From Bacillota bacterium (GTDB taxonomy: Bacteria > Bacillota > Bacilli > Alicyclobacillales > SLC66): a stretch of DNA of 64,000 nucleotides. The notes beneath the pieces were generated by a model. The model saw only the letters and a program-made list of their open reading frames with translations, did not search any database and had not been told where the DNA came from. The translations under genes were made by a program, and so were the position numbers. The DNA lies in assembly GCA_021846285.1 (NCBI GenBank), contig JAJZCB010000004.1, forward strand, positions 18,111-82,110, given 5' to 3'. Shown here piece after piece: positions 1 through 64,000 of this stretch (its first letter is position 1; each line of letters starts with the position of its first letter).

Positions 1-1280
1 GCAGGAAGTTTCTTGAAAGCAAAGGCAGTGACCGAGATAGCGCCTGTATCTTGCGGAAACAGGCGTTCCAGAAACTGCTTGACCACGGCTGTCATGTGCG
101 CCTGAGAATACCTTGCCTTGCCGGTGTACGGTCCGTTGCCCATGTAGGAGTTTTGCAAGAATCCGTATGTCGCGTCCACTTGCGCGTTGTATTGTGACGT
201 TTTGGCCTTGTCAGTCCACGTAAAGCTCCAGTTTACGTCGCCGTTGGGGAGAGTTCGGTTTTGGATTTGAGACGTCAAGCTGAAACCTGCCGGAATGTGT
301 TCCACACGGGTGGCATAGGCGAGGGACTGCGCCTGTGTCCAATTGACTTTGTGCGTCAAAAATGGCGCCTGCGGACCACCGGGAACCAGCGGCGCAGGTT
401 GTTTTGCGGGAGTGAGTGGATGCGCGACTCCATTGGCGTCGATGACTTTCCCTGTCTGCGCGTCAATGACCGGAATGCCGACGCCGTTTCCTTGATTGAT
501 GAACTGTCCGCCGACCCAAAACTGCGGATACGGCGCCATTGGCAACGAGTAGGCGAGCACAATCGCTGGGCCACTGGACGCCTGCCAGTCGTTTTGATAG
601 GACAGTTCCAGCGGCAAACCGTCCGCGTAAGCCGTGTTGGCCTGCGTGAGCGACAGCGCTGGGTGAGCGGACGGGAATTTCACGGTCGACCATGTCTCGT
701 TGACGCTTGTGAGATGCCCGTTTTGGTCGATGGTAACGGCAATACCGTTAAATGGCGCCTGCACTCCGCCGACCATGCGAACGAAGTTGAAATTATACTG
801 GACCGCCTGTGTGAGCGGCCCCATCTGCGGTGACAGGGGTTGAATCTGAACCTGGGAGTACAGATTGGGGTACAGTTTCTTGACCCATGCTATGGCCTTG
901 GCTTTTGCCTGGCTCTCTGACACAGGCAACGGGTACACGAACGTATTTTGCAGCGATGAACGGTTGTAGTTGAGAATCGCCCCCGTCGTCGCGTCCACCG
1001 TAACATTGATGAACTGTTGCTGCTGTGTAGGGGTCGTGAAGCCATACGTGAGCCCATACGAGACCGGGTTACCCTGTCCTCCGGAATCGTACGACTCCTG
1101 GGTTATCTTGTAATAGGATGGAATGTTGAACGTGTGCACGGCAATTTGCTCTGCCTGTGTGAGTGTCACCGTTGCTCGCGCAGCAGCACCGTTCGGCGAT
1201 GCGGCCAACGTTGCCGTCGCCGGCGCCATCGCCAGCAGCAGCGAGGCAGCCATGGGCCACGCACGTTTCCTTTGAATCAT
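1..1280 (-). CDS. Secreted YcdB/YcdC-like (PepSY-related) repeat protein, partial at 3' end
   Basis: The frame is open from an ATG at 1280 to the window edge, giving 426 codons, so the C terminus is missing. An AGGAGG sits just upstream of the ATG. The N terminus is a classical signal peptide: IQRKR, then a hydrophobic Ala/Leu stretch, with likely cleavage near TLAA around residue 27. The mature part repeats the pattern of the YcdB/YcdC family: strands ending in short turns such as VDATTGAILNYNR (around residue 95), VTIDQNGHLTSVNETW and VIDAQTGKVIDANG, plus a Tyr/Pro-rich linker. Family members are extracellular proteins of unknown biochemical role; PepSY-like repeats are often linked to peptidase inhibition. 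Family call from pattern recognition only. It lies downstream of the thioredoxin gene, separated by a 346-bp repeat-rich gap. Confidence 0.75.
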   Translation of the reverse strand, partial: MIQRKRAWPMAASLLLAMAPATATLAASPNGAAARATVTLTQAEQIAVHTFNIPSYYKITQESYDSGGQGNPVSYGLTYGFTTPTQQQQFINVTVDATTGAILNYNRSSLQNTFVYPLPVSESQAKAKAIAWVKKLYPNLYSQVQIQPLSPQMGPLTQAVQYNFNFVRMVGGVQAPFNGIAVTIDQNGHLTSVNETWSTVKFPSAHPALSLTQANTAYADGLPLELSYQNDWQASSGPAIVLAYSLPMAPYPQFWVGGQFINQGNGVGIPVIDAQTGKVIDANGVAHPLTPAKQPAPLVPGGPQAPFLTHKVNWTQAQSLAYATRVEHIPAGFSLTSQIQNRTLPNGDVNWSFTWTDKAKTSQYNAQVDATYGFLQNSYMGNGPYTGKARYSQAHMTAVVKQFLERLFPQDTGAISVTAFAFKKLP

Positions 1281-1408
1281 GAGCGATGCCTCCTCCATGA
1301 GTTTCTCAATTGTGAGAAACAGTCGCCATATAGACGAATCAGCGTGAAAAAGGTTTCATCGCGAGAAGGATTGCCTCAATTCAAGCTCAGCGGCGATCGG
1401 CGCATCTC

Positions 1409-1493
1409 TCTATCCCGGAAAATCGCCGCAGGCGCATTTTCTTCCCGGTTGTTGGTGGCGCGAAGCGCCATGAAAGTCTATCCCGAAAATGCC
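1409..1493. repeat. Intergenic repeat, box element with small hairpin (copy 1)
   Basis: On the minus strand two CGGGATAGA-type boxes flank CTTTCATG, then a short hairpin GGCGC-TTC-GCGCC, then ACCAACAACC. The same order recurs at 56640-56776, where the hairpin is GCTGC-TAC-GCAGC, so the stem bases change in a compensatory way. Together with the palindrome at 1505-1577 it fills most of the 346-bp gap between the YcdB-like and thioredoxin genes. No gene is seen in that gap. Confidence 0.75.
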
Positions 1494-1504
1494 TTCCCGG
1501 CCCG

Positions 1505-1577
1505 CCGGAACCGTATGCTGTGCCGCTTCTCAAACACGGCTGCGCCGAACTCGCCTCGGCACAGCATACGGTTCCGG
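1505..1577. repeat. Large intergenic palindrome (21-bp perfect arms)
   Basis: Positions 1505-1525 and 1557-1577 are perfect inverted repeats. The 31-base loop contains CTCAAACACGG and GCCGAACTCGC, which recur in the loops of the palindromes at 4216-4279 and 4302-4361 and, more loosely, at 61861-61937, although the outer stems differ. No T tract follows, so it does not look like a simple terminator. Confidence 0.85.
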
Positions 1578-1626
1578 CCAAGCAAGTTTTCATTCCTTCG
1601 ATGGGGCCGCACAGCGCCAAGGGTGT

Positions 1627-1929
1627 CTAAGATCCTACAAACGCACGGACTTGAGGCTCGGGCCGGAAGCCAACGAGTTGATTGGCCACCTTCCCCTTCT
1701 TGAACAGGAGCAAAGTGGGCAATCCCATGACGCCATACGGCTGCGCAATGCCTGGATGTTTGTCCGTGTCCACATATAAGAACTGCACTCCGGTTGTCTC
1801 TTTTTCAACCTTTTCAACGACTGGACCCAGCCGCCTGCAATACGGTCACCAGTCAGCTGTAAAAAATGCCACGACCGAACCGCCGGCAGACACGATTTGT
1901 TTAAATTCCGATTCATTCACGACCTTCAT
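1627..1929 (-). CDS. Thioredoxin-family protein with in-frame UGA at the first active-site Cys; probable selenoprotein
   Basis: The gene starts with ATG at 1929 after AAAGGGG (8-nt spacing) and reads 100 codons to TAG at 1627, with a single TGA at 1848-1846 (codon 28). The surrounding residues are FFTADW-[UGA]-PYC-RRLGPVVEKVEK, so the UGA replaces the first Cys of a CPYC active site. The rest is intact: beta strand FLYVDTD, cis-Pro loop GLPTLLLF, C-terminal helix ending RAFVGS. No frame is lost on either side. An 8-bp hairpin begins 10 nt after the UGA and carries a GGUC apical loop exactly 18 nt after it (separate entry). Known biology: bacterial SECIS elements direct Sec insertion at such a UGA. 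Inference: a redox-active selenothioredoxin. The alternative is a nonsense mutation or sequencing error; no selA/selB/selC lies in this window. Confidence 0.8.
1816..1835 (-). promoter_or_regulatory. Candidate bacterial SECIS hairpin inside the thioredoxin gene
   Basis: On the minus strand GGCGGCTG pairs with CAGTCGTT (five Watson-Crick pairs and three G-U pairs) around a four-base loop GGTC. The loop begins 18 nt after the TGA. In the E. coli fdhF SECIS, as I recall it, the GGUC of the apical loop also begins 18 nt after its UGA. This element lacks the bulged U of fdhF. Loop identity and spacing are seen directly; SelB binding is inferred. Confidence 0.7.
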
Positions 1930-1970
1930 GACACGATCCCCTTTCAAGGCAAGTATGGAACTTTCCCTGT

Positions 1971-1984
1971 TCCAGTATATCACT
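1971..1984 (-). promoter_or_regulatory. Extended -10 promoter upstream of the thioredoxin gene
   Basis: Minus strand reads GTGATATACTGGAA, giving the extended -10 TGATATACT about 45 bases before the thioredoxin ATG. The same GTGATATAyTGG core occurs before the alpha/beta hydrolase (5055-5067) and the double-GNAT gene (6287-6299). No good -35 is visible. Confidence 0.45.
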
Positions 1985-2008
1985 TTTGGGGCATGCACTG
2001 CCCTTGCC

Positions 2009-2036
2009 CAGCGTGTGCGATGATCCGCACACGCTG
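2009..2036 (-). terminator. Hairpin after the cupredoxin-like gene
   Basis: Perfect 11-bp stem (2009-2019 with 2026-2036) and a 6-base loop, between the cupredoxin stop codon (2073) and the thioredoxin promoter. No T tract follows, so termination is likely but not certain. Confidence 0.45.
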
Positions 2037-2072
2037 TTCTGTGGGAAGGTCGAGATGCGTCTGTCTACAGGG

Positions 2073-2855
2073 CTATTTGACCACGACCGTCATCTGTACA
2101 TAGCTCATATCCTTCATCTGCACATGGTATGTTCCCGGCTTATTGAACGCGTACGTCCAGGATTGACCCATGCGGACAAGTGGCGATGTCGTTACGCCGC
2201 GAACCACAAAGTGGTCGGTTCCCATTCCATCAAACAAAAACTGCAAGCGTTGTCCTGTTTGCAGATGCACGATGCCGGGATTGAATTTCCCGTTTTTAAC
2301 GACCACTTCCATTGCGCTGCTCGCCTGCATCATCGCAGGGGTCGTGATGACCCAGCCGACAGGAGCGCCGAGGTTGCCGTGCGTGAGCGTATGACCCGCA
2401 ATTTTCGGTTTTAGGGGATTCGCGAGAAGCTTGCCGGTGGGGGCCACATTCCAATATTCACTCTTCGCCGTAATCGCCGGATTCGTGAATGAGACGACAA
2501 CCGGTTTCTTGAATTTCCCGATCAACGTTCCTGTCTTCGTGTTCGTCACCTTGAACGCAAAGTCGATCAGCGCATTCTCTCCTTTGGGAGCCCTCATGGC
2601 AAACTGTTGAACCGGACCCTCAAGCAATTCAAATTGAACTTGCGAAGAAAATGCGCCTGCCGGCACATGAACGACAAGCTCCCCGTATTTGAGAGTCGCC
2701 GCATGGCCTGGACGGATTATTGTCGTCGCCGCCACTTTCGGAAACCCAAGATGTTGAAAATCAGGCGCGCTTGCAGCAAATACAGACCCCACAGTCATAG
2801 CGAACGTTGCCGCTGACACCACCGTCGTTGCAGCGAATCTCTGCATCTTATTCAT
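2073..2855 (-). CDS. Secreted protein with C-terminal cupredoxin-like domain
   Basis: 260 residues from ATG at 2855, with AAGGAGGT 9 nt upstream. The N terminus is a signal peptide (MNKMQRFAATTVV to SVFAAS). Residues about 30-180 form a beta-rich region with a ZU5-like look (YGELVVHVPAGAF, KKPVVVSFTNP). The last 75 residues match the cupredoxin layout: KNGKFNPGIVHLQTGQ, then TDHFVV, then KPGTYHVQMKDMSYVQMTVVV. One His ligand (DHF) is present, but the usual C-x-x-H-x-x-M loop is replaced by a Met/His/Tyr loop without Cys, so a classical type 1 blue copper site is unlikely. It may bind Cu(I) through Met/His or only keep the fold. It acts outside the membrane. The next gene downstream is the probable selenothioredoxin. 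Confidence 0.75.
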   Translation of the reverse strand: MNKMQRFAATTVVSAATFAMTVGSVFAASAPDFQHLGFPKVAATTIIRPGHAATLKYGELVVHVPAGAFSSQVQFELLEGPVQQFAMRAPKGENALIDFAFKVTNTKTGTLIGKFKKPVVVSFTNPAITAKSEYWNVAPTGKLLANPLKPKIAGHTLTHGNLGAPVGWVITTPAMMQASSAMEVVVKNGKFNPGIVHLQTGQRLQFLFDGMGTDHFVVRGVTTSPLVRMGQSWTYAFNKPGTYHVQMKDMSYVQMTVVVK

Positions 2856-3010
2856 CTATTGTGACCTCCTTGTATGTCGTTCAACTGATATAACGAAGGA
2901 AAGTCACTATTGGTTTTTATAAATCTGTTTGCCCTATGTATGGCGATTGGCAATAGCGGGGACATCTGTTGAACTCTCGGAGTTGATCATGAGGAGAAAA
3001 GCTACATGCC

Positions 3011-3049
3011 CTTACATTGGGTGGAGCGGGGAGTCTCCCCCAATGTAAG
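3011..3049. repeat. 11-bp inverted repeat in the 2856-3258 intergenic region
   Basis: CTTACATTGGG at 3011-3021 pairs perfectly with CCCAATGTAAG at 3039-3049. The loop itself can fold (GGAG with CTCC). The rest of this 400-bp stretch shows no credible gene and must hold the divergent promoters of the cupredoxin-like gene and the secreted helical protein. Confidence 0.6.
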
Positions 3050-3258
3050 AGCAAGACCAATTTCAGGTAACCTCGATGATGTGACTCGACTATAACGCCG
3101 CACTCTTGAAAATACCTTAAATCTATCCATCGGCTTATGTCGTATTACTGAACTGATCATCGTCGTGTGATTTTGCTCTCCCCTCTTTAAAGGGCATTTC
3201 AAGAAAGCTCCCTCAGAATTCCAGGCAGGGGTTAGGTCACATGAAAGGAGTGGGGACT

Positions 3259-4188
3259 TTGAAACAAGCACACAAGCTTTGGGCGACGGGAGCAGTGGCG
3301 GCGGTGATCGCGGTCAGCCCTCTGACCGCAGGGTTCGCATTCGCTGATACCACAGCGAACAGCGCATTCACCGTTTCTTACGAACATAACGTCGGCATCG
3401 AATCGGGATTGATGCAACAGGCACAGACTGGCATGACCACCAGCGCGACTGCGCAGGAACAGGCGGCGCAGACTGCAGTGCAAATGGTGGCTGCGCAAGT
3501 GACGGCTCTCTACGGCGCAGAGCAGGCTCTTGCGGGAAGCGCGTCCACTTTGACAACCATCAATACCGCCAGCAACCCGCGCATCTCCGGTTCAATCGCA
3601 TACATGTCCCGCCAGCGCGCAAATTTGCTCAATGCGGCGGATCGCGCCTGGCAACAGATGCGTCTCTTCAAGCGTCGTCACAATCGGGCCAAATACAAAA
3701 AAGCAGTCCACGCGCGCGCCGTGCTGGAGTCCAGGCTGGGAGTCCTCAACCGTGAAATTATTAAAGCCAAAGATCAATTGACAGCCACTTCTTGGAACGG
3801 TCATCCGTATGATTACGCACTGTCAAGCCTGCAACACACGATTTTGCAGCTACAACAGGCGCAAATTCACTATACCCGCACGTGGATCGCTCTTGAGCAG
3901 GCCGCATCCACCAGCACTCCGCCAGCTTCGAGTTCCGCGCCGACGCCAGGGTCCGTGAGTATCGCGGAGCCGTCAGGCATGCCGTTAGTCGCGCCGACTT
4001 CGATTGTGGCCGTATTCTCAATGAACGGTTCCGCCGTGCAACAGGTAGCGGTGCCTGTCACGGACTTCACCAACGGCATTGTGACGTTTGCCGCGCCGAG
4101 CGGTCTCGCCGCTGGAACGTATACGGTGACGGTCACCTTCACGGTGAACGGCGCCACGTACAGTTCGACGGGTTCGTACACAGTCTGA
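3259..4188 (+). CDS. Secreted helical protein with C-terminal Ig-like beta domain
   Basis: 309 residues if started at TTG 3259, which has AAAGGAG 8 nt upstream and gives a clean signal peptide (KQAHKLWATGAVAAVIAVS to FAFAD). An in-frame ATG at 3241 overlaps that ribosome binding site, so I reject it. Residues about 30-215 are helical and rich in Ala, Gln and Arg/Lys, with heptad-like segments (QEQAAQTAVQMVAAQVTALYG, RAVLESRLGVLNREIIKAKDQL). A Ser/Pro/Ala linker follows, then an all-beta C-terminal domain with paired TVTVTFTV and SSTGSYTV strands, like bacterial Ig-like domains. I do not recognise a specific family. An extracellular envelope role is the most that can be inferred. Two large palindromes follow the stop codon. 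Confidence 0.7.
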   Translation: MKQAHKLWATGAVAAVIAVSPLTAGFAFADTTANSAFTVSYEHNVGIESGLMQQAQTGMTTSATAQEQAAQTAVQMVAAQVTALYGAEQALAGSASTLTTINTASNPRISGSIAYMSRQRANLLNAADRAWQQMRLFKRRHNRAKYKKAVHARAVLESRLGVLNREIIKAKDQLTATSWNGHPYDYALSSLQHTILQLQQAQIHYTRTWIALEQAASTSTPPASSSAPTPGSVSIAEPSGMPLVAPTSIVAVFSMNGSAVQQVAVPVTDFTNGIVTFAAPSGLAAGTYTVTVTFTVNGATYSSTGSYTV

Positions 4189-4215
4189 TATTGACAGGAC
4201 GCAGGTACAGCCGGG

Positions 4216-4279
4216 ATCATATGCTGTGCCCCTGCTCAAACACGGCTACGCCGAACTCGCGACGGGCGCAGCATACGAT
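4216..4279. repeat. Intergenic palindrome (copy 2 of the 1505-1577 family)
   Basis: The arm ATCATATGCTGTGCCC pairs with GGGCGCAGCATACGAT with few mismatches. The loop holds CTCAAACACGGCTACGCCGA and AACTCGCGAC. It sits just after the stop codon of the secreted protein, in tandem with the next copy. Confidence 0.85.
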
Positions 4280-4301
4280 CATCCCTGCCAGCCGGATTCA
4301 T

Positions 4302-4361
4302 CATATGCTGCGCCCCTGCTCAGACACGGTTGCGCCGAACTCGCGACGGGCGCAGCATATG
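4302..4361. repeat. Intergenic palindrome (copy 3, perfect 14-bp arms)
   Basis: CATATGCTGCGCCC at 4302-4315 pairs perfectly with 4348-4361. The loop again carries CTCAGACACGG and GCCGAACTCGC. It lies 22 bases after copy 2 in the same orientation, pointing to a tandem duplication. Confidence 0.9.
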
Positions 4362-4392
4362 AATCCTTACGGGCAGAATTTGAAACGAAAGG

Positions 4393-5037
4393 TCACAGCA
4401 GCGAATCGCAGAATGTCTTGCACAGATGCGTGACGCGATGCAAAATGTCCAGGGATGCTGTAATGTCACCTTCGATCTCCAGACTATGGTCGCCGCCCGC
4501 CACAACCTCCAGCTTGACATTAGAAAATCCAGAGATCTGTTCGACATCCGCTGCGCCAAACAGCGGATCACGGTCTCCAACGATTACGATTGCATTCTCC
4601 GCCTGCCGAATGAACGAAATGGTTGCGCGCAACGGAGTCAAAAAAATGTGATTTTTAACGGGAAGAACCAGTCTCTCTGACACTTCGCACAAAATCGCCG
4701 TTCCCATACTCTTGCCGATAAAGACACAGCGCTTGTATTGATCTGGAGGCGCCAGTCGCTCCAATGCGCCAGCCACTTCGTCGACGATTGCCGGAAAATC
4801 CCCGGAAACAATGGAAGAGCGGTTGGACTGAAACCCGTACTCCACTCCCAACACATCACACCCGGCCTCCAGTGCTGCCAGCTCTGCATAATGCAGCAAC
4901 GGCGCATCCAGGGTATATCCCTGCCCCGGGAGTAAGATGGCCAATTGTTCGTTGCCGCCTGCGCGTTTGGCCAACGAGTACCTAGCTGGTCGACCCCACC
5001 GCGATTGCACTTCATGATTCGAGTATTCTATCGGCAC
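4393..5037 (-). CDS. Alpha/beta hydrolase, dienelactone-hydrolase/KANL3-like
   Basis: 214 residues from GTG at 5037, preceded by GGGAGGT; the longer frame upstream covers the promoter and is rejected. Motifs: LAILLPGQGYTLDAPLL after strand 1, nucleophile elbow FIGKSMGTAI (G-K-S-M-G, Ser near residue 110), acid region IVIVGDRDPLF, and catalytic His in VVAGGDHSLEIEG. The triad Ser-Asp-His is complete. The substrate is unknown; related proteins are annotated as small alpha/beta-fold esterases. It is likely cytoplasmic, since no signal peptide is seen. It stands alone with its own short-leader promoter (5055-5067). Confidence 0.8.
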   Translation of the reverse strand: MPIEYSNHEVQSRWGRPARYSLAKRAGGNEQLAILLPGQGYTLDAPLLHYAELAALEAGCDVLGVEYGFQSNRSSIVSGDFPAIVDEVAGALERLAPPDQYKRCVFIGKSMGTAILCEVSERLVLPVKNHIFLTPLRATISFIRQAENAIVIVGDRDPLFGAADVEQISGFSNVKLEVVAGGDHSLEIEGDITASLDILHRVTHLCKTFCDSLL

Positions 5038-5054
5038 TCGGACACCTCCCGTTT

Positions 5055-5067
5055 CCCAATATATCAC
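5055..5067 (-). promoter_or_regulatory. Extended -10 promoter of the alpha/beta hydrolase gene
   Basis: Minus strand GTGATATATTGGG, with TGATATATT as an extended -10 about 20 bases before the GTG start, giving a very short leader. Shares its core with 1971-1984 and 6287-6299. Confidence 0.45.
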
Positions 5068-5187
5068 ACAACCCGCCGTGGTCACAGCAACTCTGATCGC
5101 ATTACCTTCCCCATGAAATACGTTTGAGCGGCCGGCCATCATCATGCTCGCAGAGGAGATGCATGCGCTTATCAGCGGACCCTCTTC

Positions 5188-6240
5188 TTAAAGGATTTTG
5201 CACATGAGGAGATCATCCACATACACCCCATTCAGAAAGAACTCCCTTCGCAATCGTCCTTCCTCCATATAGCCGAGTCGGCGGTACAGAGAGACGGCGC
5301 CCGGATTCGAGGACAGCACTCGAAGCGCAACCTTGGTCTTGCCCTGTGCGCGCGCCTCTGCCTCGGCCGCTCGCAGCAAGGCGGTTGCAATACCCCTGCG
5401 CTGATACCTGGGATGCACGGCGATATCCAGCATCAACACGTGCTGCTGACTGGGCAATGAAGGGGTGTTGACTCCCGCGTATCCGCAGACCTGCCCATCC
5501 AGAACTGCCACAAGCCCCCGCCAATGTTGACGGTACATCCGATACTTCTCCAACGGTTCGGGCGGCGCCGGCGCTGGTGAATTGATCGGCGCCCAAGTCA
5601 GCAGGTCAACGTCCCGAATGCTTTCCAGGTCTTCATCCGTGCGTGCCCGAATCAGGAGGTGCGGGTGATCCACAGCGCGGTCACGCTGCAGGCCGATCCG
5701 CGATTCGCCATACCACTCCTGGTCCAGCATGCCAAAAATCAGAGTATCCCGCCACCCATCCCGGACTCGGCGTTCGTCGCGCACCCACCCTTCCTGCGTC
5801 ATCCCAATCCGGCGCAGCACACTCGCGGACGCGTGGTTGCGGGGATCGCAGGTTGCAAATATGCGGTGGACATCGAGGTTCGCAAACCCGAAGCGCAGGA
5901 GCCCCTGCGCCGCCTCCTGCGCAAATCCTCGACCCCAATGCTCGGGGTGCAGGACGTATCCAATCTCTGCGGTGCGAAAACGCTGTCCCCGTACATGCAA
6001 CTCGATCGCACCCATCAACAGATCACTGCCCAGTCCGACGATGGCTAACGCATATCGACGTCGGGGTACCTGCCTGGCCGCCTTTATGGCTTCCTGGACA
6101 TAATCTTTCGTCTCCGTCTCCGTGTTGGGTCCCCATTGCTGATATCGACACACATCATCAAGCGCTGCGTATCGATGAACTGCTGTCCAATCCTCCGAGA
6201 CAAATTCCCGGAGGACCAGCCGTGGCGTGTGTATGATCAC
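5188..6240 (-). CDS. Tandem GNAT acetyltransferase (RimJ-like plus RimI-like domains)
   Basis: 350 residues from GTG at 6240, which has GAGAGGG 8 nt upstream; upstream Met codons overlap the promoter. Domain 1 (about 1-175) is RimJ/RimL-like: TPRLVLREFVSEDW, IGYVLHPEHWGRGFAQEAA, NHASASVLRRIGM. Domain 2 (about 190-345) is RimI-like: LLIRARTDEDLESIRDVD, LDIAVHPRYQRRGIATALL, NPGAVSLYRRLGYMEEG. Both keep the acetyl-CoA-binding R/Q-x-x-G-x-G/A loop. Known GNATs of this kind acetylate protein N termini, antibiotics or small amines; the target here is unknown. It is monocistronic. Confidence 0.8.
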   Translation of the reverse strand: MIIHTPRLVLREFVSEDWTAVHRYAALDDVCRYQQWGPNTETETKDYVQEAIKAARQVPRRRYALAIVGLGSDLLMGAIELHVRGQRFRTAEIGYVLHPEHWGRGFAQEAAQGLLRFGFANLDVHRIFATCDPRNHASASVLRRIGMTQEGWVRDERRVRDGWRDTLIFGMLDQEWYGESRIGLQRDRAVDHPHLLIRARTDEDLESIRDVDLLTWAPINSPAPAPPEPLEKYRMYRQHWRGLVAVLDGQVCGYAGVNTPSLPSQQHVLMLDIAVHPRYQRRGIATALLRAAEAEARAQGKTKVALRVLSSNPGAVSLYRRLGYMEEGRLRREFFLNGVYVDDLLMCKIL

Positions 6241-6286
6241 CTCACGCACCCTCTCGTATCGTACGACTGCCGCCACTGCCAACTTT

Positions 6287-6299
6287 CCAATATATCACA
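6287..6299 (-). promoter_or_regulatory. Extended -10 promoter of the double-GNAT gene
   Basis: Minus strand GTGATATATTGGA, almost identical to the elements at 1971-1984 and 5055-5067. It lies about 50 bases before the GTG start. Confidence 0.45.
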
Positions 6300-6408
6300 C
6301 ACAATGTCAAGGTTGCAGGAGTTCTGCAATTCCATCCCCACTCCGCGCCGACGGCGGCATGCATCCTCGTCAGAGTCTGATACCTGTAGACCAGTGTGCC
6401 TCCATATA

Positions 6409-7089
6409 TTACTCAGATGGACTGCTTGCGGCCGATGTGGCGCCAAAGCCATCGATGCCTTGAGAAAAAGCTTCGAAAATAAGGGCCCCCATCAATGCGC
6501 CTGCGTCCTCGTGACCAACTGATCGTTCGAAGTACCGACCTGCACGCCCTTGTTTCGCTTGCAGATGGATTGTATTTCGGAATCCTTCCCAAGCCGCAGC
6601 CCGTGCAAAATGACAGGCCTGCGCAAGTGAATCCCCCTGCTTCGCGGCCGCGTCCAATGCGTCTGCTCCCGCACTCAGGGCATCAAGAATCGTTTTGTCT
6701 CCCATCCGGGCATGCCCCAACAAACTGATCGTGTCCACCATCGTCCGGCAGGAAGCGGCCAGATTCTCAAGGTTCAACTCCGGAACATCTTTCACACGAT
6801 TTCCCGCTTTCAAGAATCCCCATCCCAGCAAAGTCCCCAGTGTCGACGGCGCCGCACTGGCAAGCGTCGTTCCCGCCAGCGCCAAAACGCTGCCGGGAGT
6901 CTCCTTGGCCGAATCCACCTGTTCAAGTGTTTTCCTGATTGCCCCGAAGCCTTTGCCCATGGATATGCCCAGATCGCCGTCTCCAAGGATCGCGTCCAGG
7001 GAACCCAACTCGTCCGTCGCCTGGTTCACCAAATCAGCCAGCCTGTGCATAATGGCAATCGTCTGTTCGACGGAGAGTTTCGTAATCAT
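6409..7089 (-). CDS. dhaL: Dihydroxyacetone kinase subunit DhaL-like (nucleotide-binding)
   Basis: 226 residues from ATG at 7089 after GGAGG with 8-nt spacing; it overlaps the dhaK stop by 4 nt (ATGA). It is an all-helical DhaL domain with the Mg-nucleotide motif DAILGDGDLGISMGKG and a second conserved block GDKTILDALSAGADALD. In the family this subunit delivers phosphate from ATP or from phospho-DhaM to a ketone bound covalently on DhaK. No DhaM/PTS partner is present here, so direct use of ATP is plausible. It is the last gene of the operon that starts at the sugar-binding protein (16575), and the substrate is probably a short ketose or hydroxyketone arising from that pathway. Confidence 0.85.
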   Translation of the reverse strand: MITKLSVEQTIAIMHRLADLVNQATDELGSLDAILGDGDLGISMGKGFGAIRKTLEQVDSAKETPGSVLALAGTTLASAAPSTLGTLLGWGFLKAGNRVKDVPELNLENLAASCRTMVDTISLLGHARMGDKTILDALSAGADALDAAAKQGDSLAQACHFARAAAWEGFRNTIHLQAKQGRAGRYFERSVGHEDAGALMGALIFEAFSQGIDGFGATSAASSPSE

Positions 7090-8090
7090 GGGTCTTGCCT
7101 CCAAAAAGGAGTATCGCAGGGGGCGGCGACAAGCTCTTTCAATTCCTCGTCCAGCTCCATTATGCTGATTGACATTCCGGCCATCTCCATGGAAGTGGCG
7201 AACTCGCCCACATAGGGGAATGCGACTGAGATTTGGCGTTCGGCCAGCCAGCGATGAACGTCCCGATAAACAATGTACAATTCCTCTTTCGACGTTGCTC
7301 CAAGTCCGTTGATCAACACCGACACCTCGGCCCCGGACTTTAGAGGGAGATCGCCTTCGATGGCCTCCATGATTCTCTGCACAATGCGCTTCGACGACTC
7401 CACAGGCAGTCGAATGATCCCCGGTTCCCCGTGGATTCCCATCCCAACCTCCATTTCATTCTCCCCAATGTTGAAAGACTCCTTCCCGTTGAAAGGAAGA
7501 TAACAGGGAGAAAACGCGACGCCCATGGATCGCGTACGCTGCTTGGCCTTCTCCGCAACCCGTTTCACTTCCGAAAGAGACGCGCCTTGATCGGCTTTTG
7601 CGCCAGCCACTTTGAACAGATAAAACAGACCGGCGATACCCCGTCGCTTGTCTTCCATTCCCTTGGGGGCAGACGCGACGTCATCGGCCCCCACCACGCT
7701 TTCGACAGCTATGCCTTCGGCTCTGGCCATTTCAGCAGCCATATCAAAGTTGAGAACATCCCCGCCGTAATTGCCGTAGAGGTAAAGAACGCCGCTTCCA
7801 CCGTTGATGCGCCGGGTCGCATCCAACATGACCGACGCGCTGGGAGACGCGAAAACATCTCCCACGGCGACCCCGTCCAACAACCCTTTCCCGACGTAGC
7901 CCAAAAAAAGAGGCAGGTGTCCTGAGCCGCCTCCTGTCGCCAAGCCCACTTTTCCGACTGCAGGACTCGTCAGACGGACAATGGCTCGACGGTCGGCGGT
8001 GAGACTTTGAAGTTCATTGTCATGGGCAAGCAAGATGCCTTCCAACATGTCCGCCTCGAAAAGTTCCGGTTCGTTCATGAACTTTTTCAT
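7086..8090 (-). CDS. dhaK: Dihydroxyacetone kinase subunit DhaK-like (substrate-binding)
   Basis: 334 residues from ATG at 8090 (GGGAGG upstream). It contains the family signatures GLATGGGSGHLPLFLGYVGKG near residues 50-70, GDVFASPSA, NYGGDVLNFDMAAEMA and the GMGIHGEPG segment whose His forms the hemiaminal with the ketone substrate. A single DhaK unit with a separate DhaL is the bacterial two- or three-subunit arrangement rather than the fused ATP-dependent enzyme. It overlaps mtnA and dhaL by 4 nt each, so all three are translationally coupled. Dihydroxyacetone is the classical substrate; erythrulose-type substrates are known for relatives, so specificity stays open. Confidence 0.88.
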   Translation of the reverse strand: MKKFMNEPELFEADMLEGILLAHDNELQSLTADRRAIVRLTSPAVGKVGLATGGGSGHLPLFLGYVGKGLLDGVAVGDVFASPSASVMLDATRRINGGSGVLYLYGNYGGDVLNFDMAAEMARAEGIAVESVVGADDVASAPKGMEDKRRGIAGLFYLFKVAGAKADQGASLSEVKRVAEKAKQRTRSMGVAFSPCYLPFNGKESFNIGENEMEVGMGIHGEPGIIRLPVESSKRIVQRIMEAIEGDLPLKSGAEVSVLINGLGATSKEELYIVYRDVHRWLAERQISVAFPYVGEFATSMEMAGMSISIMELDEELKELVAAPCDTPFWRQDP

Positions 8091-9166
8091 GGGTTGACCT
8101 CCCTCACATGATCGCGCAGTGACACTGAATACGGTTTCCTGGCCACCCCTCTTTCCGTCACGATAGCCGTGATGTATGCGTGGGGCGTGACGTCAAAAGC
8201 CGGATTGTACACAGATACACCCTCGGGCGCCGTTGCGACGCCAAACCCCTTGACGATTTCATCGGAAGGCCGCTGCTCAATGGGAATCTGCCGCCCAGTG
8301 GGAATCGCAAGATCCACAGTGGACAGGGGCGCCGCCACATAAAACGGAATTTCATAATGATGGGCCAGGAGCGCCACGCCAAGCGTGCCAATTTTGTTGG
8401 CAACATCGCCGTTGCCCGCAATCCGGTCGGCCCCCACGATGACAGCGTCCACTTTGTGCTGACTCATGACGGTGGCGGCCATGTTGTCACAGATCAGAGT
8501 GACGTCGACGCCGAGTTTCTGCAATTCCCATGCGGTCAAACGGGATCCTTGCAGTACGGGCCGCGTTTCGTCGACAAACACATGGAATTTTTCGCCTTTC
8601 TCGACTCCCACATAAATCGGGGACAGGGCCGTGCCGTATCGACTCGTCGCCAGTTGCCCGGCATTGCAGTGGGTCAATATACCGCGAGATTTGCCCAGCA
8701 AACTCAACAGATGCTCCCCCATCGCGCGGCTTGCGTCTTCGTCTTCTCTCTGGATCAGAGCCGCCTCTTCGGCGAGAATATCTTGCAATAACCCAACGGT
8801 CGCTTGATCGCCCTTCACGCTTCGTTCCGCTTTCGCAGTCATGCGGTTCACGGCCCAACTCAGGTTCACGGCGGTGGGCCGCGCGCTTGCGACGTAGTCT
8901 CGCGCCGCCTTCAATTCCTCCATAAATTCAGGAATGTCGCGGGCGAGACTCTGAGAGGCCCCGAGCGCCATACCCCACGCCGCGACAATCCCAATGGCCG
9001 GAGCCCCTCTGACCATCAGCGTTCGAATGGCCTGAAACACATCCTCCATCGTTTCAAGTACCACATAACTTTCCGCTTGCGGCAGTTTTCGCTGATCCAT
9101 GATCAGCAAGCGGCCGTCCATCCATCGAACGGTAAACCACTCCCCTGCAACGGAAACAGACTTCAT
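8087..9166 (-). CDS. mtnA: S-methyl-5-thioribose-1-phosphate isomerase family protein
   Basis: 359 residues from ATG at 9166 (AGGAGGAGG upstream), usual family length. The conserved active-site segments are present: RGAPAIGIVAAWG, the catalytic Cys in ILTHCNAGQLATSRYGTAL, and the catalytic Asp in VIVGADRIAGNGDVANKIGT. The enzyme converts an aldose-1-phosphate (methylthioribose-1-P or 5-deoxyribose-1-P) to the ketose-1-phosphate. Here it follows mtnK and sits in an operon with a class II aldolase rather than with MtnB/MtnW/MtnX/MtnD, so the ketose-1-phosphate is probably cleaved by the aldolase (DHAP shunt) instead of entering the complete methionine salvage cycle. Confidence 0.92.
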   Translation of the reverse strand: MKSVSVAGEWFTVRWMDGRLLIMDQRKLPQAESYVVLETMEDVFQAIRTLMVRGAPAIGIVAAWGMALGASQSLARDIPEFMEELKAARDYVASARPTAVNLSWAVNRMTAKAERSVKGDQATVGLLQDILAEEAALIQREDEDASRAMGEHLLSLLGKSRGILTHCNAGQLATSRYGTALSPIYVGVEKGEKFHVFVDETRPVLQGSRLTAWELQKLGVDVTLICDNMAATVMSQHKVDAVIVGADRIAGNGDVANKIGTLGVALLAHHYEIPFYVAAPLSTVDLAIPTGRQIPIEQRPSDEIVKGFGVATAPEGVSVYNPAFDVTPHAYITAIVTERGVARKPYSVSLRDHVREVNP

Positions 9167-9196
9167 GTCAATTCCTCCTCCTGTTTCGAACGGCCA

Positions 9197-10402
9197 TCAC
9201 CAACGCTCTATGTCCGTCATCCAGCGATCGACGACCGCCAATACGGAATCGATGTCCTCATTGGTCTCATATCCTTTTATCAGATCGCGCCCCGCACCGA
9301 GCGCGGCCTCTTGAGCGTTTCTTCGAGACCCCTCGGGCTCAATCAGCGTCAAATCAGAAACCTGGGCCAATCCAATGGTGCGCCTTATCATTTCACAGCC
9401 TGCGTAACCCCTCGCGTCCCTCAATACTCCCCGCAAATAAGTTCGTTCGATCTCAGAAGTGTGAAATATTCCATCGTAGGAAGTCTCCCTCCACAAGGCG
9501 GCAAATTCCCCGGCAAACTGCACCCACACCGTTTGCGCGGTCCGCCGCAGGTATTCAATGTGAGCTTTGGAAGTTTTTCGCGCCGCGTGTCCCAACATAT
9601 TGAGAAACAGATTGGCCAGCAACAACCCTATGTCAAACCCCATGGGCCCATAAAAGGCGAACTCGGGGTCGATGACTCTCGTTTCTTCGGCTCCAACCAT
9701 GATGCTTCCGGTATGCAGGTCTCCGTGCACCAAGGCTTGACCTGCGGTCATGAAGCGGTCTTTCAGGAAAAAGACTCTCTCCAAAACATGGCTGTCCCGC
9801 CAAAGCGCCTCCACAGCCTCGCCAAGGTATCCCTCAATACGATTGGTCTGGGCGTTATAAAAGGGGTCGGTGAAAATCAGCGCTTCGGTGATGCGACACA
9901 ATTCGGGATTTGTCATTTCCGCCGCGCGACGCTTTTTGTCTTCAATATGGCCAGACCGGTCTGAGCTCCAGAATAGCGTTTGTGCAAGAAAATGGGCAAC
10001 ATGTCCGGCGAACTTTGGAAATTGCCGACCTTCATTGAGAACTCCGCGCATGACTTTCAGGCGGCTCAAATCTTCCATCACAATGGCGTGATCATCCGGG
10101 CTGTATGCGTACAATGCCGGAACATGCTCTGGAGCGACGCGCGCCTGGAATTCCAGGGCCTGCGCCTCAATCGACGCCCGTTCCTCCGTCAGGGGCCAGC
10201 TGTCGCCCACGACGCGAAGAAAAGGCACGGCTTTTTTGATAATGACGCTTCGGCCGCTTTCTTTCCCCGATAATCGGAAGACGTAGTTCAAGTTGCCATC
10301 GCCAATTTCCTCTCCGGCAAGACTGTCCTCAGCGCCATAGACACCCATGCGTTTCAAAAGAACACCCGCGTCTTCCACAGTCCAAACCTTGTCGGAAGCC
10401 AT
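9197..10402 (-). CDS. mtnK: S-methyl-5-thioribose kinase family protein
   Basis: 401 residues from ATG at 10402, with GAGGGG upstream; the in-frame Met codon at 10411 is an alternative, and the longer frame runs into a repeat element. APH-like kinase motifs are clear: EEIGDGNLNYVFRL (glycine-rich loop), VIIKKAVP (ATP-binding Lys), ALVHGDLHTGSIMV (catalytic loop) and VIDPEFAFYGPMGFDIGLLLANL (metal-binding Asp). The enzyme phosphorylates the C1 hydroxyl of methylthioribose, and related kinases accept 5-deoxyribose. It is followed by mtnA 30 bp downstream. Free pentose is presumably supplied by the ABC importer at the start of the operon. Confidence 0.92.
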   Translation of the reverse strand: MASDKVWTVEDAGVLLKRMGVYGAEDSLAGEEIGDGNLNYVFRLSGKESGRSVIIKKAVPFLRVVGDSWPLTEERASIEAQALEFQARVAPEHVPALYAYSPDDHAIVMEDLSRLKVMRGVLNEGRQFPKFAGHVAHFLAQTLFWSSDRSGHIEDKKRRAAEMTNPELCRITEALIFTDPFYNAQTNRIEGYLGEAVEALWRDSHVLERVFFLKDRFMTAGQALVHGDLHTGSIMVGAEETRVIDPEFAFYGPMGFDIGLLLANLFLNMLGHAARKTSKAHIEYLRRTAQTVWVQFAGEFAALWRETSYDGIFHTSEIERTYLRGVLRDARGYAGCEMIRRTIGLAQVSDLTLIEPEGSRRNAQEAALGAGRDLIKGYETNEDIDSVLAVVDRWMTDIERW

Positions 10403-10427
10403 CCTCCTCATCCCCCTCAGTCTCGTG

Positions 10428-10562
10428 TCGAAACAGCATGGCAGTCTATCTTGAAAATGCGAGATCGCTTGTGCCATCGCAAGATCGTCTTCCTGATCAA
10501 CCCGGATTTTCATGTTCTTCTGGTGGTTGGAAGAAGACGATCATGCGGGTCTATCGCGGAAA
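10428..10562. repeat. Diverged intergenic box-element repeat (two boxes)
   Basis: CAGCATGGCAGTCTATCTTG near 10436 and CATGCGGGTCTATCGCGG near 10542 match the CAGCATGAAAGTCTATCCCG box of the copies at 1.4 and 56.7 kb. TCTGGTGGTTGG before the second box matches TTGTTGGTG. The TAG stop of the aldolase/dehydrogenase gene (10551) lies within the second box. Confidence 0.5.
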
Positions 10563-12590
10563 TCCTTCACGAATGCCCGCGTCCACGGGCAGTACCGCGC
10601 CTGTTGTCTTGCTTGACCGCTCACTCACAAAAAATAAAACGCCTTCGGCCACGTCTTCCTCGGTCACGACGCGTTGCAGCAACGATCGACGCCGGTAGAA
10701 ATCTTCCAGGTCTTCTTCACGAATATTGTAGGCCTTGGCACGATCAGCACGAAGCTGAGGGCTCCACAAATCGGTCCAAATGGCGTCCGGATTGATCATA
10801 TTGACCCGAATTCCGTCAGCCCCATGTTCAATGGCGGCAATCCGGCCCAATTGCAATTCCGCCGCTTTGGCCACGCTGTATGCGCCGAACTCGGGGCCAG
10901 GAACGAGTGCGTTTTTGCTCACGATAAAAACCACATTGCCACCCGCCCCCTGGCGGCTCATCAAGCGAAGGGCCTGACGGGCCACTAGAAAATGACCAGT
11001 CACATTTACCCGCAATGATGCCTCCCATTCCGCCAGGCTGATCTCGGTTAAGCGCCCCGTGGGCGCGGTTCCCGCGTTGGAGACCAAAATGTCCAATCCT
11101 CCATAACTGCGCACGGTTGTCTCAAAAGCCTGCATCACCTGGTCCTCGTCCGAGACATCCATGACCACTGCAGACACCTGATCACTCTCTCCTTCCGCCG
11201 CCAGAACGTTGGCGACATCCCGCAGCCGTTCGCCGTTTCGATCCGCAATCACGACCACAGCGCCCGCCTTGGCCAAGCGCCTTGCAATCGCCGCCCCGAT
11301 TCCCGCCGCCGCGCCCGTGACCATCGCGACTTTCCCCTGCAATTCCCGAGTGTGCGGACGAGTCGAGAGCTTATACAATTCCAGCGGCCAATATTCGGCT
11401 TCGAAGGTTTCAGACTCGGATAGAGATTCATGGCGGCCAATTTTCTCCGTATTTTCCAATATAGAGACAGTATGTTGGTACATCTCCAGAGGAATCTGAC
11501 TCAAGCTGGGACCGGAACCGGCTGACCACACTCCCACTCCTGGAATGATCACAAGAACCGGATCAGGGGATCGCATCACAAATTGGCCAGAATTATACCG
11601 TTCAAAATATCGGCGATAGCGCTCTCGATATTGTTCCATCCGATCTCTCACCATCTCGGCCAGATGCGAGTCTGCCATATCCGGTTGCGCCGGGATAATC
11701 AACGAAACATTCTTGGTATACAGGAGATGGTCTGGAGTTACCACTCCGAACTGAGCCATGTCTTCCAGGTCATCGCGCTCAGTGAAGGCCAAAAGCTGTT
11801 CGTTATCCGCAAAACGCAACACGACAGAATCGTTGGTTCCCAAATGACCGCGAATCAAAGGGGCTGTCCGTTGCACCAATTGATCGCGAATGTCCGGCGA
11901 CCATCTTGCTCTCCGGCCAACCTCCGGATATGGGTGATTCTCTAAAAACTCCTCGGCGCGTCGAACGATATCGATATGGGATTCGTATGCTTCCGTCGGC
12001 GTACGTCCCCAGGTCACAAGGCCGTGGTGAAGCAGCACCATGGCCTCGGCGCCGGGCACGCTGTCAACCGCTTGGGCCGCTGTTTTCGCCATGGAAAATC
12101 CCGGCCGAATGTAGGGCACCACAACGATTCGATCTCCCAAAGCGGAGAGAATGACCTTTTCAGGATCCTTCACAATTGCCAATGCCAAAATCGCGTCAGC
12201 GTGAGAATGAACCACGGCTCCGTACGGCAAGAAACCATGCAGCAATGTTTCGATGGACGGTCGAGGCCCCTGTGGGTCGAGCATACAATGAGCGAGATAC
12301 GACACCATCTCGTCGTCATCCATGGCCTCCCTTTCCCGCAGGGCTCTGATGTCATCCAGACGTACGCCGGGAAAGTCGTTCACAGTCAGCGCCTTCATGT
12401 CGGCGCCGGTACCTTTGATGCGCAACACGGCTGCCGATTGGCCGCGATAATCGATTTCCTCGACTTTTACCGAGCTGTTTCCCCCACCCCACAAAACATA
12501 CCTTGTATCCTGGCCTATACTCCGGGACACTCGCACGAGCTCCTTCAGAACATCCTGCGCAGGTTCGGCATTTCTCATAGCATCCTTCAC
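10551..12590 (-). CDS. Bifunctional class II aldolase / short-chain dehydrogenase (RhaD/YuxG-like)
   Basis: 679 residues from GTG at 12590, after GAGGAGAGG; the frame extends further but would overlap the permease gene. Residues about 1-400 are a class II ketose-1-phosphate aldolase: GGGNSSVK, KGTGADM, zinc-binding HSHAD and a third His in LLHHGLVTWG, all seen. Residues about 425-679 are an SDR: GKVAMVTGAAAGIGAAIARRL (cofactor loop), LVSNAG, catalytic S..Y..K in FIVSKNAL and GAYSVAKAAE. The family is annotated rhamnulose-1-phosphate aldolase/dehydrogenase. Next to mtnK and mtnA the likely substrate is a 5-deoxy- or 5-methylthio-ribulose-1-phosphate, giving DHAP and an aldehyde; the SDR domain could reduce or oxidise the aldehyde, or oxidise the ketose phosphate itself. 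Confidence 0.88.
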   Translation of the reverse strand: MKDAMRNAEPAQDVLKELVRVSRSIGQDTRYVLWGGGNSSVKVEEIDYRGQSAAVLRIKGTGADMKALTVNDFPGVRLDDIRALREREAMDDDEMVSYLAHCMLDPQGPRPSIETLLHGFLPYGAVVHSHADAILALAIVKDPEKVILSALGDRIVVVPYIRPGFSMAKTAAQAVDSVPGAEAMVLLHHGLVTWGRTPTEAYESHIDIVRRAEEFLENHPYPEVGRRARWSPDIRDQLVQRTAPLIRGHLGTNDSVVLRFADNEQLLAFTERDDLEDMAQFGVVTPDHLLYTKNVSLIIPAQPDMADSHLAEMVRDRMEQYRERYRRYFERYNSGQFVMRSPDPVLVIIPGVGVWSAGSGPSLSQIPLEMYQHTVSILENTEKIGRHESLSESETFEAEYWPLELYKLSTRPHTRELQGKVAMVTGAAAGIGAAIARRLAKAGAVVVIADRNGERLRDVANVLAAEGESDQVSAVVMDVSDEDQVMQAFETTVRSYGGLDILVSNAGTAPTGRLTEISLAEWEASLRVNVTGHFLVARQALRLMSRQGAGGNVVFIVSKNALVPGPEFGAYSVAKAAELQLGRIAAIEHGADGIRVNMINPDAIWTDLWSPQLRADRAKAYNIREEDLEDFYRRRSLLQRVVTEEDVAEGVLFFVSERSSKTTGAVLPVDAGIREGFPR

Positions 12591-12645
12591 CGACTGGCAC
12601 CTCTCCTCTGTGGCGAAAATACGCCCTTTGGTCTTTCCGCCCCTG

Positions 12646-13662
12646 TCAACTGCGCGCCCCAAATCGCCGTTGAACCCACGCATCAATGGCGACGGCCACA
12701 AATATCACAATTCCTTGTATCGCCTGGTCCCAAAACGCCGACACGTTGCTAATGGCGAGGCCATTGTTCAGGACGCCGATCAGCAAGACCCCCAGCGCCG
12801 TGCCTGGCAATGTGCCGACCCCGCCAAACAGGGACGTTCCTCCGATAATCACCGCGGCAATGGTGCTCAGCGCCAGATCTTGACCGGCGATCGGAATGGC
12901 CGAGGCCAGCCGCCCAACTTCAATAATGGAGGCCAAACCGGCCAGGCCGCCGCTGATCGCGAAAACCACGATGCCCACACCGACAACATTGACACCCGAC
13001 AAGCGGGCTGCGGACACATTGCCGCCCACGGCGTAAACCTGTCGTCCAAAAGAAGTATACCGTAGTACCAGGTGACCCAGCACAAACACCAGAACCAATA
13101 TGCCCACGGACACTGGAATGCCGCCGATTGTGGCGGAGCCCAACACGTTAAAACTGTTGGGGAACCCGAAAACCGTGCTGCCGTTCGTCACGATCAGCGC
13201 CATGCCGCTGGCGAAGGACATCATGGCCAGTGTCACGATGAACGACGCCATTCTCCATATATAGGTAAATGTTCCGTTTATCACTCCGATCGCCAAGCCA
13301 ATGCCGACCGCGCCCAACATCGCAATCGGAACGGGCGCACCATTTAGAGCCCACGAAGCGGAAAGCACACCGGCCACCGCAATAACCGCGCCCACAGAGA
13401 GATCAATCCCGGCCAACAGGATGACCATCGTTTCTCCAACTGCCGCAATCCCCAAAACCGATACCTGGGATAAAATAGTTACCAAATTGTTAAAACTGAG
13501 GAAGTACTGCGTCGTCAAGCTGAAATATCCGCTCAACAGCACCAGCGCCAGCACAATGGGCCAATAGCGCGTCCGTATCGCGCGTTTCCACCACGATTCC
13601 CGTGAAGAACGCCCCCCAACGGTTCCCGGGATCGCCGTTGTCCCGTCGTTGACTTGATTCAT
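12646..13662 (-). CDS. Ribose-type ABC transporter permease (RbsC family)
   Basis: 338 residues from ATG at 13662, overlapping the ATPase stop by 4 nt. There are eight to ten hydrophobic segments and the BPD_transp_2 signatures: GETMVILLAGIDLSVGAVIA (EAA-like loop) and IAAVIIGGTSLFGGVGTLPGTALG near the C terminus. It forms the membrane channel of the importer with the ATPase (13659-15188) and binding protein (15439-16575). The context with MtnK/MtnA suggests a 5-deoxy- or methylthio-pentose or a related pentose as cargo. Confidence 0.92.
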   Translation of the reverse strand: MNQVNDGTTAIPGTVGGRSSRESWWKRAIRTRYWPIVLALVLLSGYFSLTTQYFLSFNNLVTILSQVSVLGIAAVGETMVILLAGIDLSVGAVIAVAGVLSASWALNGAPVPIAMLGAVGIGLAIGVINGTFTYIWRMASFIVTLAMMSFASGMALIVTNGSTVFGFPNSFNVLGSATIGGIPVSVGILVLVFVLGHLVLRYTSFGRQVYAVGGNVSAARLSGVNVVGVGIVVFAISGGLAGLASIIEVGRLASAIPIAGQDLALSTIAAVIIGGTSLFGGVGTLPGTALGVLLIGVLNNGLAISNVSAFWDQAIQGIVIFVAVAIDAWVQRRFGARS

Positions 13663-15188
13663 TGCGCTTCCCCTCCCTCTTTCTGCTCTATGGCAATTTG
13701 CAGCTCCCGCATGCTGATGCCATGAGAAATTTCCCGGACGATGGAGCCGTCTCGAAACACGTAAATCCGATCGGCCAACTGCACCATCTCTTCAAGGTCA
13801 GTGCTGACCAACACGACAGCCATGCCTTGATAGGTCATTTGCATCAGCAGATCGTACAATTCTCGCTTAGCGCCAATGTCCACGCCCCGCGTGGGATCAT
13901 TCAAGACCAGAACCTGCGGCTTGAGCCGTTGATGGGCCATTTTGACGAATACCACTTTTTGCTGGTTCCCGCCGCTCAGAAATGCGACCGGACGCTCCGC
14001 CTGACCACGGAACATCACGGTTCGAAGCTGTTCCTCGCTCGAGATTTTCACACGCCGGTCAGTGATTATCCCCGCCATGTTTCGCAGCAGATGAAGGATC
14101 GACAATCCTCCGTTGTCGTAAGAGTTCAGGGTCATGACCAAGCCTTCGCCCTTGCGGTCATTTGTGACGTAAGAAATACCTGCTTGCAATCCTTGTCTGG
14201 AGTTGGCGACACGGCACGCTGCCCCATGAATTGCCACGGTGCCCGTATGGGGTGCCAGGCCGCACAAGGCCCGCGCCAAAGTGGTGGCGCCGCTGCCGGC
14301 CAAGCCAGCCAAAGCCACGATTTCTCCCGGCAGCACCGTGAGCGAGGCATTATGAACCGGGGCGCGATCGGCCTTCACTGTCAGATTGGCAACTGTAAGC
14401 AAGGGCGCGACCTCGGCGGCCACCCGGTTGTGCTTTGGGAAAAATTCCTTGATGTCACTTGCGACCATTTCGTGAACCAACTGCCGTACATCCAACCCGC
14501 CTGTGGGCCCATCCCTGATGACTTCTCCGTCCCGCAACACCACAACGCGATCGCACAAATCAAGAATTTCCTCCAGATAATGAGATATATAAATGATCGA
14601 GGCCCGTTGACGAAGATTGCGCACAATGCGGTAAAGCGCGGATTTTTCGCGCTGGCTCAACGCCGATGTCGGTTCGTCCAATATCAGCACATCAAGATTG
14701 CGGTGGATGGCTTTTGCGATTTCGACCAACTGCCGTTCCAATAGTGTCAGTTGGGCGACGGACTCCCGCGGATTGATGGGAATCCCCAATTCTTCGAGCA
14801 ATCGATCCGCCTCCCGGCGCATTCGCTCCTCGTCCACCACTCCCCACCGATTTCTGGGCATGTGACCAAGAAAGATGTTTTCGGCGACAGTGAGATTATG
14901 GCATAGACTCAGTTCCTGATAGATTGTCGCAATTCCGGCCCGCAGGGCATCCCGCGGATCCCGAAACTGAACCGGTTTGCCATGAAGCAGCATGTTTCCC
15001 CCATCAGGTTGATAGGCCCCCGCAATCAGTTTAATGAGCGTGCTCTTTCCCGCCCCGTTCTGGCCTACCAGACCCATGATTTCCCGCGGCATGATTTTAA
15101 GGGATACTCGGTGAAGCACTTCAACATCGCCAAAGCGCTTGCCGAGATCATGCGCCTCCAAAATTGGTGCTGATTCCGTCGCGGTCAT
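13659..15188 (-). CDS. Sugar ABC transporter ATP-binding protein, double-NBD (RbsA family)
   Basis: 509 residues from ATG at 15188 (AAAGGAG upstream; a TTG further out is rejected). Two nucleotide-binding domains are present. Domain 1 has Walker A GQNGAGKSTLIKLI, signature VAQLTLLERQLVEIAKA (degenerate, usual for RbsA) and Walker B VLILDEPTSALS. Domain 2 has a degenerate A-loop (AGLAGSGATTLARAL) and a canonical signature LSGGNQQKVVF with VLNDPTRGVDIGAKRE. It energises uptake with the adjacent RbsC-like permease. It is separated from the binding-protein gene by a 250-bp gap with a strong hairpin. Confidence 0.93.
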   Translation of the reverse strand: MTATESAPILEAHDLGKRFGDVEVLHRVSLKIMPREIMGLVGQNGAGKSTLIKLIAGAYQPDGGNMLLHGKPVQFRDPRDALRAGIATIYQELSLCHNLTVAENIFLGHMPRNRWGVVDEERMRREADRLLEELGIPINPRESVAQLTLLERQLVEIAKAIHRNLDVLILDEPTSALSQREKSALYRIVRNLRQRASIIYISHYLEEILDLCDRVVVLRDGEVIRDGPTGGLDVRQLVHEMVASDIKEFFPKHNRVAAEVAPLLTVANLTVKADRAPVHNASLTVLPGEIVALAGLAGSGATTLARALCGLAPHTGTVAIHGAACRVANSRQGLQAGISYVTNDRKGEGLVMTLNSYDNGGLSILHLLRNMAGIITDRRVKISSEEQLRTVMFRGQAERPVAFLSGGNQQKVVFVKMAHQRLKPQVLVLNDPTRGVDIGAKRELYDLLMQMTYQGMAVVLVSTDLEEMVQLADRIYVFRDGSIVREISHGISMRELQIAIEQKEGGEAQ

Positions 15189-15247
15189 TTTTAGCTGCGC
15201 TCCTTTCCCTTGCAAGTACCTTTCTCATTGTCACGGAGGACAATCAA

Positions 15248-15285
15248 CGCGGCATCCCCGATGCGCTTCCACCGGGGATGCCGCG
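15248..15285 (-). promoter_or_regulatory. Intercistronic 12-bp hairpin after the sugar-binding protein gene
   Basis: 15248-15259 and 15274-15285 are perfect inverted repeats (CGCGGCATCCCC and its complement) with a 14-base loop. It lies between the binding-protein stop and the ATPase start and has no T tract. Such hairpins commonly protect the 3' end of the binding-protein message or attenuate downstream transcription. The rest of this 250-bp gap shows no gene. Confidence 0.6.
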
Positions 15286-15438
15286 CGACGTTCATTTGGC
15301 GAGCCTGTCCAGTGGAACCGTGCTGGTTGGAGTCAGGCATTGCCTCTGCAAAATCCGCGCTGCCGCGCAACTCGCCACGAGCACAATGCATGACTCCTCC
15401 CCAGGCGGGCCTGGTACCCGTGAAGAACTTTGCGACCC

Positions 15439-16575
15439 CTACTTCTTGACGGCGTGGTAGAGCGGCGTGTAAGATCCGGCGACATGTCCCGACGCCGTGT
15501 AGATCGGGAGGGAATTCATGTTTGGAATGTTCCCGATCTTCGGATTATTGAGATCAAGCGACCACAAACCATAGCTCTTGACGGCCGCGGAGTTGATGTT
15601 GTGCGCGGTGATCAGCATGTGAGGCCACCGCACGTTGGCCGGAATCGACTTGCCCTCGATCTTCTCCACCGCCATTTGAACGGCCGCTTCGGCTTCCTTC
15701 ATCGGATTCTGGGCCACGGTCATGTCCTGGGAACCCGACTTGATCGCCGCCAGCCCTTGGGAGGTGCCGTCCATTCCAGTGACAAAGATGTGCTTGCGCG
15801 ACGATGCAGGATAGGAGAGCCCCGCCGCTGCAATGGCGCGCTCCGCTCCGATGGAGTTGTCGTCATTGGCGTTGAACACGCCGTCGATCTGTTTGCCGCT
15901 GTTCGCCCGGATGGCGTCGGTCATCATGTTGTAGGCCTGGGATTGGTCAAAGTTCCCCGGAAGGGTCGCGACCACATGAATGTTCGGGTACTTTTTCATG
16001 ATGTCCATAAACCCTTTTTGGCGGGCCTGTCCGGGGCTGGTGCTCATCAATCCCTCCAGATCAACGACATTGCCTCGATAACTGCCATAGCGGGCTTTCA
16101 ATTGGTTGGCCAGCCATTGGCCTGCGGCCTGAGCCATCTGCATGCTGCTCACGCGGACAAAGCTGGCGATCTTCCCGCCAAACGCCGTCCGGTCCAGGGT
16201 AATGACGGGAATATTCGCGCGGTTCGCCTGTTCCACAGCCGGGGTGATCCCATTGGCGTCAATGGGGTTCAGGATGATGGCGTTCACATGCTGGCTGACC
16301 ATCTCCTCGACCTGGTTCAACTGCGTGCCCGGGCTGCCGTTGGCGCTGTCAAAAATCAGATGCACCCCCAGGGCTTTGGCCTCTCTCTCAACACCCTGAG
16401 TCAAACCGACGAAAAATTGGTTCTGGAGCGTGGAAACCGAATATCCGATCGTAATGTCCTTCAATGGAATCACGTGTGAAGGACTGGCGGCGAACGACGG
16501 GGTAGCTCCGTAACCCGAGACCATCATAGCCGCTAATCCAAGACTCGTGATGACTGCAACACTTTTTCTGCGCAT
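15439..16575 (-). CDS. Ribose-type sugar ABC transporter substrate-binding protein (RbsB/LsrB-like)
   Basis: 378 residues from ATG at 16575 (GGAGGAGAGG upstream). The signal peptide is MRRKSVAVITSLGLAAMMVSG to SFAAS. The mature part is a Peripla_BP_4 fold: ITIGYSVSTLQNQFFVGLTQGV, GTQLNQVEEMVSQHVNAIILNPID, NIPVITLDRTAFGG, DGVFNANDDNSIGAERAIAAAG, FVTGMDGTSQGLAAIKSG. There is no lipobox Cys, which is unusual for a Gram-positive binding protein, so anchoring must be different. First gene of the operon that continues through the importer to dhaL. The cargo is inferred from neighbours: a pentose or deoxypentose, possibly an AI-2-like sugar given the nearby lsrF. Confidence 0.88.
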   Translation of the reverse strand: MRRKSVAVITSLGLAAMMVSGYGATPSFAASPSHVIPLKDITIGYSVSTLQNQFFVGLTQGVEREAKALGVHLIFDSANGSPGTQLNQVEEMVSQHVNAIILNPIDANGITPAVEQANRANIPVITLDRTAFGGKIASFVRVSSMQMAQAAGQWLANQLKARYGSYRGNVVDLEGLMSTSPGQARQKGFMDIMKKYPNIHVVATLPGNFDQSQAYNMMTDAIRANSGKQIDGVFNANDDNSIGAERAIAAAGLSYPASSRKHIFVTGMDGTSQGLAAIKSGSQDMTVAQNPMKEAEAAVQMAVEKIEGKSIPANVRWPHMLITAHNINSAAVKSYGLWSLDLNNPKIGNIPNMNSLPIYTASGHVAGSYTPLYHAVKK

Positions 16576-16675
16576 TTAACCTCTCCTCCAATTGGCTTGC
16601 CATTTTATGGATACTACTTCTTTACACATGGACCGGATGGTCAGGCGCGCATCATTGCCCGTCTCGCCGCATCGC

Positions 16676-16696
16676 GGTACTTGCAGTACGCAGTAC
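16676..16696. promoter_or_regulatory. Repeated GTACTGC operator-like site upstream of the sugar operon
   Basis: The minus strand carries two adjacent GTACTGC units followed by AAGTACC, a partly palindromic block about 105 bases before the binding-protein start. The 236-bp gap 16576-16811 otherwise shows no gene; a weak GAAAGC/GCTTTC hairpin follows the DeoR stop codon. Confidence 0.3.
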
Positions 16697-16811
16697 TTAA
16701 ATATTGGACCAACGAGAACGCTCTCCCTCAACCGTTCCTGGACAGAGGGGGGTGAAAGCTTATGGATGCGCTTTCATCGATTGGTTAGCAAATCCCTGAT
16801 CGCAAGGCGCT

Positions 16812-17612
16812 TTACCCGCCGCGTACCCCCGCAACAACGAGCGGAACGTTCGCTTTTCGCATCGTGAGCTCGACCGCCGGATCAATACGGCTGTCTGTCA
16901 CCACGGCGTCAAACTCAGCCAACGGCGAAACTTTGATCAGCCCACGATGCATTATTTTTGAAGAATCAGCCAAGAGATACCTCTTCTTGCTGTTGCGTAA
17001 CATCAGTTGCTTCATATGCACTTCGTCCGGGCTATTGTCCATTAGACCCGCATCCAAATCCACCGCAGTTCCCGACACGAATACTTTGGTGAACGCAAAT
17101 TGCATCACAGTATGTTCAGCCAGCGGACCCACGGTGGAAAAGGCCTCCCTGCGCAAATAACCTCCCGCGAAAACCAACTCAACCGGAGACGAAGCCAATA
17201 TATTGGCTACCATAAAATTGTTGGTGACCACTGTCACATCTCGCAAGTTGGCGATGTGTTTCGCTAACTCCACAACCGTCGTGCTTGCATCCAGCGCCAC
17301 GTAATCCCCTGGCTGGATAAACCGCATGGCCTCTTTTGCGATCGCACTTTTTTCCTCGACATTATAAGTCTGGCGCACATCGACATCGTAGTCGCGAAGG
17401 ATGCCGTCTCGAGCCACCACCCCCCCCTGAGTTCGAACCACAAGGCCTTTTGCTTCAAGTTCCGTCAAATCCCGACGGATCGTCATCGCTGACGTTCCAA
17501 AGAGAGCTGCCAGTTCCGCCACCCGGGCGGTTCCTTCTTTTTGGACAATGTCGTAGATTCTAACGAGACGTTCTTTTGGCAGAAAGGCGGAAGACCCCAA
17601 TCTAGTATTCAT
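16812..17612 (-). CDS. DeoR-family transcriptional regulator of the sugar locus
   Basis: 266 residues from ATG at 17612, preceded by GGAGG with short spacing; the longer frame has no good start. The N-terminal winged helix-turn-helix is typical: ERLVRIYDIVQKEGTARVAELAALFGTSAMTIRRDLTELEAKGLVVRTQGGV. The C-terminal DeoRC effector domain has GDYVALDASTTVVELAKHI, VVTNNFMVANIL and KRYLLADSSKIMHRGLIKVSPL. Family members bind sugar phosphates and repress adjacent catabolic genes. It lies between the importer operon (same strand, downstream) and lsrF/rpe (divergent), so it probably controls both. TTTGTTCG and CGAACAAA occur upstream. Confidence 0.9.
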   Translation of the reverse strand: MNTRLGSSAFLPKERLVRIYDIVQKEGTARVAELAALFGTSAMTIRRDLTELEAKGLVVRTQGGVVARDGILRDYDVDVRQTYNVEEKSAIAKEAMRFIQPGDYVALDASTTVVELAKHIANLRDVTVVTNNFMVANILASSPVELVFAGGYLRREAFSTVGPLAEHTVMQFAFTKVFVSGTAVDLDAGLMDNSPDEVHMKQLMLRNSKKRYLLADSSKIMHRGLIKVSPLAEFDAVVTDSRIDPAVELTMRKANVPLVVAGVRGG

Positions 17613-17634
17613 ACAACCTCCGTACACGATAATA

Positions 17635-17718
17635 TTTGTTCGTTTGTGTGCGACTGATTTCAACTCTAGCAGCGGATCGGCGCGTTTGTCAATAGCCTTT
17701 TTTTCGAGTTCGAACAAA
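17635..17718. promoter_or_regulatory. Candidate DeoR operator pair
   Basis: TTTGTTCG at 17635-17642 and its complement CGAACAAA at 17711-17718 form an inverted pair about 70 bp apart in the gap between the regulator and lsrF. DeoR-type repressors often use such spaced half-sites. Confidence 0.35.
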
Positions 17719-17842
17719 ATCGTCAGTCATTTGGCTTATCTGAGGGATATCGCGATTCATAAACTCTTGACACGGTCAGCCAGCGTGATTATCATTGCTC
17801 TAGGAAATGAACATAATCGCACATGGAGAATCATCGGAAACA

Positions 17843-17937
17843 AAATACGTCTGCGGTGATTTTTCGGAATCGACTTTCATGCCTGAGTTTTGCGAGGCAA
17901 GAGCTCACTTGCGCAGCACCATCAACAGAATGAAAGC
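17843..17937. repeat. Diverged composite repeat upstream of lsrF
   Basis: TACGTCTGCGGTGATTTTTC and CGACTTTCATG match the box element at 56.7 kb. GCCTGAGTTTTGCGAGGC can fold, and GCGCAGCACCATCAACA matches the flank of the same element. The stretch CTTTCATGCCTGAGTTTTGC also aligns with the repeat at 26502-26567. Confidence 0.6.
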
Positions 17938-17990
17938 TCGCGTGGCCCGAGGCCAAGCAATATTTTTGGAATGGACGAGGAGGAGAGAGC

Positions 17991-18896
17991 ATGCCGGATG
18001 TTGATGACGCATCAACGAGCAGATTCTATGAAAATGTCCCCGTTTCCCGAAGGGAGTTCTTTCTGAAAGGCAGCGGTTCCTACGACTGGGGCATGAAAAA
18101 CCGTTTGGCGCGGATCTTCAGACCGTCAGACGGGCGCACCGTGATGCTGGCCATTGATCACGGATATTTTCAGGGACCTGTGAGAGGACTGGAACGCGTT
18201 GACCTGAACATCGTGCCTCTGCTTCCCCAAGTCGATGCACTCATGCTGACACGCGGGATGTTGCGGACCACCGTTCCCGCGGAGGCGCAGAACCCGATTG
18301 TGCTGCGAGCCACAGGCGGTCCCAGCATTCTCAAGGAGCTTTCCGACGAAGAAATTGCTGTAGACATCGAGGATGCTGCGAGGCTCAACGTATCGGCTGT
18401 GGCCGTGCAAGTCTACGTCGGAGGCGATTACGAGACCAAAACCATACACAGCTTAACCAAACTCGTCGATGCCGGATTAAAGTTTGGGATACCGGTTTTG
18501 GGCGTTACAGCGGTAGGACGCAATATGGCGCGCGATGCGAAATACTTCAGATTGGCGTGCCGGATTTGCGCTGAATTGGGGGCGCAGTTTGTAAAAACGT
18601 ATTATGTTCCAGAGGATTTTGGCACTGTGGTGGCGTCGTGTCCGGTGCCCATCATCGTAGCGGGAGGCAAGAAGGTTGAGGAATTTGAAGCCCTGAAAAT
18701 GGTGGAACGGGCCATGGAGGAAGGGGCCGCAGGAGTGGACATGGGAAGAAATGTATTTCAGTCCGAAAAACCCCGGACTATGCTCGACGCCCTCAATCAC
18801 ATCGTGCATGATGGATGGACTGCCGACCAAGCCATGCAGCTCTTTCAGTCAAGTTCGGAAGGGTCGTCGGGATCGGCACCCGCGAGGGATGAGTGA
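17991..18896 (+). CDS. lsrF: LsrF-type aldolase/thiolase (3-hydroxy-2,4-pentanedione 5-phosphate thiolase)
   Basis: 301 residues from ATG at 17991 (GAGGAGGAG upstream). By memory it aligns along its whole length with E. coli Lsr[79 protein letters not shown]. Both catalytic lysines (in VKTYYV and AGGKK) are present. In E. coli the enzyme transfers an acetyl group from P-HPD to CoA, giving acetyl-CoA and DHAP in autoinducer-2 breakdown. No lsrG, lsrK or lsrR is seen nearby; the neighbours are DeoR, RPE and the MtnK/MtnA/aldolase operon. It may therefore act on the same diketone made from a 5-deoxypentose rather than from AI-2. Confidence 0.88.
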
Positions 18897-18988
18897 CGAG
18901 GGGATGAACGCGAGGACGCGAGGTCTCAAATGGACATGGAATAACGCCGATCCACAAGACTGGAAGACGGCAGAAAGCAGGCGATTTC

Positions 18989-19639
18989 ATGAGACCTGTG
19001 CAAATAGCTCCTTCGATATTGTCGGCTGACCTTGGACATCTTGCCGAGGCCTGCGAGATTGTCGGCAGATCCGCTGACATGTTGCACCTGGACGTCATGG
19101 ACGGACATTTCGTTCCCAATTTCACTATTGGCCCCGATGTCGTCGCGGCTGTAAGGCGCAGCACATCTCTTCCTCTGGATGTTCATCTCATGGCGGAAGA
19201 ACCCGAACCATTCTTGTCGTTGTTTCACGACGCAGGAGCAGACAGAATTGCTGTTCATTGGGAAGCGTGCGCGAATCCGGAGCACACGCTCAGCCAGATT
19301 CAAAAGCTCGGCGTTTCGGTCGGCATTGCTCTGAAAGTGGACACAGCGGTTGATGTCCTCAAAGACTTGCTGCATGCTGTGGATTACGTCGTCATCTTGA
19401 GCGTCGATCTGGAGCCCGGCAAGAAAAATTTTCGACCGTTGGCCGTTGAGAAGGTCAGGCGGTTGGCGACGCTCCGCGGCGATCACTCCCGACCCCTCAT
19501 CGAGGTTGACGGCGGCGTCAGTCGCGAAACCGCGGCGCTCTTTAAAGCCGCCGGCGGAGACATTCTTGTCGCGGGCGCCGCGGTGTTCCGGGCAGATGAT
19601 CCCGTGGCAGCGATTCAAATGCTCCGGGATGCGTGGTGA
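18989..19639 (+). CDS. rpe: Ribulose-phosphate 3-epimerase
   Basis: 216 residues from ATG at 18989 with a modest GCAGG upstream. Motifs of the TIM barrel are complete: IAPSILSADLGHL, MLHLDVMDGHFVPNFTIGP, PLDVHLMAEEP (metal-binding His), HWEACANPEHTLSQI, EVDGGVSRETAALFKAAGGDILVAGAAVF. The enzyme interconverts D-ribulose-5-P and D-xylulose-5-P; related family members act on allulose-6-P. It is co-directional with lsrF (92-bp gap), so it likely belongs to the DeoR-controlled locus. Oddity: its last two codons and stop lie in a 56-bp segment duplicated from the 3' end of the permease gene at 19883. Confidence 0.9.
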   Translation: MRPVQIAPSILSADLGHLAEACEIVGRSADMLHLDVMDGHFVPNFTIGPDVVAAVRRSTSLPLDVHLMAEEPEPFLSLFHDAGADRIAVHWEACANPEHTLSQIQKLGVSVGIALKVDTAVDVLKDLLHAVDYVVILSVDLEPGKKNFRPLAVEKVRRLATLRGDHSRPLIEVDGGVSRETAALFKAAGGDILVAGAAVFRADDPVAAIQMLRDAW

Positions 19640-19687
19640 CACCTCGCACGAAGAAACGCTGAAACACCAGAAACAGGATGGCGATAG
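19632..19687. repeat. 56-bp direct repeat, copy 1 (permease 3'-end fragment)
   Basis: Identical to 19898-19953 except for one base. In the second copy it encodes the C terminus of the ABC permease, while here it supplies the stop codon of rpe. The 195 bases that follow hold no recognisable gene. Confidence 0.85.
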
Positions 19688-19882
19688 ACGGATTTCAAAA
19701 TCCCTCCAGACCAGCACTTCGGGCGCGGTTTTCAAGTCTTACAAAGGATATCCACCCGATTATAGGCAGCAATAACCCCATCGCAATAATGAAGATGGGC
19801 TGGGGAGAGTGGTCCGGCTCCGCTGGCTGCGAAACCGGTTGCGCTTCACTCCCAGATCATCGCGCCGGGCTGGCGCCGCCGG

Positions 19883-20722
19883 CTACTTCAGTCCCGTCGT
19901 GGTGACACCTCGCACGAAGAAACGCTGAAAGACCAGAAACAGGATGGCGATAGGCAGAGTGGCCAGTACGCTGCCCGCCATGAGATAGGGCCAATTGACA
20001 AAGTACTCCTGTTGAAACATCACGATGCCAAGAGGCACCGTCCACAAATGGGATCTGTTCGCAACCAACAGAGGTAGAAGGAAATTATTCCAGGACCCCA
20101 TAAAGATCATCAGCGCCAACGTCATCAGATTCGGGATGACCATGGGCAGAGCAATTTGCCAAAACATACGCAAACGACCCGCCCCATCGATCATCGCCGC
20201 ATCTTCCAATTCCTGCGGAACGGTCAAAAACGCCTGTCTCATGAGAAACACACCCATCGCAGACACGAGCACGGGAACGATCATTCCACCATAATTGTCT
20301 AACAGTCCGAGCCACCTCAGCAAAATGTAAACGGGCAGCATGACCGACTGAAACGGAATCATCAGCATCGAAACGATCCCCAAGTGAAGAACGTTTCTCC
20401 CCCGAAATGGAATCCGTGCGAGCGCGTATCCCGCCAGGGAGTCAATAATGAGATTCCCGATCGTAACGCTCACCGCCACTATGGCGCTGTTGAGAAACCA
20501 GCGCGCGAGCGGCACCATGGTCCAGATGACGGTAAAATTGCTCCAGTCAAAGGGGTGCGGCCACCAAACAGGAGGATAGGCCATCGATTCGCCCAGCGGC
20601 TTTAGGGAAGTCGAGAGGCTCCAAGCAAAAGGAATCAGCATCGCCAAAGCGCCCAGCGTTAGAATCAGCAGATATATGACGCGCACCAGCCTGTAGGAAA
20701 ACGTGTTGCGGGCGCCAACCAC
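19883..20722 (-). CDS. Carbohydrate ABC transporter permease (MalG-like)
   Basis: 279 residues from GTG at 20722, which has GGGGG at 8-nt spacing; a GTG 9 nt further upstream is less well placed. Six hydrophobic segments. The EAA loop is VPQELEDAAMIDGAGRLRMFWQIALPMVIPNL, typical of MalG-type CUT1 permeases. C terminus VFQRFFVRGVTTTGLK is the usual family end. It pairs with the MalF-like permease at 20735. The 3' end (19898-19953) is duplicated next to rpe. Confidence 0.92.
   Translation of the reverse strand: MVGARNTFSYRLVRVIYLLILTLGALAMLIPFAWSLSTSLKPLGESMAYPPVWWPHPFDWSNFTVIWTMVPLARWFLNSAIVAVSVTIGNLIIDSLAGYALARIPFRGRNVLHLGIVSMLMIPFQSVMLPVYILLRWLGLLDNYGGMIVPVLVSAMGVFLMRQAFLTVPQELEDAAMIDGAGRLRMFWQIALPMVIPNLMTLALMIFMGSWNNFLLPLLVANRSHLWTVPLGIVMFQQEYFVNWPYLMAGSVLATLPIAILFLVFQRFFVRGVTTTGLK
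19898..19953. repeat. 56-bp direct repeat, copy 2 (within permease gene)
   Basis: The parental copy of the repeat at 19632-19687, coding on the minus strand for the last residues of the MalG-like permease. Confidence 0.85.
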
Positions 20723-20734
20723 AAGCTTCACCCC

Positions 20735-21676
20735 CTATAAGTAATCGAGCTTCCGCTTGAACCACCAGTTTGTCGCCAACGTGGCGAGTAAAATAAGCAG
20801 GAACAACAGTACAGTAGCAGCAGCGCCATATCCGACTTGTCCATAGGAGAAGATAAATTGGTATATCAATAACACAATGGTGGTCGTTGAGTTGAGTGGA
20901 CCACCTGTGCCCTGTGACATAATGAAAGACTGATCAAACATTTGCAGTGTGCCAACGATTCCCATCACCACGATGAAGAAGGTAGAGGGACTCAGCAGGG
21001 GAACCGTGATTCGCGAGAAGCTTCTCCACCGACCCGCTCCGTCGATGGCCGCCGCTTCGTACATCTCCGCAGGGATTGCCTGCAGCCCTGCCAGGAATAC
21101 GACCATAAAATAGCCCGATGTCGTCCAGATATTCAAAAGCATGATGGACGACAGGGCAAACGATGGATTGCCCAGCCAGTCCGGTCCGACAATGCCGAAG
21201 ACAGACAGAAAACCGTTTAGAAGACCAAATTTGTTGTAGATCCACATGAAGATGATCGATATCACAGCCGATGAACTCACTGCCGGAAAGAAGAACGCCA
21301 AACGGAAAAAACCGCGCGCCGGAAGATTTTGATTGAGGATCGCCGCCAATAAAAGCGCTACCACGGTTTGCGTGGGCACCACAACTAACGCAAATACAAC
21401 GGAATTACGAACCGAGATCCAGAACAGAGGCATCTGAAAAAGTTGTACAAAGTTTTGCCAGCCGACAAAATGCATGTGATTCAGCAGCGACCATGAAAAA
21501 AAACTCAGATACAGCGAGTACAGCGCCGGACCCAAAGTAAACAGAAAGAGAAGCAAGACTGAGGGCAGGGTAAACATATACCCCACCCCTAACTCACGAC
21601 GGGCCCGACGGCGAAATGCGTTACCCTTAGGGAACGCCGGGAGTGAAGAACTCCCGGCGCCTTCTATGCTAGCCAT
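20735..21676 (-). CDS. Carbohydrate ABC transporter permease (MalF-like)
   Basis: 313 residues from ATG at 21676 (GGGAG upstream). Six predicted membrane segments begin after a basic N terminus (FRRRARRELGVGYMFTLPSVLLLFLFTLGPALYSLYLSF). The EAA loop is IPAEMYEAAAIDGAGRWRSFSRITVPLLSPS. CUT1 family. It lies between the MalG-like permease and the binding protein with gaps of 6 to 12 bp, in one operon. No ATPase gene is in the operon; a shared MsmX-like ATPase encoded elsewhere is inferred. Confidence 0.92.
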   Translation of the reverse strand: MASIEGAGSSSLPAFPKGNAFRRRARRELGVGYMFTLPSVLLLFLFTLGPALYSLYLSFFSWSLLNHMHFVGWQNFVQLFQMPLFWISVRNSVVFALVVVPTQTVVALLLAAILNQNLPARGFFRLAFFFPAVSSSAVISIIFMWIYNKFGLLNGFLSVFGIVGPDWLGNPSFALSSIMLLNIWTTSGYFMVVFLAGLQAIPAEMYEAAAIDGAGRWRSFSRITVPLLSPSTFFIVVMGIVGTLQMFDQSFIMSQGTGGPLNSTTTIVLLIYQFIFSYGQVGYGAAATVLLFLLILLATLATNWWFKRKLDYL

Positions 21677-21682
21677 TCGAAG

Positions 21683-22966
21683 TCAGCTCCCTGAATGCAA
21701 TATGGCCATGCCGCCTTGCTGCATATTGGCCAAAGCCTGGGCAGGCGTCTCTTTGCCCATGATGGCCAGTGTGGTCTCATTGGTCATCGTGGTGCTGGAC
21801 AATTGCGAGAACCCGGCCGGAAAAGTCCACGGAACTGAGACGGACAGGTCTGCGAGCAACCCTTTCAAGACCGGATGTTGCTTGTAGTACGGCAAAGCCA
21901 GCAGGGATTTGCGCGAGGGCAATGCGAGCCCCAGATTCATCCATTTGGTCATGCCTTGCCGACTCGTCAGATAGCGAATCAGATCCCAGGAAGCTTGTGG
22001 ATTTGTGGAATCTCTGGTAATCCCATAGGCGACGGGGAAGGTGAGCGTTTCCGCATTCTTCGGACCCTTAGGCATGGGCACGACGGCAAAGGGCGTCTTC
22101 GGATACGTCTGTTCCAGGAACGGCACCAGCCAGTTTCCGGACAACGTCATCGCGGCCCGCTGCATGCCAAACGCCTGCCCGCCCCAGGGAGCTCCGACGG
22201 TTCCAGGAAGAGCCGCCGATCCGTTCCGATAGAGATTCACGAAGAAGCTGAATCCTTGCAGCGCTGCTTTGGTGTTGAGCGTCATCTTGGTCATCGCGGG
22301 GTTCATCACGCTTCCGCCCGCCTCATAGACAAATTCTGCCCAGCGCGGCTCCTGCGCGGAATTGATCAAGCCGTAGCGATGCACTTTAACATCCGTCAAC
22401 CGATGCGCATCGGCCGCAAGTTGGGCCCATGTGGTCGGAGGAGATTTGATCCCTGCCTGGCGGAACATCACCGGGTTATAGAAGAGTGAAAGTGGAGACT
22501 GATCCTTGGGAATGCCGTACACGCTTCCATGATAGCGAAACAGATTCAGGGCGCCAGGGAAGAAATCCTGCAACGGAAAGTGCGACGCCTTAATGTATTT
22601 GTTTAACGGCAACAAATCCCCATTCTTCATGAAAGAACTGGATTGCCCACCGTTGTTCACGTAGATGACGTCAGGAGCGTCTCCCGCCACAAAACGGGTC
22701 TTCAAAATCGCCTCATAGTTGCCGCTGATCGGGCGATAGTTGACGTGGATCCATGGGTACGCCTTTTCGAAGTACGTCAGTTCTTTAGCCATCAATGTCG
22801 CTTCCACTGGCGATGATGTCCATCCGCCAAGCGTGATGGTGACCTGAGCATGAGTTGCCTTCGCGGCAGCCTGCTCAGGCAAGCCAAAGCCGACCAGAGC
22901 GGTTCCGAGCACGACACAGGCTCCGCCAGCGACCACAGTTGTCCACTTTCTATTGACCTGCTTCAT
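21683..22966 (-). CDS. Oligosaccharide ABC transporter substrate-binding protein
   Basis: 427 residues from ATG at 22966, with GGGAGGT 9 nt upstream. The signal peptide is MKQVNRKWTTVVAGGACVVLGTALVG. The Cys in it does not fit a lipobox, so this is probably not a lipoprotein. The mature part is a family 1 solute-binding protein: VTITLGGWTSSPVEATLMAKEL, FVAGDAPDVIYVNNGG, YGIPKDQSPLSLFYNPVMFRQAGI, MTLSGNWLVPFLEQ, FPVAYGITRDSTNPQASWDLIRYL. It feeds the MalF/MalG-like pair just downstream. The cytoplasmic debranching-type enzyme upstream suggests alpha-glucan or other oligosaccharide cargo. Confidence 0.9.
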   Translation of the reverse strand: MKQVNRKWTTVVAGGACVVLGTALVGFGLPEQAAAKATHAQVTITLGGWTSSPVEATLMAKELTYFEKAYPWIHVNYRPISGNYEAILKTRFVAGDAPDVIYVNNGGQSSSFMKNGDLLPLNKYIKASHFPLQDFFPGALNLFRYHGSVYGIPKDQSPLSLFYNPVMFRQAGIKSPPTTWAQLAADAHRLTDVKVHRYGLINSAQEPRWAEFVYEAGGSVMNPAMTKMTLNTKAALQGFSFFVNLYRNGSAALPGTVGAPWGGQAFGMQRAAMTLSGNWLVPFLEQTYPKTPFAVVPMPKGPKNAETLTFPVAYGITRDSTNPQASWDLIRYLTSRQGMTKWMNLGLALPSRKSLLALPYYKQHPVLKGLLADLSVSVPWTFPAGFSQLSSTTMTNETTLAIMGKETPAQALANMQQGGMAILHSGS

Positions 22967-23086
22967 GAATGTTTGACCTCCCCCATATGAATCGAACATG
23001 TGACGCATTGACCCTTGTTGCGATGAAACCGCTGCCACGAAGGGCGGGCAGAAACGGCAGTTGCACAGATATTCTCTCTGGTCGCA

Positions 23087-25303
23087 TCACCCCCTTGATA
23101 ACGTCAACTCTTCGGCTTTTACATACTTCCATCCGGTAGTATTGTTGATCACGGACACCGACAGCCCTTCTGAGGTCGCGCGTTCCACTATAATGTCAAC
23201 CGTTCCTTCTCCCAGAGCAAGACCTGTCACGGTCAGATGGTTCATACCGGGCAACAGCGAGGGATCGCATGTAAAAGCCGGCCGATCCGGATACACCTTC
23301 ACGCCCAGCAACGCGCGCAACGTGAGCAGCGGCGCCGCCGACGCCCATGCTTGCGGTGAGCATGACACCCGATACGGTACGGGCGCCTCGTCAGGTTCGG
23401 CCGTGTATCCGCCAAACAGTTCCGGCAGACGCATCTGTGGAAAATGTCCGGCCGCGCGCAACAGCCCCTGCGCAACCTGCGCCGTGGCGTCGACGTATCC
23501 ATATTGCGACATGCCAAACAGGATGAGCGCGTTGTCATGCGGCCAAACGGATCCGTTATGATAACTGAGCGGGTGGTAGGCGGCTTCGAGCGTCGACAAC
23601 GTCCGCACTCCAAATCCCGAAAACAAATCGGGTTGGAGAAGTCTGGCGACCAGCTTTCCAGCCAAATCGTCAGGCAGAATTCCACTCCACAAAACCTGGC
23701 CCATGTTGGATGTCACGACGCGCAGCGGTATTTTGTGGCCGTCCAGGGCAAGAGCCACGATCGAATCATCAGCAATCCAAAACGTTTCGACAAATCGTTC
23801 CCGCAGTCTCTGCGCCTTCTGCTCGCAGTGTTGCGCCTCCACAGGCCGCTCCAGGCTTCGGTACAAATGCGCCCAGCTCCGGTAAGCCTTGTACACATAC
23901 CCCTGCACTTCACACAAGGCGATCGGGCCCGCAGCCAAGCGACCATCTTTATGCATGATCGAGTCTCCCGAATCCTTCCATCCCTGATTGGCGATTCCTC
24001 CATCGGCCTGTTGATAATATTCAACAAACCCGTCTCCATCCCGGTCCCCGTAAATTTCAATCCACTCAAAGGCCCGCCTCACATGCTCCAAAAGACCCCT
24101 GACAAATGGCTGATCCCCCGTCCAATCTGCGTATTCGGCGGCAAGTACGAGGAACAGCGGCGTTGCGTCGATCGAACCATAATACGGTCCAAACGGAACC
24201 TTCCCGGTGCGCGTCATCTCTCCCATGCGCAGTTCATGCATCATTTTGCCGGGTTCTTCGTCACGGCCAACATTGAGTTGCTGTCCTTGAAACGCCGCCA
24301 TTGTAGCGAGCGTCCCCCTGACCAGTTGTGGTTGAATGTGCAGCGCCTGAAACGCGGTCAGCAAACTATCTCGCCCGAAAGGTACAGCAAACCAGGGAAC
24401 CCCAGCGACCGGAAAAGGTCCATACCCGATATCGGTCACCAGCATGCGCAGATCCCGCAACCCTTGCCCATACCACCGCTCAAAATCCACCTGCGTTTTA
24501 ATCTGAGGCGCCGTTGCGCTCCATTCGGCGTAGCTGCTCTGCAGTTCCCGTTCAAGAACAGCAAACGGAACTGCCGCTCCTATCGCAGGCGACGCCGCTC
24601 CCGGGGCAGCTCCGCCAACCTCCGCGTTCACCATAACGCGCATCCGCCACGTTGTCGATTGCCTGGCGTCCACGCGAAGTTTACCGCGTATCCGGAGACC
24701 TGATTGCGCTGAAGGCACGCCGTCCACTGGTGATTCTTCAGTTGATACGCTGATATCCGCATCGTTCCCCTCACCACACTCCAGACGGACCATGGTGGTC
24801 ATCACCTGTCCGTCGGACGCCTCATAAGAAAACACGGCGGTTCCGTCGACAGTAGATATCCGAATCGTTTTGGAAAGTGACGCAGAAGAATATCCCCTGA
24901 CCTCAAACATATCGCTGAAATCCGCGTCCACCAGGTAACTCAGTGGCAGCTCCATATCCTGATCGCCATAATTTTCACAGACCGTTTCCTCGACAAGCCC
25001 GCCGTGACCGTCGACCAGTTGACGCCTGCTAATGATCAGCGTGTCCCCGTTTAACGCGGATCCCGTTCCTGACGTTGACACGTCATTGCCATACCGGTAT
25101 ATACCTTCATAATTGCGGCTGGTATCGGCGCCCAACAGGTGGAAAGACACACCGTCGATGAACCAGTAAAACTGGGACAGAACGCGCGTATCCTTTGTAA
25201 ACAAACCGTAGGCAAAATCGTTGCGTTGCGGATGCCCTACGTCTCCCTGATTGTCTGTGACGAGAAACAGATCGTCTTCCTTGATCACCCGGAACCAATT
25301 CAT
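23087..25303 (-). CDS. Amylo-alpha-1,6-glucosidase / glycogen-debranching-like protein
   Basis: 738 residues from ATG at 25303 (MNWFRVIKEDDLFLV). N-terminal domain (about 1-210) is GDE_N_bis-like, with the typical opening NDFAYGLFTKDTRVLSQFYWFIDG. The C-terminal (alpha/alpha)6 barrel (about 270-650) includes VPWFAVPFGRDSLLTAFQAL, MRTGKVPFGPYYGSIDATPLFLVL-type segments, YVDATAQVAQGLL and YHNGSVWPHDNALIL (catalytic region). There is no signal peptide, so it acts in the cytoplasm on imported oligosaccharides. Exact specificity cannot be read; relatives are annotated glycogen-debranching enzyme and some act on other glycans. It precedes the importer operon. A LacI-type operator overlaps its upstream region. 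Confidence 0.82.
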   Translation of the reverse strand: MNWFRVIKEDDLFLVTDNQGDVGHPQRNDFAYGLFTKDTRVLSQFYWFIDGVSFHLLGADTSRNYEGIYRYGNDVSTSGTGSALNGDTLIISRRQLVDGHGGLVEETVCENYGDQDMELPLSYLVDADFSDMFEVRGYSSASLSKTIRISTVDGTAVFSYEASDGQVMTTMVRLECGEGNDADISVSTEESPVDGVPSAQSGLRIRGKLRVDARQSTTWRMRVMVNAEVGGAAPGAASPAIGAAVPFAVLERELQSSYAEWSATAPQIKTQVDFERWYGQGLRDLRMLVTDIGYGPFPVAGVPWFAVPFGRDSLLTAFQALHIQPQLVRGTLATMAAFQGQQLNVGRDEEPGKMMHELRMGEMTRTGKVPFGPYYGSIDATPLFLVLAAEYADWTGDQPFVRGLLEHVRRAFEWIEIYGDRDGDGFVEYYQQADGGIANQGWKDSGDSIMHKDGRLAAGPIALCEVQGYVYKAYRSWAHLYRSLERPVEAQHCEQKAQRLRERFVETFWIADDSIVALALDGHKIPLRVVTSNMGQVLWSGILPDDLAGKLVARLLQPDLFSGFGVRTLSTLEAAYHPLSYHNGSVWPHDNALILFGMSQYGYVDATAQVAQGLLRAAGHFPQMRLPELFGGYTAEPDEAPVPYRVSCSPQAWASAAPLLTLRALLGVKVYPDRPAFTCDPSLLPGMNHLTVTGLALGEGTVDIIVERATSEGLSVSVINNTTGWKYVKAEELTLSRG

Positions 25304-25317
25304 CGCGTTCTCTTCTT

Positions 25318-25333
25318 TCCAAAACCTTTTGGA
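25318..25333. promoter_or_regulatory. LacI-type operator upstream of the debranching-enzyme gene
   Basis: TCCAAAACCTTTTGGA is a 16-bp near-perfect palindrome 15 bases before the start codon. It closely matches TCCAAAACGTTTTAG upstream of the lacI-type gene (26452-26466), so both are probably bound by that repressor. Confidence 0.55.
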
Positions 25334-25394
25334 TTTTTGTCGTGGTGTGTGGTCATTTTCGATCCTCAACGGACTCAACGGACCTTAGAACTCT

Positions 25395-26399
25395 TCAAGT
25401 GGTATCCCTGACAACCAATTCGGGAGCCAGAAGAACACCCTGAGGCGCAGCGTGATCCTTCATCATGGCCACAACCATTTCAGCCGCTCGCATGCCCATC
25501 TCGCTGCGTTTTTGACGTATAGTCGTCAAGCGCGGAGTCGAAAATTCCGCCAGTTCAATGTCGTCGTATCCCACAATCGCCAACTCCTCAGGACTGCGGA
25601 TTCCTGACTCCCGCGCGTACTGGAGACCGCCGATCGCCATCAGGTCGCTGGCGAAAAACACGGCCGTCATGTCAGGATGACACTGCAACAGGTGTTTCAA
25701 GCCGTCTGCGCCGCCCTGCAGTGTGAAGTCCGCTTCATGGACCTGCGTATCGTCATACCCGAGACCAGCCTGCAGCATGCCTTCCTCATAACCCCTTTTA
25801 CGGTCCCGGCTTACAGCCGCCTGACTGTGCCCGTTGACAAAGCCAATCTTACGGTGTCCTCTGCCTGCCAGGTGCCGAATCACCAACTTTGCGCCATGCA
25901 CGTTATCCGTCATCACATACCCACAGTGGTCGCTGAGCAACGGCAGGTCAATCACGACGCTTGGCAGGGGCGAATCAACCACCTCCTGAATGTACGGGTC
26001 ATCAAGGCGTATTCCCATGACAATCACTCCATCCAGACGGCGTTCCATGCAAAAATCAAGATAAGACACCAGTCGCTGACGAGCGGTCGTTGTACTGACC
26101 AGAATCAGATCATAACCGAGTTCCGCAAGCCGATCATGCATGCCATACAGTACCTGAAACATGAAATAATGCCCTGCGCGCTCCTTCGTCAGCTCCGAAA
26201 CCAGCAGGCCGACCGTTCTCGTCTGATTCATGACAAGGCTGCGAGCAACCGCACTGGGGCGATAGTTCAACTCTTCTGCAATACGCGTAACCTTTCTGCG
26301 CGTCTTTTCACCAACATCGGAGTAGCCGTTTAAAGCCCGCGACACCGTCGTGATGGACACTCCCGCAGCCTTCGCCACATCCCGAATCGTGACTGGCAA
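25395..26399 (-). CDS. LacI-family transcriptional regulator
   Basis: 334 residues. N-terminal HTH MPVTIRDVAKAAGVSITTVSRALNGYSDVGEKTRRKVTRIAEELNY-type signature with hinge helix RPSAVARSL. Effector domain: TRTVGLLVSELTKE, GVIVMGIRLDDP, HRKIGFVNGHSQAAVSRDRKRGYEEGM, AVFFASDLMAIGGLQYARE, IVGYDDIELAEFSTPRLTTIRQ. It lies immediately upstream of the debranching enzyme and oligosaccharide importer and probably represses them when inducer is absent. A central-CG palindrome precedes its own gene, suggesting autoregulation. Confidence 0.93.
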   Translation of the reverse strand: MPVTIRDVAKAAGVSITTVSRALNGYSDVGEKTRRKVTRIAEELNYRPSAVARSLVMNQTRTVGLLVSELTKERAGHYFMFQVLYGMHDRLAELGYDLILVSTTTARQRLVSYLDFCMERRLDGVIVMGIRLDDPYIQEVVDSPLPSVVIDLPLLSDHCGYVMTDNVHGAKLVIRHLAGRGHRKIGFVNGHSQAAVSRDRKRGYEEGMLQAGLGYDDTQVHEADFTLQGGADGLKHLLQCHPDMTAVFFASDLMAIGGLQYARESGIRSPEELAIVGYDDIELAEFSTPRLTTIRQKRSEMGMRAAEMVVAMMKDHAAPQGVLLAPELVVRDTT

Positions 26400-26451
26400 G
26401 CAATCATCACCTCAATAAACAAACCGCCATAACACTTACAGTCAGTCTAGC

Positions 26452-26466
26452 TAAAACGTTTTGGAT
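26452..26466. promoter_or_regulatory. LacI-type operator upstream of the lacI-family gene
   Basis: CTAAAACGTTTTGGA contains AAAACGTTTT, the classical central-CG LacI operator, about 55 bases before the regulator start. It shares its sequence with the site at 25318-25333. Confidence 0.6.
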
Positions 26467-26501
26467 TTGCAACACTTGCAGGCAATTATTTTATAGAAAC
26501 C

Positions 26502-26567
26502 CATGTTTGAGTTTTGCGAGCGGGTGAGATTTTGCTTCGCAAAACTCAGACATGAAAGCCTAGCCCC
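26502..26567. repeat. Composite intergenic hairpin repeat at the end of the HxlR gene
   Basis: CATGTTTGAGTTTTGCGAG (26502-26520) pairs with the complement CTTCGCAAAACTCAGACATG (26535-26554). CATGAAAGCCTAGCCCC then matches the CATGAAAGTCTATCCCG box of other copies and contains the TAG stop of the HxlR gene. The segment CTTTCATGTCTGAGTTTTGC (minus strand) aligns with 17875-17894. Confidence 0.7.
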
Positions 26568-27027
26568 ACAGCGCGCCCCATTTCTTCATCTCTTTGAGCA
26601 CACCGTGAAAGGCGGCGCCCTTCTCGGTCACCGAATACTCTACGGTCACGGGAACGGTCGCAAACGCCCGACGCGAGACGACTCCGTGCTCCTCCAGGTG
26701 ACGCAGTGCATCTGTCAGGGACTTCGGACTGACTGCGCCCAACTGGCGCCGCAACTCGTTGAACCGTTGCGGTTCGTGGTACAGCTCACGCAGGATGAGA
26801 AACGACCATTTGCCGCCAATAATGGCCAATGCTTTCTCGATCGAACACTCCGGAACGGAAACGTCGTCAGACACCGCCTCATCGTCCGCAGCGGAATAGA
26901 GAAGCATGGGTGAGTGCGTGTCCACCGCTGAACGATCCGCAACTTCTTCCTGAGCCTCGGTATGTACACCCGGTACAGCACGCACGGCACGCATGCCTGT
27001 TACAGTACGACCGCTCAAGACTGCCAC
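26560..27027 (-). CDS. HxlR-family transcriptional regulator
   Basis: Up to 155 residues from 27027. The HxlR domain occupies roughly the last 100: VPECSIEKALAIIGGKWSFLILRELYHEPQRFNELRRQLGAVSPKSLTD-type winged helix, with VTVEYSVTEKGAAFHGVLKEMKKWG at the end. The first 55 residues are not typical, so translation may start further in. Cys in PECSIEKAL is in the position where several HxlR proteins (YodB, HypR) carry a redox-sensing Cys. Divergent from two aldo/keto reductase genes, which fits an electrophile or redox-responsive regulator. The stop codon lies within a repeat. Confidence 0.85.
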   Translation of the reverse strand: MAVLSGRTVTGMRAVRAVPGVHTEAQEEVADRSAVDTHSPMLLYSAADDEAVSDDVSVPECSIEKALAIIGGKWSFLILRELYHEPQRFNELRRQLGAVSPKSLTDALRHLEEHGVVSRRAFATVPVTVEYSVTEKGAAFHGVLKEMKKWGALWG

Positions 27028-27044
27028 CTCACCGTTTTGATATT

Positions 27045-27066
27045 TAGTATACTATTTGTAATTATA
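27045..27066. promoter_or_regulatory. Candidate HxlR operator between the divergent genes
   Basis: TAGTATACTA is a perfect 10-bp palindrome, followed by TACTATTTGTAATTATA, which resembles the TACTATTTGTAA half of the YodB-type operator as I recall it. It lies in the 133-bp gap shared with the aldo/keto reductase gene. Confidence 0.45.
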
Positions 27067-27160
27067 TCACCTGTACGATACTCCTTCAAATCGGGTACCA
27101 AGCTTGATACAATAGCGGCGGGGAGTCATTTCACCATTCATACGCAAAGGAGAGATCATC

Positions 27161-28177
27161 ATGCGGTACCGCTTTATGGGCAAGACCGGCCTGAAGGTCA
27201 GTGAACTGTGCCTGGGGGCCATGACGTTTGGCCGCGAGATGGACACCGGGGAAAGCCACCGCATGCTCGACCGCTTTGTCGAGGCAGGCGGCAACTTTAT
27301 AGACACGGCTGACGTGTACACGCAAGGGGCGTCGGAGGAGATCGTCGGGTCCTGGCTGAGAGGAAAGAATCGTCACGACTACATCATCGCGACAAAGGTT
27401 CGCTTTGCAATGGGAAGTGGTCAAAATGATCTTGGCCTCAGCCGCAAGCATATTCTGGACGGGATCGAGGCCAGCCTGCGCCGGCTGGGTACAGAGTACA
27501 TAGATCTCTATCAGGTGCATGCGTGGGATCCAGTCGTCCCCTTGGAAGAGACCCTTTCTACACTCAACGACCTGGTCAGACGCGGATTGGTCCGCTACAT
27601 CGGCGCGAGCAACTTCCGTGCCTGGCAGTTACAGAAGGCCGTCCACATCAGCCGGCAGAACGGCTGGGAAGCGTTCACCTGTTTGCAGCCGCAGTACAAT
27701 CTGCTGTCGCGCGCGACAGAGTATGAACTGTTGCCACTGTGCGAGGCGGAAGGCCTCGGCGTCATCCCGTGGAGTCCTCTGCGCGGCGGCTGGCTGTCTG
27801 GCAAATTTCACCGTGACATGTCAGCGCCCCCGGAAGACACGCGCGTGGCGGCCGCAGAGAAGCACGGATGGGGCGAGAACTGGACCAACTACAACAACGA
27901 GTATACCTGGCGTGTTCTCGACGCGCTCTATGCAGTTGCCAAAGAAGCAGAGAGGACGCCGGCGCAAGTGGCGATCAACTGGCTGCTCTCCCGTTCGGCT
28001 GTCACCGCGCCGATCATCGGTGCGCGCACCATGGCGCAATTCACCGATAACCTTGGAACTGCTGACTGGTCTCTCTCTGCGGAACAGGTGTCCAGACTGG
28101 ATCGCGTCAGCGCGCTGCCTGTCACTTATCCGTACGATGACGCAGCTGAACGCCAGCAGCGCGCAGGACGGGAGTAG
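27161..28177 (+). CDS. Aldo/keto reductase (YajO/YdhF-like)
   Basis: 338 residues from ATG at 27161 (AAAGGAGAGATCATC upstream). TIM-barrel AKR with the catalytic tetrad in context: [19 protein letters not shown] (Asp, Tyr), [11 protein letters not shown] (Lys) and [11 protein letters not shown] (His). NADPH-binding end: [21 protein letters not shown]. It reduces aldehydes or ketones with NADPH; substrate unknown. Divergent from the HxlR regulator and probably co-transcribed with the second AKR 81 bp downstream. Confidence 0.92.
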
Positions 28178-28258
28178 GCTGCGGTGCGCAAGTGACCGGC
28201 GAAACCGTCACCCGTGATTCAAAATGACAACTCACCAAATTTCGGAGGTTGATTCCCA

Positions 28259-29233
28259 TTGAACAAACGTAAACTCGGCAAGACGAATCTGCTCGTATCG
28301 GAGATCGGGTACGGCGCATGGGGCATCGGCAACAGCGGCTGGCGCGGCGCGGACGACAAGGAATCGATCAACGCGCTGCACCGTGCGATCGAACTCGGAG
28401 TAAATTTCATCGACACAGCCCTGGTCTATGGCGAAGGACATAGCGAGAGGCTCGTAGGCCAAGTGGTGCGCGAGCACTCAGAGACCATTCACGTCGCGTC
28501 GAAAGTTCCACCTGCCAACCGGCAGTGGCCTGCCCGTTCCGGAGTTCCGGCCAGCGCGACGTTCTCCGCCGCGCACGTGATTCAGTCCACTGAAACATCG
28601 CTGAAGAATCTCGGACTGGACACGATTGACGTGCAACAGTTTCATGTGTGGTCGGATGAATGGATGGGGCAGGGAGACTGGATGGAAGGAGTACGAAAAC
28701 TGAAAGAGCAGGGTAAAATTCGCTTTTTCGGTGTATCGATTAACGACCACCAGCCGGCCAACGCCCTCCGCCTGATTGAGACTGGTCTTGTCGACACTGT
28801 ACAGGTGATCTACAACCTGTTTGATCAAAGCCCGGAGGATGAACTGTTTCCAGCATGCCTGAAATACGACATTGGCGTTATCGTGCGCGTTGCACTTGAT
28901 GAAGGCGGGCTCACCGGCAAGATCACGCCTGAGACCACCTTCCCGGACGATGATTTTCGCAATCGATACTTCAAAGGCGACCGTAAGCGGGAAGTGTACG
29001 AGCGGGTGCAGGCGATCACGGCGGACCTTGGCATGAGCATGGAGCAGGCGGCTGAAATCGCCCTGCGCTATACACTGAGCCACAGCGCCGTCTCCACTGT
29101 CATCCCGGGAATGCGCACCGTCGCCAATGTGGAACGCAACTGCGCCCTCGGCGACGGCCGCGGGTTGCCGCAAGAGCAGGTGGAGAAGCTCAAAGCGCAC
29201 CGCTGGATCCGCAACTTCTATCAGGGTGATTGA
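28259..29233 (+). CDS. Aldo/keto reductase (second, YhdN/GSP69-like)
   Basis: 324 residues from TTG at 28259, preceded by GGAGG at 10-nt spacing. AKR signatures: [47 protein letters not shown] (Lys), [11 protein letters not shown] (His), [25 protein letters not shown]. It differs clearly from the first AKR, so it is not a recent duplicate. It is likely to be controlled with it by the HxlR regulator. Confidence 0.9.
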
Positions 29234-29278
29234 CAGGGTGACGGAAGGCCGGAACCCGAACTCTGAGCTCGTACTCAT

Positions 29279-29300
29279 GGCCGGGGTGCAACCCCCGGCC
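29279..29300. other. GC-rich hairpin between convergent genes
   Basis: GGCCGGGG pairs with the complementary CCCCGGCC around TGCAAC. It lies between the second AKR and the end of the biosynthetic cluster. No T tract, so a bidirectional terminator is only possible. Confidence 0.4.
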
Positions 29301-29424
29301 AAACGGTTCGGTAACGATACACAATCCATCCGTTGAGGATGGCAAGAACGATGGCCGTGCACGCGATCCCCGGCGACCGTTTCTGAATGAAAAATGCAGC
29401 CGCATAGGGAAGGCAACGGACACC

Positions 29425-30705
29425 TCAGCGCTCTGCAAGCCATTCAGCTAGTTCATTCGCACCGCGAATCCTAAACACCGTATCCATATAAGCCGCTTGC
29501 TGCTCCCTATTTCTCTGGATCGCACTTTCATCATAAAGTAGCTGTGAGAAAGCAGACTGAGCCTTTTCGTGATCAAACATTTCCACTTTATTTAGGACAT
29601 CAAAATATGGGTTTCCTGACATGAGCGTCTCCAACTCAGAGATCCATCCATTCGGATAGACGTAAAAGGGATATATCGCGCCTATATAATCATGCCATCT
29701 ATGAACAATTGCCGACAACTCGTTAGAAACGATCGTGTGTAAGTTCGCAGAAGAAACACTCGAGTTAATCAACGCAATGCCAGGAACATGTCCGAACATC
29801 GCTTTGGCAAGGGACGCAGAAGTAATATTATCACTGACAAATAGGTCGCTTGACATCAATAATTCTTGGTAGCGGACGAAGTCTAAAAAAGGTAGATTCA
29901 CAAAATCCAACTGTCCTAAAGTGCCTGTGTGAAAGCATTTCTCCGGTGAAACGCCCACAACAACCACCTTCTCACAACAATCAGACAAATACGTACTCAA
30001 CGAATCTCTTAGAAAATCTTCGTAAAAGTAAGGAATGCCAGTAGAACTTTGCGCTTTTTTCATTAGCCTCATTTTTACAGGTAAATGGGCCCACGCTGCT
30101 TTTGCGAATACGACAAGTTTATGTCCATCGGCCACACACCCAAATCTACTCCTTACGCTTTGACGAACCCTTGAGTCGATTTCGATGGGTCGATCATACA
30201 AGCGCACCGCTTTAATCCGTGATCCTATATCAACCGGGCCATTAAGAGGGCATGTTCTTATGATCTTCATGAAGTCTGGAACTTCTCGAAGCGTCGTTCC
30301 CCTTAGCATACGATTACCAGGTAAATCATCGGTAAAAAAGGCATTTTCCAAGCGCTTTGCTTCCGGCGCAAACGCTAATGAATCGATGGTGGCCACAGGA
30401 ACACGGACATTAGACAGAGTGTCCAATTCTATTAAAGGCGGCTCCAGGTCAAGATTATGATAATCCGCTAAGATGATTGCATGGGGTCGAAAAGTGTTCA
30501 CATGCTCCGAAATCACTGCTGTTTGCCTCGTCTGTCTGCGCATACCATACGCATCCAAACCACAAGCTCGAATATACGATAGACGTTCCTCACTGGCAAG
30601 AAATCGCGTTTTCACCCCTGCATTCTCCATATTGCGAGCCAAAAGTGTTGCGTTATGCAATTCACCAATACTGAACATGCTGGGGGAAATAAACAATATA
30701 CGCAA
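29425..30705 (-). CDS. Glycosyltransferase-like (GT-B fold) protein of the type II PKS cluster
   Basis: 426 residues from TTG at 30705, which has GGAGG at 8-nt spacing and gives MRILFISPSMFSIGELHNATLLARNMENAG, a typical GT-B Rossmann opening. The middle contains HAIILADYHNLDLEPPLIEL, KLVVFAKAAWAHLPVKMRLMKK, VVVVGVSP and the C-terminal-domain-like DFVRYQELLMSSDLFVSDNITSASLAKAMFGHVPGIALIN, which resembles the donor-binding half of glycosyltransferases that check for an acceptor-side pocket. I do not recognise the exact family. Last gene of the cluster, so glycosylation of the acyl product is a reasonable guess, not a demonstrated role. Confidence 0.55.
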   Translation of the reverse strand: MRILFISPSMFSIGELHNATLLARNMENAGVKTRFLASEERLSYIRACGLDAYGMRRQTRQTAVISEHVNTFRPHAIILADYHNLDLEPPLIELDTLSNVRVPVATIDSLAFAPEAKRLENAFFTDDLPGNRMLRGTTLREVPDFMKIIRTCPLNGPVDIGSRIKAVRLYDRPIEIDSRVRQSVRSRFGCVADGHKLVVFAKAAWAHLPVKMRLMKKAQSSTGIPYFYEDFLRDSLSTYLSDCCEKVVVVGVSPEKCFHTGTLGQLDFVNLPFLDFVRYQELLMSSDLFVSDNITSASLAKAMFGHVPGIALINSSVSSANLHTIVSNELSAIVHRWHDYIGAIYPFYVYPNGWISELETLMSGNPYFDVLNKVEMFDHEKAQSAFSQLLYDESAIQRNREQQAAYMDTVFRIRGANELAEWLAER

Positions 30706-30759
30706 ACAACATTCCTCCGATTCAATCGCTTTGCACAAGCGAACGATCACTTCGCTATG

Positions 30760-30921
30760 TCATTTTTTCCTGAGCAATCCGTTAAGGCCGACCACGATCA
30801 AAATAATCGGCCACAATTTCCCTGCCAAAGACCATGAAACCAAATTGAACGTCGCCAACAAAAAGTACACACCCAAAATAACAAGCAAAACAGCCCAAGT
30901 CTTCTCATTTGTCCAACGCAT
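30760..30921 (-). CDS. Small two-helix membrane protein (53 aa)
   Basis: ATG at 30921 with GAGGGTGATG upstream, stop TGA at 30760. The sequence has two membrane segments: WAVLLVILGVYFLLATFNLV and LWPIILIVVGLNGLL, ending LRKK. It resembles the LiaI/DUF5668-type transmembrane modules (short helix, W-P in the second helix). It sits 12 bp after the KS-CLF gene and before the glycosyltransferase-like gene, so it belongs to the operon. It could anchor pathway enzymes at the membrane; function unknown. Confidence 0.7.
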   Translation of the reverse strand: MRWTNEKTWAVLLVILGVYFLLATFNLVSWSLAGKLWPIILIVVGLNGLLRKK

Positions 30922-30933
30922 GTCATCACCCTC

Positions 30934-33375
30934 TCAGATTGTTTTTAGCACCAGCGACTGATAGTTTCCTCCAGTCGAAAATGAACTTATTAATACGGTC
31001 TGTACGTCCTGCTTGCGGTTCTTGTCTACGACATAATCTAATGCAAATTCCCGCAGAGGTCGGCGCAGTCCGCAGATTGAAGGAATGACTCCACCATTTA
31101 ACGAAAACAAGCCTGTCAATACATTGATGCCACCTGCAGAACCGCTTGTTTCCCCAAACATCCCCTTCGGGGCTGTCACTGGGATTCCCTGCCCAAACAC
31201 TCGATAAATTGCTGCTGCTTCAGCTAGATCGTAGACGCGATGGCCATTCGCGGCTCCCACAACGAGATCAGCTTCACTCTCAACTATTCCAGCATCCGCG
31301 AGTGCCTTACGAAACGACTCTTCCCACTCGACGCCTTGTGGATTTATATCTGAAATACGATAACTATCAGAAGTCATTCCAAACCCACACACCTCCGCAT
31401 AAATCCTTGCCCCCCTTCTACGTGCGGAGTCGAGGGTTTCTAAAAGAAACGCTGTACTTGCTTCAGCAAGATTTGTGCCACACCGCTCTTCATCAAACGG
31501 TCTTAATGCTTCATTCGTTAAACTTCCCCGGATACGGCTGTATCCAACCTGTAAAGGTACATTCAATTCATCTGAACTCACAACTAACATTTGCTCTGTT
31601 ACCCTATTCTTAAGCAATAACTGCGCATACAGCAGCGCATTTATAAGAGAAACTCCGCCTGTCGTAAGAGTTGAAGTCGGACCCTTAAGTTTAAAGTTCA
31701 AACCAATATGCCCTGCCGCAGCATTCATTACAGTATTTGGAAACAGGTTCGCATTTGCCGCCTTTACTCCCTGTTCAACAATCACCCGATGGAAAGACTC
31801 AACGGTCTCAATAGGACCGGTTCCAGTTGCAAAGATGACACCAATGTGATCGCGGCTATCTCGAGTTGTCCTAATATCTGCATCGTCCAAAGCCTGCCGA
31901 CTTGTAGCGACTGCCATCTTACTTATTGAATCCATCCTTCTCAAGAAGATGGGATTAATCCATTTACCATATGGTATAGCGGGTATTTTGCCGCCCAGTT
32001 TGAACGGAATCTCTGAATCAAGAAATTCCTTTACTTCTCTGACTTGTGATTCCTGCGAAAGCAATCTTTCATAGAATTCTTTTATACCAACTGCACCAGC
32101 AGCTAAGACCCCAACACCACTGATAACAATACGATTCTGCTCAACTGACGATACTGATCTATCACGCAACTTTCCAAAAACGATAGATGCGTTATTACCC
32201 CCAAAAGCAAACGAATTGGACAAAACATTCTCTAGGGGTACGCTCCGTGACTCATTGGGAACAAAGTCCATATCAAAGTTCGCATTCTCCGCATGAAAGT
32301 TAGCGGTAGGCGGCACGATATCTGATTTGATTGCAAGAACCGAAATTACTGCTTCAATAGCTCCTGCTGCACCAAGTGCATGACCGGTCATTGATTTTGT
32401 TGAACTAATCGGTATTGGCTCCCTCCTGATGACAGAGCGAATAGCCTTTGGTTCAGACAAATCATTTGATGGTGTACCGGTGCCGTGACCATTTATATAA
32501 CTCAGTTCCTCCACGGATACTCCAGCACGGACTAACGCTTCACTCATGGCCCGTATAGCACCACTGCCACCTGGATCGGGTGCCGTCTGATGATAGGCAT
32601 CTGCCGATAACGAATAACCAAGTACCTCAGACAAAATTTCCGCCCCACGTTGCTGTGCATGTTCTAAACTCTCCAGCATCAGAAAGCCTGCACCTTCACC
32701 AATACTCAGTCCTTCACTTTTGCTGTATGGTGAGCAAGGTCCTTTGGACAGAGCCTTCAGACTGTTAAATCCGGCGAAAGAAAACAGGGAAAGTGGATCA
32801 ACACCTCCCGCTAAAACGCAATCCACGCGATTATCGCAAATAAGTTCAAAGGCAAACCCAATCGCATTAGTCCCAGCCGCGCAGGCGTTCGATATGACAG
32901 TTCTAGGACCTGTGATTCCTAAATCATGTGCTACATTATCAGCCGCAGTATGAATCGGATAGGTCAACAACAATGCTGTATTTGCTTTTTTTAGACCCTT
33001 CTGAATCCATTGACGATGAAATGCCTCACCGCTCCGCATACCACCAAGCGATGTTCCTACGACGAGCCCTACCCGAAACCTATCTATTGTCTCCAATGAT
33101 AGCTTAGCATTGTGAACAGCCTCGCGCGCAGCGACGACTGCGTACTGCCCGCATATGTCCATCAGACCCAATTGTTTCTTGGAAAAATGATCGGTTGGAG
33201 AAAATCCCGTGATCTCGCCACCAAATTCAGTCATAAGATCAGCAGTACTGATCGAATGGATCGTTTTGATGCCGCTTCGTCCACCCGATATATTCCCCCA
33301 AAAATCGCGAACATTACACCCATTTGAACAAATTACTCCCAACCCGGTCACCACGACACGCACAGCAGGTCGCAT
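30934..33375 (-). CDS. Fused ketosynthase - chain-length-factor (KS-CLF) protein, type II PKS/FAS
   Basis: 813 residues from ATG at 33375. Residues 1-405 are a complete beta-ketoacyl-ACP synthase: active Cys165 in ISNACAAGTNAIG, His297 in INGHGTGTPSND and His332 in KSMTGHALGAAGA. Residues about 415-813 are a second KS fold (IVISGVGVLAAGAVG) in which the Cys position is Gly574 (STLTTGGVSLINAL), the HGTGT motif reads NGHRVYD and GHxxGAAG reads GMFGETSGSAGG. It therefore cannot carry the acyl chain and resembles a chain length factor. In known type II PKSs and aryl polyene systems KS and CLF are separate subunits; here they are one chain. Two other genes on either side, ACP, MCAT, KR and DH lie in the same operon. 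Confidence 0.88.
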   Translation of the reverse strand: MRPAVRVVVTGLGVICSNGCNVRDFWGNISGGRSGIKTIHSISTADLMTEFGGEITGFSPTDHFSKKQLGLMDICGQYAVVAAREAVHNAKLSLETIDRFRVGLVVGTSLGGMRSGEAFHRQWIQKGLKKANTALLLTYPIHTAADNVAHDLGITGPRTVISNACAAGTNAIGFAFELICDNRVDCVLAGGVDPLSLFSFAGFNSLKALSKGPCSPYSKSEGLSIGEGAGFLMLESLEHAQQRGAEILSEVLGYSLSADAYHQTAPDPGGSGAIRAMSEALVRAGVSVEELSYINGHGTGTPSNDLSEPKAIRSVIRREPIPISSTKSMTGHALGAAGAIEAVISVLAIKSDIVPPTANFHAENANFDMDFVPNESRSVPLENVLSNSFAFGGNNASIVFGKLRDRSVSSVEQNRIVISGVGVLAAGAVGIKEFYERLLSQESQVREVKEFLDSEIPFKLGGKIPAIPYGKWINPIFLRRMDSISKMAVATSRQALDDADIRTTRDSRDHIGVIFATGTGPIETVESFHRVIVEQGVKAANANLFPNTVMNAAAGHIGLNFKLKGPTSTLTTGGVSLINALLYAQLLLKNRVTEQMLVVSSDELNVPLQVGYSRIRGSLTNEALRPFDEERCGTNLAEASTAFLLETLDSARRRGARIYAEVCGFGMTSDSYRISDINPQGVEWEESFRKALADAGIVESEADLVVGAANGHRVYDLAEAAAIYRVFGQGIPVTAPKGMFGETSGSAGGINVLTGLFSLNGGVIPSICGLRRPLREFALDYVVDKNRKQDVQTVLISSFSTGGNYQSLVLKTI

Positions 33376-33663
33376 CGACGCATTCCACCTCCCCTAATGT
33401 TTTTGCTCGGGATATTTGACGCTAAAACCACGAGAACTTCTCACGATCACTGTCGGTAGCTTAGCGTGATGGTTGGCACATGCCTCTGAGTGTCGACTCA
33501 CCCCTTCTGTTCAGTCCGTCAAGGCATGTTTCTCAGTGTTGACAGACGTCTTGACAAGCCCAAACCGGTCTACGTGCTCGGAGCCACGCACCTGTGGATT
33601 CGACCTAGCCACAACTGAGTGGCGGTGAGAATAATCCCGTCAAATAACGTGAACGGAGACATC
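33376..33663. other. Noncoding gap inside the PKS operon
   Basis: The 288 bases between the GcvT-like and KS-CLF genes hold no convincing reading frame. A small inverted repeat GAGAACTTCTC lies at 33432-33442 and the palindrome AGACGTCT at 33544-33551. An internal promoter is possible; no clear -35/-10 pair was found. Confidence 0.5.
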
Positions 33664-34773
33664 CTAAATCATTTTGATGGACCATGACATAGGAACAACA
33701 TATGGAGCCGACACCGTAAGGATCTCTGAACGACCACCATCACCGTTGACAACATCAAAAACTAACCCTGGCACCGCAAATGGTAGACGCAGCAGTGCCA
33801 ACCCGACCAGTTTCTGAAGAATCGGGCTCTCTTGAACCACGATTACTTTCCCAACAAATTGACCATCCACAGATACATCTGCACCATTCTTCATCTGGAC
33901 GTGCATGTCTGCATTAAATCCAATTAAACGTTCCGAAGCGTCCTCAACTACTTGCCGTAACACCTCATTCCGACCGATAAAATCTTCCTTATTAAAGTCA
34001 ATTAGCCAGTGCAGACCAGCCTGAATTGGGGAGATATCGAACTGAGACATTTCACGGTTAGGATGCCGCACTTCCGTCATACACATTTCAAGACCCGAAT
34101 ATCCGACGGGTATCCCATCGAATCTCGAGCGAAGTAGTTCCAACATATGATCCCAAAATCCTTGAGCAAGACGGTCCGGAACAAGGATTTTGTAACCATA
34201 CTCCCCTGTACTGCCCGTCCTAACAAGTAGAAGAGATTTTCCTTCCCACGAAAAATTCAGAAACGTCTGAAATGACAGCGTACTGACTTCGAAATCCAAC
34301 AGCGTCTGTGCCACTTTCCAAGCATTGGGCCCCTCAAATCCTATCAGACCCAAGTCATAGGATTGATCAATCACCACCGCATCGAACCTGCCCACATACA
34401 TTTGCAGATGCGTCTTAACTTTTTCATAGTTAGACTGTGAGGTTTCTAAAAGCACACAATCTTCGAGCTTGTACAAAACGACCAAATCAACAAAAGTTCC
34501 TTCTACACTCAAAAGCAGTGCGGATATCACTTGACCGTATTCCATAAATTCTATATTTTTTGTAACAAGAAAATTGAGAAAGTCGATGGACTCTCGCCCT
34601 TCAATTCGAAATATGCCAGTTGCCGTGTAGTCGAGCAAACCCACCTTCTTGCGCAGTGCATAATACTCACTGATTTGATCTTCAAATACTAATACTCGTT
34701 GGGATTCACCCTCCGTTACTCGAGCCAGCTTGTGTGTCTCGTGGCCATTCAGTTTAGTGATTAACACGGTCAT
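33664..34773 (-). CDS. GcvT-like folate-binding aminomethyltransferase homologue
   Basis: 369 residues from ATG at 34773 (a GTG 6 nt in is better spaced from the GGGGGG). The fold of T-protein/GcvT is recognisable: ALRKKVGLLDYTATGIFRIEG, DFLNFLVTKNIEFMEYGQV, LSVEGTFVDLVVLYKLEDCVLLETS, LGLIGFEGPNAW, RTGSTGEYGYKILVP, GLEMCMTEVRHPNREM, and a C-terminal beta barrel around IGFNADMHVQMKNGADV. The Asp of the usual DDL/DDLIV segment is kept (VDLVV). In the family tetrahydrofolate accepts or donates one-carbon units. No other glycine cleavage gene is near. In this cluster it may methylate, demethylate or simply bind folate; the reaction is unknown. It overlaps the GNAT-fusion gene by 20 nt. Confidence 0.75.
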   Translation of the reverse strand: MTVLITKLNGHETHKLARVTEGESQRVLVFEDQISEYYALRKKVGLLDYTATGIFRIEGRESIDFLNFLVTKNIEFMEYGQVISALLLSVEGTFVDLVVLYKLEDCVLLETSQSNYEKVKTHLQMYVGRFDAVVIDQSYDLGLIGFEGPNAWKVAQTLLDFEVSTLSFQTFLNFSWEGKSLLLVRTGSTGEYGYKILVPDRLAQGFWDHMLELLRSRFDGIPVGYSGLEMCMTEVRHPNREMSQFDISPIQAGLHWLIDFNKEDFIGRNEVLRQVVEDASERLIGFNADMHVQMKNGADVSVDGQFVGKVIVVQESPILQKLVGLALLRLPFAVPGLVFDVVNGDGGRSEILTVSAPYVVPMSWSIKMI

Positions 34774-37700
34774 ATCCCCCCATTTTATTTAACTGAGCGA
34801 GAGCTTCCTCGAAAGATTGTGACACAGATAAATCCCAGTACGTGCTATTAGTCAGTTGATCCGATAAAGGAATGAACACGACAATTTGCATCCCGTACCC
34901 AGGCCATTCGTATGCGGCAATCTGACTATCACTCTGATTGACCGCCACACTCACAAACATGTTTGACCCTAAACGAATTATTGCTCTTCGATTACTGTAT
35001 ATCTTGTTTCTCACCCCCCCTTCAGTGAATAAAAACCACCGATCTCCACGGAAAAAATAAAATGTAATAGGAAACTTTGCGTTAACAGGTTGAAAATAGA
35101 GGTTCCACGCTATAGTTTGCCGTCGTGTATCCACCGAGTGGCGTCGTACCGTTAAGAGGCGGAGAACCGCTTCATCACGCAAGAGAACCACTTCGTTCTT
35201 AAATAACGGCGTATCCATGACAAGACCTGCGCGATCCTCTGACCGAAACACTTTTACCGATGAAGGCTTCAATTTTCCCATGTCTTCACGATCAATTACT
35301 ATCACTCCACGTTGTAGATCAACCTGCCCATCAATCAGTTGAGGATATATCCCTCCCAACCAGATTGGATGCTGTCCAAATACCTTATGGGTAGCCAGAT
35401 GCTTTGAAAATGCGCATCTAAGCAAATTCAAGCCGCCAAATCTGAGGGAGACCAAACCACCGTTATACTCCGGCGCAACCTCTGCTTCCAGAAACGCACT
35501 TCGTATCACGTGGACTGGTTGAAACTTCCTGCTCGTTTCTTCAATGCTGAGTACTCTCTCGTGTGATGGTTCTTCCACTTCTACAAATACGTCTGAGGTG
35601 CATCCGGGCGATACAAAGGCAATTACCAGTCGCGCGTGCTGTTGGGGTTCCATATGCAAAAACTCGATCTCCCATTCTTGCGGATTCGATTTCGTAATGT
35701 TCTTTACCTCAACAGTAAAACACTCACCAGTCGATATGCGTTCAACCATGATAACCCCAGAATGGGCACCCTCAAGAAGCGTGGACACCGTTCCACTAAG
35801 ATGAACCCGTTGAATTCCCACAAGCGCATAACATTTTTGGACGGATATCTCGTACCGACCCCGCATAGTGTTCGACCAGGATGCACCCACTAGACCACGG
35901 CCATGGGAACCGTATAACTCGACCCACAATGCCCGTATATGTTGGATGCCGCCCGCACCGATGTAGTAACTGTAACGAATTTTGCGATTGAATGGCACCT
36001 CATGATGCTTGTCTGCAAATACCAGCGATGGCATCCAGTGCAAACCAAACCGGAATTCATCGGCCCCGTTCCACAAAAGCCCGACAGTCTGATTCTCTGC
36101 TTCAAATACTGTCCACTCTTCCAAAAGTTCCTCGCTTCGATAGGGCATCTGGCGACCTCGCAATGCTTCATAGTCGTGAACACTAAACGGGAACTCTTCA
36201 TAATTCAGGGGAGTTTTCAATAACCCATGACGCAGTGGCACGATTATAGATGCGGTGTTCAACGAGCACCACGAATTCACTTTCAATGTCGTTGGGCAAT
36301 CACGCGTACTGACACTTAGATGTTGTTCCACATGCAACAAGCCATCCTGTCCCAATGCCAGCTTCTTCGTTAGCGTGTACTCATCTCGCTCCTCAACAAC
36401 AATCAATTCAGAGCGAGCAGCATCATTCTGGCACGTAGTACACAGCGAACGAGAAATGGATTTTTTTATACCATTTATATAGGGAGGACCAACATCAGAC
36501 CACGGCTCCTGAATCACCACTTCTCCAGTTAATGGATTGCGAATTATCAATAATCCATTCTCTTGATGCACGCGGACTTGCATTACGCTATTTTCAAGAA
36601 GTGCTTCGCGTTCATCACAGAAAGCTATAGGCATCGTAGGCTGGCGAACAGGAATATCACTTTTAGCACAAAAAACTACTCCACTTGATTGAGATTCTAA
36701 ACTCCAGTCGACACGATACACGCCTTCATGTTCCGGTGCACGAATAGTATACTTGATTGGTACGTTAGCATTTCCCGGTACATGCAAAGGTTCCGTACCT
36801 ATCGTGACCTCGACTCCCTTAGCATCGGCCACCCGTAAGCGCACCACTTGCATCACTTCTTCTCTATTAATAACGCGGCCGGACAACATATAATCCCGAC
36901 CGGCCACCAGTGCCGAGATCATCGGCATCTCAACTTCCAGTGGCGCAGAGACCGTAACACCGACTCCTACAGGCAATTGAATAGCGTCAAGAACTATCTC
37001 ACCGCGAATCATTTTCTTGCCCGTAGTTTCAAACTGGGTCGTAATGACTTTACGTAGGTTCTGCCGAGGTTTAACCAGTCCTTCATAAACCAGTACTTGT
37101 TGCCCGACCGATTGATGCAAGTAAATAGCCAACGAGCGTTCTAATTTAGACTTATTCGTAAATTCGCAAATAACATCAATATCTTGTTGAAGATGAAATG
37201 ACTGCCTATTCGTTACTGTCCACGAAACTTGAAATTCTTCCATTTGGATAGCAACGATCTCCTGTCCAAATACATCCACATGAGCGATGATACGCTCTTT
37301 ATCAATCCGGAGATCATATTTAACGACCTCAACACCGTTAAATATGAATGAATCCCGATCTAGCGAACGGAGATTCGCCGGAGCAAACAAATCTCGCCAG
37401 CCACTCGATAAGCTAACATTTCCATTAAGACCTGCAAGCCTCAATACGGAGTTGAAATAACTCAGCACGTAAGGCAAGTACGATCGAAGTTCAAGATAAC
37501 CGTCATAGTCTACATAGGATCGGCTTGTTCTGAACAATCCAACTCTCTTATAGAGTGCTAACGCAGATAAATTTTCAGGTGATACCTCACTATCAAGGTA
37601 CTTAATTCCTTGCTCAGTCATGTAAGCAATCGACCTGGTGAACATGATGCCAGGAATTTGTCCTCTACGAAACTCAGGGTGAATGAAAAAACTGCCAGCC

Positions 37701-37948
37701 CATATCGCGTCTGGGTCGGCTGCCTTTTGTCCTGATATGGAGAAGAAACCCATAGTACCAACGATGCTTCCCCCATAACTAGCAATCAGGAATAGATGCG
37801 TTCCCCGCTCCACAAGCGAGCGCAGTAGATCGTCTGCGGTTAACGAAAAACCCCAAGAGGCGGATCCATATCCGAACCTGTTATATAACGCAACCACCTG
37901 CTCAGCATCAGCGGGAACGAATTCGCGGATATCAATCTCCAATGGCAC
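34754..37948 (-). CDS. 1064-residue protein: N-terminal GNAT domain fused to large beta-sandwich region
   Basis: GTG start at 37948 with GAGGGGG at 10-nt spacing. Residues 1-165 are a GNAT acyltransferase: IDIREFVPADAEQVVALYNRFG, FFIHPEFRRGQIPGIMFTRSI (CoA or pantetheine loop, Q-I-P-G), PENLSALALYKRVGLFRTSRSY. The remaining 900 residues are almost all beta, with runs like VSWTVTNRQSFHLQQDIDV, YRVDWSLESQSSGVVF and LLIIRNPLTGEVVIQEPW. They look like Ig-like modules followed by a galactose-mutarotase/glycosidase-type supersandwich. No glycosidase catalytic motif is recognised. I infer an N-acyltransferase that could take the acyl chain from the ACP or thioester, with a carbohydrate-binding body. 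It is coupled to the dehydratase gene (5-bp gap) and overlaps the GcvT-like gene. Confidence 0.65.
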   Translation of the reverse strand: MPLEIDIREFVPADAEQVVALYNRFGYGSASWGFSLTADDLLRSLVERGTHLFLIASYGGSIVGTMGFFSISGQKAADPDAIWAGSFFIHPEFRRGQIPGIMFTRSIAYMTEQGIKYLDSEVSPENLSALALYKRVGLFRTSRSYVDYDGYLELRSYLPYVLSYFNSVLRLAGLNGNVSLSSGWRDLFAPANLRSLDRDSFIFNGVEVVKYDLRIDKERIIAHVDVFGQEIVAIQMEEFQVSWTVTNRQSFHLQQDIDVICEFTNKSKLERSLAIYLHQSVGQQVLVYEGLVKPRQNLRKVITTQFETTGKKMIRGEIVLDAIQLPVGVGVTVSAPLEVEMPMISALVAGRDYMLSGRVINREEVMQVVRLRVADAKGVEVTIGTEPLHVPGNANVPIKYTIRAPEHEGVYRVDWSLESQSSGVVFCAKSDIPVRQPTMPIAFCDEREALLENSVMQVRVHQENGLLIIRNPLTGEVVIQEPWSDVGPPYINGIKKSISRSLCTTCQNDAARSELIVVEERDEYTLTKKLALGQDGLLHVEQHLSVSTRDCPTTLKVNSWCSLNTASIIVPLRHGLLKTPLNYEEFPFSVHDYEALRGRQMPYRSEELLEEWTVFEAENQTVGLLWNGADEFRFGLHWMPSLVFADKHHEVPFNRKIRYSYYIGAGGIQHIRALWVELYGSHGRGLVGASWSNTMRGRYEISVQKCYALVGIQRVHLSGTVSTLLEGAHSGVIMVERISTGECFTVEVKNITKSNPQEWEIEFLHMEPQQHARLVIAFVSPGCTSDVFVEVEEPSHERVLSIEETSRKFQPVHVIRSAFLEAEVAPEYNGGLVSLRFGGLNLLRCAFSKHLATHKVFGQHPIWLGGIYPQLIDGQVDLQRGVIVIDREDMGKLKPSSVKVFRSEDRAGLVMDTPLFKNEVVLLRDEAVLRLLTVRRHSVDTRRQTIAWNLYFQPVNAKFPITFYFFRGDRWFLFTEGGVRNKIYSNRRAIIRLGSNMFVSVAVNQSDSQIAAYEWPGYGMQIVVFIPLSDQLTNSTYWDLSVSQSFEEALAQLNKMGGYDRVNH

Positions 37949-37953
37949 GTTCG

Positions 37954-38505
37954 CTAGGCCCCCTCATTTGCGGGTCGCTGAGAAACAATCAAAACACCCT
38001 CTGCGGCGATCTCGGAACGGATATGAGCAGTAACACTCACTTGCGAAAGTATTCCAAATGTCGATAAGATCCTACTTTTCAATACCAATTGATCTCCAGG
38101 CACAGCAGGTCGTTTGAATTTCATTGCTTTAATAGCAACCAAGTAGCCCACCAGCGATGAGATTTGAATGTCCGAAACATCCGGTTCCTTTGCGTCAAAT
38201 TTTCCAACCAGTGGACCTACGGGCGTCTCCAACTGACTGCTGGTACTTGTCGCCGCAATTTCTGACAACACGCCCTGGCAATATACAATTGCTGTCAACT
38301 GAGCTAGTGCCTCGACAATTAAAACTCCAGGCATGATATACTCGTGTGGAAAGTGCCCTTGAAAATACGGCTCGTTGACTGACACATTCTTGATGCCCGT
38401 TGCTGCTTTCCCAGGATCCAGTTCAATCACTCGGTCGAGTAGGAGAAACGGCCATCGATGCGGAAGCAGCTGCCTGATTTCATCTGCAGACAACACGGTT
38501 CTCAT
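37954..38505 (-). CDS. FabZ/FabA-like hot-dog dehydratase of the type II PKS cluster
   Basis: 183 residues from ATG at 38505, overlapping the ACP stop by 4 nt. FabZ core: [29 protein letters not shown], then [24 protein letters not shown] with catalytic His and Glu in the usual places. A loop of about 30 residues longer than in FabZ ([25 protein letters not shown]) separates this from the terminal strands [21 protein letters not shown]. It removes water from the beta-hydroxyacyl-ACP made by the KS and ketoreductase. No enoyl reductase gene is in the cluster. Confidence 0.85.
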
Positions 38506-38804
38506 AGTACCGGAACTCCCCCTAATTGGTCTATGATATAATCCGCAAGCTTATTAACTGACCCAAACACCTCCATATCACCATCGTAGATTGATACATT
38601 GAACATATCTTCCACGCCGACCACCAATTCAAGCGCATCAATGGAGTCTAATCCTAAGCCTCTTCCGAAGAGTGATTGATCATCAGTCAAGTGATCCAAA
38701 CTCATATCCAAACCCAGTCGTTCAATCAGAACCGCTTTAATTCTCCTATTAAGTTCCATTCTTTGTATCGCTAATCTTTCAGTTTCCTCGTAAGACAATG
38801 TCAT
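38502..38804 (-). CDS. Acyl carrier protein
   Basis: 100 residues from ATG at 38804. The phosphopantetheine Ser is in [19 protein letters not shown], the typical D-S-I/L-D-x-x-E-L motif. Helices before and after fit an ACP ([32 protein letters not shown]). A 25-residue N-terminal extension ([20 protein letters not shown]) precedes the ACP core. It carries the growing chain for the KS-CLF, KR and DH encoded around it. Confidence 0.93.
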
Positions 38805-38831
38805 ACTAACTTCCTCCCTGCGAGTTTAGGT

Positions 38832-39578
38832 CTAAATTGGGGTTAACCCACCATCAATCACAAAACTCTTACCAGTTATATACGCTGCTTTGTCAGAAAC
38901 CAAGAAAGACACAAGTGCGGCCACCTCTTCTGGAGTACCTAAACGCCTGAGCGGGATCATCTCGATGTACTTGAGTAGCAACTCTCTCGGAATCTGTTTG
39001 GTCATCTCTGTATCAATAAATCCCGGACACACAACATTTGCCCTGATACTGTTCTTGGCAGCTTCCCGAGCCAACCCTTTCGTGAAGGTAATAATCCCCC
39101 CTTTAGATGCTGAATAGTTCAATTGACCATCTTGCCCAGTCAATCCACTCGTGGACGAAAGGTTTACGATCACTCCTTTATTCCTGCGTGCCATCAGTTT
39201 CATCCCTTCACGACAACACAGAAACACACTTCGCAAATTCGCCGCGATTACTTTATCCCACTTCTGCGAGCTCATCATCATCAGGAATCCGTCATCTGTA
39301 ATCCCAGCATTATTAACCAGAGCGTGTAACTCACCAAACTTCTGTTTGATCCCACGAAACAGTGATACTACATCCTCTTCCTTCGCCACGTCCGCACACA
39401 TGGCAAACGCCGTACCACCAGCCTGCGTGATCTCTGCGACAACATTCGCAGCATCAGCCTCCCTGGACTTATAATTTACAAGTACCGTGTATTTCTGTTT
39501 TGCTAAATCTAATGCGATGGCACGCCCAATTCCTCGCGAAGCACCGGTAACCAACGCCACCTGTAACGGTTCAGTCAA
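38832..39578 (-). CDS. 3-oxoacyl-ACP reductase (FabG-like ketoreductase)
   Basis: 248 residues. SDR motifs: VALVTGASRGIGRAIALDL (NADP loop), LVNNAGITDDGFLM, catalytic Ser-Tyr-Lys in IVNLSSTSGLTGQDGQLNYSASKGG, C-terminal YITGKSFVIDGG. Its stop is 28 bp before the ACP start and its start overlaps the FabD-like gene by 8 nt. It reduces the beta-keto group on the ACP-bound chain. Confidence 0.92.
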   Translation of the reverse strand: MTEPLQVALVTGASRGIGRAIALDLAKQKYTVLVNYKSREADAANVVAEITQAGGTAFAMCADVAKEEDVVSLFRGIKQKFGELHALVNNAGITDDGFLMMMSSQKWDKVIAANLRSVFLCCREGMKLMARRNKGVIVNLSSTSGLTGQDGQLNYSASKGGIITFTKGLAREAAKNSIRANVVCPGFIDTEMTKQIPRELLLKYIEMIPLRRLGTPEEVAALVSFLVSDKAAYITGKSFVIDGGLTPI

Positions 39579-40512
39579 GGCTCCCGCCTCCAGCCAACAG
39601 TTGCTTCAGATTAGCGCGGAAATGAGCCACAGACTCTGTTCCAAGAGTTTTTGCCCTCGTATTAAATGCTCGGTTCAGCCCCTGCAGTCTTCGCGACACA
39701 CCCGTCTCAACAAAGGTCTCAACACCTTGCTCTACCATAAACTCAACACCAAGCCCCCAACGGACAGGCGAAGTAAATTGTTCAACCAAGTCTTTCTGAA
39801 TCTTCAATGCATTCGTTTCAGATGCTCCCGTGCTATTCAGGACAACGGGTATCCGTGCATTTTCAAATGATACACTCGTGAGATACTGCTGAAATGCTGA
39901 TTTTGCTTCTTCCATTAAACGGGAGTGAAAAGCATGGCCTACATTCAGCAATACTATTTGTGTACCCCGCCAATCCCTCAGGCGGTCCATCACTCTGCGG
40001 ATGCGCTTGTCCTCGCCAGAAATAATGATTTGCGATTGTGAATTGTAGCACCCTATTTCCACCGATTCTTCCTCGAGAACAGCGGCCACATCCGCAAGTC
40101 GCGCTTCATTTGCAACTGTCACCCCCGCCATTAACCCCGGTGCTTGCACCTGGTTCATTAGTCGACCTCTCTCCCGAACAACCAAAATTGCATCAGCAAA
40201 CCCGATAACGCCTGCTGTCACTAAAGCAGCAAAGGTTCCAACACTATGACCAGATACATAACAGGGATCAACACCGTTTTCTAAATAGAGAAGGCTTATC
40301 GCATAATCCACGGTGACAATTGCAGGCTGTGCATTAATAGTGTGTGTAAGACGAGTGAGTGGTCCAGAAAAACATAAAGTAGCCAAATCGATGCCTAGCA
40401 CTTCATCGGCCAACTTGAACACTGAAGCAACTGTATCGAATTTCTCAGCAAATTCCTTACCCATTCCAACCTGTTGGGAACCTTGACCTGGATAGAGAAA
40501 TGCGATCAACAT
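39571..40512 (-). CDS. Malonyl-CoA:ACP transacylase (FabD-like)
   Basis: 313 residues from ATG at 40512. Signatures: LIAFLYPGQGSQQVGMGKEF, catalytic Ser in VSGHSVGTFAALVTAGV, substrate-selecting Arg in VRERGRLMNQ, and catalytic His in LLNVGHAFHSRLMEEA. Loads malonyl units on the cluster ACP. A dedicated MCAT in the cluster supports independence from housekeeping fatty acid synthesis. Confidence 0.92.
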   Translation of the reverse strand: MLIAFLYPGQGSQQVGMGKEFAEKFDTVASVFKLADEVLGIDLATLCFSGPLTRLTHTINAQPAIVTVDYAISLLYLENGVDPCYVSGHSVGTFAALVTAGVIGFADAILVVRERGRLMNQVQAPGLMAGVTVANEARLADVAAVLEEESVEIGCYNSQSQIIISGEDKRIRRVMDRLRDWRGTQIVLLNVGHAFHSRLMEEAKSAFQQYLTSVSFENARIPVVLNSTGASETNALKIQKDLVEQFTSPVRWGLGVEFMVEQGVETFVETGVSRRLQGLNRAFNTRAKTLGTESVAHFRANLKQLLAGGGSLD

Positions 40513-40515
40513 ACC

Positions 40516-40932
40516 TCACCCCTGCAAAAAACAATCAATCGTATACTTAATGTCTATTGGAATGTGCCACAGGACTTCTTGATTTTCCGTCAACAACACA
40601 TGCGAACTGGACCCCTCTGCCAATAACCGCCTTGCGCGAACACGTTTGATTCTATAAATGAACTCAAATCTTGCTGCCTTAACCGGTTTCAATGCAGTTC
40701 CAATAATAATTCTGTCACCGAATTTTGCAGATGCACAAAAGCTACCCTCACAATTAACGACTGGAAATAGAATCGACAACTCCCGCTTCTTGAGTAGTGC
40801 ATCCAGTCCAGAAGCCTTCGACCATGCTATTCGACCAACTTCAAACCACACAAAATAGTGGCTATGATGAGCAACTCCCATCGGGTCGCATTCAACGTAT
40901 CGAACGTCAAGTTCTTCAAAGACCCACCGCAT
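40516..40932 (-). CDS. Acyl-CoA/ACP thioesterase, 4HBT hot-dog family (YbgC-like)
   Basis: 138 residues from ATG at 40932. The family signature is VRYVECDPMGVAHHSHYFVWFEVGRIAW with the catalytic Asp; strands such as FGDRIIIGTALKPVKAARFEFIYRIKR follow. It may release the finished chain or edit the ACP. Thioesterases of this type occur in aryl polyene and other type II systems. It is tightly packed between the exporter and MCAT genes. Confidence 0.85.
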   Translation of the reverse strand: MRWVFEELDVRYVECDPMGVAHHSHYFVWFEVGRIAWSKASGLDALLKKRELSILFPVVNCEGSFCASAKFGDRIIIGTALKPVKAARFEFIYRIKRVRARRLLAEGSSSHVLLTENQEVLWHIPIDIKYTIDCFLQG

Positions 40933-40944
40933 CGCTCGACTCCT

Positions 40945-42198
40945 TTAGTCCCAACGAAATCGCCATAGTGCAATGGAAAAGAATAATAACCCCATGACCA
41001 CTAGAGCAGTGACTGAAGGTAGTATGGCTGACAGTCCGTTACCATACACCAAAAGCTGATTAAAGCCATCCATCGACCAGGCAGTCAACGTAATATGCGC
41101 AAAAGTTTGCATCCAGTGAGGAACGATATACAGCGGCCACCATGATCCACCCAGAGCTGAAGATGTTAAAATAATAAGAATTGACAGCCCTGTCGCCTGT
41201 GAGCGCGTCTTCGACAGCGCGGCAATCAACATGCCGAGTCCTGTTGCCGAAAACGCTGTTACAATGATCAACAAACACAGCCCGGCAAGGCTGTTCCCCA
41301 ACCACATCCCAAATACCAGTCGTCCCACAGCGAAGAGAATCGCGGCTTGCAACAGCGCCACAATAAAATTGCTCGACAGCTTTCCGCCTATAATGTCGAC
41401 TCTGCGTATGGGCAAACTACGTAATTTTAGCAGCGTTCCCGATTCTTTCTCCGACAGGAGCGAGGCTCCTGCAAAACTCGTTCCAAAAAGCATGAACATG
41501 ACCGCGTATCCCGGCACATTGGACTGAAAAGCGGATGGCGTATGCGCTGCGTCACTGATCACGCTCTGAGCTTGTATCCGCAGTTGACCATGCGCAATGA
41601 TCGCCTGCGAACTTCGGGCAATCTGTGCAGGGTTGAGGCGAAAGCGCAACGGATGGCCCACTTGTGCAGACAGCGCGGCAACAGCGTTCGACTCACCCTG
41701 TATCTCCGCGCGCACAGCGATGTCATGCAACTGTATGCCTGCAACGATTTTAGACAGGATATTGCTGACAACCGATGGAACCACCTTGTCAGTCGGGTCC
41801 TGCAATACGATAAGAGCAGCCTGCTTCCCGTTCGCCACATCCCGAGAGAAACCCTGTGGGATAACGATCGCCGCCTTGTCTGACTGAACCTTGGTCCTGG
41901 CTTGCTGAATCGTCAGTGGAACGACTTTCCCGGCTCCGTTCATGGCCGTCGTCTCAATGTGCAACGCAGATAATTTCCTCAAATTCGAGACAATTTGATT
42001 GGCAACCTTGCCATGGTCCAATTGCACCACAGGTACAGTGAACACCTGATAGGTGGGATTAAACAAACCCGACAGCGCGAAACTCGCCACCGTGATCACG
42101 ATGATCGGCGTCACAAACAGCCATATCAGTCCAACCCAATCACCGAGTTGCAAACGGATGTCTTTCCACGCGATAGTAATCCATGCCATACAGCGCAC
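40945..42198 (-). CDS. ABC-2 type exporter permease
   Basis: 417 residues from ATG at 42198. An N-terminal membrane helix (LIWLFVTPIIVITVASFALSGL) is followed by a long extracytoplasmic domain (about 45-215, e.g. VPVVQLDHGKVANQIVSNLRKL, KAAIVIPQGFSRDV) and five C-terminal helices, the YhgE/Pip or ABC2_membrane_3 layout. Motif GTLLKLRSLPIRRVDIIGGKL is typical. Together with the ATPase at 42200 it forms an exporter, probably for the product of this cluster. Confidence 0.9.
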   Translation of the reverse strand: MRCMAWITIAWKDIRLQLGDWVGLIWLFVTPIIVITVASFALSGLFNPTYQVFTVPVVQLDHGKVANQIVSNLRKLSALHIETTAMNGAGKVVPLTIQQARTKVQSDKAAIVIPQGFSRDVANGKQAALIVLQDPTDKVVPSVVSNILSKIVAGIQLHDIAVRAEIQGESNAVAALSAQVGHPLRFRLNPAQIARSSQAIIAHGQLRIQAQSVISDAAHTPSAFQSNVPGYAVMFMLFGTSFAGASLLSEKESGTLLKLRSLPIRRVDIIGGKLSSNFIVALLQAAILFAVGRLVFGMWLGNSLAGLCLLIIVTAFSATGLGMLIAALSKTRSQATGLSILIILTSSALGGSWWPLYIVPHWMQTFAHITLTAWSMDGFNQLLVYGNGLSAILPSVTALVVMGLLFFSIALWRFRWD

Positions 42199-42199
42199 C

Positions 42200-43150
42200 T
42201 CAGTCCCTCAGACTTCGACCTGTAAGCGCCAAGAAAACAGATTCCAAACTCGCGCCGCTGACTCGCAGAGATGTCGGCTGCACAACAGTCCGCAACCGCG
42301 CAACCACCGTTCCGACAATATCAACGGCCGAATCGGTGAAGAGTTCCAGACTATTCATTCGCACTACGGCGTTTGACACGTTTGGCAACCCCTTCAGACT
42401 CGCCAACACATCCTCAGTCAGTTCGCCGTCAAAACCGATTGTTATCGTCTGTCCACCGCTTCTTGCCACCAAATCTTGCGGTCGATCGCAGGCTGTAATC
42501 CGGCCATCGACGTAAATCGCAACGCGATCGCAGAGGTGTTCGGCTTCTTCCATATAGTGTGTCGTATAGATGACCGCAATCTTTCTCTCACGCACCAGAT
42601 TCTTGATGGATTCGAAAATATGGTTCCGCGACTGAGGATCGACACCCACCGTTGGTTCGTCAAGCAACAGAACCGCGGGTCGATTCAACAGTCCGACTGC
42701 CAGGTTCAACCGTCTTTTCATACCTCCCGAATACGTTCTAACCTTTTTGCCCGCCCATCCACTGAGTTGCACAATGTCCAAAACATCCGAGATCCGTTCT
42801 GCGCGCTCACGTCCTTTCAGACCATACAGACTCGCAAAAAAAGAAAGGTTTTGATAGCCGCTTAATTCGGGATACACGGCAAGATCCTGCGGAACGAAAC
42901 CGACAATCTGCTTGACTCTCGCAGAATCCCTGACGATGTCCATTCCCGCAACGAATGCCTGTCCACCGCTCGGTTCCAAAATCCCCGCCAACATGGATAC
43001 GAGAGAAGTCTTTCCCGCTCCGTTAGGGCCAAGCAGACCGACAATTTCCCCTTCCCGAACAGTAAAATCGACCTCGTTAACGGCTACAAGATTGCCATAT
43101 CGCTTGGTCAGTCCACGTGTCTCTAAAATCTCCTCCATGCTCAAATACAC
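42200..43150 (-). CDS. ABC-2 exporter ATP-binding protein
   Basis: 316 residues from GTG at 43150, or ATG at 43138 (MEEILETRGLTKRYG). Walker A GLLGPNGAGKTSLVSML, Q-loop FVPQDLAVYPELSGYQNL, signature TYSGGMKRRLNLAV, Walker B VLLLDEPTVGVDP, H-loop YTTHYMEEAEHLCDR. DrrA-like C terminus. First gene of the 13.7-kb minus-strand cluster; it is separated by one base from the permease. Confidence 0.94.
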   Translation of the reverse strand: MYLSMEEILETRGLTKRYGNLVAVNEVDFTVREGEIVGLLGPNGAGKTSLVSMLAGILEPSGGQAFVAGMDIVRDSARVKQIVGFVPQDLAVYPELSGYQNLSFFASLYGLKGRERAERISDVLDIVQLSGWAGKKVRTYSGGMKRRLNLAVGLLNRPAVLLLDEPTVGVDPQSRNHIFESIKNLVRERKIAVIYTTHYMEEAEHLCDRVAIYVDGRITACDRPQDLVARSGGQTITIGFDGELTEDVLASLKGLPNVSNAVVRMNSLELFTDSAVDIVGTVVARLRTVVQPTSLRVSGASLESVFLALTGRSLRD

Positions 43151-43188
43151 ATCACCACCTTCGCATGCCTGTATTTCTACTTACATAC

Positions 43189-43217
43189 ATAATAGTTTTT
43201 ATTTATACCATTTGCAA
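43189..43217 (-). promoter_or_regulatory. Promoter of the type II PKS/exporter cluster
   Basis: Minus strand -35 TTGCAA at 43217-43212, 17-bp spacer, -10 TATTAT at 43194-43189, about 40 bases before the exporter ATPase start, in a short AT-rich region. Confidence 0.5.
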
Positions 43218-43230
43218 CAGTCTTTTTGGA

Positions 43231-43413
43231 CTATAGAACCGGGAAATTGGACGCTCGAATGGAGAACAACCAAGAGCGTGGTGGTCGTGACGCTGAAGGT
43301 ATAGTGGATCCGGTAATTGTAATAGACCTTTCGATCACTTCTTCATCCGCGTAGTCTATTCCGACAATATGATGATTCCTGCCCGCAAGGATGGTGTACT
43401 GCAATCCGGTCAA
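43231..43413 (-). CDS. Possible small protein coupled to the MazG-like gene
   Basis: A 60-codon frame from TTG at 43413, whose TTGA overlaps the TGA of the MazG-like gene, with GAGG a few bases upstream. The sequence starts TGLQYTILAGRNHHIVGIDYADEEVIERSITITGS and ends in a Ser/Arg/Pro-rich tail. The first 35 residues look protein-like, but no family is recognised, so this may be chance. Confidence 0.3.
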   Translation of the reverse strand: MTGLQYTILAGRNHHIVGIDYADEEVIERSITITGSTIPSASRPPRSWLFSIRASNFPVL

Positions 43414-43715
43414 TCGTCGCCTCGACGATATTTCCGGACATTGAGAGCCTCCTTCAACGCGAAGCACCGCTCCAGGTCAATCTGGTAAACATTTGCGAGA
43501 GCAGCAACATAGTACAATACGTCGGATAACTCTTCCTCAACCGTTCCTTTAATCTCCCCGTCGTCGGTCATCCGGAGATCCTTGCGCAACACCTCAGCCA
43601 ACTCCCCGACTTCCTCGACCAGTTTCTGAAAGTATCCGTGCCTGGCCTGCAGATTGAAGTCCTTCCCCTGAATATAGTCCTGCAGTGCGCGCAAGGTCAT
43701 GGCCGAGTTCAACAC
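43410..43715 (-). CDS. MazG-like nucleotide pyrophosphohydrolase
   Basis: 101 residues from GTG at 43715 with GGAGG at 9-nt spacing. The MazG metal-binding helix pair is seen: YFQKLVEEVGELAEVLRKDL (E-x-x-E) and VEEELSDVLYYVAALANVYQIDLERCF (E-x-x-D). Such all-alpha NTP pyrophosphohydrolases remove non-canonical nucleotides. Small single-domain form. Confidence 0.85.
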   Translation of the reverse strand: MLNSAMTLRALQDYIQGKDFNLQARHGYFQKLVEEVGELAEVLRKDLRMTDDGEIKGTVEEELSDVLYYVAALANVYQIDLERCFALKEALNVRKYRRGDD

Positions 43716-43836
43716 GCTGTCTCGCCTCCGCTGTCTCGATAAAATCACCACTATTATATCAATACTCAGGAATGAGAACTCACTTGGGGAGACGCTTATT
43801 TTTGCCGCCGATGCAACGGCTTCTGAACTGATCCAC

Positions 43837-45348
43837 TCATTCGGATTGTGGCTCTGTGTGAATGTGTTCCGAGGAACGATGTATACCATGCATTTTCCCC
43901 TTCATGGGGGGAAGTTCAGTCGATCCAAACGATACGTTCATGGAAGATTTGATATGGACTGTACCTTCCTCAAAAAAACAGCGCATCGTCTTGACATAGG
44001 GGGTCTCAACAAAGCGCCACGTCATGATGAAGGAGTTCTCATCCTGCCATGCGCCGCTCGCGACGATGCGGAACACTTGCGGTTGTGCCTCCGTCTCGCT
44101 TTCCACCCACTCTTCATGCCCGATCAAAACACGGTGTTCCCCACGTTCATCCCATTGTGTAAAGAGACACTGTCCGTCCGCCTCAAATTGAAACTGGATG
44201 AATTCTATCCCGTCAGTGTTCTCCTCCATCTCATACCGCAGACTGGCAGGGTGCACGGGCAGAGCCCGAGCGCCGCGTGCGAAACCCGCCTGTGTTCTCG
44301 GAGGGAGAAGGGCCAGGACTTCCAGTTGTTGTCGTAGCGCCGCCTGGGCCACGGTATCTTCGGGCGATATGGAGACTGTTCCCGCATCTCCGAGGGCTGG
44401 CAACAAGTGTTCCCAAACGCAATCCAGGACCGCTTGCATATCCCTGACACCCGACGTGATGGCAAGGACGGCATCCTGGTCCGGCATGATCACGCAGAAC
44501 TGGCCAAACGCGCCGTCTCCGCGGTAGGCGTGATGGCGGCAGCGCCAGAATTGATAACCGTATCCCTGCTCCCAATCGCTGACACTTTCGCTCTGCACGG
44601 ACAAGAACGGGGAGGTGGCTTCCTCAATCCACGATTCCGAAAGAATGCGGTTCCCCTGCCATAGTCCCTCTTGCAAATACAATTGCCCAAATTTGGCGAT
44701 GTCTTCGGTCTTCAGGCTGAGTCCAAATGCCCCCATATTGATGCCGCGCGAACACTTGGTCCAGGTGGCGCCGACAATGCCGAGCGGCTGGAACAGGCGA
44801 GGTTGCAGGTAGTCGAACAACGTCTGCCCCGATACCTGTTGCACAATTGCAGACAGCATGTATGTCGCGCCATTGTTATAGGAGAAGTGGGTGCCCGGTT
44901 CGAACTCTAAGGTGCTGTGCAGGAAGCCTCTTACCAAATGTTGCGGGTGCGTGGCGCTCATGCGAGTCATGGCATCGTCGTCGTGGCCAGTCGTCATGGT
45001 GAGCAGATGGCGAACGCGCATGGACGCCATCTGCGCATCGAGATCGCTCGGCAAGTCATCCGGAAAGAAAGACACAACCGGATCATTCACGGACAGAAGT
45101 CCTTCGCGAGCGGCCATGCCAATCGCGGTCGACGTGAAACTCTTGCTGAGAGAGTACAGCATATGGGGTAGATTCGCTCTGTACGGATGCCACCAACCTT
45201 CTGCCGCGACCTGACCGTGGCGCAGGAGCATAAAACTGTGGAGTTCGAGCTCTTTCGCTTCGACAGCCTTGACAAATTCAGTGATGGCGCGCGATGAAAT
45301 GGCCTGCTCTTCTGGTAGACTACGAGGCAATGAGTGGAGTTCTGACAT
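43837..45348 (-). CDS. Serine hydrolase, beta-lactamase class C / EstB-like
   Basis: 503 residues from ATG at 45348 (AGGAAGG at 10-nt spacing). The SxxK motif is in MLYSLSKSFTSTAIG, the Y-x-N motif in HFSYNNGATYMLSA; the third motif region is near YRGDGAFGQFCVIMPDQ. The C-terminal 150 residues form a lipocalin-like beta domain (RYEMEENTDGIEFIQFQFEADGQCLFTQWD), common in this group. No signal peptide, so it is cytoplasmic or exported otherwise. Substrate unknown (esterase or peptidase). Divergent from the lactonase gene. Confidence 0.88.
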   Translation of the reverse strand: MSELHSLPRSLPEEQAISSRAITEFVKAVEAKELELHSFMLLRHGQVAAEGWWHPYRANLPHMLYSLSKSFTSTAIGMAAREGLLSVNDPVVSFFPDDLPSDLDAQMASMRVRHLLTMTTGHDDDAMTRMSATHPQHLVRGFLHSTLEFEPGTHFSYNNGATYMLSAIVQQVSGQTLFDYLQPRLFQPLGIVGATWTKCSRGINMGAFGLSLKTEDIAKFGQLYLQEGLWQGNRILSESWIEEATSPFLSVQSESVSDWEQGYGYQFWRCRHHAYRGDGAFGQFCVIMPDQDAVLAITSGVRDMQAVLDCVWEHLLPALGDAGTVSISPEDTVAQAALRQQLEVLALLPPRTQAGFARGARALPVHPASLRYEMEENTDGIEFIQFQFEADGQCLFTQWDERGEHRVLIGHEEWVESETEAQPQVFRIVASGAWQDENSFIMTWRFVETPYVKTMRCFFEEGTVHIKSSMNVSFGSTELPPMKGKMHGIHRSSEHIHTEPQSE

Positions 45349-45480
45349 GCGCGACATTCCTTCCTGGTTATGTAGTTCGTGTTATCCTGCAGTGGTTGCG
45401 ACCGTGTGATATTCTTAGTATATCGATTCTCTCGCGTCCAGTGGTCCAGTCCAACAGAATCATTTTCATGGAGGGAAACA

Positions 45481-46563
45481 ATGAATTTACATCAGAGCAA
45501 CTCATCGTATATCGTATACGTCGGAACCTATGCAGAATTCGATGCACCGGGATTGTACGCGTATTATCTGGATGTCAACGCTGGTGTGTTTCAACCGATC
45601 AGTTCTCTCACTGGCATCGAGAATCCTTCATTTCTCGCCGTACACCCTCATGAAAACGTGTTGTACGCAGTAAGCGAACGGGAAACAGGCGCAGAAGTCG
45701 TGGCCATCGCCCTGCTGCCGTCAAACCACATGCAGATCCTGAATCGCCAGTCGTGCACGGGATCTGGACCGTGCCATCTGAGCCTGAACAGCACTGGAAC
45801 ACACCTGACCACAGCCAACTACGCGGGCGGCAGCGTCAGTCTCTTTCCCGTGCTGCCAAATGGGCGCATCGGGCCAGAGACTCAGTGTACTGTTCACCAG
45901 GGAAGTGGCGCGCATCCGGTTCGTCAGACGGAACCGCACCCGCATGCCGCTGTCTTCGATCCCACGGATCGCCGCGTACTCGTTCCTGACTTGGGAACGG
46001 ATCGCATAGTCGTTTATGAGATCGGCGACGATGAAACTGGGCTCACGCCCCGTCGCGAGCTCAGAATGCCGGACGGCACGGGCCCGCGGCACATCGCCTT
46101 TGCCCCTGATGGTTCGCATATGTACGTGATCAACGAACTGAACTCGACCATCACCGCCTGCGCCTATGACTCTCGCGAGGGAATCATCGAACCCACACAG
46201 ACACTGGCGACCGTGCACGCCGATGCGCTCACAGACAATTATCCAGCGGGCATCGCAGTCGATGTAAGCGGCGACTTCCTCTATGCGTCCAACCGCGGCC
46301 AGGACAGTGTCGCCGTGTTTGCCATCAATCGCGAAACCGGACACCTGCAGTATAAAGAGCATGTTGCGACAATGGGCGCAACCCCAAGGCACTTTACGAT
46401 GACTCCCGACGGTCGCTATTTGCTCGTGGCCAATCAGGACTCAGACAACATTGCGACGTTCAGGATCGATCCACAGACAGGCAGTCTGGAACCAACCCCA
46501 TACACGGTCCATGTTCCGAAGCCTGCGTGCGTGATCGTACGCCCGACTTCCGGGCAAAGTTGA
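45481..46563 (+). CDS. Lactonase family protein, 6-phosphogluconolactonase-like beta-propeller
   Basis: 360 residues from ATG at 45481, with GGAGGG just upstream; the frame runs further back without a good start. Seven-bladed propeller signatures: YIVYVGTYAEFDAPGLYAYYLD, NPSFLAVHPHENVLYAVSE, GPCHLSLNSTGTHLTTANYAGGSVSLFPVLPNG, HPHAAVFDPTDRRVLVPDLGTDRI, GPRHIAFAPDGSHMYVINELNST, TPRHFTMTPDGRYLLVANQDSDNI. Members hydrolyse 6-phosphogluconolactone or related lactones. The gntK and gnd genes at 62-64 kb could use its product. Confidence 0.9.
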   Translation: MNLHQSNSSYIVYVGTYAEFDAPGLYAYYLDVNAGVFQPISSLTGIENPSFLAVHPHENVLYAVSERETGAEVVAIALLPSNHMQILNRQSCTGSGPCHLSLNSTGTHLTTANYAGGSVSLFPVLPNGRIGPETQCTVHQGSGAHPVRQTEPHPHAAVFDPTDRRVLVPDLGTDRIVVYEIGDDETGLTPRRELRMPDGTGPRHIAFAPDGSHMYVINELNSTITACAYDSREGIIEPTQTLATVHADALTDNYPAGIAVDVSGDFLYASNRGQDSVAVFAINRETGHLQYKEHVATMGATPRHFTMTPDGRYLLVANQDSDNIATFRIDPQTGSLEPTPYTVHVPKPACVIVRPTSGQS

Positions 46564-46615
46564 TATCTCATGATTCAGGAATGTCGGAACCCGCAAGCCA
46601 TGCACGGGAGCTATC

Positions 46616-49549
46616 CTATCGCTTTCTGACAAACTCAAAGGAACCTGAAGGCACTTCGAACAGGTCAGCGTTCTGTAACTCGCCCACTTTTCGGGTCCAG
46701 CCTGCCCCCTGTACCACCTGCACCGTCGAGGAGAGCGAATCAGTTCCATCATGACCATGGATCCGGGGAACATGGACGAGCCCCATCGTATTGGCTGGAA
46801 TTTCGACTCGCAGACGCAAGGAATCACCGTGTAACTTCCAGGAGCATTTGATTATTCCGCGAATGCTCCTGTACTCTGCGTTCACCCACTCAATCCCATT
46901 GCCCGGTTGCGGTCGAATGTGAATGCGCCTGAATCCCGACTGCTCTGGATCAGGAACGATTCCAGCCACTGTATCAAATAGCCATTCACCGACGGACCCC
47001 AGGGAGTAATGATTAAACGAGTTCATGCCGGGATTCTGAAACCCCTTGTGTTCCGTCCACCCATCCCAGCGCTCCCAGATCGTTGTCGCTCCTTGCAGGA
47101 CGGGATAGAGCCACGATGGAAACCGGGTCTGACACAAGAGACGATACGCGACAGCAAGTTGCCCATTTTGACTCAGTACGGGCAGCAGATAGCGCACACC
47201 GAGAAAACCAGTGGATAACCGATCACCCCGTCGTTCGATATCGGCAACGAGATGCTGGATTGCTTTGAACTGTTGATCCGGCTCCAGCAGATCCATGTAC
47301 AAGGCCAGGACGTACGCAGTCTGCGTTTCACCGAAGATTACACCGTTTTCCGCCACGAATGCGCTTTGAAACGCTCCTCGAATGTGTTGGAAAAGTTCCT
47401 TCAGTTCACTGGCGTCCTCAGACTTTCCCAAAACCGTCGCAGTGTGCATGGTGAGATACACGCTGTGTGCGAAATACGCGGTGGCCAACACTTGAAGCGG
47501 TGTATCCGCGTCGATGGACAGCCAATCGCCGTATCCAAAGGCTCCGGACTGTACATAATCATGAGCCTCGCCGCGCAAGAACATCACCCATCGAAACATG
47601 GCCGGATATTGGATCTCCAGCAGGCGACGGTCGCCGTACATCTGATACAGCGTCCACGGCACGATGACGCCTGCATCTCCCCACCCTGCCGTTCCGTAAC
47701 CGCGCAAATTGGCATTATGGATTTTCAGCCACTCGATGAATCCGGGATCGGGGGCGACGTCGGTAAACGCCCCGTTGTCCAGTTGGGCATCCCGGACGTC
47801 CGTCAGCCATTTGTGAAAAAACAGAGCCACATCCATGTTAAAACAGGCAGTCCTGCAGAAAATGTGCGCATCCCCCATCCAGCCCAACCGCTCATCCCGC
47901 TGCGGACAATCCGTCGGAACGTTTACAAAATTCCCTCTCTGCCCCCATTGAATGTTGCTGATCAACTGATTGACGCCGCTATGGGACGTACTCAGAAAGC
48001 CCGTTTCATCCATCGCGGAATGGATGACTTCCCCATCGATTGCGTCCAGATTCAACACACCTGGATAGCCCGAGATCTCAACATACCGGAACCCGTGGTA
48101 GGTAAAATACGGCGCATACATCTCTTTCCCCGTTCCCCGCAGGATATAGGTGTCTGTTTGCTTGGCGCCGCGCAAATTGTCTGTGTAGATGCGGCCATCC
48201 GGATACACCGTCTCCGCATAACGGAGACGAATCGCGCACCCTCGCGGCCCCTCGACGCGGAGTCGCACACGACCCACCATGTTTTGCCCCATGTCAATGA
48301 CGGCGACCCCCGAATCAATCTCGCGCATCGCAACGGGTCTCACGTGCATAGTTGTGCGCACCGGCGGCCCCTGCTGTGCCACGAGTCTGCCAGGCGCTTC
48401 AGGATCGGTCACGGTTACCGGCGCCCAACTCCCCACCTGAGGCCAGGACTCGCTCTCTCTTTGTGCCTCATACCCATTTTTCACCTTCGCTTCGTCTCTG
48501 CATGGCGAACCGTCCGCATTCTCGCTTTCGCCTTCGCTCCCCGATTCCGTTTTGCCCTCCGTTTCCGTCTTGCCCTCCGTTTCCGTCTTGCCCTCCGATT
48601 TCGTCTTGCCCTCCGATTTCGTCTTGCCCTCCGATTTCGTCTTGCCCTCCGATTTCGTCTTGCCCTCCGATTTCGTCTTGCCCTCCGATTTCGTCTTGCC
48701 CTCCGGCTCAATCCCCGGCTCGTCCCACGCCAACACTTCCAGCCGGGCATCGTAAGTTTCCCCGTCCAAGATATCCGCTGCGACGATCGGCCCCCGATGC
48801 GTTTCCCAGTCTTCGTCCGTCGTGATCCGCAACATCCGGCCGTCCGCCAACTCAATCTCCAATTGCGCGATTACACTGATCCGTTCACCGTACATCCGCG
48901 ATCCGAGCATCCCCACCCGCCCCGCATACCAGCCGGGTGCAGCCATAATGCCAATGACATTGCTTCCCTCATGGACAAGATCCGTGACATCGTACGTTTG
49001 ATACGGGATTCTCTTTGTGTAATCCGTCCATCCCGGCGCCAGAACATCCTCACTCACCGCTTCGCCATTGATTCGGGCTTGGTACACCCCGAGCGCCGTC
49101 ACATAGAGAATGGCCCTCGCGGGCGTGTGCGCAAGGGAAAATTGACGTCGGAACAACGGATACCCGTGATTCTCCGAACTGCTGATCCACATCGCGCTCC
49201 AATCCTGTTCAGCCAACAGTCCGATGGAAAAGTGAGCCGACTCACTCCAGAGCGACTCCTCACCCCGTTCATCCAAGACCCGCACTTTCCACCAGCACAC
49301 CTTCCGCGATCGTAGCGGAGTTCCGCCGTATGCAATGAAGACCTGATCATCAGATTCGACGCGACCCGAATCCCAGAGATCGCCTTCGTCACACTGCAAT
49401 CGGTCCGGATGCGACGCGACGATGATCTGATAGGCCGTTTGCCTGGCTCCATATCGTACTTCGTCGAATCTCCAGGAGAATCGCGGATGAAGTTCAGCGA
49501 GGCCCAATGGATTTCTTTGATACTCCACCGTAAGAGCGGTTGGACGCAT
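46616..49549 (-). CDS. Alpha-L-rhamnosidase (GH78) with an inserted repetitive linker
   Basis: 977 residues from ATG at 49549 (TTAGGAGAGG upstream). Domain order follows GH78: N-terminal Ig-like part (LTVEYQRNPLGLAELHPRFSWRF), Bac_rhamnosid_N (ARAILYVTALGVYQARINGEAV; LAPGWTDYTKRIPYQTYDVT), middle beta domain (ETVYPDGRIYTDNLRGAKQTD) and the (alpha/alpha)6 barrel with FVNVPTDCPQRDERLGWMGDA and MNSFNHYSLGSVGEWLFDTVAG. It releases terminal L-rhamnose. No signal peptide, so it acts on imported glycosides. Between the N-terminal and middle domains lies a tandem EGKTKS-type linker (about residues 280-335) coded by an 18-bp minisatellite. A palindromic operator candidate lies upstream. Confidence 0.93.
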   Translation of the reverse strand: MRPTALTVEYQRNPLGLAELHPRFSWRFDEVRYGARQTAYQIIVASHPDRLQCDEGDLWDSGRVESDDQVFIAYGGTPLRSRKVCWWKVRVLDERGEESLWSESAHFSIGLLAEQDWSAMWISSSENHGYPLFRRQFSLAHTPARAILYVTALGVYQARINGEAVSEDVLAPGWTDYTKRIPYQTYDVTDLVHEGSNVIGIMAAPGWYAGRVGMLGSRMYGERISVIAQLEIELADGRMLRITTDEDWETHRGPIVAADILDGETYDARLEVLAWDEPGIEPEGKTKSEGKTKSEGKTKSEGKTKSEGKTKSEGKTKSEGKTETEGKTETEGKTESGSEGESENADGSPCRDEAKVKNGYEAQRESESWPQVGSWAPVTVTDPEAPGRLVAQQGPPVRTTMHVRPVAMREIDSGVAVIDMGQNMVGRVRLRVEGPRGCAIRLRYAETVYPDGRIYTDNLRGAKQTDTYILRGTGKEMYAPYFTYHGFRYVEISGYPGVLNLDAIDGEVIHSAMDETGFLSTSHSGVNQLISNIQWGQRGNFVNVPTDCPQRDERLGWMGDAHIFCRTACFNMDVALFFHKWLTDVRDAQLDNGAFTDVAPDPGFIEWLKIHNANLRGYGTAGWGDAGVIVPWTLYQMYGDRRLLEIQYPAMFRWVMFLRGEAHDYVQSGAFGYGDWLSIDADTPLQVLATAYFAHSVYLTMHTATVLGKSEDASELKELFQHIRGAFQSAFVAENGVIFGETQTAYVLALYMDLLEPDQQFKAIQHLVADIERRGDRLSTGFLGVRYLLPVLSQNGQLAVAYRLLCQTRFPSWLYPVLQGATTIWERWDGWTEHKGFQNPGMNSFNHYSLGSVGEWLFDTVAGIVPDPEQSGFRRIHIRPQPGNGIEWVNAEYRSIRGIIKCSWKLHGDSLRLRVEIPANTMGLVHVPRIHGHDGTDSLSSTVQVVQGAGWTRKVGELQNADLFEVPSGSFEFVRKR
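48543..48704. repeat. 18-bp minisatellite, nine in-frame units, inside the GH78 gene
   Basis: Six identical units GATTTCGTCTTGCCCTCC, then variants with GTTTCC (two) and GATTCCGTT (one), read on the minus strand as EGKTKS six times, EGKTET twice and EGKTES once. The units are a multiple of three, so copy-number change keeps the frame. Not a CRISPR: no spacers. Confidence 0.95.
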
Positions 49550-49572
49550 AATGATCCTCTCCTAAGCACGTC

Positions 49573-49607
49573 TGACCAAGACGATCGTCTGTGAACCAGG
49601 TCAGGAC
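49573..49607. promoter_or_regulatory. Palindromic operator candidate upstream of the rhamnosidase gene
   Basis: AGACGATCGTCT (49579-49590) is a perfect 12-bp palindrome, flanked by CTGACC on one side and GGTCAG on the other. It lies about 30 bases before the GH78 start. The rest of the 262-bp gap to the YitT-like gene shows no other gene. Confidence 0.4.
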
Positions 49608-49811
49608 TCAATCCAAATATTATGAAAACTAGCGGCGCTAGAAATGTCGTTCGATTCATGGTGAAGTTAGATTCGTAGGAGGCGTCAGCAGTGTTAAGTT
49701 TCATCAAATGCGACGCAGCCAAGTATTCGTGACTGGTTTCCGACATCGGCAACCCAAGAACTTGTTGATATGATACCATGACTCTAACAACGATAAGCGA
49801 GGAATCCCATC

Positions 49812-50411
49812 TTGACAACCTGGAAACCGCTGCCTCCTGCGCGTTTTTTCGTTGGCAGCGTACTGTACGCCGCCATGGTCGTCTATCTGGAGAAGGCGGC
49901 GCATATCTCCAGCGGTGGAGTCAGTGGACTCAGCATCAGCGCCGCACATTTTTTGCATGTCGGCGTCTGGCTCACCAACGTAAGCATCAAATTTGTGTTA
50001 TTCGCCGCGATCGGGCTGCTTGCAGGGCGGCGCACAGCCCTCTGGACCATGGTTTCCGCAACAATATCCGCCCTCTTCATGAGCCTGTTTGAGGCGCTCC
50101 CGTTGCCTTTTGTCTGGCCAACCTGGCTGGCGTTTTTATTGATCGTGACCGTGTCTTACTTTCCGATTGGGCTGCTCCTGTCCAGAGGTTATTCCACAGG
50201 TGGATTCAGCGGAATCGCCCAAGCGTTTCAAGAACGCATGCGCATCCCCCTTTGGGCGACCATGACAGTCCTCAACGGCGTCTCAGTGGCAGCGATGTAT
50301 CTGGCGTTCGGGAACGTGTCGGGCATACTGACACTGGTGGCCACCGCCTGGGGCGGGTTTTCCATCCACCTGTGGACGCGGCTCGTGCAACGCATGCTGG
50401 ACGGTCATTAA
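49812..50411 (+). CDS. YitT/YczE-like integral membrane protein
   Basis: 199 residues from TTG at 49812 with GAGG about 10 nt upstream. Five or six membrane segments: FFVGSVLYAAMVVYLEKAAHI, VSIKFVLFAAIGLLAG, ALWTMVSATISALFMSLF, WPTWLAFLLIVTVSYFPIGLLL, WATMTVLNGVSVAAMYLAFG. The glycine/serine motif ISSGGVSGLSI and RGYSTGGFSGIAQ form the repeated half-motif of the YitT (DUF161-type) family. Function unknown; transport is likely. Confidence 0.78.
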   Translation: MTTWKPLPPARFFVGSVLYAAMVVYLEKAAHISSGGVSGLSISAAHFLHVGVWLTNVSIKFVLFAAIGLLAGRRTALWTMVSATISALFMSLFEALPLPFVWPTWLAFLLIVTVSYFPIGLLLSRGYSTGGFSGIAQAFQERMRIPLWATMTVLNGVSVAAMYLAFGNVSGILTLVATAWGGFSIHLWTRLVQRMLDGH

Positions 50412-50433
50412 GTCTATTCACGAGAAAATAGCC

Positions 50434-50454
50434 CCGCGACGATTTTCATCGCGG
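50434..50454. other. Hairpin between the YitT-like and flavin reductase genes
   Basis: CCGCGACGA pairs with TCATCGCGG (one mismatch) between converging genes. It lacks a T tract, so it is only a possible terminator. Confidence 0.35.
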
Positions 50455-50523
50455 ATTGTGCCCCGCCATATGAGGCATTAGTGGCAAAATTAGCGTCAAA
50501 TTTCCCGCCTCTTCGATCATGCC

Positions 50524-51078
50524 TTACTTCACCGGGCGCCCGCGTTCAATCACGCCATACGTGCCCGGAGCCACATAGAACATGGGCCGGAGATCGACCA
50601 TTGGATCATCCGCGTCAAGAACCGACTCGTCGACGGACGCCGCTGCCACTCTCAATATGAAGGCGAGTTCGTCGCCAAATGTGAGGACGTCCTCCATAAC
50701 GCATTCCATGTGCGCGCGGCACTCCACAAGGCGTGGAGGCTTGACCTTTACGGCCGGAATTGTAGCAAACCCGCGCTCCTTCGGTTCCTCGGGTGCGGGC
50801 GGAAGAGGGTCCTGGGCGTTCCACACCTTTTGCGCAATATCGTCGCTGGGAAAATTGATCACACATTCGCCGTTTGCGAACAGGTTCATGGCCGTGTGAT
50901 GCTCGCGGTGGCAGCCCAGGACAAGTCGGAATGGCTTTCCGGAAACGAAGGACACCCAACTCTTCGGGGCAATATTCACCCAGCCGTGACCATTGACTGT
51001 CGTCACCAGCACGACCGGACCCGCGAGTGGATTGACCGCCCAGTGACGCAACGCCACATCAAGATCTATCTTGTTCAT
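50524..51078 (-). CDS. Flavin reductase-like FMN-binding split-barrel protein
   Basis: 184 residues from ATG at 51078 (GGGAGGG upstream); the longer frame is not needed. Motifs of the DIM6/NTAB family: NPLAGPVVLVTTVNGHGWVNIAPKSWVSFVSGKPFRLVLGCHR-type start, AMNLFANGECVINFPSDDIAQKVW, FGDELAFILRVAAASVDE and a C-terminal PMFYVAPGTYGVIER. It binds FMN and probably reduces flavin or acts as an oxidoreductase partner. Neighbours give no substrate. Confidence 0.85.
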   Translation of the reverse strand: MNKIDLDVALRHWAVNPLAGPVVLVTTVNGHGWVNIAPKSWVSFVSGKPFRLVLGCHREHHTAMNLFANGECVINFPSDDIAQKVWNAQDPLPPAPEEPKERGFATIPAVKVKPPRLVECRAHMECVMEDVLTFGDELAFILRVAAASVDESVLDADDPMVDLRPMFYVAPGTYGVIERGRPVK

Positions 51079-51273
51079 CCAGAATCCCTCCCGGTCAGCC
51101 CCACCATGCACATCCCGGCCCCATGCGCTTCCGACCGTGTGCTCCCGGAGCGCTGAACGCAAGCGGCCATTGAATCCGGAGTCTATCCGTATTGTACACC
51201 CTGACCTTTCAACTATGGTGTATGATGGAACCAGCAGAAATCAGAAGCGATGTCTTTCGCGCGAGGGCAGTTG

Positions 51274-52001
51274 ATGGACAGCCATGCAAAGTACACCGAA
51301 GGCATGTACTGCGAAATCGTAGGTCAGGGAAGACCAATCGTGGCGCTTCATGGATGGTCGCTCGATCACCGAGTGATGAAAGAGTGCCTGGAACCCACGT
51401 TCAGGCGCCGAACCGGGTGGCAGCGGATCTACGTGGAGGATATCTTGCACGCGGCGTCATTCGCGAGAAAATCGAACAAGTGGCGGGTATGTTGCTCGTC
51501 TGTCCGATGATCGTTGCCGATCATTCCCTGAGAACCTTGCCGGAATTCCGCATCATCCGGGAGGATCATGAGCTATTGGACCTTCTGCCGGAAGAAGACG
51601 CGCAGGAATTTGCGTCCATGACTGTCGTGCAGGGACAACGCGAATGGGAGCGATTCCAGACCGAGATCCTGGCCGGCGCAAGGTTGGCTGACTACGCACT
51701 TCTTGATCGGGTTCGCAAACAGGGCTATGGATGTTCCCACAATGTGGACGACTTGCCTCGCTCTTTTGACAAACCTGCGCTCATCGTCACAGGCCGACAG
51801 GATGCCAGCGTGGGATATGCCGATGCCTGGCGCATCCTGGACAACTACCCACGGACCACATTTGCGGTGTTGGATCGTGCCGGCCACAATTTGCAAATCG
51901 AACAGCCAGACCTGTTGCATGCACTCGTCAGCGAGTGGCTCGACAGGATACAGGAAACGGAACATTCACCCATCATGCAGATTTCCGACTCCACGATGTA
52001 A
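51274..52001 (+). pseudogene. Alpha/beta hydrolase pseudogene with internal deletion and frame change
   Basis: The frame from ATG at 51274 gives an alpha/beta hydrolase N terminus (YCEIVGQGRPIVALHGWSLDHRVMKECLEPTF, with oxyanion HGW) up to RIYV near 51436, then runs out of frame to a stop at 51508. From about 51440 the other frame gives the rest of the same fold: GGYLARGVIREKIEQVAGMLLVCPMI, LIVTGRQDASVGYADAW, DRAGHNLQIEQPDLL (His). Family comparison suggests that roughly 60 codons are missing at the junction, including the G-x-S-x-G nucleophile elbow. The gene is therefore inactive unless the sequence is wrong here. Confidence 0.8.
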
Positions 52002-52013
52002 CCTTTTTCACCC

Positions 52014-52044
52014 CGGCAACGTCTACTCTCCAGGTTGCTTTTTT
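52014..52044 (+). terminator. Weak terminator after the hydrolase pseudogene
   Basis: GCAAC (52016-52020) pairs with GTTGC (52034-52038), directly followed by six T. The stem is short, so termination would be weak. Confidence 0.35.
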
Positions 52045-52146
52045 CTCCTATACCCACATGCTCCTGACGGAGCGTGCGATGAGTGTGAAAATGCGCCGAA
52101 CGCTATTTTCCCGGCAAAGCATGCGCCCGAATAAGGGGACTTCACC

Positions 52147-53427
52147 ATGACCGCCCTGGCTCAAACAACCACCTCCCTGCCGCCCCGGACTCGACGCAGA
52201 CACGGCGCCCGCCTGCTCATCGGCATCCTGGCGTTGATGGCGATGCTTGGACTTCTATACGCGTTGGCCGTTCTCGACTACGCGGCAACCCCACAGTTTG
52301 CCGTACGCTTCACGACCGACACAAACCTGGTGCAGGTGAGACTCATCCCCGGCAATGGCTTGCTGTCGCAGTTCGTGTTCGCGCACTGTCAACTGACTTT
52401 GACCACCACTGGCGTTCACGCAACTGCTGTCCGAATCGCCGCCCCCATGCGCTGGTCGGAACGGATCTCGGCGGGCGAGACCGTAAGACTGTTCGCCCAT
52501 CTGCAGGGGCCATTGCTCGCGCGCCCGCGTCTGCAAAAGACGGTGCGCGCTCCGCTCGGCGCGGCCGTGGCTTCAGAACAGACACTTCGGTGGACAGAGG
52601 TCGTGGACTTCACACTGCCTCTCAAATCGGTTCGCGTACTCACCGACCCCGGACACCTCGTACTGTCCCAAACTTCTGACAGCCTCACGCTGCGCCGCCC
52701 GATCGTCGCCGTGCGGCCCATCACGCTTGATTTGACCGCGACAAACGGTGAAACGAGTACAGTGCAAGTTGCGCCGCAGCCGATCCCGCCAGTGCCCGAA
52801 TACTGGTTTGGCGCCTCCTCCGGCCGTCGTATCTACATCACCATCGACGACGGCTGGTTTCCCAGCCGTCGAGTGCTGGCTCTGATGAAGCGCGACCATC
52901 TCCCGCTGACCGCCTTCCTGATCGAGCAGGCGGCGCAGGAACATCCAAACTACTGGAAGGCGTTCGTGGCGGCGGGTGGAGTGATCGAAGACCACACCGT
53001 CTCCCACCCCTGGCTGACACGTGTTTCCCCACAAGCGGCCGAGGCGCAGTGGGCGGGTCCTGTCCACAGCTACCCTGGCTGGTTCCAGCAGCGCCCCGTA
53101 GTGGGTCGGCCCCCTTATGGAGCAGTCGACCGTACGGTGCGATCTGCCGCTCGGGCCGCCCGTTTGCGAGCGATCGTCATGTGGAGCGCGGAGTGGAATC
53201 CAACGAACAGGAAAGCGGGGCTGACCACATGGAACCGCCTGCCGCTCGCCCCCGGAGAGATTGTGTTGCTGCACTGGGATCCCGGACTCTACAGGGAGTT
53301 GCTGGACGTGTTGGCGATCTGCCGGGCGCAGCATTTGCAGCCAGCACCCCTGTTGGCCGGTCTGCCGGCGAGCGTCAGCGGCAACAGCCAGGTCCCTCGC
53401 ACGGAATCTGTCGATGCGCACAACTGA
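52147..53427 (+). CDS. Membrane-anchored polysaccharide deacetylase (NodB domain)
   Basis: 426 residues from ATG at 52147 (AAGGGG at 8-nt spacing). One N-terminal membrane anchor (LLIGILALMAMLGLLYALAVL) preceded by RTRRRHGAR, so the enzyme faces outside. Residues about 45-215 are beta-rich and unassigned. The NodB domain (about 220-400) has motif 1 IYITIDDGW, motif 2 EDHTVSHPW (H-x-x-x-H, preceded by E-D), motif 3 VGRPPYGAV and a final IVLLHWD. The metal site Asp-His-His is intact. It probably deacetylates peptidoglycan or an extracellular polysaccharide. Confidence 0.9.
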   Translation: MTALAQTTTSLPPRTRRRHGARLLIGILALMAMLGLLYALAVLDYAATPQFAVRFTTDTNLVQVRLIPGNGLLSQFVFAHCQLTLTTTGVHATAVRIAAPMRWSERISAGETVRLFAHLQGPLLARPRLQKTVRAPLGAAVASEQTLRWTEVVDFTLPLKSVRVLTDPGHLVLSQTSDSLTLRRPIVAVRPITLDLTATNGETSTVQVAPQPIPPVPEYWFGASSGRRIYITIDDGWFPSRRVLALMKRDHLPLTAFLIEQAAQEHPNYWKAFVAAGGVIEDHTVSHPWLTRVSPQAAEAQWAGPVHSYPGWFQQRPVVGRPPYGAVDRTVRSAARAARLRAIVMWSAEWNPTNRKAGLTTWNRLPLAPGEIVLLHWDPGLYRELLDVLAICRAQHLQPAPLLAGLPASVSGNSQVPRTESVDAHN

Positions 53428-53500
53428 ATGGGCAGGATGCGAATCCGTGGACGAGGATAAAATGAGCCTTGGGCGCATCGATCAGGAGGGAAGACTTGAC

Positions 53501-54763
53501 ATGTCACACAAGTACAGCAAGCATCGCACAGGGCGAACGAACCTTGCTTTCGCGCTCACATTTACCGTTCTCGCAGCAGGTTTTGCACTGTCCGTTTCTC
53601 TTCCGGCCCGGCCCTCGCCCTCCTCAACACGAATCTCCACGGGGTCGGCTCGCTTGCGCCCTGTCCAGATCGACAACCTTTCCATGGCGAGTGCAGAAGC
53701 GGGATTTGCCATCGGGCAACTGCCCGGTTCCCCGAACCAAGGGGGAATGGTGCTGCGCACAACAGATGGTGGAAGAGTGTGGACGGATATCACGCCCCAC
53801 TTACCTGCAGATGCCCAGAACAATTTGAATTTGACCGCCGGCTTTGCCGAATCGCGCTCGGCCGCCCTCGTACTGGAGGGGAGGAGCGGAACATTTACCG
53901 TTTTCAACACGCTGGACGGCGGACGCATGTGGATTCGCTCGCGCCCCATTCACGCCGGGTATTATGGGGGAATCGTGGAGATCCAGTTTCTTGATCGCCT
54001 GCACGGGTTTCTGGAGGTTTCGGATCCGGGAAATTCAATGTTGCCCGGGGCTATGTATGCAACCAAGAACGGCGGACGGACATGGCAGAGGGTTTCCTAC
54101 TCCGGGGCAACGCAAAATGCAACGGTGGCCGCTTCGGATGCGGCAGCGGGAAAACCGGTGCTTGGCTGGCTTCCATTTGCCGAGGGGTTTTCGTTTCGCA
54201 CCATAAAGGACGGATGGATCAGCGGCGGTCAGCGAGGAGGGCCGTTTGGCGGAGCTGGTTACGTGTGGCTTTTTCGCACCACGGACGGCGGACGGAGTTG
54301 GAGCCACGAGTCGCTGCCCATGCCGCGCGGTTGGTCCAGGGCGTATACAACTCTGAGTGAACCGCAGTGGTTCGGAAACACGGGCTATCTCACCATGACC
54401 TGCTGGGGGCTCAAGGCTGCCGCCAGCCAGACATTTCTGTACGTCACGCACGACGCGGGCAGACGGTGGACACAGATTCCGTTTATCCACAATGCAGGTT
54501 CCCAGGCTCCGCTCAGTGTGGACTTTGTCACGGCGCAATCCGGGTATGCCATGTTCGGCGGCACTCTGTACAGAACAAAGAACGGCTGGAGAACATGGAC
54601 CCCAGTCATGCATAACGAGCACCTGCGTTTTGCCGCACTGCAGTTCATCAATCCGTCCGAAGGCTGGCTCTACTGGCCAGGACCTACGGCGGCCCACTGG
54701 GAACAAACAAAAGATGGAGGCCGCACATGGACGGCGTGGAACCCCGTGGTTCGGCTGCGCTGA
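53501..54763 (+). CDS. Exported BNR/Ycf48-like beta-propeller protein
   Basis: 420 residues from ATG at 53501, with AGGAGGG at 10-nt spacing; the open frame extends upstream over the deacetylase but that part is not credible. The signal peptide or anchor is TNLAFALTFTVLAAGFALSVSL. Repeated Asp-box-like blades follow: VLRTTDGGRVWTDI, TLDGGRMWIRS, ATKNGGRTWQRV, FRTTDGGRSWSHES, VTHDAGRRWTQI, YRTKNGWRTWTPV and TKDGGRTWTAW, seven in all. This is a sialidase-like or Ycf48-like propeller. No catalytic residues are recognised. It is downstream of the deacetylase, so an envelope role is likely. Confidence 0.82.
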   Translation: MSHKYSKHRTGRTNLAFALTFTVLAAGFALSVSLPARPSPSSTRISTGSARLRPVQIDNLSMASAEAGFAIGQLPGSPNQGGMVLRTTDGGRVWTDITPHLPADAQNNLNLTAGFAESRSAALVLEGRSGTFTVFNTLDGGRMWIRSRPIHAGYYGGIVEIQFLDRLHGFLEVSDPGNSMLPGAMYATKNGGRTWQRVSYSGATQNATVAASDAAAGKPVLGWLPFAEGFSFRTIKDGWISGGQRGGPFGGAGYVWLFRTTDGGRSWSHESLPMPRGWSRAYTTLSEPQWFGNTGYLTMTCWGLKAAASQTFLYVTHDAGRRWTQIPFIHNAGSQAPLSVDFVTAQSGYAMFGGTLYRTKNGWRTWTPVMHNEHLRFAALQFINPSEGWLYWPGPTAAHWEQTKDGGRTWTAWNPVVRLR

Positions 54764-54851
54764 CTGAATTTCGGCTATTCTGGGCCTCCTCACACAGCGG
54801 GCAGCACTCGCTCCCATTCGCCCTGATCGTTCACGAGAATCCCATCATCAT

Positions 54852-55631
54852 CTACTTCGGTCGCGGATCCGCCTCCTGATATTCGGCGCTCCGGCACAAC
54901 GCGCGAAGCGGGCACTCACGACAGCGGGGACGTTTTTTCAGGCACAGCGAGTGGCCGAGCGCGTCAATCAGAGCGTGATATTGATTGTACAGAGCAACAT
55001 CGGCCGTCAAGTGGCGCATGAAGAACGCGCGCAACTCATCGTAAGTCGCCTTGTCATCCGTGAGGCCAAGCCGGGAAAAGATGCGGCGGGTGTACGCATC
55101 GATGACGAAGGAAGGCTGATTGGCGGCATATAAAATGATATCGTCGGCGGTCTCTGGACCGACGCCCCAAACGGCGAGCAGCCGCGCGCGCAGTTCATCC
55201 GCCGGGAGCGCGAGCATAAGGCCCACGTCGCCTGCGAACTCCGTTTCCACCATAGCGGCGAACGCCTGCAGTTTGCGCGCTTTCATCCGATAGTAGAGTG
55301 TTGAAACTATGCATTCCTCCACTTCTTCTATCGCCGTCTCACGAAGAGCGCAAAGAGACAGCCAGCCCTTTTCGCGCAAGCGGGCAATCGCCGTTTCAAC
55401 GTTCTTCCACGCCACATTCTGCACGAGAATAGCCCCGATAATCACTTCTTCCGGCGTATCGGCCGGCCACCAGCGACGATCGCCGTAGTGTGTGAACAAC
55501 CGCTCGTAAATGCCCAATAGATGAGCCGTCATGAGACCTTCCGCATGCCCCTTGGAGCGCCTCTGGGCAGGCTTCCCTGGACCTGTGGCACGTGCGGTTT
55601 GTGCGGCCGTTGTCGTCGCTTGTTCACTCAT
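54852..55631 (-). CDS. Endonuclease III-related DNA glycosylase (MagIII/HP0602-like)
   Basis: 259 residues from ATG at 55631, with GAAGGAG 6 nt upstream. The HhH-GPD fold is clear: EEVIIGAILVQNVAWKNVETAIARL, then the HhH motif LLAVWGVGPETADDIILYA, and catalytic Asp in SFVIDAYTRRIFSRLG. The Lys of Nth (V-G-R-K-T-A) is Glu here, as in monofunctional MagIII-type glycosylases, so lyase activity is not expected. A 4Fe-4S cluster motif C-x6-C-x2-C-x5-C is at the C terminus (CLKKRPRCRECPLRALC). The N-terminal 30 residues are Ala/Thr-rich. The upstream frame continues in-frame into a GNAT fragment. Confidence 0.88.
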   Translation of the reverse strand: MSEQATTTAAQTARATGPGKPAQRRSKGHAEGLMTAHLLGIYERLFTHYGDRRWWPADTPEEVIIGAILVQNVAWKNVETAIARLREKGWLSLCALRETAIEEVEECIVSTLYYRMKARKLQAFAAMVETEFAGDVGLMLALPADELRARLLAVWGVGPETADDIILYAANQPSFVIDAYTRRIFSRLGLTDDKATYDELRAFFMRHLTADVALYNQYHALIDALGHSLCLKKRPRCRECPLRALCRSAEYQEADPRPK

Positions 55632-55841
55632 GGCGGTCTCCTTCACGTTGACAAGTTCGACCGTTTGCGGGCGGGTGTCGATCAACACGTATACGCCGAC
55701 GATTAGCGAGGTCCGCTCAGCAACAAAACACTGCCCGCGACGGATATAACTCTCGACGATCTCCTGGGAGGGGTCAGCGAGCAAAAGCAGGAAAAGCGGA
55801 TACTCCTCATGAACGCGCAAAGCGCGAATATGCACACCCAA
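55632..55841 (-). pseudogene. Truncated GNAT acetyltransferase, 5' fragment fused in frame to the glycosylase gene
   Basis: 70 codons (TTG at 55841) nearly identical to the N terminus of the intact GNAT gene at 56802-57266: GVHIRALRV, LLLLADPS, ESYI-RGQCFVA, IVGVYVLIDTRPQTVELVNV. The homology ends abruptly where the glycosylase leader (KETA-MSEQ) begins. The acetyl-CoA-binding part is missing. The fused frame is open (329 codons), but the glycosylase has its own good ribosome binding site. Confidence 0.85.
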
Positions 55842-55862
55842 AAATCCATTTTCAGGAGTTTC

Positions 55863-56267
55863 CTACCGTGTTTCGTAGTGAAGGACTTCAACGAGCGGAA
55901 TCCGATGAAAGTCTCCGTCTGCAGTGAGTACGGGCAAAGCATAGCATATGGCCGTCGCAGCAATCATGAGATCATTTTTTCCTGTTATGCTTCCTGATTT
56001 CATCATGTCCGCAACAATTTTCCCATAGATACGCGCCGCATGTTCCTCGAACGGGAGAATTTTTATGGTGCTAAAGAGTGCGTCATAGTACTGTTCCTTT
56101 CGTCGAATACGGTCTGGGGCATTGGAGCGATAGATGCCAGCATACAGTTCGCCCACCGTAACGGCGCTCACGAACATTGGAGCGTACGCCTTCAATTCCT
56201 CAACTTTAAGATGGTGCTCTCTACGCTCCCACGCGACGATAACATTCGTGTCAATTAAAACTCCCAT
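55863..56267 (-). CDS. vapC: VapC-like PIN-domain ribonuclease toxin
   Basis: 134 residues from ATG at 56267. PIN-domain acidic residues: MGVLIDTNVIVAWE (Asp), VSAVTVGELYAGI (Glu), GKNDLMIAATAI (Asp) and VLTADGDFHRI (Asp). Toxins of this family cut initiator tRNA or rRNA in an Mg-dependent manner. Its start overlaps the antitoxin gene by 13 nt, the standard order with antitoxin first. Confidence 0.92.
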   Translation of the reverse strand: MGVLIDTNVIVAWERREHHLKVEELKAYAPMFVSAVTVGELYAGIYRSNAPDRIRRKEQYYDALFSTIKILPFEEHAARIYGKIVADMMKSGSITGKNDLMIAATAICYALPVLTADGDFHRIPLVEVLHYETR

Positions 56268-56545
56268 GGTAACCCGACCACGCCCGACGATGTTAAGTTA
56301 TCCAGCCGATCAAATTCCTCTGTAAATCTCGTCATGTCTTCAGCATCTTCTGGGGAGAGACTGTGTGTTTCAAAAAAATGCATAAGATCCTCCGCCGATG
56401 TGCCAGAAGTCGGCAGAGGAATCGGATCAACGCGATCCACCTCACCCTTCAGTGAAGACAACAATCTAAATGCCTTATCGATGGTATGCTCGTCCGTAGC
56501 CACCTCGTCAATCAAGTGATGTAAGTCCTTCTTCGTGACGGCCAC
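56255..56545 (-). CDS. VapB-like antitoxin partner of the PIN toxin
   Basis: 96 residues from GTG at 56545 (GGGGG at 7-nt spacing); the longer frame lacks a good start. Acidic, with KKDLHHLIDEVATDEHTIDKAFRLLSSL (helical, possibly dimerising) and a C-terminal LPTSGTSAEDLMHFFETHSLSPEDAEDMTRFTEE. The DNA-binding fold is not obvious. The identity as antitoxin rests on size, acidity, overlap and order with vapC. Confidence 0.7.
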   Translation of the reverse strand: MAVTKKDLHHLIDEVATDEHTIDKAFRLLSSLKGEVDRVDPIPLPTSGTSAEDLMHFFETHSLSPEDAEDMTRFTEEFDRLDNLTSSGVVGLPWEF

Positions 56546-56639
56546 AACCAAACCCCCGTTCTTTTGGTTCGCTGTCTTAAGTGTACCATGCCAACCACGT
56601 CCTGCGCAGCGCTGCAAACGATCACATTTTGAGCCTGTA

Positions 56640-56776
56640 CTCCCATCCCGAAAAATCGCCGCAGGCGTATTTTTTATACGGTTGTTGGTGCTGCGTAGCA
56701 GCATGAAAGTCTATCCCGAAAAATCGCCGCAGGCGTATTTCTCTTCCCGATTGTTGGTGGCGCGCGAAAAGTCTAT
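56640..56776. repeat. Box-element repeat, two tandem units (best-conserved copy)
   Basis: ATCCCGAAAAATCGCCGCAGGCGTATTT occurs twice (about 56645 and 56717), each preceded or followed by TTGTTGGTG and GTCTATCC. Between the units, GCTGC-TAC-GCAGC forms a small hairpin next to CATGAAAG. It lies between the GNAT gene and vapB and matches 1409-1493 and 17843-17937. Confidence 0.85.
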
Positions 56777-56801
56777 CCTTGAACACCACCAACAAAGGCG
56801 T

Positions 56802-57266
56802 TCAAAAGTGTACGGAGAGGCGCACCATATCCCGACACTGGATTCCGTTCTCATAGATGGGTTCGGCATAATGCCTGACGAAAAAATCCGTATCGACGCC
56901 GACGATGCGAAATCCGCACTTCTGATAGAGCGCCAGTTGTCCAACGCTGGAATTACCGGTCCCGACTTCCATTGTCTTGCAGCCCATGGAACGAGCGGTC
57001 TCGATGGCGTGGCACACCATGCGTTTGCCTACGCCCTTTCCCCGCTCCTCTTCTGCAACCGCCACATTGACAAGTTCTACCGTTTGCGGGCGGGTGTCGA
57101 TCAGTACATACACGCCGACGATCTTCGTGTTCCGATCAGCGACAAAACACTGCCCCCGATGGATGTAACTCTCCACAACCTCCAGGGAGGGGTCGGCGAG
57201 CAAAAGCAGAGAAATCGGATACTCCTCGTCAACCCGCAAAGCGCGAATATGCACGCCTTCCACCAA
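56802..57266 (-). CDS. GNAT-family N-acetyltransferase
   Basis: 154 residues from TTG at 57266 (GGGGG at 7-nt spacing). GNAT motif A is VELVNVAVAEEERGKGVGKRMVCHAI with the pyrophosphate loop R-G-K-G-V-G-K, and motif B is NSSVGQLALYQKCGFRIVGVDTDFF. Substrate unknown; small-molecule acetylation (YitI/YvbK-like) is likely. A 70-codon piece of the same gene is found at 55632-55841. Confidence 0.9.
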   Translation of the reverse strand: MVEGVHIRALRVDEEYPISLLLLADPSLEVVESYIHRGQCFVADRNTKIVGVYVLIDTRPQTVELVNVAVAEEERGKGVGKRMVCHAIETARSMGCKTMEVGTGNSSVGQLALYQKCGFRIVGVDTDFFVRHYAEPIYENGIQCRDMVRLSVHF

Positions 57267-57310
57267 ACTGTCACCCCCTGGTTCACCCACGGGCGACCAC
57301 ATTGTATCAT

Positions 57311-58213
57311 CTACCCTTTCACACTTCCTGCGGTCAGGCCGCTGACGATATATTTTCCAAAGAAAAGGACGATCAGTACGGGCGGAATGGCTGACAGAAC
57401 TCCTCCGGCCGCAATCTCGTTGTTTAAGTGCAGGTACTGTCCGCTCAGCGAATAGATGAAAAAGGGCAGATTGTAGGCGCTCGAATCCGGACCAAGGACG
57501 AGCGGCAATATAAAGTTATCCCAGGACATCAGGAACGTCAACAAACCGGTCGCAAGCAGACCCGGAACCGTAAGCGGCAGAATGATGCGAATCAGTGAGA
57601 CCAATCGGCTCGCCCCGTCCACCCGAGCCGCCTCCTCTAACTCGATCGGAATCGATCCAAAGTATCCCCGCATAATCCAGATGACCAAACCGAGCGAAAA
57701 CGAGGTGTACAAAATCACCATCAAGGTATTGGTGTCGTAAAGGTGCAGTCCGCTCAGGTAGGTGACCGTCAGGACATAAAAGGGAATGATCAGCGCCACC
57801 GTAGGCAGCAGGTTGGAAGCCAGAAAGATCATCGTGATCGCATTTTTCCCGCGCATGCGCGCCCGCGCCAGCACATAGGCGGCCGCCGATCCAAAGACCA
57901 GATTAAGCACGGTGGTCGCCGTGGAGGCGATGACGGAATTGCGCAGGGCGTGCAAGAAGCGATAGCTGATGCTGTCCGGGCTATAGTTGGTAAACATGAT
58001 CGCATAATTATTCCAGGTAAACGGCGTGGGCAGCCAGGGCAAAGGATACGCGATGGTTCCCACGTATTGCTTGAGACTTGTGATTACCAGAAAGTACAGG
58101 GGAGCGAGCGTCCATGTCAAGACCAGGAGGACGAGCGCGTACACGCCGACCCGACTCCACTTGATTGTGCGCCGGGGGCGCGCTTGATGAGGTTGTGCGG
58201 CCATTGCGTCCAT
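57311..58213 (-). CDS. Carbohydrate ABC transporter permease (MalG-like), gluconate-linked locus
   Basis: 300 residues from ATG at 58213 (GGAGG upstream); the much longer frame is out of frame with the upstream permease gene. Six hydrophobic segments after KWSRVGVYALVLLVLTWTLAPLYFLVI. The EAA loop is IPIELEEAARVDGASRLVSLIRIILPLTVPGL. Its ATG overlaps the stop of the partner permease (TAATG). CUT1 family. No ATPase gene nearby. Confidence 0.92.
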   Translation of the reverse strand: MDAMAAQPHQARPRRTIKWSRVGVYALVLLVLTWTLAPLYFLVITSLKQYVGTIAYPLPWLPTPFTWNNYAIMFTNYSPDSISYRFLHALRNSVIASTATTVLNLVFGSAAAYVLARARMRGKNAITMIFLASNLLPTVALIIPFYVLTVTYLSGLHLYDTNTLMVILYTSFSLGLVIWIMRGYFGSIPIELEEAARVDGASRLVSLIRIILPLTVPGLLATGLLTFLMSWDNFILPLVLGPDSSAYNLPFFIYSLSGQYLHLNNEIAAGGVLSAIPPVLIVLFFGKYIVSGLTAGSVKG

Positions 58214-59211
58214 TAGAGTTCCTCCCGGTACAGACGTTTGATGTAAAAGTACGCGATGACAAGGGCGATGAGCCCGATGAGAAACGACACGGCCGAACCC
58301 ATGCCAAAAGAGCCAAAGGAAAACGCCTGTTGGTACGCCTGAATCGAAAGTACAGGCAGGCCAAATTGCTCCAGAGTGAAAATGAGCGTAAACGCGCGCA
58401 TGAGTTGCATGGTGCGCAGGATCAGTACGACCGTCAGAACCGGCGCGATGAGCGGCAAGGTAATCTGGCGAAACTGCCGCCAGGCGGAAGCGCCCTCGAC
58501 CCGCGCCGCCTCGTAGTACTCGTGAGGGATGGTTTGCAGACCAGCCAGCACGAGGATGGCCACAATCGGGAGAGTTTTCCACTCGTCGCCAACAATGATC
58601 GAGTTCATGGCGAGGTTCGAGCCCAGGTAGGACAGAGCGTTTGACAGCCAGGGAATCTGCGGGAACAGCGCCGACGGGTTGAGCCAGACGATCGGACTTT
58701 GAATCACATGCCATTGCAGCAAAAGATCGTTCAGCGCCCCAAAATTGTCGCCGTCAAAGATCATTCCCCACAGCATGGCGTTGACCACCGTGGGGATGGC
58801 CCAGGGAATAAACACGATGACGCGAAAGATCCGGCGGCCAAAGAACGATTGATTCATGAGCACCGCCATCCCGATGCCTACCGTAACCTCGATGAAAATG
58901 GACACGACCCAAAAATACAGGGTCTCGCGCAACGCCTGCCAAAAAATCGGATTTTGCAACAGGGAGAGATAGTTTTGCAACCCAACCCACTGATTGCTGA
59001 TGGTGCCCCGCCCGCCGAGAACGACGATACTGGTGTTGCCGAGGCTCATCTGGAAGGCAAACAGCATCGGGATCAAGATGACCGCGACCAGGATCAGGAG
59101 GGAAGGCAGCAATAACAGATACAGCCAGAAGTATTCGCCTGAGAGCGTGCGAAATAACCGATGACGCAAAGTGGCGCGTTTTGGTGGGCTCTCCACGGGC
59201 ATAGACGTCAT
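58213..59211 (-). CDS. Carbohydrate ABC transporter permease (MalF-like), gluconate-linked locus
   Basis: 332 residues from ATG at 59211 (AAGGAG at 6-nt spacing). Membrane segments such as YFWLYLLLLPSLLILVAVILIPMLFAF and the EAA loop IPHEYYEAARVEGASAWRQFRQITLPLIAPVL. Second channel subunit of the importer. Located just after an intercistronic hairpin and the binding-protein gene. Confidence 0.92.
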   Translation of the reverse strand: MTSMPVESPPKRATLRHRLFRTLSGEYFWLYLLLLPSLLILVAVILIPMLFAFQMSLGNTSIVVLGGRGTISNQWVGLQNYLSLLQNPIFWQALRETLYFWVVSIFIEVTVGIGMAVLMNQSFFGRRIFRVIVFIPWAIPTVVNAMLWGMIFDGDNFGALNDLLLQWHVIQSPIVWLNPSALFPQIPWLSNALSYLGSNLAMNSIIVGDEWKTLPIVAILVLAGLQTIPHEYYEAARVEGASAWRQFRQITLPLIAPVLTVVLILRTMQLMRAFTLIFTLEQFGLPVLSIQAYQQAFSFGSFGMGSAVSFLIGLIALVIAYFYIKRLYREEL

Positions 59212-59232
59212 GATGTTCTCCTTACTCATTCT

Positions 59233-59275
59233 TCATGAAACGCACGAAGCCTCGGTGCGTTCGTGCGTTTCATGA
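59233..59275 (-). promoter_or_regulatory. 16-bp intercistronic hairpin after the binding-protein gene
   Basis: 59233-59248 and 59260-59275 are perfect inverted repeats (TCATGAAACGCACGAA and complement) with an 11-base loop, between the binding-protein stop (59323) and the permease start. Like the hairpin at 15248-15285, it likely stabilises the upstream message or lowers downstream expression. Confidence 0.65.
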
Positions 59276-59322
59276 GAATGTATGATATTCGTGGTTTTGA
59301 TCGTCCTGTCAACGCGCTGTTG

Positions 59323-60627
59323 TTACTTGGGCAGCGACTCGATCTGTTGCACCATGTCGTTGGCCGCCGTTTTGACCGGTATCGTTCCGGAGATGGCTTC
59401 GTGTACGTACTGCTGGATGATGCTGCTGACCGTCAGATAGTTGGAGACGGCCGGACGGTTGTACACCGCGTTCAGGTTTTGCTGATACACTTTGTACCAG
59501 GGATTCAGGTGTTTCTCTTGGGGCGAAGTGGCCACGGACGACCATATGGGCCACTCGCTGTGCAGGTGTTGCGCTTGCACGGCCGGCGATGTCGCAAACT
59601 GAATCCACTTCCACGCCCACGGCTTCAGGCTCGCGGGAGTATTGGCGGCAATCGCGAGTCCCTGGAACCCGGAGATGCTCGCCGACAGTGTGGCCCGGTT
59701 GGTGCCCGGCGCCACAGGGAATCCACTGACCACGCCCTGCCCCACGATCTTGGACTCGGACTTGTTGTTCATGATCCCCGTGACAAATGTCCAGTTGGTG
59801 TTAAATGCGGCTTGACCCGACGCAAACGCGTTGGCCGCGGTGGGTTCGTCGGCCGCCAGCGAGTTGGGGTTGGCGAGTCCGTCTTTGTACAGCATGCGCA
59901 TCCACTCGAGCGCCTTAAGCGCGGCGCCCTGATTCATGATCGGCTGACCCTTTGCGTTAAACAGGTTGCCATTGCCGAATTCCCCTGCGGTGCGCACATA
60001 ATCGCAGACCAGCCCCTCCGCCTGCAGCCACGAGTCTTCATAGGGATACTGAACAATATGTTTGGCCTTCAGCACTTCCATCTGATGCAACCACTGAGCC
60101 ATGGTTTTCGGACCTGACTTGAAGCCCGCCTCGGCCAGCATCTTCTTGTTGTAATAGAAGTTTTGGAAGTTGGCCAGGAACGGCATGGCCATCACTTTCC
60201 CGCCGACGGACAAACCGTTCCAGACTGATTGCGGAATTCCCTTGGGATTCTTGATGTATTGGCGAATATAGTTGTTCAGCGGAACGGTGTATCCTTTGGC
60301 GGCGAATTCACCGGTCCAGATCAGGTCAGACAGCACCACGTCATACTGCGCGACAGGCGCCGCGGCCGACGTGAGAATGGCGCTGTGCAACTGGGGATAC
60401 GGGAGAAAAGTAAATTCGATGGTCACGTTGGGGTGCTCTTTATGAAATTCCGCTCCCATCTTATTCAGGACGGTTGTGCTGTATCCCTGTTGACTCATGT
60501 ACAAAACCTTTAAAACCACGGGCTGTGGCGCTGCCTTCGCCTTTGCCATCGCCGCGCTGCTTGCTCCGGTCAGCAGTAGACTCGCGCTCATGGCGCTCAT
60601 CAGAACCTTGGTCCACTTGTTTCTCAT
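59323..60627 (-). CDS. Sugar ABC transporter substrate-binding protein (family 1)
   Basis: 434 residues from ATG at 60627 (GGAGGG at 8-nt spacing). The signal peptide is MRNKWTKVLMSAMSASLLLTGASSAAMA, with no lipobox Cys. The binding-protein fold shows VVLKVLYMSQQGYSTTVLNKMGAEFHKEHPNVTIEFTFLPY-type opening, QYDVVLSDLIWTGEFAAKGYTVPL, FNTNWTFVTGIMNN and ISGFQGLAIAANTPASLKPWAWKWIQF. It is divergent from the RpiR regulator and followed by the permeases. Cargo unknown; the gntK and gnd genes downstream of the regulator hint at gluconate or a gluconate-containing sugar. Confidence 0.9.
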   Translation of the reverse strand: MRNKWTKVLMSAMSASLLLTGASSAAMAKAKAAPQPVVLKVLYMSQQGYSTTVLNKMGAEFHKEHPNVTIEFTFLPYPQLHSAILTSAAAPVAQYDVVLSDLIWTGEFAAKGYTVPLNNYIRQYIKNPKGIPQSVWNGLSVGGKVMAMPFLANFQNFYYNKKMLAEAGFKSGPKTMAQWLHQMEVLKAKHIVQYPYEDSWLQAEGLVCDYVRTAGEFGNGNLFNAKGQPIMNQGAALKALEWMRMLYKDGLANPNSLAADEPTAANAFASGQAAFNTNWTFVTGIMNNKSESKIVGQGVVSGFPVAPGTNRATLSASISGFQGLAIAANTPASLKPWAWKWIQFATSPAVQAQHLHSEWPIWSSVATSPQEKHLNPWYKVYQQNLNAVYNRPAVSNYLTVSSIIQQYVHEAISGTIPVKTAANDMVQQIESLPK

Positions 60628-60842
60628 TCTCTTACCCTCCTGTTATGAAATACAGCTAACGCGTCCGCGACGACGTGATCCACTCCCTGATCGGATGGGT
60701 AATCGGTTTCATCTCGATCACCCCCATTTCCATCGATCACGTAAATGACGGGTCGTTCTGCTTGTATACTATATGACGCACTCTACGATTGCAATAAGTT
60801 TTTTTCTAGAGTTATATCATTACGAAAAAAATTTTGATATAC

Positions 60843-60871
60843 TTGACTTGTGGGTTTGATATATTTACATT
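60843..60871 (+). promoter_or_regulatory. Promoter of the RpiR regulator gene
   Basis: -35 TTGACT at 60843-60848, 17-bp spacer, -10 TACATT at 60866-60871, about 70 bases before the ATG. TTTGATATA occurs twice nearby and could be an operator half-site. The remaining 311-bp gap (60628-60938) holds the divergent promoter of the binding-protein gene and no other gene. Confidence 0.5.
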
Positions 60872-60938
60872 GCAATGGAGTTCTGAATAGCGGCTGAACC
60901 TGTTGGGTATATAGACGAGTCAATCGAGATCGAGGTGA

Positions 60939-61799
60939 ATGGCGTTGCTGGACGGTACAGGGAGCATCTATACGCGGATCCGTGCCATGGCGGAGAAACT
61001 GCCTGCGACAGAAGCGCGGATTGCGCGCTATATATTGGAACATCCCGATGAGGTGATTCGGCAGTCCATCACGGAAATAGCCGAAACATGCGGTTGTGCG
61101 GAGGCCACGATCTTCCGGCTGTCCAAGCGGTTGGGGTTGCAGGGATTTCAGGCTCTGAAGATTGCGCTCGCCTCGGAAACGAGCGAACCATCCCTCGGTA
61201 TTCACGAAGAAGTCCATGAAACGGACGCTATTTTATCTGTTGCTGAAAAGATATTCCGAGCGAATATACAGAGTATCGAGGATACCCTCAGCTTATTGGA
61301 CGCCGGTTTGATGGAGAAGGCGGTCTCTTTGATTTCCGGCGCGAGACGACTGGAGTTTTACGGTTGCGGCGGTTCCGCCATGCTGGCGCAAGACGGTTAT
61401 CACAAGTTCATGCGCACGGGAATCCCTTGCATCGCGCAGACGGACAGTCACTTTCAGGTGATGTCCGCCGCATTGCTCGGACCCCAGGACGTGGTTATCG
61501 CGATTTCACACTCAGGCACCAATAAAGATATTTATGAGGCTGTCGCAATCGCCGCCTCCCGAGGGGCAAAAACGATCAGCGTAACCGATTATTCCAAGAC
61601 GCCCATCGGGAGGATTTCCGATGTCTGTCTGGTCGCCACGAGCCGGGAGAGCCGCTATCGGACGGAATCCATGGCGGCCCGCTTTGCCCAACTGAGCATA
61701 CTGGATGCTCTGTATGTCGCTGTAGCGATCCGGCGACAACAGGAAACCATCACAAATCTCGCCGAAATCCGCAAAGTAATCGCAAAAAAGCGCTTTTAG
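60939..61799 (+). CDS. RpiR/MurR-family regulator (HTH plus SIS domain)
   Basis: 286 residues from ATG at 60939 (GAGGTGA upstream). The N-terminal HTH_6 domain is TEARIARYILEHPDEVIRQSITEIAETCGCAEATIFRLSKRLGLQGFQALKIAL. The C-terminal SIS domain (about 125-265) is RRLEFYGCGGSAMLAQDGYHKF, VIAISHSGTNKDIYEAVAIAASRGAKTISVTD, binding phosphosugars. It sits between the importer (divergent) and gntK/gnd (downstream) and probably controls both. Confidence 0.93.
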   Translation: MALLDGTGSIYTRIRAMAEKLPATEARIARYILEHPDEVIRQSITEIAETCGCAEATIFRLSKRLGLQGFQALKIALASETSEPSLGIHEEVHETDAILSVAEKIFRANIQSIEDTLSLLDAGLMEKAVSLISGARRLEFYGCGGSAMLAQDGYHKFMRTGIPCIAQTDSHFQVMSAALLGPQDVVIAISHSGTNKDIYEAVAIAASRGAKTISVTDYSKTPIGRISDVCLVATSRESRYRTESMAARFAQLSILDALYVAVAIRRQQETITNLAEIRKVIAKKRF

Positions 61800-61860
61800 C
61801 GCCTCCCAAGGTTAACCAACGAATCACGGTACTGGGAAAACTGAAGTGACTCGCCAGAAC

Positions 61861-61937
61861 GGATCATGCATTGCACTGCAGCGAGTTTTGCGGCCTTTGG
61901 GCCGCACATGTTTGAGCGGCAGTGCAATGCATGATCC
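61861..61937. repeat. Intergenic double palindrome upstream of gntK
   Basis: GGATCATGCATTGCACTGC (61861-61879) pairs perfectly with 61919-61937. Inside, GCGGCC-TTTG-GGCCGC forms a second stem. The loop edges GCGAGTTTTGCGGC and CATGTTTGAGCGGC are the complement of the CTCAAACA and AACTCGC motifs of the palindromes at 1.5 and 4.2 kb. It lies 62 bases before the gntK start and could affect its expression. Confidence 0.85.
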
Positions 61938-61998
61938 GTCCTGGCCCGGCAGGGCCCCCCCGCGTGTTCGGGTTCTGACACACAGTCGAGGTGACATC

Positions 61999-63564
61999 AT
62001 GGCAGAAAAAGTTATCCTGGGCATCGACCTTGGCACGACAAGCGTAAAGGCAGTTGCATTCCTGCATACCGGAGAAGAGGTCGCGCAGTGTCAAGTATTC
62101 TACACGCATCGCCACCCGCAGCCAGGATGGACGGAGCAGGACCCGCGCGAACTCGCTGACGGCGTATGGGAAGCCACTCGCTGCGCGGCGAGCAAGGCGG
62201 CTGCGCGCGGCGCAGTGATCGAGGCGATCAGTTTCAGCGCGATGATGCACGGTATATTGGCTGTCTCAAGCGAGGGCTCGCCGCTAACTCCGATGTTGAC
62301 CTGGGCGGATACGCGCAGCGCTTCGCAAATGGAACAAATTCGCTCCCGGTTGGGCCTGGCGTTATACAGGAGAACAGGCACGCCGCTGCATCCGATGTCC
62401 CCGATCTCAAAACTGGCCTGGATGCGCGATGAACGTCCTGATGTCTACCGCGACGCGGCTCGGTTCGTATCGATCAAGGAATGGATCATCTGGCTGCTGA
62501 CCGGGGAGTGGTTGGTCGATTACTCAACTGCTTCGGCCACAGGGCTGTTCAATATTCACTCCTTAACATGGGATGAGGAGGCCTTGAAGTATCTCGGATT
62601 GGATGCGTCGCGTCTCAGTAGACCGGTGTCAACGACAACTGTGCTGTCGATCGTCGACCAAACTTTGCGTCAGTCATTGAATTTGCCGGACGGGGTGCTG
62701 ATCGTCATCGGCGCCACCGATGGCGTGCTTGCGAATTTGGGCACGGGGGTCATTCACCCGTATGAGATGTCCCTGACCATGGGCACCAGCGGCGCGGTGC
62801 GAATGGCTGTTGGGTCGCCATGGACAGATATTTCAGGGAGAACATTCTGTTATGCCTTAACCGAAGATCACTGGGTCATTGGAGGTGCGGTCAACAGCGG
62901 TGGACTCACCCTGCAGTGGCTGGCCGACCACCTGGCGTCACCGGAACCGGATGATCTGTTTCCGACAGACAGCCGCACGGCGCTCGACAAACACCTGTTT
63001 GCAGTGGCGGCGCAGGCGCCCGTCGGATCGGAAGGTCTGCTGTTTCTGCCGTACCTGGCAGGAGAACGGGCGCCGATTTGGGATGAGCGGGCCCGCGGTG
63101 TTCTGTTTGGCCTGGGACTTCATCACACCCGCGCACATATGATCCGCGCGGCGCTTGAAGGGATGGCGTATGCTCTGTACTCAGTATACGCCGTGCTCTC
63201 TGAGCAGGGTTCACAGGCCGGAATCGTCAAAGCGTCAGGGGGATTTGCGCGGTCGCCTCTCTGGCGCGAGATGATTTGCGACTTGTTTGACATAGAACTG
63301 CACGTGCCGACGATCGAGGAAGCGTCCTGTTTTGGCGCCGCCGCGTTGGCCCTGCATGCTCTTGGATACATGGAACGCTTGACAGAAGTAAGCAGACTCA
63401 TCCGTATAGCAAGCGTTCATTCCCCGCAAACGAGAAATACGGAGATTTATCGCTCGTACTACCCGCTGTTTAGTCGTTTGTACGATCAAATAAAAGATTC
63501 CTACAGGGAACTCGGCATCCTCATGGCAAGACTGAATTCGACCACCGGGAGGCAGGACAGGTGA
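61999..63564 (+). CDS. gntK: Gluconokinase, FGGY family
   Basis: 521 residues from ATG at 61999 (GAGGTGA upstream); the frame upstream passes through the palindrome and is rejected. FGGY motifs: VILGIDLGTTSVKAVAF, ISFSAMMHGILA, LTWADTRSASQ, YRRTGTPLHPMSPISKLAWM, VIGATDGVLANLGTGV, LTMGTSGAVRMAV, YLAGERAPIWDERARGVLFGL, KASGGFARSPLWREMICDLF. By memory it is close to B. subtilis GntK along its length. It phosphorylates D-gluconate to 6-phosphogluconate. It overlaps the dehydrogenase gene by 4 nt (GTGA). Confidence 0.93.
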   Translation: MAEKVILGIDLGTTSVKAVAFLHTGEEVAQCQVFYTHRHPQPGWTEQDPRELADGVWEATRCAASKAAARGAVIEAISFSAMMHGILAVSSEGSPLTPMLTWADTRSASQMEQIRSRLGLALYRRTGTPLHPMSPISKLAWMRDERPDVYRDAARFVSIKEWIIWLLTGEWLVDYSTASATGLFNIHSLTWDEEALKYLGLDASRLSRPVSTTTVLSIVDQTLRQSLNLPDGVLIVIGATDGVLANLGTGVIHPYEMSLTMGTSGAVRMAVGSPWTDISGRTFCYALTEDHWVIGGAVNSGGLTLQWLADHLASPEPDDLFPTDSRTALDKHLFAVAAQAPVGSEGLLFLPYLAGERAPIWDERARGVLFGLGLHHTRAHMIRAALEGMAYALYSVYAVLSEQGSQAGIVKASGGFARSPLWREMICDLFDIELHVPTIEEASCFGAAALALHALGYMERLTEVSRLIRIASVHSPQTRNTEIYRSYYPLFSRLYDQIKDSYRELGILMARLNSTTGRQDR

Positions 63565-64000
63565 ACTTGAGTCTGATTGGTTTAGGGAAAATGGGTGTCG
63601 GTCTCGGCCGGAACATGGTTGCGCATGGATATGATGTCGTTGCGTATGATCAGGACCCTGCGGTTCGCGCGGCGGCGCGAGAATATCTGCGTGTCGTGGA
63701 TACACTGCGCGATACAAAACAAGGATCCGGATCGACGGTATACTGGTTGATGATTCCAGCCGGCAAGCCGGTGGATGACGTATTGGAAGGATTGCAGGAT
63801 GTGCTCACGCCAGGAGATCTCGTGATCGACGGCGGGAACTCGAATTACAAGGACACATTGCGTCGACATCAAGGGTTGCTTGAGCGGGGGATTCACTTTC
63901 TCGACGTGGGTGTAAGCGGCGGAACTGACGGGGCCTTGCATGGCTGTTGCGTGATGGCTGGAGGAGACGAAACCGTCATCGCGCAGGTTCAGGCGCTGCT
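63561..64000 (+). CDS. gnd: 6-phosphogluconate dehydrogenase, decarboxylating (partial at right edge)
   Basis: 146 codons from GTG at 63561 (GGAGG at 8-nt spacing), cut by the window edge. NAD(P) loop LSLIGLGKMGVGLGRNMVAHGYDVVAYD, then LTPGDLVIDGGNSNYKDTLRRH (substrate region) and FLDVGVSGGTDGA. Of the YqeC/GndA-like short group. It oxidises 6-phosphogluconate to ribulose-5-phosphate, the next step after GntK, and is translationally coupled to it. Confidence 0.93.
   Translation, partial: MNLSLIGLGKMGVGLGRNMVAHGYDVVAYDQDPAVRAAAREYLRVVDTLRDTKQGSGSTVYWLMIPAGKPVDDVLEGLQDVLTPGDLVIDGGNSNYKDTLRRHQGLLERGIHFLDVGVSGGTDGALHGCCVMAGGDETVIAQVQAL

Follow-up and report, generated by a model that had tools for sequence, protein, structure and literature searches.

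The window analysed in this study is a stretch of 64,000 nucleotides from a draft genome of the order Alicyclobacillales (assembly GCA_021846285.1, contig JAJZCB010000004.1), and near one of its ends a thioredoxin gene lies on the minus strand. The features of this locus are as follows.

1627..1929, minus strand: putative selenocysteine thioredoxin gene of 100 codons, motif W-U-P-Y-C, stop TAG at 1629-1627 (ORF reading and PF00085 match)
1846..1848, minus strand: in-frame UGA of codon 28, occupying the place of the first active-site Cys (TCA on the plus strand)
1816..1835, minus strand: putative SECIS hairpin, 8 bp with a GGUC loop, -9.5 kcal/mol
1937..1944, minus strand: Shine-Dalgarno-like AAAGGGGA, 8 nt (from GGGG) 5' of the ATG, read by eye

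The reading frame, MKVVNESEFKQIVSAGGSVVAFFTADW-U-PYCRRLGPVVEKVEKE..., starts with the ATG at 1929-1927, is closed by the TAG and contains a single internal stop in its 100 codons, the TGA of codon 28. The Pfam thioredoxin profile PF00085 matched residues 2-98 with 78 bits (cut-off 23.5), in agreement with a preliminary description of this DNA as encoding an intact thioredoxin whose lone UGA falls on the catalytic Cys. P71, which is presumably the thioredoxin cis-Pro, occurred in every one of the 16 aligned rows. The gene upstream (2073-2855) encodes a cupredoxin-like domain (32 bits against a cut-off of 27), and the search for a sigma-70 promoter or a terminator gave no match within 1350-2150. 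The genome also carries a second, uninterrupted thioredoxin with the motif WCGPC (C33:12131-12415), which is like the UGA-containing one in domain and length but shares 37% identity with it, has CGPC at the active site, stands on the opposite side of a branch supported at 100/100 in a 65-row tree, and has no comparable hairpin.

Among the NCBIfam models listed, none reached its cut-off with the window thioredoxin, the thioredoxin equivalog TIGR01068 scoring 81.2 bits, below its cut-off of 96.8, and a single-sequence search of 5.8 billion predicted proteins returned two proteins with 30-36% identity. The UGA thioredoxin gene escapes these standard models, and standard annotation would split it in two, as the preliminary description had expected. 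Its kind is already known, for selenocysteine thioredoxins of the UxxC type (PF00085), e.g. WP_010956703.1, appear in a 2026 prokaryotic selenoprotein inventory (PMC13188914), and seven selenocysteine thioredoxins are given in a 2006 table (PMC1794560). The published UxxC proteins share with the window protein the thioredoxin domain and a Sec replacing the first Cys of CxxC; the window protein reads W-U-P-Y-C, with Pro beside Sec, the comparison being made with the UxxC description of the published kind (PMC13188914). The window gene and its relatives probably form a further, mostly U-P-x-C branch of a known kind. The literature search found no paper on selenocysteine in Alicyclobacillales or on a thioredoxin UGA selenoprotein in Alicyclobacillaceae; the branch may still have been published.

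Homologues were surveyed in three sets of genomes. In the first (151 genomes, the own genome and 150 relatives), a TGA-containing homologue was present in at least 17 genomes among the matches listed, and in the other 16 of these the TGA occupied the same codon within U-P-x-C. A phylum survey of 398 genomes yielded, among the matches listed, the own genome and G466, which has W-U-P-H-C and a hairpin of the first register described below. In a class survey of 398 genomes the best 20 loci (106-142 bits) all held a TGA, and the lower loci among the matches listed (101 bits or less) were all free of stops; eight UGA loci were new, five with UPxC and three with UGPC, each with a hairpin. Taken together, the UGA was found at the same codon in at least 26 genomes of 12 families (the own genome and 25 others), in a UPxC motif in 23 genes and UGPC in three. 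The preliminary description had called selenocysteine thioredoxins rare; this needs the qualification that the family is no isolated case, occurring in at least 20 of the 398 genomes of the class, and that the kind had been recorded before (PMC13188914, PMC1794560). At three of the loci (L230, L231 and L232, from G733, G740 and G756) the motif reads N-G-U-G-P-C instead of W-U-P-x-C. At another (L149, from G124) the codon immediately preceding the selenocysteine TGA is TAG, whereas it is TGG in most relatives and codes for Gly in L148 and L230-L232; the TAG is either a nonsense mutation or a sequence error.

This distribution bears on the simplest alternative, namely that the window gene is a pseudogene, an ordinary Cys thioredoxin carrying a nonsense mutation or a sequencing error. 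Its loss would be tolerable in a genome with an uninterrupted WCGPC thioredoxin, and the extra TAG in G124 could be taken to point the same way; however, the same TGA lies at the same codon throughout the 26 genomes of 12 families, in 25 of them no other stop interrupts the match, and the two same-genus copies (n=2), 97-98% identical to the window thioredoxin in protein, keep the UGA. A pseudogene is accordingly so improbable that it can practically be set aside. Because 25 other genomes share this TGA, a random nonsense mutation is as implausible as had been supposed, and re-sequencing to TGC or TGT, the outcome that would have exposed a sequencing error, is an untenable expectation.

The putative SECIS hairpin reads GGCGGCUG-GGUC-CAGUCGUU from 1835 to 1816; its stem begins 10 nt after the UGA, and 18 nt separate the UGA from the GGUC loop. 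The 8-bp hairpin (-9.5 kcal/mol) is thus where the preliminary description had placed it, and the resemblance to E. coli fdhF which had been noted there was found in the E. coli K-12 sequence record, in which GGUC likewise stands 18 nt after the UGA. The two elements, which belong to different genes, share this loop at this spacing and differ in the stem, which by perfect-stem search is 4 bp in fdhF and an uninterrupted 8 bp in the thioredoxin. The search scores the genuine fdhF element poorly (4 bp, -2.7), and its values are therefore to be read as a comparison among like genes and not as a calibrated SECIS test. According to PMC13188914, the bSECIS limits are a loop of 3-9 nt with G in its first two positions, a stem of 4-16 bp, a spacing of 16-37 nt and an MFE of -7.5 or lower; the thioredoxin hairpin lies within them (loop 4, 8 bp, GG, 18 nt, -9.5). 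The hairpin exceeds what chance would produce: when the gene was recoded synonymously, 3.3% of 1000 recodings reached equal hairpin strength. An Rfam scan of positions 1-4200 gave two sub-threshold microRNA matches and nothing else.

A hairpin follows the UGA in all 26 UGA homologues examined, at either of two registers and with stem-loop energies of -7.3 to -12.9 kcal/mol: in register A (11 of the 26) a GNNC loop lies 18 nt after the UGA, and in register B (15 of the 26) a GGU loop lies 23 nt after it. By our own energy values, 25 of the 26 lie within the bSECIS limits as given in PMC13188914, the exception being the hairpin of L226, which at -7.3 alone misses the energy limit of -7.5; none of 19 Cys thioredoxins lies within them, their strongest hairpin being -4.4 kcal/mol. 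Under the synonymous control (1000 recodings each) the fraction of recodings as strong as the real gene was 0.003-0.129 for the first 17 UGA genes (0.05 or less in 12, 0.052-0.129 in five), 0.001-0.098 for the other nine, and 0.12-1.0 for the 19 Cys thioredoxins. Sliding the 3' arm lowered the paired cells from 92% to 59% or less. RNAalifold gave only -2.8 for 17 sequences together, because the two registers were mixed; the alignments were later split by register, a choice of sets that itself uses the structure. Strong covariation was not shown in these sets, the observed score being reached by 46 of 500 column shuffles for the register A set and by 219 of 500 for that of register B.

The preliminary description had proposed a search of the genome for selA, selB, selD and tRNA-Sec. 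In the host genome, a draft of 164 contigs that is 98.2% complete, profile searches found selB (384 bits against a cut-off of 242) and selA (590 bits), both uninterrupted, and two selD genes over the cut-off, one of which adjoins selA. The selD genes are as follows.

C33:15619-16545 (L016): selD with one in-frame TGA
C112:2510-3427 (L017): selD with one in-frame TGA

The two TGAs lie in the motifs SGUGCK and GAGUACK, which we take to be the usual selenocysteine place of SelD. The tRNA-Sec was not found in the draft assembly with RF01852, a same-genus selC region or the 97-nt gene as queries. Eight of the 19 RF01852 matches were checked and rejected, ARAGORN assigning them to Ser, Leu, Gly, Arg and Tyr tRNAs; no tRNA lay near selA, selB or selD; only a flanking stretch of the 3-kb same-genus selC region matched the assembly (73%), and the 97-nt same-genus tRNA-Sec gene had no match there. 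The proposed set was thus recovered except for the tRNA, and a joint absence of selB and tRNA-Sec, which had been named as the result that would speak against selenocysteine, did not occur. Both same-genus genomes have a tRNA-Sec (61.2 and 60.4 bits; tRNA-SeC(tca) by ARAGORN), and these are 98.7% alike over 151 bp.

selB together with selC is the published signature of the selenocysteine trait (PMC1273633). Across the first survey, every one of the 16 further UGA-thioredoxin genomes carried tRNA-Sec, both same-genus ones included, and selB exceeded the cut-off in 63 of the 151 genomes, comprising 16 of the 17 with the UGA thioredoxin and 47 of the 134 others (Fisher P 3e-6, with genomes that are not independent). 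The one UGA-thioredoxin genome with no selB match, G010, is 73% complete. It may be asked whether the host has lost selC, in which case the UGA would act as a stop, no selenocysteine would be made, and the C-terminal half might restart at GTG 1788. The unsuccessful tRNA-Sec search in the host assembly speaks for this, but selA and selB are uninterrupted, two selenocysteine-type selD genes are kept, the two same-genus genomes have the tRNA and the host assembly is a 164-contig draft, and we consider such a loss very improbable; the missing tRNA-Sec probably reflects an assembly gap.

The Cys counterparts of the gene were sought with a 16-row profile in the 5.8 billion predicted proteins, which gave 770 matches, of which the best 120 were classified at residue 28: 87 were CGPC, 11 CPPC, eight WCPGC, seven had W and seven were other. 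As predicted earlier, Cys occupies this position in homologous proteins, and in the one gene read at the DNA level, a plasmid-borne WCPGC homologue from Exiguobacterium that is 53% identical to one of the WCPGC proteins, the codon is TGT. This gene has no hairpin at either register, its best one being -5.9 elsewhere. A plasmid search with the window thioredoxin returned 959 records, all below 60% identity. The seven W forms (six W-W-P-x-C and one G-W-G-P-C) are what would be expected from a gene caller reading TGA as Trp. They could also be cited for a UGA decoded as Trp or Cys, whether through an alternative genetic code or by a suppressor tRNA, although a gene caller set to code 4 would give the same W. 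Against such decoding, TGA serves as an ordinary stop, closing 22 of the window's 42 non-overlapping ORFs of at least 200 aa (counted as ORFs and not as verified genes); the Cys homologues have Cys at this residue, and the selenocysteine machinery and selenocysteine-type selD genes are present. We regard it as highly unlikely.

A tree of 44 rows was built from 18 UGA genes, six W forms, the eight WCPGC forms and 12 other Cys thioredoxins picked from 47, the 11 CPPC proteins, the eight new class-survey UGA genes and the Exiguobacterium homologue being left out; with proteins of about 100 residues, its deep forks are unsure. The 12 other Cys thioredoxins were separated from the remaining 32 rows at 100/100. 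The WCPGC proteins, which belong to the 32-row clade of the UGA forms, formed one group (91/85) within a 13-row branch (98/92) that also holds three UGA genes and two W forms. Six of the eight have a source name, five from the Bacillus cereus group and one from Oceanobacillus, and the five that were aligned are 38-41% identical to the window thioredoxin, with Cys where the UGA forms have Sec. With the CGPC side taken as outgroup, this nesting of the WCPGC forms in the UGA clade would imply a single loss of selenium there. A previous reading from a 65-row tree, that the UGA clade lacked any Cys form, was overturned by these proteins from the profile search.

We conclude that the gene encodes a thioredoxin with UGA in place of the codon for the first active-site Cys and that, aided by the hairpin that follows in the mRNA, the cell very likely decodes this UGA as selenocysteine. 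Insertion of selenocysteine at codon 28 is predicted from the UGA at the Cys site and from the presence of the same UGA and hairpin in 12 families. SelB carrying Sec-tRNA would bind the hairpin loop and decode the UGA. In thioredoxins, the first active-site residue attacks the substrate and the second Cys resolves the intermediate; here the selenol of residue 28 would attack disulfide substrates, Cys31 would resolve the mixed selenenyl-sulfide, and thioredoxin reductase would recharge the Sec28/Cys31 pair.

The neighbourhoods of some relatives offer a lead on function. One relative (54% identity) lies in the following gene row.

L137:2808-6689: sulfur and CsoR-family gene row consisting of TauE, TusA-rhodanese, rhodanese-metallo-beta-lactamase, TusA, DUF302, the Sec-thioredoxin and a CsoR-family repressor (PF02583)

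CsoR-family and rhodanese genes are also near the L136 thioredoxin (62% identity), and a CsoR-family gene is near that of L145; L138, as close as L137, has no such TusA/rhodanese/CsoR row, and inspection by eye showed varied neighbours at the remainder of the 14 loci listed. Copper genes surround the Exiguobacterium Cys form. Because TusA, rhodanese, metallohydrolase-rhodanese and CsoR-family genes lie beside some relatives, and copper genes beside one Cys form, we speculate that the substrate may belong to sulfur (persulfide) or copper stress. A broader proposal, put forward tentatively and with somewhat more doubt than conviction, is that the branch, mostly W-U-P-x-C and occurring in at least 12 families within a single phylum, was selenocysteine-based by origin, carried its SECIS in either register (GNNC +18, GGU +23), lost selenium once toward the WCPGC of the Bacillus cereus group and Oceanobacillus, and serves persulfide or copper stress instead of general disulfide reduction.

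With UGA and Cys forms in one clade, the question of what advantage selenium gives a thioredoxin can be put in a clean comparison. The hairpin in 26 of 26 UGA genes, with none at the registers in one WCPGC gene, likewise offers a system for the gain of a SECIS, its shift within a gene and its loss.

Directly after the thioredoxin gene, positions 1504-1578 of the window hold a perfect inverted repeat of 22 nt, with 31 nt between its arms. A related 20-mer recurs at 4211-4230, and similar peptides were seen by eye in ORFs beside selB (L001); the element is perhaps a dispersed repeat.
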